From a virus: a stretch of DNA of 28,134 nucleotides. The notes under the pieces are model-generated. The model was not told where the DNA came from. It worked only from the letters and a program-made list of their open reading frames with translations, and ran no database searches. The translations under genes and the position numbers were made by a program. This document shows, piece by piece, positions 1 through 28,134 of this stretch. Location of the stretch: the IMG/VR virus record IMGVR_UViG_3300037166_000054, positions 1 to 28,134 of that record; one strand, given 5' to 3'. How positions within the stretch are numbered: position 1 is the stretch's first letter; each line of letters starts with the position of its first letter.

Positions 1-312
1 GACCTTTCGGCCTTTCCGCTTCCCCGACAGGGAATCGAACCAGTTCCGGTACGCCCGGCGCGCGTCCTGGCACGCCTGCACCAGCGCCACCGACGCGACT
101 TCACCCAGCCACGCCCGCTCGGGTGCCTGCTTGGCCAGGGTGACCACGCGGTGCTGCACCTCAGTGTCGGAGATCTTCTCCCCGCCCGCGTGTGCCTCTT
201 CCCGCAGCCGCAGGCAGTCGTTGAACACCACCCGGGCGCACCCGAACGTCCGGGCCAGCATCATCTCCTGGCCGGAAGTCGGGTAGACACGGTAGCGGTA
301 CCTGGCAAGCAC
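1..312 (-). CDS. tnpB: TnpB/OrfB (IS200/IS605-type) protein, N-terminal part, cut by window edge
   Basis: An open frame runs from a GTG at 312-310 through base 1 without a stop (104 codons seen). The protein opens LARYRYRVYPTSGQ, followed by LARTFGCARVVFNDCLRLRE and later ALVQACQDARRAYRNWFDSL. This is the N-terminal helix-turn-helix pattern of OrfB/TnpB proteins (R-x-Y-P-t-x-x-Q, then G-x-x-R-x-v-x-N). In that family the remainder would be the RuvC-like nuclease and zinc finger of an RNA-guided endonuclease; these lie outside the window, so activity cannot be judged. No tnpA is seen on this side. The GTG is chosen because a TATAGT box ends 6 bases upstream, matching other promoters here. It could equally be a domesticated phage TnpB rather than a mobile element. 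Confidence 0.85.
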   Translation of the reverse strand, partial: MLARYRYRVYPTSGQEMMLARTFGCARVVFNDCLRLREEAHAGGEKISDTEVQHRVVTLAKQAPERAWLGEVASVALVQACQDARRAYRNWFDSLSGKRKGRKV

Positions 313-318
313 AACACC

Positions 319-327
319 ACTATACCA
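319..327 (-). promoter_or_regulatory. Extended -10 promoter of the tnpB-like gene
   Basis: On the minus strand TGG-TATAGT is followed by six bases and then the GTG start. No good -35 is visible at 17 bp. The heptamer AGACCAA occurs twice just upstream, 13 bases apart, and could be an operator. Spacing predicts a leaderless transcript. Confidence 0.55.
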
Positions 328-389
328 GCTTGGTCTCACAGTTGGTCTACAACATGTTAGCAGAATCAGCGCCCGAGACGAACTCCGCC

Positions 390-743
390 TCACACGGCGA
401 TGCGAACTGGGACGGTGTCGCCGCCGCAGTTCGGGCACTTCTCCGCCAGCCGGGGAGAGTAGTGGACCTCGATCGGCAGGAGCTTGACTTCCTTGTTGCC
501 TTCGTGCCACTGACAGTTATAGAGGCAGGCTTCCTTGAACACCCGCTCGATGTGCTTGCACCGCGGATGCGTGTAGTCATCCTCGAACCCATTCTTGTGA
601 TAGGTGAACGCCGGGCAGGTGCAATGCGGGTAATCCTCAGCACCATTGATCGTCACCCTGTAGGTCCGACCCTTAGAACCAGGGATCTCGTAAGCTGCAT
701 ACCAGCTCTCGCAGAACGACCCGGTCTCGATTGAGTAAGGCAT
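390..743 (-). CDS. SWIM zinc-finger protein with C-terminal zinc ribbon
   Basis: 117 aa. The N-terminal half reads like a SWIM domain: an aromatic-rich beta segment (WYAAYEIPGSKGRTYRVTI), then C41-x-C43-x(18)-C62-x-H64, the CxCx(n)CxH signature. The C-terminal half has C73-x3-C77 and C103-x2-C106 (KCPNCGG), which could form a second zinc site. SWIM domains are known for binding DNA or proteins, often alongside helicases or transposases; the role here is unknown. It is last in a cassette of overlapping genes, and its ATG overlaps the TGA of a 7-codon mini-cistron. A second SWIM module lies at 8572-8727, so the phage carries two divergent copies. Confidence 0.7.
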   Translation of the reverse strand: MPYSIETGSFCESWYAAYEIPGSKGRTYRVTINGAEDYPHCTCPAFTYHKNGFEDDYTHPRCKHIERVFKEACLYNCQWHEGNKEVKLLPIEVHYSPRLAEKCPNCGGDTVPVRIAV

Positions 744-766
744 CAGATCCGCTCGCAGTCGTTCAT
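743..766 (-). CDS. Seven-codon mini-cistron (MNDCERI) linking two genes
   Basis: The ATG at 766-764 overlaps the TGA of the upstream 47-aa gene (ATGA). Seven codons later its TGA at 745-743 shares one base with the ATG of the SWIM gene (TGATG). A terminating ribosome could therefore re-initiate twice and reach the SWIM gene. The peptide is too short to judge as a protein; a role as a translational relay is inference from the overlaps. A comparable 8-codon ORF lies at 6484-6510. Confidence 0.4.
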   Translation of the reverse strand: MNDCERI

Positions 767-906
767 GAAGCTACCTCCCACACATGATCCGGAAACTCCT
801 CTGAGTAGAACTCTGCTGCCTTGATCGCCTCGGTCAGCGTAGAGCAGACGAGGACTACCTCGCCGTCCCGGGTCAACACTGGGAACCCTTGATCGCTCTC
901 ATCCAT
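763..906 (-). CDS. Small hypothetical protein, 47 aa
   Basis: The protein is MDESDQGFPVLTRDGEVVLV followed by CSTLTEAIKAAEFYSEEFPDHV and a short tail. An acidic amphipathic helix (TEAIKAAEFYSEEF) follows a beta-hairpin-like start; no family was recognised. The ATG at 906-904 overlaps the 3' end of the preceding gene by 8 bases, and its stop overlaps the mini-cistron, so it sits inside the coupled cassette. Coding potential is supported by this exact nesting and by the absence of competing frames. Confidence 0.6.
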   Translation of the reverse strand: MDESDQGFPVLTRDGEVVLVCSTLTEAIKAAEFYSEEFPDHVWEVAS

Positions 907-1093
907 CAGTTACCTTCTTCAGCGCGAACAGCGGACCGCGAAGCTCCCCGAGTGAAGCAAACGGCTTTTCTGGGCTCCAGACTCCGACGTTCTTGTTCCA
1001 CCAGGTGGCGGCGGGGTCAACAATGCCGAAGCCCGAATCCGTGAGCAGCTCGATCGCTGCCTTGATCTCTTCGGGGACTACGATCGTCTGCAT
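899..1093 (-). CDS. Small hypothetical protein, 64 aa
   Basis: Start chosen at the ATG 1093-1091, which shares one base with the stop of the upstream gene (TGATG). The frame is open further upstream, but that extension is arginine-rich shadow sequence of the upstream gene. The product begins MQTIVVPEEIKAAIELLTDS and contains WWNKNVGVW and LGELRGPLFALKKV. It is a soluble, mixed alpha/beta protein with no recognised domain. It is the second gene of the 390-1344 cassette. Confidence 0.6.
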   Translation of the reverse strand: MQTIVVPEEIKAAIELLTDSGFGIVDPAATWWNKNVGVWSPEKPFASLGELRGPLFALKKVTDG

Positions 1094-1344
1094 CAGCTCT
1101 TCCAACCCTGTCCGGCGGCGCCGATGACGACCGAACGCACGTAGTCGGGGCGGCTCTTGTAGGTGCGGCACGCTCTGCGCATCGCATCGCTGGGCCGCCA
1201 GCCGGGCGTCGTGTTTATCAGGTAGTTGTGATACAGACCGACCAGAGCCGATTCGGCTTCACTGAGACCCTCAGGAAACTCCTCCTCGAAGACACGCTCG
1301 CTGGCCGACTTGAAAACCATGTCTCTTCCTGTCGTGGTAACCAT
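1093..1344 (-). CDS. Small hypothetical protein, first gene of left cassette, 83 aa
   Basis: The product begins MVTTTGRDMVFKSASERVFE and continues with helical sequence containing ALVGLYHNYLINTTPGW and AMRRACRTYKSRPDYV. It is probably an all-helical small protein; no family was recognised. The ATG lies exactly 6 bases after a TATACT box that has a TTGATT box 17 bp upstream, so this gene has its own promoter and is probably leaderless. It heads the operon 1093-1344, 899-1093, 763-906, 743-766, 390-743, in which every junction overlaps. Confidence 0.65.
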   Translation of the reverse strand: MVTTTGRDMVFKSASERVFEEEFPEGLSEAESALVGLYHNYLINTTPGWRPSDAMRRACRTYKSRPDYVRSVVIGAAGQGWKS

Positions 1345-1350
1345 GACTTC

Positions 1351-1379
1351 AGTATAGCACCTTTGGCCTAGAGAATCAA
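1351..1379 (-). promoter_or_regulatory. Sigma70-type promoter with leaderless spacing (left cassette)
   Basis: On the minus strand TTGATT (1379-1374), a 17-bp spacer ending in TGC, and TATACT (1356-1351) are followed by six bases and the ATG at 1344. The transcript would begin at or next to the start codon. The -35 box lies inside the last codons of the terminase gene, so the cassette can be expressed independently of terminase. Confidence 0.7.
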
Positions 1380-4300
1380 ACGAACCCGCCGATGGACACC
1401 GATGCCGGTGATCTCACCGTACGCGGCTGAGCTGGCATCGACCCAGTCATCGTGGGCCGACTTTGCACCGGTCGGGCCAAAGGACCGGAACTCGTCGATA
1501 TACGCCTTGTTCCACTGACCCCTCACCAGGAAACAGTTTCCGGCCCGCTGTTGTGCGGCAAGGGGCTGAGCCCGGGTAACCTTGTCGCCTGAGTCGAGCG
1601 TTGCCTCGACGGCATACCCGGCCAGGATCTTCCTGACCCAGTAGTTCGCCTGCGACTTGCCCGCCTGGCCCGGGTCCTGAGGGATGCGAATCCTCTTGCA
1701 GTGCCACACCTCGGCATCCTCGCGGGCCGTATCGGCGACGAACTGCTCCGTGGCCAATGGGTCCTCTCTCTTGCGCCGGGCATCCACGACGTAGGTGGCG
1801 CCGGTGTCATTATTGACGCCCATCAGCACGCCTGCCGTCCAGTCCGGGTCTCCGCTCGCTTTCTTCACCGTGGCGGCCAGGTCCCAGGAGCGCATCAGCT
1901 TCGTACCGGCGGGTGGCGCGTCGCAATACTGCCACTTCTCCACCGGGAACATATCACCCTTCGGGTTGCTCGGACGCTGCTGGTACTCGGCTCCCCACTT
2001 TTCCTCTTTTAGGGTTTCCATGACCTGGAGCAAGACTTCGCGGTTCCAACGGCCTGGCCAGAGTGCTTCGCCCATCTTGCGCCCCATAGAATCACGCCAC
2101 GTCTCTGTGTCGATCTCCCCTTCTAACTCCGCCTTCGTAGGCTCGGCGAGCGCTGGCAGGTTCAGCGACTCCCACTGGTCGGCCATCGGGTTCTCGGCCG
2201 AAGCAAACTCCATCCGTCCGGCCAGGTCGTCCTCATTCCAGCGCGTGTTATGAACGACAAACCCCTCCGCCACAAAGTTCGCCTCGCCATCAACCGTAAG
2301 ATCGTAGACGTCGAGGATTGGTCCCGGGGTTATCTTCTGAACTCGCTCCAGTCGGACGTCTGGAGGAATCCGTCCGGTCACAAGCGACCGACCCCGTTGG
2401 TCATCCTCGGGCATAACAATAGTCACATGCGAACCCTGAGACCAGACGGGACTCGGACTATTTGGGGGTTGCCGCCAACGACCCTTCTCTGTCCACGGTC
2501 CCGCCGGGCGTGCTCCACAGCAAAGGGCTAGCCGACAAACATCCCCGCAAAGTTCCAGTGAAGACGAAGCTAGCGTCCAGGCGTGACCAATCTTGTCTTT
2601 GTGCCCGTCGGCGTCAAGAAGACCCCGAAGGAATGCCAACTGCGTCTCACCGGGCGCGTCAAAGAGCCACAGGGGTACACGCTTCGCCGGGGCACGAACT
2701 CCAGGGACTAACCCAAGAGCGGTCAGGGTTCTTCCGGCCTCGGCGCTGTCGAGTCGCTGATACCCCTCAGCCAGGTGTGCCTTCGGGCGGCGCCCAAAAA
2801 TCGAGTAGATAAGATCCGCTGCCCTCTCGTTGAGTGTGGCATTCTCGCCTAGCGCCACGAACACGGCCCAAGCGCGAGAATCGTAAACCTTACTGCGGAC
2901 ATGATCTTTGTTGTGCTTTGGCCACGTGGTTACCCAACCATCACCAACCAAATATCCCAACAACCAAGCCCACTCTGGATCGGTCCAACCGTCGACCGGG
3001 GCAGCACCCGACGTCGGGAGAGCCGCAGAAGTCACCACAAGATCGCCAACGGTCAAACTGGCCGCTGGTCGCCATACCGGGGCATAGGCGGGACGAGCGC
3101 GGCCATCAGCGGGCACGACAAGGAAAGGATGGGTTGGCGTAGCTGTGAGCTGATGACGATGAGTCGCAATAGTAATCGTCTCGCCCACACCCGACCTACG
3201 TTGAGCCAAAACCCGACGTCGCGTCAAACCTTCTTCGGAATAGGCATACACCTCGTCACCGGGAACAATCTGCGATATCGGCACCGAACCCTTACCCACA
3301 ACAGGAACAAGAGAATCACCAGCTAGACACATCAGCAGGATGATCGAGCCGCCGGGCTCTAGCCGAGTGCGAAGCGTGCCGAGGTACCAGTCCCACTGCT
3401 TGTTCCGGTAGTCATCGGACTGGCTCTCTTCCCAGCCCTTTACCGGGTCGTCGATCACGATGATGTGGCCGCCCTTGCCAGTGAGCGGGCCGCCCATGCC
3501 GACGGCGCGCATCCCTCCGAGGTGGCCTTGAATGTCCCAGCGGGCAGCGGCCGAGGACGCTGCGGACACCCGGATACCGAACTGCGCCATGCCGTGCTCT
3601 TCCAGCACGTCTCGGGCTTGGCGGCCCCAGGCCGCGGCGAAGTCTGCCTCGTACGAGGTCAGGATGACCTGCTTGTCCGGGAACATCCCCAGGAACCAGG
3701 CCGGGAAGTAGCGTGAGATCAGGAAACTGTTATGGGTCGGGATTAGCTCCCGTCCGACCAAAAACAACCCATCCGGAGCCGCAACCTGGATACACACGCC
3801 GTCCGCGTTGGGCGCCGACTCGATCGACTTGATCCCGATGCGCCGCTTTGTCGGACGACAGATCACCCGCTTCCTCGCCAGGCGACCCTGTGACAACCCG
3901 TCAATCGGAGACCAGCCGACCACATACCGCGTACCCGCGGTCTTGACAGAGTGGCCATTCAACTCGTGTGGCTCGCGAGTATCGGTCTCGGTCCACATCG
4001 ACGCCTTATGCCCGAGCGTGCGCACCAAACACAGGACGTCGTCCATCAGCCGCCGGTCGTGACCGATCACCCGCACGCGGCCGTTGGGATCGACCGAGCC
4101 ATCGCTGTCGACAATGCCCTGCAGAAGTAAACGCCGCTGCCGAACGGAAGACAGCAAGTAGGACTCAGGGATGTGCTTGTTCCTGAGCACCCCTAGAGCA
4201 GAGAGACGCCGCTGCATTCGAGCTGGCGCCGGGTAGTGAACGCCCGTGACTCTATGGACCGCTTCGTTGCTTATCGTGTCACCGTCTGCTTCGATGAAGC

Positions 4301-4907
4301 CAACTAGCTCATCGCGATCGGCCCCCATGGCGATAGTCCCTTTCGCTGCCGTACCGTCACCAAGCCAAAGACCCAGCAGGTAGGGAGCGAGTGGCAGCTC
4401 GGCTTCAGGCATTTCCAGAGCCGCCACGTCGGGAAGCTGGAATCGGGCTCGATCTCCGCTCCAATACTTCTGACGAGCAATCTCCCTGGTCTCCATCGTT
4501 CGCCACCTGTGCCTGCCGCGGTCGTAGACAGTCCACTCGTGATTTGGATGAACATCGACCGTCGATCCGTCGGTCATAACGACCCTCATCTTGGGAGCAC
4601 CGACGTCTACGGGCGACACGGCAACCACTTTGGTGGGCTTGCCTGAAGGACTGAAAACCCTGTCTCCGAGACGAAGATCACCGGCCCGTTTCCACCCCTC
4701 GGAAGTCAGAATATGTGTTCTGACCTGCATTTGTTTACCGTGCCGAGGCGGCATCGAGACCATCAGGAACCGACTGGTCTCGCTGTAGGCGATCTCCGTG
4801 ATCTTCCGATTGACCATGGCCAGATGTTTCGCTGGCACCCATAGACCATTCGAGACGTTCATGGCCAAGTGCGCCGGAGTGAGTGGTACCTCTTCGACGT
4901 CTGGCAT
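1368..4907 (-). CDS. terL: Terminase large subunit interrupted by two LAGLIDADG inteins
   Basis: 1179 aa, of which about 483 are terminase, the usual TerL length. ATPase landmarks: Walker A PPRHGK (residues 53-58) continuing at S394 after intein 1, Walker B IIVIDDP before intein 2, and TRWNEDDLAGR (from T888) after intein 2. The C-terminal nuclease shows RSWDLAAT and DDWVDASSAAYG, acidic residues typical of the RNase H-like fold. It would cut and translocate phage DNA into procapsids with the small subunit encoded immediately upstream (TAG-ATG with no gap). Both insertions fall at ATPase motifs, so TerL should be inactive until spliced. The N-extein start MPDVEEVPLTPAHLAM is supported by the abutting upstream stop. 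Confidence 0.95.
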   Translation of the reverse strand: MPDVEEVPLTPAHLAMNVSNGLWVPAKHLAMVNRKITEIAYSETSRFLMVSMPPRHGKQMQVRTHILTSEGWKRAGDLRLGDRVFSPSGKPTKVVAVSPVDVGAPKMRVVMTDGSTVDVHPNHEWTVYDRGRHRWRTMETREIARQKYWSGDRARFQLPDVAALEMPEAELPLAPYLLGLWLGDGTAAKGTIAMGADRDELVGFIEADGDTISNEAVHRVTGVHYPAPARMQRRLSALGVLRNKHIPESYLLSSVRQRRLLLQGIVDSDGSVDPNGRVRVIGHDRRLMDDVLCLVRTLGHKASMWTETDTREPHELNGHSVKTAGTRYVVGWSPIDGLSQGRLARKRVICRPTKRRIGIKSIESAPNADGVCIQVAAPDGLFLVGRELIPTHNSFLISRYFPAWFLGMFPDKQVILTSYEADFAAAWGRQARDVLEEHGMAQFGIRVSAASSAAARWDIQGHLGGMRAVGMGGPLTGKGGHIIVIDDPVKGWEESQSDDYRNKQWDWYLGTLRTRLEPGGSIILLMCLAGDSLVPVVGKGSVPISQIVPGDEVYAYSEEGLTRRRVLAQRRSGVGETITIATHRHQLTATPTHPFLVVPADGRARPAYAPVWRPAASLTVGDLVVTSAALPTSGAAPVDGWTDPEWAWLLGYLVGDGWVTTWPKHNKDHVRSKVYDSRAWAVFVALGENATLNERAADLIYSIFGRRPKAHLAEGYQRLDSAEAGRTLTALGLVPGVRAPAKRVPLWLFDAPGETQLAFLRGLLDADGHKDKIGHAWTLASSSLELCGDVCRLALCCGARPAGPWTEKGRWRQPPNSPSPVWSQGSHVTIVMPEDDQRGRSLVTGRIPPDVRLERVQKITPGPILDVYDLTVDGEANFVAEGFVVHNTRWNEDDLAGRMEFASAENPMADQWESLNLPALAEPTKAELEGEIDTETWRDSMGRKMGEALWPGRWNREVLLQVMETLKEEKWGAEYQQRPSNPKGDMFPVEKWQYCDAPPAGTKLMRSWDLAATVKKASGDPDWTAGVLMGVNNDTGATYVVDARRKREDPLATEQFVADTAREDAEVWHCKRIRIPQDPGQAGKSQANYWVRKILAGYAVEATLDSGDKVTRAQPLAAQQRAGNCFLVRGQWNKAYIDEFRSFGPTGAKSAHDDWVDASSAAYGEITGIGVHRRVRLIL
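2247..3329 (-). other. Intein 2 of TerL (361 aa, LAGLIDADG endonuclease, Cys1)
   Basis: Residues 527-887 of the precursor. It begins CLAGDSLVPV (Cys1), has the block B motif TPTHPFLV, and carries two dodecapeptides, WLLGYLVGDGW and LRGLLDADGHKD, of a LAGLIDADG homing endonuclease. It ends ANFVAEGFVVHN with +1 Thr of the terminase motif TRWNEDD. All canonical splicing residues (Cys1, block B Thr and His, penultimate His, Asn, Thr+1) are present, so standard splicing is expected. The insertion separates the residues before and inside the conserved TRW motif. Confidence 0.92.
3729..4733 (-). other. Intein 1 of TerL (335 aa, LAGLIDADG endonuclease, apparent Gln1)
   Basis: Residues 59-393. The block A pattern QMQVRTHILTSEGWK aligns with the usual C-L-x-x-x-T-x-I-x-T, but position 1 is Gln. 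Block B is VHPNHEWTV. Endonuclease motifs are LLGLWLGDGTA and LLQGIVDSDGS. It ends LFLVGRELIPTHN, and Ser+1 is the Ser of the Walker A GKS. Without a Cys or Ser at position 1 the normal N-S/O acyl shift is impossible; direct attack by Ser+1 would be required. The insertion splits the catalytic GK|S of the ATPase. Confidence 0.88.
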
Positions 4908-5522
4908 CTAGTCGCCTTCTGCTGGCTCTGACTCCTCGTGGATCGGCGCCGGAACCGAGCCGTCATCCGGCGGTAGCTCGGCATCGCCCTCCGATAGCAG
5001 ATCCATCATCTTGTACGCAAGCTCCCGGCCTTGCGCCGTAGCCATGATGGCTTTCGCTGTCTCGCCCGGCACTTCGCCTTTATGCTCAGTTTGGATACCG
5101 ATCGTCGTCCCGGCCACACCTCGCGCCTCGCGCTCCACCTTGATGCCGAGGTCGATGAACCTGGCGACTTCCGAGGACGGCAGAGTCATGACGAAGTCAC
5201 CTTCCGGGGTCGTGGCCTGCAGACGCTCAAGGGCGCGCTGTTGGAGCAGGAGGCCATACTGGGCGTGTCGCGTCGTCATCTCACGGATCTTGTCAACGTT
5301 CTCATCCTGCCGGATTCGATCCATGTCGGAGTCGTAGTCTTTACAGCGCTCGACCCAGCTATTCAAGCGGGACCACTCGGACAGTATCCGCCGATTGCCG
5401 TTGCTGCCGTAAACTATGATCGTCGCTTGGCGCAGCGTGCGAGTAGGGCCGAGGTCGCGATAGACGGTGAACGCCTCGAACGCCTTTGAACCCTCTCCTT
5501 TGATCCGATCGTAGCTAGCCAT
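4908..5522 (-). CDS. Terminase small-subunit-like DNA-binding protein
   Basis: 204 aa. Start set at the ATG 5522-5520 (MASYDRIKGEGSKAFEAF), which shares one base with the stop of the upstream ParB-like gene; the longer open frame would run through that gene. Residues about 15-65 look like a helix-turn-helix of the kind seen in phage TerS-like proteins (FTVYRDLGPTRTLRQA, then RILSEWSRLNSWVERCKDYD). A long charged helix and an acidic C-terminal tail (SEGDAELPPDDG onward) follow. Position directly before terL supports a role in recognising packaging sites; sequence alone is not conclusive. Confidence 0.65.
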   Translation of the reverse strand: MASYDRIKGEGSKAFEAFTVYRDLGPTRTLRQATIIVYGSNGNRRILSEWSRLNSWVERCKDYDSDMDRIRQDENVDKIREMTTRHAQYGLLLQQRALERLQATTPEGDFVMTLPSSEVARFIDLGIKVEREARGVAGTTIGIQTEHKGEVPGETAKAIMATAQGRELAYKMMDLLSEGDAELPPDDGSVPAPIHEESEPAEGD

Positions 5523-6487
5523 CACGCACTCCCCAGGTACTCGGCTGCCAAATATTCTAGCCCTTGCCACCTGGCCTTAGCAGACACCTCGTCCAAGGCG
5601 ACCATCCTGTCGAGCGCATCCGAGATCACCTTGGCGGCAGGGGCTGGAATCGAGGCCGTGCCGACGACGTCCCGTAGCGGGGTCAGCTCGCCCTCGGGTA
5701 GGTTCTCCCCGAGGTGCTCCAACACGATGTCGGCCATGCGAGAAAGAACCGTACCGGTAGAGCGGATCTCATACTCGATTCCCACCTTCCTGAGAACCGC
5801 CTTCCAGCGCTCCAGCAACTCGATGTCGGCCAGGTACGCCACGTCGTGATCAGCCGACAGCTGTACGATCACCTTCTCGACCGCCCGCTCGAACCGATCA
5901 AAGTCATAAGGCAGGAACACGATCAGGGCCGTCCGAAAGTCCGGGTGAATGTCGATGTTCGGGATGGTGACCTTCTCAAAGTCCATTTCGAGCGACTTCG
6001 GGTCGATGAACGTCTCTAAGCGGGCTGAGACGTCGCCTATCGCCTCGTAAATCTTGGCGATGAGCTGGGGGTTGTCTTCGCCTTGAATCGCATTGTGACT
6101 CAACTGCTTGGCTCTAATCTGATCCGGGGTCAAGCCACTCACGTCGACGATGGCGAAGATCTCGCTCAGCTGGCCCGCTCTCGCTGACCGGACGCGGTGG
6201 TGGCCGGAGACGATTTCGAGCCTGCCATCCGTGAGCGCCACGAACGGGAGCGATTCCAGCCGCTGGTCTCGGCCGATGGTTGACGTCAGCCGGTCCATCA
6301 TGGCCTTCGGCATCCCGCGGGCGTTTATCGGCTGTTCGTGTAGCTCGTCGACGTGCACCTTCCAGATCTGCAGCCCTTGGCCGAGATCGAGCAACGCCTC
6401 AGCCCGCGAGATAGACGGCGAATCGCCGACTTCCTCGTCATCTTGCGAGGTTTCCGGTTCTGTTTCTGCGCGTTCTTCCTCGGTCAT
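5522..6487 (-). CDS. ParB/Srx-like nuclease-domain protein
   Basis: 321 aa. Start at ATG 6487 is decided by a strong Shine-Dalgarno (AAGGAG, 6 bases upstream); the open frame continues further but without a site. After an acidic N-terminus (residues 1-25), residues about 40-150 form a ParB-like domain with IWKVHVDELHEQPINARG and the core motif EIVSGHHRVRSARAG (91-105), equivalent to the GxHRxxA box. The remaining 170 residues are mostly helical. ParB/Srx folds in phages are often found beside DNA-modification genes, where they may act as nucleases or NTP-dependent switches. Here it sits between a putative modification gene and the terminase genes, not in a parA locus, so plasmid partitioning is unlikely. 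Confidence 0.75.
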   Translation of the reverse strand: MTEEERAETEPETSQDDEEVGDSPSISRAEALLDLGQGLQIWKVHVDELHEQPINARGMPKAMMDRLTSTIGRDQRLESLPFVALTDGRLEIVSGHHRVRSARAGQLSEIFAIVDVSGLTPDQIRAKQLSHNAIQGEDNPQLIAKIYEAIGDVSARLETFIDPKSLEMDFEKVTIPNIDIHPDFRTALIVFLPYDFDRFERAVEKVIVQLSADHDVAYLADIELLERWKAVLRKVGIEYEIRSTGTVLSRMADIVLEHLGENLPEGELTPLRDVVGTASIPAPAAKVISDALDRMVALDEVSAKARWQGLEYLAAEYLGSA

Positions 6488-6510
6488 GCCGCTCTCCTTG
6501 CGCTCTTCAT
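6484..6510 (-). CDS. Eight-codon mini-cistron (MKSARRAA) linking two genes
   Basis: The ATG at 6510 overlaps the TGA of the upstream modification gene (ATGA), and its own TGA at 6486-6484 overlaps the ATG of the ParB-like gene (ATGA). The ORF contains that gene's Shine-Dalgarno, AAGGAG. It resembles the mini-cistron at 743-766. A relay or regulatory function is inference. Confidence 0.35.
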   Translation of the reverse strand: MKSARRAA

Positions 6511-7958
6511 GTTCGACCACCAGACCCACGCCCGCGCTTCTTCTTGACCGTTTGCACCGGACCAGGCTTCACGTAACTATCTGTCCCGAAACCACACTCG
6601 ATGCAAACCCATGGCACCGAGTGGTGGTGGCCTGACTCCTTGAGCCACTCCGGGATCACCTCTGCGTAGGTCTTGTCCGTGAAGTCGCCATGATAGATCA
6701 GCTTGTACCCGCCACCGATCAGTGGCTCACGACGGACCAGCTTCGTGATCGTCCGATCGCCTTTGCTCTCCGGCGAGGTCGACAGGGCCGTGGTTTGGAT
6801 TCCTCTGGGCTCATTGAACACGTACCCGCGTCTCCATGCCAGCAGCCAGTCCCGGGTCTCACCGGAAACCAGCAGCCGTTTGTAGAGCTTGTTCAGCCGC
6901 TCGTACCGTGCGGAGGTCACCGTGATCCCAAACGTCTCGTACAGGTACTCGGCTCGCCCACGGAAAAGGTCGGCGTCGTGTAGCCCGCAAGCCGTCACCA
7001 CTTTGCCGTCGATCAGCATGAGCAGGTAGACGTCGGACACGACGCTTCCTAGCCGGTGCACGAACAGGTCCCGGTAGTAGAGGCAGGTCGACTTGTCGGC
7101 CGACACGAATGAAACTACTGATTGAGGCGTGATCTCGTCGCAATCGTCGAAAATCTCGTAAATGTGCGGAGGCTTCTCGACGACCGGCGGCTCGGCGTGC
7201 TTGTCCTCAACTGACCGATTGCTCAGCAGGTAGGCCGTCTCGGTCTTGCCGTACCGTGTCCTGGCCTGGGCAAAGTCACGCGACCAGCCCTCAGGAGTAG
7301 GACAGCTCTCGTCCACCATGGCCATAATCAGGGTGTCGGTAGTCGGGAGCGCTTCCAGGAGTCCCGGGACCGCTGGCTTGGTCACGTCCCGGACGGACGG
7401 GTGGACCCAGTCGGGCTCCGCCAGCTGTCTGGGCTGAGTTGGCAGACCGTACAGATCTGCATAGACGGCCGCATCTTCCAGGTCGCAGACATCGGTGAGC
7501 ACTTTGGCCGGGCTGTCGACCTCATAGTGGATGCCAGAGATCATCGCCAGCAGCTTCGTGAGCTTGTCGACCACTCCGACCGTGAGCCCGACGCGATCGA
7601 AGACAAAACTCCGGCGCCGGGACACGTTGAACAGGGTGTTCGGTGGAATCGCCATCCACTGCAGCGCCAGCATGACACCGGCAGCATAGGCCACTTCGTC
7701 TGGATCACCCTCAGTGAAACTGGCCGCGTCGCCTTCTAGCCGGATGCCAAGGTCCATGACGCTCTTCTCGGGGTCGGCCAGGTAACCGATCAGCGAAGCG
7801 TCGAGGGTGACGTCGCTCGCGTAGACCTTCGTCGGGTCCAAGCCCAGCTTGATCGCGGCCGCGACGGCGTCAAAGTGACCGGCACGCGGGAAGGCGACCC
7901 GGGCGAACCGTGGCAGACGGACTCCCACGAACTCCCGCGCCGGACTGCCCGTGGACAT
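6507..7958 (-). CDS. Putative DNA-modification/antirestriction protein (methyltransferase-like N-terminus, Mom-like acyltransferase C-terminus)
   Basis: 483 aa from ATG 7958; a TTG at 7994 in the same frame is an alternative, and neither has a good ribosome site. Residues 15-60 (RFARVAFPRAGHFDAVAAAI, then KVYASDVTLDASLIG) resemble motif I and the following acidic strand of a Rossmann methyltransferase as found in actinophage 'antirestriction adenine methyltransferase' proteins. I do not see a clear NPPY/DPPY motif, so that domain may be degenerate. The C-terminal part (LLMLIDGKVVTACGLH, then GIQTTALSTSPESKG, TITKLVRRE, YKLIYHGDF) resembles GNAT/Mom-like acyltransferases. The tail has CIEC and is basic (KKKRGRG). 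It is coupled to the ParB-like gene. Adenine modification that evades host restriction is inference. Confidence 0.55.
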   Translation of the reverse strand: MSTGSPAREFVGVRLPRFARVAFPRAGHFDAVAAAIKLGLDPTKVYASDVTLDASLIGYLADPEKSVMDLGIRLEGDAASFTEGDPDEVAYAAGVMLALQWMAIPPNTLFNVSRRRSFVFDRVGLTVGVVDKLTKLLAMISGIHYEVDSPAKVLTDVCDLEDAAVYADLYGLPTQPRQLAEPDWVHPSVRDVTKPAVPGLLEALPTTDTLIMAMVDESCPTPEGWSRDFAQARTRYGKTETAYLLSNRSVEDKHAEPPVVEKPPHIYEIFDDCDEITPQSVVSFVSADKSTCLYYRDLFVHRLGSVVSDVYLLMLIDGKVVTACGLHDADLFRGRAEYLYETFGITVTSARYERLNKLYKRLLVSGETRDWLLAWRRGYVFNEPRGIQTTALSTSPESKGDRTITKLVRREPLIGGGYKLIYHGDFTDKTYAEVIPEWLKESGHHHSVPWVCIECGFGTDSYVKPGPVQTVKKKRGRGSGGRT

Positions 7959-8124
7959 AAGGCCATGATGGCCGCTAGGGACCGGAACCGGCAAAATCTA
8001 GACCTGGGAACCGGCAAATCTAGTAGACCTGGGGATCGGTAGTGGGCCGATATCTCCCACCGGGAAGGTGGACCGCTTACTTAGCTGCACCCCAGGATTA
8101 TCGGCTGCAGCATAACGCGCTAGG
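7959..8124. other. Intergenic region with tandem repeat; no convincing gene
   Basis: 166 bases between two minus-strand genes. It holds the imperfect tandem repeat at 7984-8032 and a short CCACC/GGTGG inverted repeat near 8057-8071 without a T-tract. There is also a 10-codon minus ORF (8113-8081, MLQPIILGCS) 11 bases after the upstream stop, which I do not consider established. The region may hold the promoter of the modification gene. Confidence 0.5.
7984..8032. repeat. Imperfect tandem repeat (24 and 26 bp) upstream of the modification gene
   Basis: Two adjacent copies, 7984-8007 and 8007-8032, both contain GGAACCGGCAAA and GACCTGG. They differ by one A and by a GTA insertion in the TCTAG core. 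On the minus strand each copy contains TAGATT or a close variant, so they could be repeated operators or promoter elements. Location just upstream of the start supports regulation. Confidence 0.6.
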
Positions 8125-8571
8125 TCAGAACAGTGGTTCCGGCTTACTGGCCGGGATGCCGATGGGCAGCTCTGGCAGCTCTTCGCCGGACTGCTCTTTC
8201 CACCACTGAGTGAAGATCCGGCGGTGGCACTCCTTGCCAGCGTGGACATCCTCGAAGCAACACAGGACGATCGGAGTGCCGGGCCCGCCGATGGACGCTG
8301 CCTGGACGATCCACTTGTCGAACAGTGCCTGAATGGCCGAGGCGCCCATGGCGTCGAGCTTAGCCCGATACCAATCTCCGAAGTTGCCTTCGGACGGCGG
8401 CGCCTTGAGCATCCAGGGATCAGGAGAGATCTCTCTACCCTGGATCGACTGGCAGTTGAGGGGGAACCGGGGATTGCCGACCGTGGTCCGGACGATGACA
8501 CCACCCGCTTCCCCGATATGGCGGCCGTACTGATACCGCGAGGTCGAAACGGGCGGGAGAGTCAAGTCCAT
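8125..8571 (-). CDS. DUF488-like protein, short form from internal leaderless start
   Basis: 148 aa from ATG 8571. Residues 64-120 resemble the C-terminal half of DUF488 proteins: DWYRAKLDAMG, then IVLCCFEDVHAGKECHRRIF with the Cys (103-107) and CHRR (115-118) landmarks. DUF488 function is not established. The start is chosen because TGC-TATAGT ends exactly 6 bases before this ATG, as at other genes here. The frame remains open upstream through a SWIM zinc finger to 8727, so a 200-aa fusion is also possible. Confidence 0.65.
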   Translation of the reverse strand: MDLTLPPVSTSRYQYGRHIGEAGGVIVRTTVGNPRFPLNCQSIQGREISPDPWMLKAPPSEGNFGDWYRAKLDAMGASAIQALFDKWIVQAASIGGPGTPIVLCCFEDVHAGKECHRRIFTQWWKEQSGEELPELPIGIPASKPEPLF

Positions 8572-8727
8572 TCCTCCACTATAGCACACCTGCGGGATCG
8601 GACCACGCACTCTGCGAAGGTGCTTGCAGTCCTTCTCGGGTGAGAACCGAAAGGCCGGGCAGCTGCAGGAGTCGGGCTTCACCGTGACCTCGTAGAAGAC
8701 ACCCGCTTTCGAGCCTGCGACCTTCAT
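8125..8727 (-). CDS. SWIM zinc finger fused in frame to the DUF488-like protein (long form)
   Basis: 200 aa from ATG 8727, whose ATGA overlaps the stop of the upstream zinc-ribbon gene. Residues 1-52 form a compact SWIM module: GVFYEVTVKPDS, then C21-x-C23-x(10)-C34-x-H36, ending at VCYSGG directly before the internal Met53. No stop separates it from the DUF488-like part. The exact start overlap upstream and the internal promoter suggest that both a long fusion and a short form are made, depending on which transcript is used. Alternatively the internal promoter is fortuitous and only the fusion exists. Confidence 0.6.
   Translation of the reverse strand: MKVAGSKAGVFYEVTVKPDSCSCPAFRFSPEKDCKHLRRVRGPIPQVCYSGGMDLTLPPVSTSRYQYGRHIGEAGGVIVRTTVGNPRFPLNCQSIQGREISPDPWMLKAPPSEGNFGDWYRAKLDAMGASAIQALFDKWIVQAASIGGPGTPIVLCCFEDVHAGKECHRRIFTQWWKEQSGEELPELPIGIPASKPEPLF
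8578..8586 (-). promoter_or_regulatory. Internal extended -10 promoter for the DUF488-like short form
   Basis: TGC-TATAGT on the minus strand, inside the coding sequence of the long form, then GGAGGA and ATG. GGAGGA touches the ATG and is too close to work as a normal ribosome site, so leaderless initiation is the better reading. No clear -35 was found. Confidence 0.6.
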
Positions 8728-8903
8728 GACTTCCTCTGAACATGCTGTGGGACAACGCCTGTGAAGCGCCTTTTACGGATCACCGGCTTCTTCACGCCGA
8801 ACCCGCCAGGGCCAACGTGACAGATCGGGCAGATCGGAGTGCCGGTGCCCATACGCCAGGGCTTACCGCTGCCCGGACAGGTGGTCGGCTGGGTCGTGGT
8901 CAT
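8724..8903 (-). CDS. Small zinc-ribbon protein, 59 aa
   Basis: The protein begins MTTTQPTTCPGSGKPWRMG and has PICPICHVGPGGFGV, then a basic tail (KKPVIRKRRFTG). The Cys set C9 and C25-x2-C28 with H29 suggests one small zinc site; the CPGSG...CPxC arrangement is common in actinobacterial small proteins. Function unknown; a nucleic-acid-binding role is plausible from the basic tail. It starts 6 bases after a TGC-TATAAT promoter, and its stop overlaps the ATG of the SWIM-DUF488 ORF, so it heads a two-gene operon. Confidence 0.7.
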   Translation of the reverse strand: MTTTQPTTCPGSGKPWRMGTGTPICPICHVGPGGFGVKKPVIRKRRFTGVVPQHVQRKS

Positions 8904-8909
8904 GCACTC

Positions 8910-8918
8910 ATTATAGCA
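8910..8918 (-). promoter_or_regulatory. Extended -10 promoter (TGC-TATAAT) of the zinc-ribbon gene
   Basis: A perfect TATAAT with TGC in front lies 6 bases before the ATG at 8903. There is no recognisable -35. It is one of three identical TGTGC/CGTGC-TATAAT promoters in the window (also at 11755 and 16661). Confidence 0.75.
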
Positions 8919-8928
8919 CAGGTGGCGG

Positions 8929-9261
8929 CTACATGCCGGGGACGATGAGCCTGTTCGGCTGGACCGTAGCCAGTTTCGGTGTCTCCGCGTCGCACATATC
9001 GCAGCACTCGACCAGCTTCACAGCGATGGCTCTGGCGAGGGCGACATCCCAGAGCGCCTTTTTCTCGCCGGTCACGTCCTTCAGGGTGAACAGGACCTTC
9101 GGGCGCGGGACGCCGTCGGGCCCGGTTAGGTCGCACTTGGCGATCCCTGCCTCGGAACGAATGTTGAGAGGCACGGTCATCTTCTGAACCTGCTCTGGCT
9201 TCACGATTACCGGGTCTACTTCCGATTCTTCCGGTTCCGCCGGTGGCTTCATGATCGTCAT
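8929..9261 (-). CDS. Hypothetical protein, 110 aa
   Basis: The protein begins MTIMKPPAEPEESEVDPVIV. After this proline- and glutamate-rich start come beta-rich segments (VQKMTVPLNIRSEAG, PKVLFTLKDVTGEKKALWDV) and a helix with CCDMC. The paired cysteines might bind metal. No family was recognised. It lies 12 bases downstream of the SNF2 helicase stop, so it may share that transcript, but it also has its own box: TGA-TAGGCT followed by GCGGGT and ATG. Confidence 0.65.
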   Translation of the reverse strand: MTIMKPPAEPEESEVDPVIVKPEQVQKMTVPLNIRSEAGIAKCDLTGPDGVPRPKVLFTLKDVTGEKKALWDVALARAIAVKLVECCDMCDAETPKLATVQPNRLIVPGM

Positions 9262-9267
9262 ACCCGC

Positions 9268-9276
9268 AGCCTATCA
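9268..9276 (-). promoter_or_regulatory. Putative leaderless promoter of the 110-aa gene
   Basis: TGA-TAGGCT, 6 bases before the ATG at 9261. The TGA of the extended element is also the stop codon of the helicase gene. The fit to TAnnnT is fair, weaker than the TATAAT promoters. Confidence 0.45.
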
Positions 9277-11748
9277 GGCCGCCTGCTGACGCAGCAACCC
9301 CCGCTCGGCCAGACGAACCAGCAGGTCACCGAGGATGCTGACGCTCTCGCCCATCTCCTTGTTGTCGATGACGGCGTCGATGAGCTGGCGCTTGTCGTCT
9401 ATCAGCTCGACGATGTCTTCCTCGATCGTGTTCGGCGCGATCAGGTAGTGAGCGGTGGCTCCATGGAGATCGTTCACCCGGCCGAAGCAGCGGGCGATTG
9501 ACTGGTCAACGGCGCCGGGTGTCCAGGGGAACTGGACAAAAGCCACGTTGGACGCGGCCGTCAGCGTCAGGGCCTCTGAGGCGGCGGCGATGTTGCCGAC
9601 GAACACCCTGCAGCTGTCATCGGTCTGGAACCGCTCGACGGCGGCGGCCCGGGCCTCGGTGCTGACTCCGCCACGGATCTTGACGGCCTTGTCGCCGTAC
9701 CTCTTGGCCAGGCCCTCGACTACGTCGATGTTCTCGGCGAACAGGAGGATCTTCTTGCCGTTGCCGTCGTCCAGGAAGTCATCGACCCACTGCCAGACGG
9801 CCTCGATCTTGGCATCTGTCGAAGCCCGCTTGAGAGCGCTGATCCGGGCCAGCTGTTCTGCGGCCTGCGAGCGCATCTTCTTCTGCCAGTAGGCGGCGTC
9901 GCCGTCTTCTCCGGCTTCGAGAGCCAACTCCCGAGCCCGGTTGGCGAGGTACTCGATCACGTCGTTCTCCGCCTTGAAATACGCGGCCATCTTCTCGCCT
10001 GCGATATCGAGCGGAGTGGAAGCGTGCTCAACTGCGGGCAGCTCCGTGAACACCTCAGCCTTCGTGCGCCGGATCATACAGCGCGCCCGGAGCAGCTCGT
10101 GCAGCTCTTCGGCGTGGGCGACGCCCGAACCCCGACCGTCCCTCGTGTACCGCTTGATGAAAGCACTGCCGCCACCAAACTCCTCGATGCGACGCATGAC
10201 CGTCAACAGGTTCACCAGCTCCGGGACCCGGTTCGTCACCGGTGTGCCGGACAGGTCCAGGATCATCGCATCCTCCGGGAGTGAGGATGCCAGGTCGGCG
10301 ACCGCACCCGTGCGCTTGACGCTGCAGACGAGCCGGGTCTTTGTGATCTCGTGCCCCATTTTGCAGTGCTTGACGTTCGACCGGATCAGGATGTCGCCAC
10401 ACTCCGGGCAACTGTGCTTGATCCTTCCGTTCTTGATGGCGTGCGCTTCGTCGAGCACCAGAGCCTTGCTGTTCAACGCCTTCAGCTCTTCGACCCGATA
10501 CTGCGCTACGTCGTAGTTAAGAATTGTCACGTCGGCCGGGACATAAGGCTCAGAAGTCGTACCCTTCATGATCCGAACCGTCATCCACGGAAAGAACTTC
10601 TTGATCTCGCCCTTCCAGACCAGCTTCGCCGAGTTCGGGCAGATCACGATGGCCGGGAGAGCTTCGCCAGCAACCAAAGCGACCAGAGCCTCGACCGTCT
10701 TGCCCAGGCCCATCTCGTCGCCCACGATGGTGCGACGCTTGCGGATGATGTAAGCGACTCCGGCCCTCTGGAACGGACGCAGCTCCTGACCGGAAGCAAG
10801 GGCAGGAAGTTCGATCTCTGCGTCCAACGCCCTCGATGCTGCCAGCGATGCCTCGTGCTCGATCCGCTCTGCATCGACCAGGGTGCTGAAACCTTCAGCG
10901 ACTGGGAGGTTCCAGCGGCGGGCGAAGTCCTCGACCTGGAGCGCTTCGTCTGCTGGGAACCGCCAGAAAATCTCGTCTGGCATCCACTTGTGGGTGCCGA
11001 CCTGCTTGACAGCTCCAACCAAAGACATGAAATCCGGGTGCCCGCGAGACCAACGAACCTCGATCCATTTGCCGTCTTCGCTGAACCTGATCCCGTCCGG
11101 GCCGGTGCTGGTCACTGGAGCAGGCGGGAGGGTCGCGTCGTCGAGTGCCTCGATAGCCGGGTCAACGGCAAAACCACGATTCTTCGCGACTTCCAGAACG
11201 GCTGCCTTGCCATACAGCGGAACGAACCACGTCTTATCGGCCAAGCCGAAAGCATACGGGCCGTACTTCCGCCCGTCGATGGCCTTGATCTCCGCCATGA
11301 CCGTCTCGTTGTACGGCCACCGGCACTCGATCCAGTCAGTGCCACCGACATTGGTCAACTTCATCGACCGACCGGCCACGTGGGCGGCGGACTTTCCACT
11401 AAGGCGCTCGGCCTCTTCGGCTTCCATCTTGACCTTGTAGCGGTCGATCGCGTACTCGCTCAACTCCAACTCAGTGAGGATGATGCCGCCCCGGGCCAGC
11501 TGGCCCTTGTAGCGATTGACGAGCATCCGGGCTCCGACGATCATCGGCGGTGTCCAGGTCTCGGGCAACGTCTGGGCCAGAGCGTGGCCGGTACCGGTGT
11601 CCGCCTGGCTGAAGCCGACATCGTTCTGCTCGCGGGCGCGGTCCGCGTCGTAAGAGGTCAGGTAGGCGATGGCGTCCCAGAGCTGCTTGACCTGGGCCGA
11701 AGTGAGAACGGCGTCTGGCGCCAAACTCGTAGTGTCGGTCGTGGTCAT
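9274..11748 (-). CDS. SNF2/SMARCAL1-like DEAH helicase with two HARP-like repeats
   Basis: 824 aa. Start set at ATG 11748, 6 bases after TATAAT; a further ATG ten codons upstream would put the promoter inside the gene. Residues 138-190 and 228-280 are a diverged tandem pair (WIECRWPYN and WIEVRWSRG, each followed by a W-x-x-P or F-W-R-F-P segment) resembling the HARP domain of annealing helicases. The ATPase core has GDEMGLGKT (343-351) and LDEAH (432-436), a zinc-binding insertion with C447, C450, C462 and H466, and the arginine-finger segment QSIARCFGRVND. It probably remodels replication or recombination intermediates beside the ERF and helicase genes. Confidence 0.9.
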   Translation of the reverse strand: MTTTDTTSLAPDAVLTSAQVKQLWDAIAYLTSYDADRAREQNDVGFSQADTGTGHALAQTLPETWTPPMIVGARMLVNRYKGQLARGGIILTELELSEYAIDRYKVKMEAEEAERLSGKSAAHVAGRSMKLTNVGGTDWIECRWPYNETVMAEIKAIDGRKYGPYAFGLADKTWFVPLYGKAAVLEVAKNRGFAVDPAIEALDDATLPPAPVTSTGPDGIRFSEDGKWIEVRWSRGHPDFMSLVGAVKQVGTHKWMPDEIFWRFPADEALQVEDFARRWNLPVAEGFSTLVDAERIEHEASLAASRALDAEIELPALASGQELRPFQRAGVAYIIRKRRTIVGDEMGLGKTVEALVALVAGEALPAIVICPNSAKLVWKGEIKKFFPWMTVRIMKGTTSEPYVPADVTILNYDVAQYRVEELKALNSKALVLDEAHAIKNGRIKHSCPECGDILIRSNVKHCKMGHEITKTRLVCSVKRTGAVADLASSLPEDAMILDLSGTPVTNRVPELVNLLTVMRRIEEFGGGSAFIKRYTRDGRGSGVAHAEELHELLRARCMIRRTKAEVFTELPAVEHASTPLDIAGEKMAAYFKAENDVIEYLANRARELALEAGEDGDAAYWQKKMRSQAAEQLARISALKRASTDAKIEAVWQWVDDFLDDGNGKKILLFAENIDVVEGLAKRYGDKAVKIRGGVSTEARAAAVERFQTDDSCRVFVGNIAAASEALTLTAASNVAFVQFPWTPGAVDQSIARCFGRVNDLHGATAHYLIAPNTIEEDIVELIDDKRQLIDAVIDNKEMGESVSILGDLLVRLAERGLLRQQAA

Positions 11749-11754
11749 GCCTAC

Positions 11755-11763
11755 ATTATAGCA
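11755..11763 (-). promoter_or_regulatory. Extended -10 promoter (TGC-TATAAT) of the SNF2 helicase
   Basis: TGC-TATAAT ends 6 bases before ATG 11748, and a leaderless mRNA is predicted. It lies between the helicase and the upstream DnaB/RepA-like gene, allowing separate expression of the downstream half of the replication block. Confidence 0.75.
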
Positions 11764-11785
11764 CGAATCGGCGTCCATAGCTAGC

Positions 11786-13066
11786 TCATTCCGGAGCAGG
11801 CTCCCAAGACCCTAACCAGGGCAGGCCGTGCTGATCGGGATTTCGGTCGATACGTTTCGGCCAGCCGTGGCCCTCGATCCGAGACCCGCTGAATGGCACG
11901 AACGCCAGCGAGTGAATCGGCCACTTATGGTCCCACTGATCCCAGCCAGGTGCGCTCCTACCTCTAGCCTTTAGTCCCATCCGGATCTCACCCCAGCGCA
12001 GCCAGAGCGACGAACCAAACGGCAACATCGTGCGCTCTCCACCTTGCTCTTTCGGTGCGTGGTGCTCCAGGATCAGCCCGAACCCGTACCGAGTCCGTAG
12101 ATCGTCGAGAATCTCCTGCATTTCGCCCGCCGCCTGCTCATCTGTCTCATTTGAACGACGCCGAAACGCCTTGTAGAGCGGTCCGAGGCACACCAACTCT
12201 GGCTTTGACAACCGGAGAACCTCCTCGAACTGACTGCGATCGGTCCTCTTACGGAGATCGACACCACCAGGGCGGTGCCAAATGGCTCCGCGACCCTCTG
12301 TGAACCTCCGCCAAGCCTCTGCGTGACGCGAAAGGCGGTCGATCCAGTCCTTTAGGTGGTCTTCGGGGTTCTCTAGGTCGACCAAAAGCGTCCGGATCTG
12401 CCTTATCGGCACGTCTTTCCCTTTCAAAGGGTGGAACCCGGCGGCTCCGCAGACCGCTATCTGCCTCAGGAGTAGCGTTTTGCCTGTGCCTTCAGGCCCG
12501 ACGAACATGCAGCGCCAGTCTTGGCGTAGAAGCGAGGCTCCAAGCACCCACGGTGACGAGGCGGAAACTGGCTTTGCTCTCAGCCCCTCGAAAGTCATGT
12601 AGCCAGGTGGCCTGCCGCTTGGAATGTGGGCGTCAATGCCACGCAGATCGGCAAACAGGCTGTCGATCACTTCGTCTGGGTCCTTTGCTTTGTTCCGGAA
12701 GTCGGCGGCGGCGTCGTGGACTATCCCGAGCCCAGTCCTGGCCACCGAGTAACGCCGGACAATCGAGCCGTACCGATCAACCTGCCCTATGCTCGGCGCA
12801 TCAGCAAGGGCACCGATCAGATCCGCCTGTAGGAGGTTGCCGTACCCGAGCTGACGGGCCTGATCCGCCACGGTCAACGGATCGGCCTTCCTGCCAGAAT
12901 GGTAGAGGGCGAGAGCGGCGGCGAACGCGTTGGCCCACTTTGGAACGTAGAAGTCCGTTGGCCCCAGCCACTCGGACGCCCACTTGATAGCTTGCGGCCC
13001 GGCTAGGCAGCAGCCGATAACGGCCGCTTCCGCATCAGGGTCACACGGAGGTGGTGTAGGAGGCAT
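11786..13066 (-). CDS. DnaB-N/RepA-like replicative helicase ATPase
   Basis: 426 aa. Residues 5-120 match a DnaB-type N-terminal domain (CDPDAEAAVIGCCLAGPQAI, then ADLIGALADAPSIGQVDRYG). Residues 155-400 are a RecA-fold ATPase of the RepA/AAA_25 kind: Walker A GPEGTGKT (190-197), LLVDLENPED (227-236), and ELVCLGPLYKAF and LILEHHAPKEQGG as the Walker B and motif H3-like strands. It probably acts as the phage's hexameric DNA helicase, loaded by the initiator encoded 12 bases upstream. Fusion of a DnaB N-domain to a RepA-type core is seen in actinophages. A fully canonical DnaB C-terminus is not present. Confidence 0.85.
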   Translation of the reverse strand: MPPTPPPCDPDAEAAVIGCCLAGPQAIKWASEWLGPTDFYVPKWANAFAAALALYHSGRKADPLTVADQARQLGYGNLLQADLIGALADAPSIGQVDRYGSIVRRYSVARTGLGIVHDAAADFRNKAKDPDEVIDSLFADLRGIDAHIPSGRPPGYMTFEGLRAKPVSASSPWVLGASLLRQDWRCMFVGPEGTGKTLLLRQIAVCGAAGFHPLKGKDVPIRQIRTLLVDLENPEDHLKDWIDRLSRHAEAWRRFTEGRGAIWHRPGGVDLRKRTDRSQFEEVLRLSKPELVCLGPLYKAFRRRSNETDEQAAGEMQEILDDLRTRYGFGLILEHHAPKEQGGERTMLPFGSSLWLRWGEIRMGLKARGRSAPGWDQWDHKWPIHSLAFVPFSGSRIEGHGWPKRIDRNPDQHGLPWLGSWEPAPE

Positions 13067-13078
13067 CGAGGCGGCAGC

Positions 13079-13978
13079 CTACCAAACCTCTTCGGGTGGG
13101 TCAATGGCCGCCGCGGCGCGCACCTCATCCCAGTTAGGCTCCTTACCGCTGGAGTCAACTTCGGAGTTGTCTACTGCCTGAGAACGCGAGCGGTCTCTGC
13201 TCGCACACCGCACCCAGTTGCTTGCGAGCGCCATGGCCGTCACGAGGGTACCGGGCGGCATGACCTTCGTGTAGTTCTCAGCCCGGCGCCGGATCTCGGC
13301 TGGAGCCACTGCCCCATCCGATTCCAGGATCAGCTTCTTGGCGGTTGCGATCTTAGCTGCCTCAGCCTTGTTCGGCTTCGTGCTCCCGTTCTCCGCGAAT
13401 CCTTCGATCTCCGCTAGAGCATCGAAGATCAGATCTCTCCCCCGCGCCCGCGGCGCCGAAGGCGTCGCAATAGAGTCTGTAGAGATTTTCTTTAACTCTA
13501 ACTTTTTCTCTGTTCTTAAGTTCTTCTGTTCTCTACTCTCTGTACTCTGTACTCTTGCATTGGGTTTTGCATTGCCCTTTGCATCTTTACCCCATCTGAC
13601 CTCGGCGGCTTCCCGTCCTCTTGCGCTCTTCGCGGCAATGATTTCGGCGGAATCGTTCCAGTCAAACCATCCGCGTAAAGTGCACGGACTGAAGGTACTT
13701 CTCCACGCTTTCCGATCTTCGATGTAGCTGCCATCAGCGTCGAGCAACAGGCCCGCAGCTATCAGCTCATCGCTGGGATCGTTTCCGTTCGACCTCAACA
13801 GCAGAGGGCTGACCAGGACTTCCAGCTGTCCTCGCGTGAGTGATCCATTGGTCAGGTGCTTCTTGCTGAAGGCGAGACACTTCAGCCAGAGGGACTGAGC
13901 TTCAGCCGTAATGTCAGCTCCGTCGGTCTCCCAGAAGTCAACATCGACCGCAATCCAGAGCCGGTCTTGCTTTGCCAT
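13079..13978 (-). CDS. Replication initiator / replisome organiser
   Basis: 299 aa. Residues 1-120 resemble the N-terminal winged-helix domain of phage replication initiators (LWIAVDVDFWETDGADI, then SLWLKCLAFSKKHLTNGSLT and LLLDADGSYIEDRKAW). A lysine- and glutamate-rich linker (about 130-170) is encoded by AT- and purine-rich DNA with a 12-bp triple repeat. The C-terminal part (GRDLIFDALAEIEGF onward) looks like a DnaD or partner-binding domain with helices. Position directly before the helicase gene fits a helicase-loading initiator. The leader is transcribed from TGA-TATACT at 14052-14060 and carries a phased TGCC array. The ribosome site is weak (GGTGG, 6 bases upstream). Confidence 0.75.
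   Translation of the reverse strand: MAKQDRLWIAVDVDFWETDGADITAEAQSLWLKCLAFSKKHLTNGSLTRGQLEVLVSPLLLRSNGNDPSDELIAAGLLLDADGSYIEDRKAWRSTFSPCTLRGWFDWNDSAEIIAAKSARGREAAEVRWGKDAKGNAKPNARVQSTESREQKNLRTEKKLELKKISTDSIATPSAPRARGRDLIFDALAEIEGFAENGSTKPNKAEAAKIATAKKLILESDGAVAPAEIRRRAENYTKVMPPGTLVTAMALASNWVRCASRDRSRSQAVDNSEVDSSGKEPNWDEVRAAAAIDPPEEVW
13468..13584. repeat. Possible origin: three 12-bp direct repeats plus AT-rich, strand-skewed tract inside the initiator gene
   Basis: TTGCAT occurs at 13555, 13567 and 13579, spaced exactly 12 bp. The adjacent 13468-13554 is strikingly AT-rich and almost all pyrimidine on the plus strand, unlike the surrounding 60% GC DNA. Iterons followed by an AT-rich element within an initiator gene is the arrangement of lambda ori in gene O. 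GCATTGCC here (13569-13576) recurs at 14061-14068 beside the other repeat array. Origin function is inference. Confidence 0.5.
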
Positions 13979-13982
13979 TTTA

Positions 13983-14068
13983 TGCCACCCTTTTTGCCAA
14001 CCGTATGCCGTTACCTATGCCAACCGTATGCCGTTACCTATGCCAAGCGCAAGTATATCAGCATTGCC
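13983..14068. repeat. Array of TGCC sites phased at 11-12 bp, including a 23-bp perfect tandem repeat
   Basis: A 23-bp unit is exactly duplicated at 13995-14017 and 14018-14040. Within it, TGCC starts at 13983, 13995, 14006, 14018, 14029 and 14041 (steps of 12, 11, 12, 11, 12), with a further site at 14065, two steps on. All sites face the same side of the helix. The array lies between the initiator promoter and its start codon. It fits iterons of a replication origin or an autorepression operator bound by the initiator. Confidence 0.75.
14052..14060 (-). promoter_or_regulatory. Extended -10 promoter of the replication initiator
   Basis: TGA-TATACT on the minus strand. No good -35 is seen. 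Transcription would start near 14045 and leave a leader of about 65 bases made almost entirely of the phased repeat array. Confidence 0.55.
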
Positions 14069-14086
14069 AACCGCATGGTCTGCATC

Positions 14087-14869
14087 CTAGAACGGCTCGG
14101 CGAGAGGATCAGCTGCCGGAGCAGGCGTGTGCACGACACCTGGCGCCGCCGTCGGGGTGGCCTGCCGGGCCCGGGCAGCGGCGAGGATCGCCCTGACCTC
14201 TGCGACCTGTTCGGGCGTCTCCGGGAAGTTCACCTTTGCCTCACGGCGCCAGCGGACGTACTCCGGCATAGCACCGGCCTCATTCAGCGCCGTGATCATC
14301 CCGTCAAACTTCCCACCCTGGCCTGGTTTCCCGGCAGCCGTGTCGGGTTTTCCCGACGATGCTACGGTGTCCGGATTTCCCGACTTCTGCGTTTCTTGTG
14401 CACTTGTCCGGTTTTCCGGACGCCGCTGTCCTGTTCCGTGACCAAACGCCTGGGCCGCCCGGCCATCGTCATCCTCTTCGGCCTGCAACCCGAGAGCCGC
14501 TTTGTAGGCGTAGCGCTGGGCGTACGTGATTGCCGAGCCGTGGGCCTGCGGAGCTTCCTTCGCCAAGAACAACCGCATCGTGCCTTCGAGCCACTCGCCG
14601 CTCTCGTGCATGACTCGGGTGGACAGGACGTTGTGGCTCTCCTCCCACTCCGGCATCTGGCTGACCGCTAGACCGTTGGCCGAGAGGATCGGCTGGACCA
14701 CTGCCTTGATGTCGTCGAGGTCGGCGTACTTGTACTCGTAGCTGTAATCCCTCCCGCCTTGGGTTTTACCTTCGATCTTGCCGGTCTTAGTTTTCGGGAT
14801 GACGGGGAACTCTCCCTGCGCCTTGGCGAGGGCGGCGGCCAGGTGGCCTTGAGCTTCTGAGGATCGCAT
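14087..14869 (-). CDS. ERF-family single-strand annealing recombinase
   Basis: 260 aa. Residues 1-136 match ERF proteins: an N-terminal helix (HLAAALAKAQGEF), DYSYEYKYADLDDIKAVVQP, and the hallmark GSAITYAQRYAYKAALGL (111-128) followed by EDDDG. The rest is a flexible linker with repeated G-x-PDT segments (SGNPDT, SGKPDT) and a short conserved-looking C-terminal region with PEYVRWRREAKVNFPETPEQ. ERF proteins anneal complementary single strands in phage recombination and circularisation. The start lies 6 bases after a TAGACT box overlapping the stop of the zinc-ribbon gene. Confidence 0.9.
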   Translation of the reverse strand: MRSSEAQGHLAAALAKAQGEFPVIPKTKTGKIEGKTQGGRDYSYEYKYADLDDIKAVVQPILSANGLAVSQMPEWEESHNVLSTRVMHESGEWLEGTMRLFLAKEAPQAHGSAITYAQRYAYKAALGLQAEEDDDGRAAQAFGHGTGQRRPENRTSAQETQKSGNPDTVASSGKPDTAAGKPGQGGKFDGMITALNEAGAMPEYVRWRREAKVNFPETPEQVAEVRAILAAARARQATPTAAPGVVHTPAPAADPLAEPF

Positions 14870-14873
14870 GGAC

Positions 14874-15041
14874 TTAGTCTATAACCCGGCCAGGTCCCCC
14901 GCAACACCAACAGGACAGGTGCGCACCCACCCAGCGGATGTCACACTTCTCGCACCCATACAGCGGCGGGAGCACGTTACCGTCCCGGAGGGCTGTCACC
15001 TCCCTAAGTGCCTCGTAAAAGGTCGGCCAGTAGCTCACCAC
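14874..15041 (-). CDS. Small zinc-ribbon protein, about 55 aa
   Basis: The frame ends LYGCEKCDIRWVGAHLSCWC followed by CGGPGRVID, with a C-x2-C and C-x-C-C pair typical of a four-cysteine zinc ribbon. No ATG is in frame after the upstream stop; starts GTG 15041 or GTG 15038 are possible, and GTG 15005 would give a 43-aa form. A short out-of-frame ATG ORF (MKLGPGGELLADLLRGT) overlaps its 5' end and could couple translation. It directly precedes the ERF gene with a 4-base gap and is the first gene of the leftward replication block. Confidence 0.6.
   Translation of the reverse strand: MVSYWPTFYEALREVTALRDGNVLPPLYGCEKCDIRWVGAHLSCWCCGGPGRVID
14876..14881 (-). promoter_or_regulatory. Putative -10 box of the ERF gene
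   Basis: TAGACT 6 bases before ATG 14869, overlapping the stop region of the zinc-ribbon gene. It fits TAnnnT at leaderless spacing but lacks the TGn element. Confidence 0.4.
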
Positions 15042-15169
15042 CAGGGCCGAGCTTCATGGCTAGGTTCTGACTGTGGGCAATCCGATCACCGCTCTGAAAC
15101 ACCTGTTTCGGAAGGGTTGGGACCTCGTCACCGGGGGCTAGTTGACCGGTCGCAGGTCAGCATAGAGGG
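15042..15169. promoter_or_regulatory. Divergent intergenic region between leftward replication block and rightward small genes
   Basis: 128 bases that should hold both divergent promoters. TTGACC (15142-15147) is a possible -35 for the plus strand, but no good -10 follows at 16-18 bp. No gene longer than a few codons is supported. Confidence 0.45.
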
Positions 15170-15325
15170 ATGTCTTCTTCTCCTCTCATCGTTGAACCTG
15201 CCTGGTGCTCCGTCCTCGTCGAACTGGACGGCGCCCTCAAGAAATCATTCGGCAAAGAATGGCAAATCAACGACTGGCAGGCCGGGACTGACGACCGTTT
15301 GCTGGTCGTGTTTGAGAAGTCCTAG
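15170..15325 (+). CDS. Small hypothetical protein, 51 aa
   Basis: The protein begins MSSSPLIVEPAWCSVLVELD and ends DDRLLVVFEKS, a beta-alpha-beta pattern with alternating hydrophobic strands and a central helix (ALKKSFGKEW). No family was recognised. It is the first of three rightward small genes surrounded by leftward genes. The next gene starts 16 bases on with its own -10-like box. No Shine-Dalgarno with proper spacing is visible (GAGGG almost touches the ATG). Confidence 0.55.
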   Translation: MSSSPLIVEPAWCSVLVELDGALKKSFGKEWQINDWQAGTDDRLLVVFEKS

Positions 15326-15329
15326 CGAC

Positions 15330-15335
15330 TAGACC
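15330..15335 (+). promoter_or_regulatory. Putative -10 box (TAGACC) for the zinc-knuckle gene
   Basis: TAGACC ends 6 bases before ATG 15342. It is part of a 15-bp sequence, 15321-15335, that is repeated exactly at 20212-20226 upstream of the other plus-strand operon, suggesting a shared rightward promoter or operator. Confidence 0.45.
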
Positions 15336-15341
15336 GGTCTC

Positions 15342-15530
15342 ATGATGCAGCCAGAACAATCGTCGCGGCCCAGTAGACCGCCTCAAGGCGAATGTCTCAG
15401 GTGCGGCACAGAGGGCCATCTCGATTGGCACTGCGACAATCCCGGGTGTACCTGGGTCTCTTGTCGAGAGTGCCGGGCCGTGAATAATGGAGTCAGTAGC
15501 TTCCCACAGATGCCGACACGCGATGCCTAA
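15342..15530 (+). CDS. Small zinc-binding protein, 62 aa
   Basis: Contains GECLRCGTEGHLDWHCDN, then CTWVSCRECRAVN. The C-x2-C-x4-GH-x4-C spacing is like a zinc knuckle followed by another C-x2-C, so one or two zinc sites are likely. A nucleic-acid-binding role is typical of knuckles, but the partner here is unknown. Its stop overlaps the next gene by 8 bases. Confidence 0.65.
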   Translation: MMQPEQSSRPSRPPQGECLRCGTEGHLDWHCDNPGCTWVSCRECRAVNNGVSSFPQMPTRDA

Positions 15531-15702
15531 TGACGGCTCCTGGGGTAACCGTGCGGACTGGGATTCTCTGCTGGCGCCGCCCGACGACGATGTCGACAAA
15601 CAGGAGATCGGCATCCATAGTTCAACCCCAACCGGGGGACCACCTCTTGGGTTCGCCACTCTCCAGCGGGGCGACGTCGTCCTGCAGGGCCGTCGGCGCT
15701 AG
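15523..15702 (+). CDS. Small hypothetical protein, 59 aa
   Basis: The protein begins MPNDGSWGNRADWDSLLAPP. An acidic stretch (DDDVDKQE) is followed by a Thr/Pro/Gly-rich segment and QRGDVVLQGRRR at the end. It looks partly disordered. Start at ATG 15523 is chosen because it overlaps the preceding stop; the frame is open upstream within that gene. Its TAG at 15700-15702 shares the palindrome CTAG with the TAG of the convergent gene. Confidence 0.55.
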   Translation: MPNDGSWGNRADWDSLLAPPDDDVDKQEIGIHSSTPTGGPPLGFATLQRGDVVLQGRRR

Positions 15703-16124
15703 CCCGGCGGCACCGGATCGTCGTCGACGTCAAGGTAATCGACGTCCAACTCTCCGACTTTCTCAAAGAAGTCCACCAGCTCTTTTGTCTCAGCATTGAT
15801 CGCATCGCCCCGGCTGATCTCTATCACCCGGAGTCCCTCTGGCCGTACCTTGACACCGACTGCCTCGAACGCATCAATACAGAGGGCCAGATGCCGGACA
15901 TAGGCGGTACTGAATGACGACCGCGCACCAGCCTGGAAAGTCTCGCCGAAGGGGTCTATTGAGACTTTGATCGTGGCCCGGATGCCGATGAACTGCGGCG
16001 TGGACGGCTCCGAGAATGACGCTATGCCGTGGGCTCTCTCGTAGAGATAGTCAGCCAGGGCCTCGATCTTCTCCCGGGTCGGCCACTCTTCTGTGTCCCA
16101 TTCGGCGTAGCAGTAGTAGTCCAT
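15699..16124 (-). CDS. Hypothetical protein, 141 aa
   Basis: Alpha/beta protein beginning MDYYCYAEWDTEEWPTREKI, with a helical segment (EALADYLYERAHG), alternating strands (FIGIRATIKVSIDPFG), a helix (VRHLALCIDAFEAVGVKV) and an acidic C-terminus (DVDYLDVDDDPVPPG). Ferredoxin-like topology is possible, but no family was recognised. TAGACT lies 7 bases before the ATG, in the 18-base gap from the upstream HicA-like gene, so it may be read from the operon or from its own start. Confidence 0.6.
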   Translation of the reverse strand: MDYYCYAEWDTEEWPTREKIEALADYLYERAHGIASFSEPSTPQFIGIRATIKVSIDPFGETFQAGARSSFSTAYVRHLALCIDAFEAVGVKVRPEGLRVIEISRGDAINAETKELVDFFEKVGELDVDYLDVDDDPVPPG

Positions 16125-16142
16125 GCACCCGAGTCTACTAGA

Positions 16143-16343
16143 TCAACGAGGGAGCTGCAGGCCGGACCGCCGGAGGGCCGCAACAAGGTTTAACATGCCC
16201 CGGTGGTCGCTGAGCGTGAAGTGCGCCAGGACCTGCGGAAGGCTGCGGTCGGCGGGCCTGAACATGCAACCCTTAGCCGTGCGCTCGACCCGCCAGCCTT
16301 GTTGTTCTGCTGCCTTGACTAGCGCCTTCATCTCTTTGCTCAT
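16143..16343 (-). CDS. HicA-like small protein, active-site His apparently lost
   Basis: 66 aa: KALVKAAEQQGWRVERTAKG, then CMFRPADRS and MLNLVAALRRSGL. The layout (helix, G-W-x-v-x-R-t-xx-G, strand, C-terminal helix with lRrsGl) matches HicA mRNA interferases, a double-stranded-RNA-binding-like fold. In HicA the strand reads G-S-H-x-x-F; here it is G-C-M-F, so the catalytic His is missing. It may be a non-cleaving RNA-binding derivative. Its ATG overlaps the stop of the upstream 104-aa gene (ATGA), so the two are translated together. Confidence 0.6.
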   Translation of the reverse strand: MSKEMKALVKAAEQQGWRVERTAKGCMFRPADRSLPQVLAHFTLSDHRGMLNLVAALRRSGLQLPR

Positions 16344-16654
16344 GAGATCTCCCTCGGCAATCCGTAGGACTCGCGCAGCGCCCTGTACCGGGGCTGTGCC
16401 AGCTTCTCTGCCAGAGACTGACGATTCGCTTCGATGTACTGCTCTGCTTTTGCGATCGCCTCTTCCCGGGTTGCGTAGGCAACGCCGAGAATCTGGGTCG
16501 TTCTCACTACGGTAGAACCTGAAGCAAGTCCAGGAACAGTGTATGCAACGACCGGCACGTAGGGCCAGCGGGGATTACGTCCGCGCTTGACGGCACCGGG
16601 TTGGCCGAAGTCAGCTAGGGCTACGACCTCTGCGATTGTCGTGGTCTGCGTCAT
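16340..16654 (-). CDS. Hypothetical protein coupled to the HicA-like gene, 104 aa
   Basis: After a short N-terminal stretch (MTQTTTIAEVVALADFGQPG) come strands (YVPVVAYTVPG, STVVRTTQILGVAYA), a helix (TREEAIAKAEQYIEANRQS) and a conserved-looking C-terminal RALRESYGLPRE. The strands plus a T-x-EEA-x-x-A helix are faintly HicB-like, and the partner is HicA-like, but orientation and order alone cannot prove an antitoxin. Strong TGC-TATAAT promoter, leaderless start, and a duplicated 12-bp element upstream. Confidence 0.6.
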   Translation of the reverse strand: MTQTTTIAEVVALADFGQPGAVKRGRNPRWPYVPVVAYTVPGLASGSTVVRTTQILGVAYATREEAIAKAEQYIEANRQSLAEKLAQPRYRALRESYGLPREIS

Positions 16655-16660
16655 AGCTTC

Positions 16661-16689
16661 ATTATAGCACAGAAACGCCGAAAGGTAAA
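16661..16689 (-). promoter_or_regulatory. Promoter TTTACC-17-TATAAT of the HicA-like operon
   Basis: On the minus strand TTTACC (16689-16684), a 17-bp spacer ending TGC, and TATAAT (16666-16661) precede six bases and the ATG at 16654. This is the most complete promoter in the window. Confidence 0.8.
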
Positions 16690-16720
16690 GGCGAAAGCCG
16701 GAATGTCAAAAGGTAAAGGC
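16681..16720. repeat. 12-bp direct repeat over and upstream of the promoter
   Basis: AAAGGTAAAGGC occurs at 16681-16692 and 16709-16720, start to start 28 bp. The first copy overlaps the -35 box, so repressor or activator binding is plausible. Confidence 0.6.
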
Positions 16721-16794
16721 CGGGCTCACCAGTTTCCCGGTCTACAACGTCTGAGCGGTCTTTGTACTCGACTCTGTAGTTAGTGCCCGGCCTT
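16716..16794. repeat. Long-range inverted repeat, 10-bp arms
   Basis: AAGGCCGGGC (16716-16725) and its exact reverse complement (16785-16794) enclose 59 bases. It could be a paired operator or the base of an RNA fold; no T-tract follows, so a simple terminator is unlikely. Confidence 0.5.
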
Positions 16795-16822
16795 CGCCGT
16801 GTTGCGTAAGGGGCCCGGTAGT

Positions 16823-16874
16823 GCCTAGCGCGAGCCCCGTAGCGGGGGCAGGTAATGCTCCTGCAGAGCTAGGC
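16823..16874. ncRNA. Potential three-way-junction RNA structure, 52 nt
   Basis: GCCTAGC (16823-16829) pairs perfectly with GCTAGGC (16868-16874). Between them are two abutting perfect hairpins: CCCCG-TAG-CGGGG (16835-16847) and GCAGG-loop of 7-CCTGC (16848-16864). Junction strands are 5, 0 and 3 bases. It is located between the lysis-like genes and the HicA-like operon, in noncoding DNA. It resembles a truncated cloverleaf but has no T-loop or anticodon-loop signature. It could be a processed RNA, a transcription barrier or a leader element; direction of transcription is unknown. Confidence 0.45.
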
Positions 16875-16929
16875 TTATGGGACCCAGGTGAGGACTTCCT
16901 CTCCGCCGCTAGAACCAGACTACCACACG

Positions 16930-17730
16930 CTAGGTTGTCCCGTGCAGCGCCTTGATCAGTTCGGCCAGCTTGGCGACGGCCACGCCATTGAACACCCCGC
17001 CAGGGGCATTCATCTGCTCACGGGTGAACAGGACGTAACTCTCTTCGCGGCTCACCTGCCACCACTGCCAGGTGAACGGCCAGAGCGTGCCCCAGGTATC
17101 CAGCTTGCCGTAGCCCTTGACGGCCTTGGTGTTGCTCAAGTCGGGCAACACCGTGACGTTCGTGCAGTGACCACCGATCCAGTTGGTCGACGTGGACTTG
17201 AACGGCAGATCGGCGCTGTACTCGTTCATCGCCTCCTGACTGATGTTCTCCCCGTCGTACAACGATCCGAACACGTGCAACGCGGACGGGTACTGAGGTG
17301 TCGTCACCTGTATCTGGGCGAAGCCGCCGAGGGGCGGGATCGGACCGATCGAGTGAGTGAGCCGCCACTTCAGCCACAAACCAAGGTCAACACCCTCGTC
17401 AGAGTTCGGACCTTGGCCTTGCGACTCGCCATAGGCGTAGTAGGCGGCGAGGTTCTGCGCGGTCGTCGGCCACACCTTGTAGTCGGTGTAGTTGCCAGCG
17501 GGCTGCTCCTTGGCGAGCCAAGCGTTTCGCATCGCCGTGTGCGAGTCACCACAGGGACCGCAGCAGCCCTTGCTGTCGTTGCCGAGCATCCCGCAGTTCT
17601 CAACGCCGGATGAGAAGTCCTGCGCGCCAGTGAAGACCGGCAGCGCCTCGACTAGAACGTCTTCGAGCTTGATCAACGACCCCGCTTCGGAGACGCCCAT
17701 CTTACGACCTAGCTTGCCTGGTACTGGCAC
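16930..17730 (-). CDS. Papain-like cysteine peptidase-like protein
   Basis: 266 aa. Start GTG 17730 is decided by a strong Shine-Dalgarno (AAGGAGG, 5 bases upstream); a TTG at 17769 lies in the same frame but has no site. Residues about 35-70 contain NCGMLGNDSKGCCGPCG, the family pattern N-x-x-x-LGN-D-x-x-G-x-C with a candidate catalytic Cys. Later GGHCTNVTVL offers a His, and TWGTLWPFTWQWW offers the downstream Asx-Trp-Gly-type segment. This is a recurring phage protein family with a C1/C39-like appearance; its target is not known. It lies last in the leftward lysis-like group, so a cell-wall or virion-maturation role is possible. Confidence 0.55.
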   Translation of the reverse strand: MPVPGKLGRKMGVSEAGSLIKLEDVLVEALPVFTGAQDFSSGVENCGMLGNDSKGCCGPCGDSHTAMRNAWLAKEQPAGNYTDYKVWPTTAQNLAAYYAYGESQGQGPNSDEGVDLGLWLKWRLTHSIGPIPPLGGFAQIQVTTPQYPSALHVFGSLYDGENISQEAMNEYSADLPFKSTSTNWIGGHCTNVTVLPDLSNTKAVKGYGKLDTWGTLWPFTWQWWQVSREESYVLFTREQMNAPGGVFNGVAVAKLAELIKALHGTT

Positions 17731-17740
17731 TTTACCCTCC

Positions 17741-17769
17741 TTGTTCGGGATCGAACGACCCGAGAACAA
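17741..17769. other. Bulged inverted repeat just upstream of the peptidase-like gene
   Basis: TTGTTCGGG and CCCGAGAACAA flank 9 bases and pair apart from a two-base bulge. One arm runs into the Shine-Dalgarno of the gene starting at 17730, so folding could mask ribosome access or attenuate transcription. Confidence 0.4.
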
Positions 17770-17789
17770 CTTAGGCTCAGCGGAAGCTC

Positions 17790-18053
17790 CTAGCCCCAGT
17801 GAGGCCAGGTGGCATCGTCTCCGAGAGACGCTGCGGCCCAGCCAGTGCCGTCGTTATACGCGATGCAGCCGTCAGCCGAGAACCCGAAGCACGGAGTGTT
17901 GGTCTTGGCTGCCTCTGAAGGCAGATGCGCGGAATCCGCTGCAGCGTAGAAAGTGATCGAGCCGCCACCTTCGACAAACTCGATGACGATGCCGCCATGG
18001 ACTGTCCCCTCAGGGGTACCGCCGGAAAGTGGATCGTTGTATGTAGTGGTCAT
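17790..18053 (-). CDS. Hypothetical protein, 87 aa
   Basis: The protein begins MTTTYNDPLSGGTPEGTVHG. It is glycine-rich and beta-rich (GGIVIEFVEGGGSITFYAAA) and ends GTGWAAASLGDDATWPHWG. The lack of charged helices and the composition suggest a small virion or decoration-type protein, but no family was recognised. Neighbours are the peptidase-like gene downstream and an unknown 68-aa gene upstream, separated by 32 bases. Confidence 0.55.
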   Translation of the reverse strand: MTTTYNDPLSGGTPEGTVHGGIVIEFVEGGGSITFYAAADSAHLPSEAAKTNTPCFGFSADGCIAYNDGTGWAAASLGDDATWPHWG

Positions 18054-18085
18054 GGACCAAGACTGACAGAGCCGAGAGTCCCTAG

Positions 18086-18292
18086 CTACTCCCAGAATAC
18101 CGGCACCGGGCCCTTAATCCTCTCTGGTTTGCCACCGCGCTGCGACCAATACTCTTTCATGGTCAGAGTGCACGTTCCCTTCCCGAACCGCGGCAGGACC
18201 AGGTCGTCTTCCTGTGAGGCCAGGAAAGAGTGAACCTTCGTGTTCTCCGCATAAGTCCGAGAATCAGCCATCACAGCGGGCGCTTTCTTCAT
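18086..18292 (-). CDS. Hypothetical protein, 68 aa
   Basis: The protein begins MKKAPAVMADSRTYAENTKV, then HSFLASQEDDLVLPRFGKGT and MKEYWSQRGGK, ending VPVFWE. The ATG at 18292 has a GGGAG site at proper spacing and a full promoter upstream, so here the mRNA does have a leader. No family was recognised. Confidence 0.6.
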   Translation of the reverse strand: MKKAPAVMADSRTYAENTKVHSFLASQEDDLVLPRFGKGTCTLTMKEYWSQRGGKPERIKGPVPVFWE

Positions 18293-18311
18293 GAGTCTCC
18301 CTTCGTGACTG

Positions 18312-18340
18312 ACAATAACACAGTGCTACGCCTGAGACAA
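18312..18340 (-). promoter_or_regulatory. Promoter TTGTCT-17-TATTGT with Shine-Dalgarno leader
   Basis: TTGTCT (18340-18335), 17 bp, then TATTGT (18317-18312) preceded by TGT. The -35 lies in the 3' end of the coiled-coil gene. Unlike the leaderless promoters, it is followed by about 13 bases of leader with AAGGGAG. Confidence 0.55.
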
Positions 18341-19063
18341 GAACTGTGCCGGAACCTGGGCCGTGATCGCGGCTGGGGCGGACAGACTTGACGGGTGGCG
18401 CGTGCCGAAATAGATCGACACAAACAAAGAGGCGGCGAAGATGACCGCCATGATGACCGCCACGACGACGGCCCACGACTTCTCAATACCCATCGACTTG
18501 CCAGCTCCCTGCGCCTGGGCACCCAAAAGCATAGCGTACTTGTCCTCTAGCCGTTTGACGTCCGCAGCGTTTATAATCCTCGTACTTTCAAGACGTTCCT
18601 CTAGAGCTTTGTGGACTGTTGCGATGTTCGCAGCGATTAAAGTCCCCAGACTTTCAAGACGTTCCTCTAGAGCTTTGTGGACTGCTGAGTACTCAACCCG
18701 TGGCATGAACGTACCAGCCTGGTCTGCTAGTTGGCCCCTAAACTCGTTGACTGACTCGAACCGTTTCTCGGCAGCCGCTTCTGCTTTAGCCACGGCCCTG
18801 TCGGCCGCGACGAGCGCTGCAGTCACTGCTTTCTCTGCCGCCTGCAAGGCCACCTGGACGGACTTCTCGTTGAGCTGGATGACACCAGTCAGCCGTTCGT
18901 CCACCGCTCTAATCCGAGCCGTCGCTATTTCCTCTACGGAAGCTATCCGATCTGTCACCCGTAAGTTAAGCGCACTAACCTCCGCTGCCAGTACCAGAGC
19001 AGCGGCGTCGGTGGCATCTAGCTGCTTGCCATTTGCCTTTTCTCTCTCTTCACCCGGGGTCAT
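18326..19063 (-). CDS. Coiled-coil protein with C-terminal membrane anchor
   Basis: 245 aa. Residues 10-185 are charged, alanine-rich helix of coiled-coil character (EKAVTAALVAADRAVAKAEA). Two identical VHKALEERLES segments lie 22 residues apart, from a DNA duplication. A single hydrophobic segment, WAVVVAVIMAVIFAASLFVS (about 196-217), is preceded by positively charged residues and followed by a short polar tail. The layout fits a tail-anchored membrane protein. Its position directly downstream of the lysin and a small gene suggests a lysis role (holin or spanin-like), but no family motif proves it. Its ATG overlaps the upstream stop. Confidence 0.6.
   Translation of the reverse strand: MTPGEEREKANGKQLDATDAAALVLAAEVSALNLRVTDRIASVEEIATARIRAVDERLTGVIQLNEKSVQVALQAAEKAVTAALVAADRAVAKAEAAAEKRFESVNEFRGQLADQAGTFMPRVEYSAVHKALEERLESLGTLIAANIATVHKALEERLESTRIINAADVKRLEDKYAMLLGAQAQGAGKSMGIEKSWAVVVAVIMAVIFAASLFVSIYFGTRHPSSLSAPAAITAQVPAQFLSQA
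18584..18684. repeat. Perfect 35-bp direct repeat, 66 bp apart, inside the coiled-coil gene
   Basis: Copies at 18584-18618 and 18650-18684 are identical. Similarity weakens into flanking bases (GCAGCG recurs upstream of each). The 66-bp period is 22 codons, two hendecads, so the duplication lengthens the coiled coil without breaking its register. Confidence 0.85.
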
Positions 19064-19275
19064 GACTTCCTTTCATACGGCGCTCCGCCGAACGCGTACT
19101 TTTCACCGGTGGCGGCAGTCAGGATGTAGCCACCCTTCGGGTGGGCGACGATGCCGACAATCTTGGACGGCAGGTGCTTCCGGGCGATGGTGCCAGCGAA
19201 CACGGCGTCGCCGGAGACGCTTACTCGACCGTCGGGCGTTACCTCAAAGCAGCCGGTCTCGGTGGCTGCTTTCAT
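19060..19275 (-). CDS. Small beta-propeller-repeat-like protein, 71 aa
   Basis: The protein begins MKAATETGCFEVTPDGRVSV and contains SGDAVFAGTI, then HPKGGYILTAATGEKYAFGG. The GD-A-x-F-x-G and GGY-x-L-x-x-x-x-G-x-x-y-x-FG pattern is like the short repeats found at the ends of some actinobacterial secreted hydrolases. Only about one and a half repeats are present. Its ATG overlaps the lysin stop and its stop overlaps the coiled-coil start. It may bind cell wall or virion together with the lysin. Confidence 0.55.
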   Translation of the reverse strand: MKAATETGCFEVTPDGRVSVSGDAVFAGTIARKHLPSKIVGIVAHPKGGYILTAATGEKYAFGGAPYERKS

Positions 19276-20162
19276 CCAGGCACGATTCCCTGGATTGAGA
19301 TGATCAGCTTGCTCATGTCGGCGGTGCTGATCTTCGTGGCCGCACCGAAGGTGAGCGCAAACTTCGTCTCAGCCGCGTTCAGGTGGCGGGCGTATTCAGC
19401 CTGGCCGTCGATGCCGACTAGCCAGAAACTCCCATCGACGACCGCTCCGACTGCTGAGCCGACAGCGTGGTAGAGACGTGCCATATCTTCTCCTTTGGCA
19501 GGTATGGGCCCGATCGGGCCGTTGAGATTCCAGAGGCGGCCAGCCACGTCGATCACATCATCGACGTCGCACTCAAGGCCGCCAGGTGAAACGTAAAAGC
19601 TTGGTCGCTGAGCGATGAGCGCTCCCCGGGGCCACGGCGGCCCGGTTGTGCCATCCGGTGCGTGCCAGAGCCACTCGATTCCATGTGAGAGCAGCGTCTC
19701 GTACACGGATGACTGCCCATAGATCGTCGGCTCCCAGCCGTTGTCACGAATGATCGCGTCCGCGGCCGAGAAGTAGGCAACGACGTTTGCCTCATTGCTC
19801 ACCACGGCGTCGTTACTCAGACAAAGAGGCATTCCGGCCGGTGCCTTGAGCGCCTTGTAACAGGCCACGGCCACCTTGGCACGTTCGATGCCTCCCGGAC
19901 CACCGAGAATGCTCGGGTCGTCGGCATTGATCTCCAGGTTGCCGAAGCACCCCATCCCGATCTGCGTCGCCTCTTCCAGCCAGGTATGAGTGGCAGGTGT
20001 GACGACCGGCGGGTTAGCTATTCCGCACATGGCCTGGTCAGAGCCCCAGAGGTACAAGGCCATCCCAAGGATGTCATAGCCGTTCTTTGGTCCCCAGGTC
20101 TTCAAGAGATTCGGGGTCACCAGCACATTGTCGTACGAGTCGAGCAGGACGGTTGCCGTCAT
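19272..20162 (-). CDS. Endolysin-like protein with glycoside-hydrolase-like TIM-barrel (DUF1906 type)
   Basis: 296 aa from ATG 20162 (TTG 20171 is the alternative). Residues 1-210 have TIM-barrel features of the Rv2525c/DUF1906 group: LLDSYDNVLVTPNLLKTW at the first strand, ILGMALYLWG, IGMGCFGNLEINAD, AAGMPLCLSNDA-like strands, WEPTIYGQSSVYETLLSHG and a C-terminal Asp cluster (CDVDDVID). The remaining 85 residues form a separate C-terminal domain, possibly wall-binding. A peptidoglycan-hydrolase role is inferred from family and from the lysis-like neighbours. TACGTT lies 7 bases before the ATG. Confidence 0.6.
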   Translation of the reverse strand: MTATVLLDSYDNVLVTPNLLKTWGPKNGYDILGMALYLWGSDQAMCGIANPPVVTPATHTWLEEATQIGMGCFGNLEINADDPSILGGPGGIERAKVAVACYKALKAPAGMPLCLSNDAVVSNEANVVAYFSAADAIIRDNGWEPTIYGQSSVYETLLSHGIEWLWHAPDGTTGPPWPRGALIAQRPSFYVSPGGLECDVDDVIDVAGRLWNLNGPIGPIPAKGEDMARLYHAVGSAVGAVVDGSFWLVGIDGQAEYARHLNAAETKFALTFGAATKISTADMSKLIISIQGIVPG

Positions 20163-20234
20163 GCAAATCAACGTAGGCGCTAGGTCGGAACGCCTACCTT
20201 GAGGGTCCTTGCCTAGCGACTAGACCTAACTGCG
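20163..20234. promoter_or_regulatory. Divergent promoter region with 7-bp palindrome
   Basis: Between lysin (left) and tail operon (right). GTAGGCG (20173-20179) and CGCCTAC (20191-20197) form an inverted repeat around 11 bases. Rightward, TTGAGG (20199-20204), 16 bp, TAGACC (20221-20226), then 8 bases to the ATG. Leftward, TACGTT (20175-20170), then 7 bases to the ATG; the palindrome overlaps this box, so one regulator could control lysis and tail genes. Confidence 0.5.
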
Positions 20235-22112
20235 ATGACCGTCTTCACCAAATCCGCGAGCGATACGGTCCTCTGTTTCGACCGAGATCCAGCCAGTCCC
20301 GTAATCCTAGCCATTCCTGGCGCGACTTCTGTGACCTGCACTTTCACTGGATCGGTGCAATCTTATGTCGTTCCGCCGAACGTCTACCTAGTGAAGCTCG
20401 ACCTGAGCGGAGCCCAGGGCGGCGGCCCGCAGGGTGGACTCGGCTGTGAGGTCATCGGCACCTTGGCCGTGGTCCCGGGCGATGTCGTCGACATCTACGT
20501 CGGCGGTCAGCCTTCTGGAAGCGCCGGAGGCTGGGGTGGAACTCTCGGCGGCGACGGTGGCAACGGTAGCTACCCCGGCTATGGCGGCGGTGGCTCGACC
20601 GAGGTCTGGATCAACGGGGCCTGCATCCTCTCAGCTCCTGGTGGTGGCGGAACAGCCGGGCTGGCGCCGGGCGCTCCGCGACCAGGCTCAGGCGGGGTCG
20701 GTGGGCTAACAGGATCGCCGGGGTCGGGTTCACCGACCGGGGCTTGCGGCACCGGTGGCGCGCCAAGTGTGGCCGGTACTCCGGGTACGACTTACGCCTC
20801 GGATGGTACGAGCGGCAGCGGGGAAGACGGCGGCGATGGCAACGACGCCGACGGCGTTGTGGGCGGTGGTGGCGGCGGTGGTGGCGGGAGCTACACCTCT
20901 TCCGGCGGAGGCGGCGCGTCGGGCGGGATCAACGGTTCACAGAACTACTACCCGGCCGGAGGCGGCGGTGGCGGCGTTTACCTCTCCGGCAACATCTACA
21001 TCCTGGCCTCGGTCAGTGGCGCGTCGGTCCAGTCGGCTCCCTTCGACAGCTTCTCTGTGAGCACGATCGGAACCGCCTCGGCGGGCAACGGAAGCGCCGT
21101 CGTTTCCGTACTCTCTCTGCCGCTCGCGAGTGTCACCACTCCCGGCTACGGCACCTCCGAAGATATGGCCACCGGATTTACCGTGGCCTGGGCCTACCGG
21201 GTGGGAAATCCCGGTAACAGCCAGCTCGGTTATGCCTTGCGCATCCGACAGGTCAGCAGCGGCACTTACGGCTACTGGAACGGAACTGACTTCAGCAACA
21301 CGGCTCCTGTCTGGAACGTCAGCTCGGCCACCTCGGTAAGTATCGGGGCAGCTGTGACCGGAGGTCCGACGACCGGAGCGAGCTATCTGGTGTCTGTCGC
21401 TTGCTGGGACCAGGACGGACAGGGAAACTTCAGCACAGAGGTCCGCGTGGTCAGCGCAACGCCTCCGACTGTGGCGATCACGAGCCCGGCCAACGAATCG
21501 GTGCTGACCTCGGACACCTGCCCGGCTATCTCCTGGGCCTATACGGCCTCGACGGAAACGGGTGCCGCACAGCAGAAGTACCAGGTCTGGGTCTATCCGC
21601 TGGCCACGACCGAGGGTGGCGGGTTCACGCCCGGTGTGACGCCGGGAACGGTCGGAGCGTCCGGACTCGTTACCAGTGCCGCCACGACTTACTCGCTCTG
21701 GGGCGGGGCGCTAACGTCAGCCTCGGCCACATTTGTCGCTTACGTCCAGGTCACCGACACGAACGGCACCACTTCTTCCATTGAGTCCAGCACCTTTACC
21801 ATTGCCGCCACGCCGCCCGCTGCGCCGACACTGACGGTCGCGAACTACAACGACCCCAACTCAGGGCTGCCAGGTCTCAAGATCACGGCTGTCTGGGTGC
21901 CCGGTGTCTATAGCTCTGCGTCCCTGGTCATGGTGACCCTGTATTACTCGGATGACGAGGTGTATTACGTGGACAGCCGTGGCAACCCGCAACTCGTCGG
22001 CAGCCCGCAAGAAATCACGGCAGCCGGTAGCTGGACAGCCGTATTCATCAACCATCTCCTGATTGCTGGTCAATCCAGATGGTATCGAGCAGTCGTGACG
22101 GTGACTCCATGA
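20235..22112 (+). CDS. Tail tip / receptor-binding protein with glycine-rich domain and Fn3-like repeats
   Basis: 625 aa. After an N-terminal beta region (1-80), residues about 60-250 are extremely glycine-rich (WGGTLGGDGGNG, GGGGGGGGGSYTSSGGGG), with intervening strands such as DVVDIYVGGQPSG and STEVWINGACILSAPGG. This resembles glycine-rich domains that pack as polyglycine helices in phage adhesin tips. Residues about 300-625 are Fn3/Ig-like strands (ATPPTVAITSPANESVL, ATPPAAPTLTVANYNDP). It is first in the rightward tail operon and probably contacts the host surface. The glycine tract is GC-rich and repetitive, so copy number may vary. Confidence 0.65.
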   Translation: MTVFTKSASDTVLCFDRDPASPVILAIPGATSVTCTFTGSVQSYVVPPNVYLVKLDLSGAQGGGPQGGLGCEVIGTLAVVPGDVVDIYVGGQPSGSAGGWGGTLGGDGGNGSYPGYGGGGSTEVWINGACILSAPGGGGTAGLAPGAPRPGSGGVGGLTGSPGSGSPTGACGTGGAPSVAGTPGTTYASDGTSGSGEDGGDGNDADGVVGGGGGGGGGSYTSSGGGGASGGINGSQNYYPAGGGGGGVYLSGNIYILASVSGASVQSAPFDSFSVSTIGTASAGNGSAVVSVLSLPLASVTTPGYGTSEDMATGFTVAWAYRVGNPGNSQLGYALRIRQVSSGTYGYWNGTDFSNTAPVWNVSSATSVSIGAAVTGGPTTGASYLVSVACWDQDGQGNFSTEVRVVSATPPTVAITSPANESVLTSDTCPAISWAYTASTETGAAQQKYQVWVYPLATTEGGGFTPGVTPGTVGASGLVTSAATTYSLWGGALTSASATFVAYVQVTDTNGTTSSIESSTFTIAATPPAAPTLTVANYNDPNSGLPGLKITAVWVPGVYSSASLVMVTLYYSDDEVYYVDSRGNPQLVGSPQEITAAGSWTAVFINHLLIAGQSRWYRAVVTVTP

Positions 22113-22654
22113 GCCTAGCCTCTCTCACCAGCGTTCCTGAGTCCGGTGCGTTCGGCAACGACCACTGGTGGATTCTTTACGCCGACGAAGGCGGGGCCGC
22201 GGCATCGGCGCTGATGATCTCCATCATCGACGATCCACTCAAGTACGACACACCTCAAGGCATGGGCGTGTTCACCGGCATCGGCGCTAAGTGGCCGGTC
22301 GTCGTCTTCGACGCGGTCTATGGACTAACGATCACGTGTTCGTTTCTCATGGTTCCTTATGACGGGGGTGCCTCTACCTACAACACCCCCATGGAGGTGT
22401 TGGGTCAGCTTCGCGCTCTGCGTGCGCTCTCGACGCCTCTCTATCTCCTTTCACCTTTCGGCGATAACCACCGCTTCGTTTTCGGATCAGGAAGCGGTTC
22501 GTCCTCTTCGGGAGCCGGTACGTCTTCAGGGCAATACGCCGAGTCGTTCTACTCTCCGATGCCGGGTGGCGGCAATGGACCCGACGATCTGCCAGTCATT
22601 CAAGTCGACGTCACGATTATCGAAGTGGCACCCCTTTCTGACGGGATTCCGTAA
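22109..22654 (+). CDS. Putative minor tail protein, 181 aa
   Basis: Starts at ATG 22109, whose ATGA overlaps the upstream stop. The product begins MSLASLTSVPESGAFGNDHW and is beta-rich (WWILYADEG, WPVVVFDAVYGLTITCSFL), with a Ser/Gly linker (SGSGSSSSGAGTSSG). It ends VIQVDVTIIEVAPLSDG, a strand pattern often seen in baseplate or distal tail components. Its stop is TAATG-coupled to the next tail gene. No exact family was recognised. Confidence 0.55.
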   Translation: MSLASLTSVPESGAFGNDHWWILYADEGGAAASALMISIIDDPLKYDTPQGMGVFTGIGAKWPVVVFDAVYGLTITCSFLMVPYDGGASTYNTPMEVLGQLRALRALSTPLYLLSPFGDNHRFVFGSGSGSSSSGAGTSSGQYAESFYSPMPGGGNGPDDLPVIQVDVTIIEVAPLSDGIP

Positions 22655-24078
22655 TGCCAGCGCCGCCAGTACCCTTGCTGATTCCTTGCTCGTCCCTTAG
22701 TCTCGGCACCCCTGTCGCTGACGGAGGGGCGAGGTTCGGTGCGGCCCTCTTGCAGTCTCACCAGATAGCAACCCTTGCCCAGCTGTACGTACCCGGCTAC
22801 GGCGGCATCGTGGGAGCCACATCTCCTGACGGCCGTACCGTTCAACGCATCCTCCTCGGCAACGTACAGGTTATCAGTGGATCTGTGACAGTCGACCGAA
22901 CGGCACAGTTCCGGCGCTCCTTCTCTGGACTTCAGATCGTCGTGCCCTACCCGGACCTGGGCGGCAACTCCGTACTGGTCCCGGGTGTGGGCAGTGGATC
23001 GTTCATCGACAACTGGCGTCAGTACATCCCCGTATCTTCTGAGGACAACTTCGCTCCACACGGCACCGAGCTGGTGCTGTGGCGCGGCATCGCCTACGGC
23101 GAGGATTACATGGTCGACGGCGTTCCTGTGGTTGAGTTAGTCCCTCTTGGCATCTTCAATATTTCGTGCACGGATGTTACTTCTGTCGGAGAGGGACTGA
23201 TGCTCACCCTCGACGGCTACGACAGATCTCGCCGCATCTCCCGAGCTACGCTTACCAAAGCCCAGCTCTATCTTGCCAATGCGACGGTCTACGATGTGAT
23301 CTACACAATGCTCACCATGCAGTGCGGCATAGGCACGTCTTTGGGCGGGTGGTGGGACCCGGGCACCTTTCCCGCACCGGTACCTCCTGACCCCAATGCT
23401 GGCGGCAGCATAAACTCGATAACCGGCATGTTGGAGTACGGACTTCCGCCGCTGTATTACCAGGTCAACGACGACCCGTGGGCCGAAGCCTGTTCTCTCG
23501 CCACGGTGACCGGCTCCGAGATTTTCATCGACCCTTACGGGGACACCTGCCTGCAGCAGATCCCAAACGTGGACACGTACGGCTTACCGCCGGTAACGCC
23601 GGTAGCCTCCTACGTGTCGGCTGAAGATCCGCCGAACGATCCGGACTCTTACTCGCCAGGCTCCCTGCTCTCGGTCGATCCGAAGTGGGACGACCAGTAC
23701 GTCGTCAACACCTGGCTCGTCCAGGGTGGCGGGTCCACCGCCACGCGCTATACTGGCATAGCGCGAGACGTCAACCCCAACAGCCCGACCAACGTCTACA
23801 AGTACGGCGAGGTGTCGGCGCAGATCCAATCAAGTCTTCTCTCAAACCCGACCATGGCCAACGCCATGGCGCGGGGACTCCTGATGATGCATACCGGAAT
23901 CGTCACCAGTGTCCAGTTCGGCCTTATCCCAGATCCAAGACTACAGCCGGGTAACGCCATTCAGATTTACTACCCGCGTGCCGGGATTACTAGCGTGCAC
24001 GTTATCGAGAGCTTGTCGATTCCACTTGACGCCGGGACGGCTATGACCGGAACAACCCGAGAAATGGCCACCCTTTAA
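22654..24078 (+). CDS. DUF5047-like minor tail protein
   Basis: 474 aa. The region VTVDRTAQFRRSFSGLQIVV, then HGTELVLWRGIAYG, VPLGIFNIS and LTLDGYDRSRRISRATL follows the order seen in actinophage DUF5047 minor tail proteins (mutated tail-hub-like strands ending in a G-x-D-r-s motif). Helices and a hub-like beta domain follow to residue 474. It probably forms part of the tail tip or baseplate. Both ends are coupled by TAATG overlaps. Confidence 0.6.
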   Translation: MPAPPVPLLIPCSSLSLGTPVADGGARFGAALLQSHQIATLAQLYVPGYGGIVGATSPDGRTVQRILLGNVQVISGSVTVDRTAQFRRSFSGLQIVVPYPDLGGNSVLVPGVGSGSFIDNWRQYIPVSSEDNFAPHGTELVLWRGIAYGEDYMVDGVPVVELVPLGIFNISCTDVTSVGEGLMLTLDGYDRSRRISRATLTKAQLYLANATVYDVIYTMLTMQCGIGTSLGGWWDPGTFPAPVPPDPNAGGSINSITGMLEYGLPPLYYQVNDDPWAEACSLATVTGSEIFIDPYGDTCLQQIPNVDTYGLPPVTPVASYVSAEDPPNDPDSYSPGSLLSVDPKWDDQYVVNTWLVQGGGSTATRYTGIARDVNPNSPTNVYKYGEVSAQIQSSLLSNPTMANAMARGLLMMHTGIVTSVQFGLIPDPRLQPGNAIQIYYPRAGITSVHVIESLSIPLDAGTAMTGTTREMATL

Positions 24079-25343
24079 TGCCCGGAGCAGCCGACTACAC
24101 GCAGGCCAAGTACGCAGAAGCACTGAAGCGGATGGCGCGGACCGTCAACGCCAAGACCCAGCAACACAAGTCCTCCTTCATTACCAACCTTCACCCCAAC
24201 CAACCCGACCAGATGCTCGTGGAGGTGGTCTACTCTTTCGTCCCGGCTCACACCTCGTCGTACTTCCCTCTCACCGTGGACAGTGACGGCAACCCGATCG
24301 CTCCACCCGGTACCGCCTCACAGCAAGGCTATGGCAAAGTTTTCATTGACGGCGGGAACCACACGGTTACCTACATGACACCGCCAACAGGGGGAGACGG
24401 CCCGTTCGTATTCCCGTATAACTCCTGTGTTATAAAAACCATGGGCTTGCCACCGCCACCGACCGATCCGCGTGACCCTACCATCATGAACGGAGTCGCT
24501 ACCGGAGGCGCTCCGATTTACACCGCTGGGGTACGCTATTCGTCATCCTACGCGTCGCCTCAAGGCGGCGAAGTACCCCTGCCGGGCGACGTGGTTTATG
24601 TCCAGCGCAACGGGCGCGACTTGATGATCATGAGCGCCATCAACACGGCGACAAACCACTTCCAGCAAACATGGAGTCTCCCTGGTCTTCTCCCGGCATC
24701 CTACGCCCGCGGCGGGTGGCATCCGGTCGAAGCTGAACATGAGACACGTATAAACTACGTGTGTGCCACCCTCGGCACCTTGGATGCTACCACCCCAACG
24801 TCTACACCGCCTAACTTTGGTATGCTCCCCGTGACTGCCGGGTGCTGGCTTACTGACGGCACTTCTTACGCTGAGTTCACACAGATCGCCGTCCCGTGCC
24901 AGGCAATCTACGCCGGTAACCACTCATACAAGCGCGGAGACTGCGTCACCTACGTTGTGGGCACCACACCCTTCACGCTCCTATGTGTCAAGCCGGGCAT
25001 ATCCGGCACCGGTCCCGGGACGATCGGTCCCAACTCCGGTCCACCTGCGACCATCGGCCAGTTTTGTTGGGACGGCGTCTTGCCCTACGTCGCTTCAGCT
25101 CCCCCTTACCCCGACCCCGACCCGTCTCCCCTTGTTTGCTGGCAGGTCGTACCTCGGAACTTCACCTCGCAGAGCTTCTACGACAATACCACAACTCCTC
25201 CGTGTGGTCAGTTCACGGACCGGAGCATAGACTGCATGAAGCACTCCGTAGCGACTAACTTCGGCCATGGCCTCCAGGTGTCCCTTGACAGCTATACCGG
25301 ATCGACGGCCGCCGATCTAGTGGTGCGCATGAAGGGGCAATAA
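24078..25343 (+). CDS. Putative tail/baseplate protein, 421 aa
   Basis: The product begins MPGAADYTQAKYAEALKRMA, a helical N-terminus with a basic stretch, then beta-rich sequence with repeated Gly/Pro/Thr loops. The segment GEVPLPGDVVYVQRNGRDLM resembles an OB- or SH3-like strand set. Many cysteines occur in the C-terminal half (GDCVTYVVG, LLCVKPG), unusual for a cytoplasmic protein but possible in a virion spike. No family was recognised; a tail role rests on operon position. Both junctions are TAATG. Confidence 0.5.
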   Translation: MPGAADYTQAKYAEALKRMARTVNAKTQQHKSSFITNLHPNQPDQMLVEVVYSFVPAHTSSYFPLTVDSDGNPIAPPGTASQQGYGKVFIDGGNHTVTYMTPPTGGDGPFVFPYNSCVIKTMGLPPPPTDPRDPTIMNGVATGGAPIYTAGVRYSSSYASPQGGEVPLPGDVVYVQRNGRDLMIMSAINTATNHFQQTWSLPGLLPASYARGGWHPVEAEHETRINYVCATLGTLDATTPTSTPPNFGMLPVTAGCWLTDGTSYAEFTQIAVPCQAIYAGNHSYKRGDCVTYVVGTTPFTLLCVKPGISGTGPGTIGPNSGPPATIGQFCWDGVLPYVASAPPYPDPDPSPLVCWQVVPRNFTSQSFYDNTTTPPCGQFTDRSIDCMKHSVATNFGHGLQVSLDSYTGSTAADLVVRMKGQ

Positions 25344-26335
25344 TGTCCCTCACTGTCGTCAAGTACGCTCTTTCCGGTTATGGGTCGTCTTACCCGACCA
25401 ACGTCTGTTCCGGGCCTGATGGAAACCTATGGGTTGCCGACTACTACGCCGGAGTCTGGAAAGTCAACACTGCCGGAGTGGCCACCAAGTACACGCTCAA
25501 TAACTTCGGAGATTGGTATCGGGCTGTTGTGGTCACGCCGGGAACACCCTATGACATCTGTGTCGGCCCCGACGGAAACCTCTGGGTGAGCGACCGAACA
25601 TTTTTAACTGGTGGAGTCTGGAAGGTGACGACGGCCGGAGTGGCGACGCACTACAACCTCGGCTTCAGCGCCTACGGGATCTGTGCTGGACCCGATGGCA
25701 ACCTGTGGGTTTGCGACTACTACGATGCTGCTGTTTGGAAAGTCACGACAGCCGGAGTCGGCACCAAATACTCGCTTCCAAACGTGACTGCGTGGATACC
25801 CGGCGACGGCGGTGCCGCATATCCGCACGACATCTGCGTGGGTGCCGATGGCAACCTTTGGGCCGCCGATGCTTTTTCCGGTGTCTGGGTGATCACAACC
25901 TCCGGTGCTTACAACTTCGTCCCCCTGGTGACCTCCGGCTCCTTCGCTGGTATCGCTCTTGGTGCTGACCACAACATCTGGGTCGGACAGTACCAAACAG
26001 CCCACACGCCCGGCATTTGGAAAGTCACGCCTTCCCTGGTTGCGACATCATATAGACCGTATGTCAGCGGTGGCGATCCTGCCGGTATGGCTCTAGGTCG
26101 GGACGGGGACCTGTGGCTATCTGACGGACTGAGCTACGCGTGGGCAATAAAACCGTCCGGGGTTGTTTCCGAGTACATCGCTCTGAGTGGTGGCGGAACG
26201 CCCGCCGGTTGCTGCATCGGTCCCGACACCAATATGTGGGTCTGCGGCACTACTGGCTGGCTCTACGTCATCGGCCCCATATCACCATCCAGACTCGGCT
26301 GGCATGTCGGTGCGATTGGCCTAGGCCCGTCTTAA
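25343..26335 (+). CDS. Seven-bladed Vgb/NHL-type beta-propeller, probable virion or adsorption protein
   Basis: 330 aa made of seven repeats of about 40 residues, each with a core like PDGNLWVAD: PDGNLWVAD, PDGNLWVSD, PDGNLWVCD, ADGNLWAAD, ADHNIWVGQ, RDGDLWLSD and PDTNMWVCG. Most are followed by VWKVTTAGV-type strands. Repeat number and motif match the virginiamycin B lyase (Vgb) seven-blade fold. I cannot place the Vgb catalytic residues with confidence, and position at the end of the tail operon argues for carbohydrate or protein binding rather than antibiotic cleavage. Its TAA shares TTAA with the stop of the convergent tape measure gene. Confidence 0.75.
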   Translation: MSLTVVKYALSGYGSSYPTNVCSGPDGNLWVADYYAGVWKVNTAGVATKYTLNNFGDWYRAVVVTPGTPYDICVGPDGNLWVSDRTFLTGGVWKVTTAGVATHYNLGFSAYGICAGPDGNLWVCDYYDAAVWKVTTAGVGTKYSLPNVTAWIPGDGGAAYPHDICVGADGNLWAADAFSGVWVITTSGAYNFVPLVTSGSFAGIALGADHNIWVGQYQTAHTPGIWKVTPSLVATSYRPYVSGGDPAGMALGRDGDLWLSDGLSYAWAIKPSGVVSEYIALSGGGTPAGCCIGPDTNMWVCGTTGWLYVIGPISPSRLGWHVGAIGLGPS

Positions 26336-28134
26336 GCCTGGACCCGGACCTGCCGTTCAAGGTCCGCAGCAAACTTCGTAAGCCCGCGGACCACAGAATC
26401 TCCGGCATTCTCTCCGGCCGCGCCATGCACGTGAATGGCATTCGGGTGGACGTTCACCGTAAGCGACGTTTGCCTGTTGTTCGCGGCAATCAGCGCCGTT
26501 GGGTCCACGGGTGCAGAGATCCCGGTTGTCGACAGGTCTGAACCAGACAGACCCGCCATGATGGACTGACTCGTGCCAGATGAACTACCGAACATTTTCG
26601 CCATGAGACCCTCTACGTTGAACCCGGCCCGGTTGGCATAGTCTCCGATCTTGCTGACGAAGTCGGTCATCTGGCTCGCCGCCATGAGCGCCTTGTTCGT
26701 CTGGTCAGCCGTCGTGCCGACGATACCCAGCTCGTTCTGCGTCATCACCCGGAGTGCTTCTTGAATGGCGGCCGTGTGAATCCCCGTCTGCTGGGACAAC
26801 TTGGCCAGCGTCGACTGCTGAGAGGTGATAAAGGACTGGAGAGCCGCCGCAGCCGGGCCGTGGCCTTCCTTGATGTCGACCAGCTCTTCTTTGCGCGCCG
26901 TGTTTATGATCCCCGCCAACCGCTTGGTGGCTCCGTTCACTTCCGTGTTCAGGACTTTCTGGGCGGCGGCCAAGTTGCCCGCCGCCATGTCCTTGTTGTA
27001 GCTGATCTGCCAATGACTGAGCGTGGTCTTCCAGACGGCGAGCCGCTGTTGGGCTTCCGTCTTGCCTTGAGCCGTAACTGCCTGGCCGACCGCCGCCGCG
27101 ATGTCCTTCGACAATGTGCTGTTTAAGCTGGTGGTTTCCCCTACCGTGGCACCGATTCCGCGATTGACCGCCGTCTTCGAGGGTGTGGCGGTGGCGGTGG
27201 ATTTGGCCATCGCTTTACGGTAGGCAGCAGTCAGAGCTGCCTCTTTCGCCCTCTCCAGGGTAGCGTTCGCGTTGCCGGTGGCCGTGCCTTTGGCAAGGTC
27301 GGCCGTTACTGTCTGCTGGGCCTTGGCCATCGCGTAGTTGTACTTCGCCGTGACCAGGGCCTCTTTGGCGACCGCCGAATCCGGGTATGCCGCCGCAGCG
27401 CTTGTGGCGGCGGCTAGAGCCTTTGTGGCAGCAAGCACTGCCGGGGAAGTAACGGCAGCCGTACTCCCCGGTGGCATCTCGCCCGCGGGGAACTTCTTGG
27501 GCTTCGTTGCGGCGTCCAGGGTCTTGGAACCGTCCGGGTCGACCGGCGTGCCGTGGGCCTTGTCCTTCAGCGACTTTGGCGGCTTCGCCTTGGCCGTGCC
27601 AGAAACACCCAAGCCGGTGTAACCGACCTTCTTGGACTCCTTCACGTACTTTACGAAGTCCCCTTGTAGGTCCTTGATCGTCTGGACCAGTTCCTTCTGC
27701 TGCGTGCCAGATACCTTCGGAACTTCTTTTTCCAACGCACCAATCGTCGTGAGTAGGTCCGGAAGGTTCTTGGCGCCCTTCATGTTGGCGCCGCCGAGAT
27801 CCTGTCCAGCTCTGTCGGTCAGCTCATCAATGCCGACGCTCGCCTTGGCGACCGCCTTACCTGCGCCGCCGAATATGTCGCCAAACAGGTTCGTGATCTT
27901 TCCGCTGAGGTCGAACTTCTTATTGATGATACCGCCGATCTGATAGCCCGCCATGAGTGCCATCGCACCCGGCACGACGGCGCCTGCGCCGAGTCCAGCA
28001 GCGCCTTCACCAGCAGCCAGTGCTCCGCCCTCAACAGCGCCCCCAGCGCCAGCGGCAGCACCCTCGGCGCCGCCAGCCACCCTTTCCGCAGTCATGGCGG
28101 ATTCGCCAGCTGTGACCTCTCCCTCTTGGGTGGC
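26332..28134 (-). CDS. Tape measure protein, C-terminal part, cut by window edge
   Basis: The frame is open from base 28134; the Met at 28095 is internal. About 600 residues are visible. First comes an Ala/Gly-rich hydrophobic segment (GAVVPGAMALMAGYQIGGII), then long Ala/Lys/Thr helices (AATKALAAATSAAAAYP) and helical sequence with many coiled-coil-like stretches. The end is LTVNVHPNAIHVHGAAGENA followed by VVRGLTKFAADLERQ, which resembles the strand and helix that close many tape measure proteins. It would set tail length and reach the tip. It is on the opposite strand to the tail genes 20235-26335. Confidence 0.75.
   Translation of the reverse strand, partial: ATQEGEVTAGESAMTAERVAGGAEGAAAGAGGAVEGGALAAGEGAAGLGAGAVVPGAMALMAGYQIGGIINKKFDLSGKITNLFGDIFGGAGKAVAKASVGIDELTDRAGQDLGGANMKGAKNLPDLLTTIGALEKEVPKVSGTQQKELVQTIKDLQGDFVKYVKESKKVGYTGLGVSGTAKAKPPKSLKDKAHGTPVDPDGSKTLDAATKPKKFPAGEMPPGSTAAVTSPAVLAATKALAAATSAAAAYPDSAVAKEALVTAKYNYAMAKAQQTVTADLAKGTATGNANATLERAKEAALTAAYRKAMAKSTATATPSKTAVNRGIGATVGETTSLNSTLSKDIAAAVGQAVTAQGKTEAQQRLAVWKTTLSHWQISYNKDMAAGNLAAAQKVLNTEVNGATKRLAGIINTARKEELVDIKEGHGPAAAALQSFITSQQSTLAKLSQQTGIHTAAIQEALRVMTQNELGIVGTTADQTNKALMAASQMTDFVSKIGDYANRAGFNVEGLMAKMFGSSSGTSQSIMAGLSGSDLSTTGISAPVDPTALIAANNRQTSLTVNVHPNAIHVHGAAGENAGDSVVRGLTKFAADLERQVRVQA

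Follow-up and report, generated by a model that had tools for sequence, protein, structure and literature searches.

In a 28,134-base virus record, an incomplete fragment whose whole length is referred to here as the window, the leader of a predicted replication initiator gene carries an array of GGCATA half-sites that run head to tail, 11-12 bp apart, from above a -10-like element to the ribosome-binding site and across the probable transcription start. We tentatively favor, at a little short of an even chance, the interpretation that this array is a promoter-overlapping operator of a phage replication operon. A DNA-binding protein would fill the half-sites one after another, and the filled array would block transcription and thus limit production of the initiator. 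The binder would most plausibly be the winged-helix initiator itself, which perhaps carries half of the likelihood given to the operator, or a phage regulator encoded outside the fragment.

The array lies in a gap of 108 bp between the first two of the following genes:

14087..14869, minus strand: Erf-family single-strand annealing protein gene (erf), upstream neighbor of the initiator gene
13079..13978, minus strand: predicted replication initiator, 299 aa
11786..13066, minus strand: DnaB-like / AAA_25 helicase gene, 426 aa, the partner of the initiator in relatives too
9274..11778, minus strand: SNF2-type helicase gene

The DnaB-like helicase gene directly follows the initiator gene in the same direction and, as part of the operator interpretation, the initiator, the DnaB-like helicase and the SNF2-type helicase most likely constitute the replication operon of the phage. 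The designation of the 299-aa gene as an initiator, made in the initial annotation, was upheld by matches to phrog_1882 (1.2e-6) and phrog_2447 (replication initiation protein; 6.2e-5), both with modest scores, by the DnaB-like neighbor and by structure prediction; taken together, these matches and the model indicate that the gene very probably encodes a replication initiator. Residues 22-109 were predicted to form an N-terminal winged helix, with a helix-strand-helix-helix-strand-strand order across residues 25-101 at a pLDDT of about 62-83, and the rest of the model was poor. The best viral fold matches of the predicted model were phage HTH, DUF1376 and replisome organiser proteins; a Pfam search of the protein returned no match, and PDB fold and sequence searches returned nothing significant. 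The initiator is the sole strong DNA-binding candidate recognized in this incomplete fragment, and no other candidate regulator was recognized among the small ORFs scanned in the window.

Another virus record (IMGVR_UViG_3300037359_000094), which stops short of the leader, encodes a protein 100% identical to the end of the SNF2 gene product and probably represents this phage in a different sample. Elsewhere in the window, the terminase large subunit gene (1368-4907) contains two apparent in-frame inteins with LAGLIDADG, Hom_end and Intein_splicing matches; the first splits the Walker A motif (PPRHGK / SFL), appears by eye to be without Cys at position 1, and has residues resembling those of class 3 inteins.

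Within the leader, we delineated the following elements:

14064..14077, minus strand: diverged further copy of the repeat, CATGCGGTTGGCAA, upstream of the -10 element
14052..14060, minus strand: extended -10-like element, TGATATACT, read by eye and putatively part of a promoter
13995..14046, minus strand: exact tandem repeat with a period of 23 bp, 2.3 copies, score 104
13988..13992, minus strand: putative ribosome-binding site with the sequence AAGGG, 9 nt ahead of the ATG, read directly
13983..13986, minus strand: last of the listed TGCC/GGCA sites toward the start codon, 12 bp away from the core

TGCC on the plus strand, which is GGCA on the coding minus strand, occurs at 13983, 13995, 14006, 14018, 14029, 14041 and 14065, exactly where the initial annotation had placed its seven sites, with steps of 12, 11, 12, 11, 12 and 24 bp and a mean step of 11.6 bp. 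An eighth TGCC at 13973, 10 bp from 13983, overlaps the first two codons of the initiator gene. In 100 dinucleotide shuffles, no tetramer recurred seven times in succession at steps of 10-13 bp, and the longest such run was five; the longest run of any other tetramer in the window is four, and a search for further phased TGCC arrays found none elsewhere in the 28-kb window. Over 120 bp, repetition in the window peaks in a different place, among dense repeats at 18561-18700 within a 245-aa ORF, which are probably a coding repeat.

Five of the seven sites (13995, 14006, 14018, 14029 and 14041) sit within the exact tandem repeat, whose 23-bp minus-strand unit, TTGGCATAGGTAACGGCATACGG, is made up of two half-units, GGCATAGGTAAC and GGCATACGGTT. 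This raises the possibility, which we regard as the most serious alternative and yet an unlikely one, that neutral slippage copied a 23-bp segment of the leader and that the likeness of the half-units and the outer sites reflect earlier slippage or chance. The two complete copies show 100% identity across 52 bp, as expected of a recent duplication, and such a duplication suffices to produce the five sites; moreover, the likeness of the half-units is modest beyond GGCATA/GGT and is rare only at the level of about 1% (23 of 2000 shuffles were as good). Against slippage, the copy at 14064-14077 matches at 13 of 14 positions, a similarity that none of 5000 shuffled flanks equaled, and no other 14-base stretch of the window reaches even 12 of 14. 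It lies 24 rather than 23 bp from the array. Since this copy is diverged and cut off from the core by the -10-like element, the pattern is evidently older than the exact duplication, and slippage would also have to explain why the array coincides with a promoter-like element and has no counterpart in the rest of the window. The proposal that the order of the sites exceeds what the 23-bp duplication explains was accordingly overstated with respect to the five sites that derive from that duplication, and it retains the support of the diverged copy and of the half-unit likeness; the site at 13983 contributes weakly, because only 4-6 bases match there and it adjoins the ribosome-binding site.

The sites had also been said to face one side of the DNA, which proved to be false. 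At 10.5 bp per turn, they stand at 0, 51, 69, 120, 137, 189 and 291 degrees with a phase coherence of 0.31, and coherence is greatest for a period of 11.6-11.7 bp, a value that differs from the helical repeat of B-DNA. A mean step of 11.6 bp turns each successive site by about 38 degrees, so that adjacent sites are near in angle and the ends of the six-site run are opposed; with the sixth site 189 degrees from the first, the sites do not share one face. Whole B-DNA turns between sites, as in a helically phased operator, are thus absent from this array.

The favored operator interpretation draws on the position of the array, which is unique in the window and covers the extended -10-like element together with the transcription start that this element would give near 14045, and on the presence of origin-like features in other parts of the window. 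TATACT occupies 14057-14052 on the minus strand, which leaves six sites between it and the start codon, where the initial annotation had placed all seven, and puts the seventh (14065) upstream of the -10. Several observations weigh against an operator: no -35 for 14052..14060 was recognizable by eye, a consensus promoter scan reported no promoter at the leader, and, as detailed below, two homologous loci are without the array and the leaders of relatives are without iteron-like words. Winged-helix proteins such as BldC and RdfS form head-to-tail oligomers on promoters (PMC11963761), and the arrays of BldC, lambda Xis and RdfS resemble the present one in that repeats of a single orientation cover a promoter, with each protomer taking about one turn (PMC11963761). 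They differ from it in that the spacing here is 11.6 bp on average and the binder here is a proposed one.

Subsequently, we sought relatives of the leader and of the initiator. An exact search with the repeat unit found no match in viral contigs, and a search of viral contigs for the GGCATA array pattern gave a single match (L052), which was rejected as an unrelated low-complexity repeat. Peptide and DNA searches of viral contigs, phages and genomes for sequences directly related to the 299-aa protein or its leader retrieved none except one contig, L072 (met again as L133). An Erf search yielded 42 loci, in which the neighboring genes were absent. Alignment of the neighboring helicase identified 80 viral loci and 79 loci in bacterial genomes, the latter mostly Actinomycetota. 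The same pairing of initiator and helicase genes was found in Gordonia, Arthrobacter and Pseudanabaena phages, and the gene at the initiator position is annotated as a replication initiation protein or a RepA-like replication initiator, or, in the Pseudanabaena phage Pam4, as a hypothetical protein. Among the closest helicase relatives (61% identity), the initiators (L053:2707-3480 and L054:294-1049) have a different N-terminal domain; the DNA-binding part is swapped and the helicase kept.

The initiators of L072 and of a second locus, L074, are homologous to the 299-aa protein, with about 26-27% identity (26% when aligned over residues 1-172) and 22% identity, respectively, and a shared MAK..R..DV start. 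The L072 protein matches phrog_270 (replication initiation protein) at 3.9e-16, and that of L074 likewise matches PHROG replication initiation families. The array is absent from both leaders. Retention of the gene without the phased sites is what the initial annotation had named as counting against a role in initiator binding, and both relatives are too distant to decide the matter.

To place the array within its group, we surveyed repeats in the 77 relatives in which the initiator ORF is clear. A tandem repeat score of at least 50 in the 200-bp leader was seen in only 2 of the 77 (L115 and L181), and many of them carry in-gene repeats of 22-24 bp that are often palindromic. When repeated 8-base words per 120 bp were compared between the densest stretch of the gene and the leader, all 77 relatives were denser in the gene, a count that favors the gene as the longer of the two and that comes from mutually related loci rather than 77 independent cases. 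The window was the sole exception among the 78 loci, with 25 words in the leader versus 6 in the gene, which makes the position of the array unusual for its group: the array is ordinary in kind and atypical in position. Furthermore, in the 53 loci with strong in-gene repeats, leaders showed no excess over control DNA of words in common with the in-gene iterons (p = 0.98), which means that the family does not as a rule autoregulate through copies of its iterons. The suggestion that the array serves autoregulation therefore stands insofar as an array over a promoter fits a regulatory site and finds no backing in the behavior of the relatives.

Several relatives point to an origin within the initiator gene. 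The Pam4 initiator gene contains three 23-bp palindromes at 23-25-bp spacing (L048:3396-3466), likely an unannotated origin of that phage, and five Actinomycetota prophage initiator genes (L137, L139, L168, L176 and L204) carry several iteron-like repeats followed by an AT-rich stretch, an arrangement suggestive of a general plan for in-gene origins. Comparable elements of the window are as follows:

13476..13525, minus strand: highest AT content (72%) among the 50-bp stretches sampled across the record, within the initiator gene; putative DNA unwinding element
13555..13584, minus strand: 12-bp repeat, GGGCAATGCAAAACCCAATGCAAG, 2.5 copies, adjoining the AT-rich stretch; weak candidate for in-gene iterons
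14342-14357, 14369-14384 and 14406-14421, minus strand: three 16-bp palindromic sites inside erf, consensus GTCSGGAAWWCCSGAC; candidate origin iterons

The candidate unwinding role of 13476..13525 is suggested by the position of such stretches in the relatives: the AT peak of the initiator gene is centered at nt 468 in the window, 466 in L072 and 567 in L074, and the 400-500 bin is the fullest among the relatives. That the erf palindromes occupy two different codon phases speaks for a role at the DNA level, and a nearly identical palindrome motif occurs five times in the L204 initiator gene. Their plan resembles that of the lambda O sites. Of a lambda-type origin, in which iterons precede an AT-rich stretch within the initiator gene, the window shows the AT peak at nt 468 with a weak adjoining 12-bp repeat of 2.5 copies, and its strong palindromes are in erf instead.

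It is also conceivable, although improbable, that the array comprises origin iterons moved to the leader, as in many plasmids, where the initiator would bind and load the helicase. The reversed word density of the window among the 78 loci fits such a move, as do the 23-bp period, which falls within the 22-24-bp unit lengths that many in-gene iteron sets show, and the restriction of GGCAATGC within the window to two places, the leader copy and the in-gene repeat. An iteron origin has several same-orientation repeats of one site, which the array supplies with its 2.3 exact copies and the diverged one, and an AT-rich unwinding element beside them, which the array lacks: the leader is about 44-52% AT, and the 72% AT peak lies about 460-510 bp away, within the gene. 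Moreover, the iterons of the relatives are often palindromic and beside AT-rich DNA, whereas the array is head to tail; the erf palindromes are the better match to the iteron pattern; and GC skew, whose minimum the initial annotation had proposed comparing with this location, shows neither a minimum nor a turn there. These features, together with the absence of the array from L072 and L074 and the greater repeat density inside the genes of relatives, weaken the earlier proposal that the array is the replication start, and the in-gene AT-rich stretch, the erf palindromes or both are more probable start points of replication than the array.

The theta plasmid iteron origins of RK2, F, P1 and R6K share with the leader short direct repeats, of 17-22 bp, near the initiator gene, and initiators with winged-helix domains (PMC4980987). 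Unlike them, the array has no adjoining AT-rich unwinding element and repeats half-units every 11-12 bp, and the strong AT-rich element of this phage lies elsewhere, in the gene. The lambdoid origin lies in the middle of O (PMC7466680); the initiator gene of this phage likewise holds an AT-rich stretch, and those of relatives hold iterons and AT-rich DNA, whereas the leader array is non-palindromic and lies outside the gene, away from the AT-rich stretch. In the RepA prophage origins of the mycobacteriophages Miko, Rachaly and Jeeves, an actinophage initiator also has a cis origin presumed to be in or next to its gene, and the minimal Miko segment is repA with 171 bp upstream (PMC7157519). In contrast to the present case, the authors found no repeated motifs, and those RepA proteins are of plasmid type, serve prophage maintenance and are dispensable for Miko lytic growth (PMC7157519).

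A scheme combining the two roles, in which an initiator-binding array was moved or duplicated onto the promoter and one filament both shuts the promoter and nucleates firing at the AT-rich element about 460 bp downstream, appears more doubtful still. We know of no initiator of this kind that forms filaments like those of BldC or RdfS. Adjacent 23-bp units are separated by 2.2 turns, a spacing that would permit cooperation without demanding it; iteron cooperativity is lost with sites half a turn apart (review PMC4980987). Least of all do we expect the repeats to act in the 5′ untranslated RNA through protein binding or structured translational control: most copies would lie within the transcript leader and reach the ribosome-binding site, but one is upstream of the -10 and outside the expected transcript, the leader folds no better than shuffles (z +1.2) and has no Rfam match, and the lack of a fold, with periods of 23 and 11 that are not multiples of 3, disfavors an RNA-structure or peptide role.

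If the array binds the initiator, as the operator interpretation allows, it would provide a compact link between the level of the initiator and the onset of replication in actinobacterial-type phages with unmapped origins. The comparison also points to a wider result: many helicase-paired prophage initiator genes carry in-gene iteron-like repeats, often palindromic, beside an AT-rich stretch.
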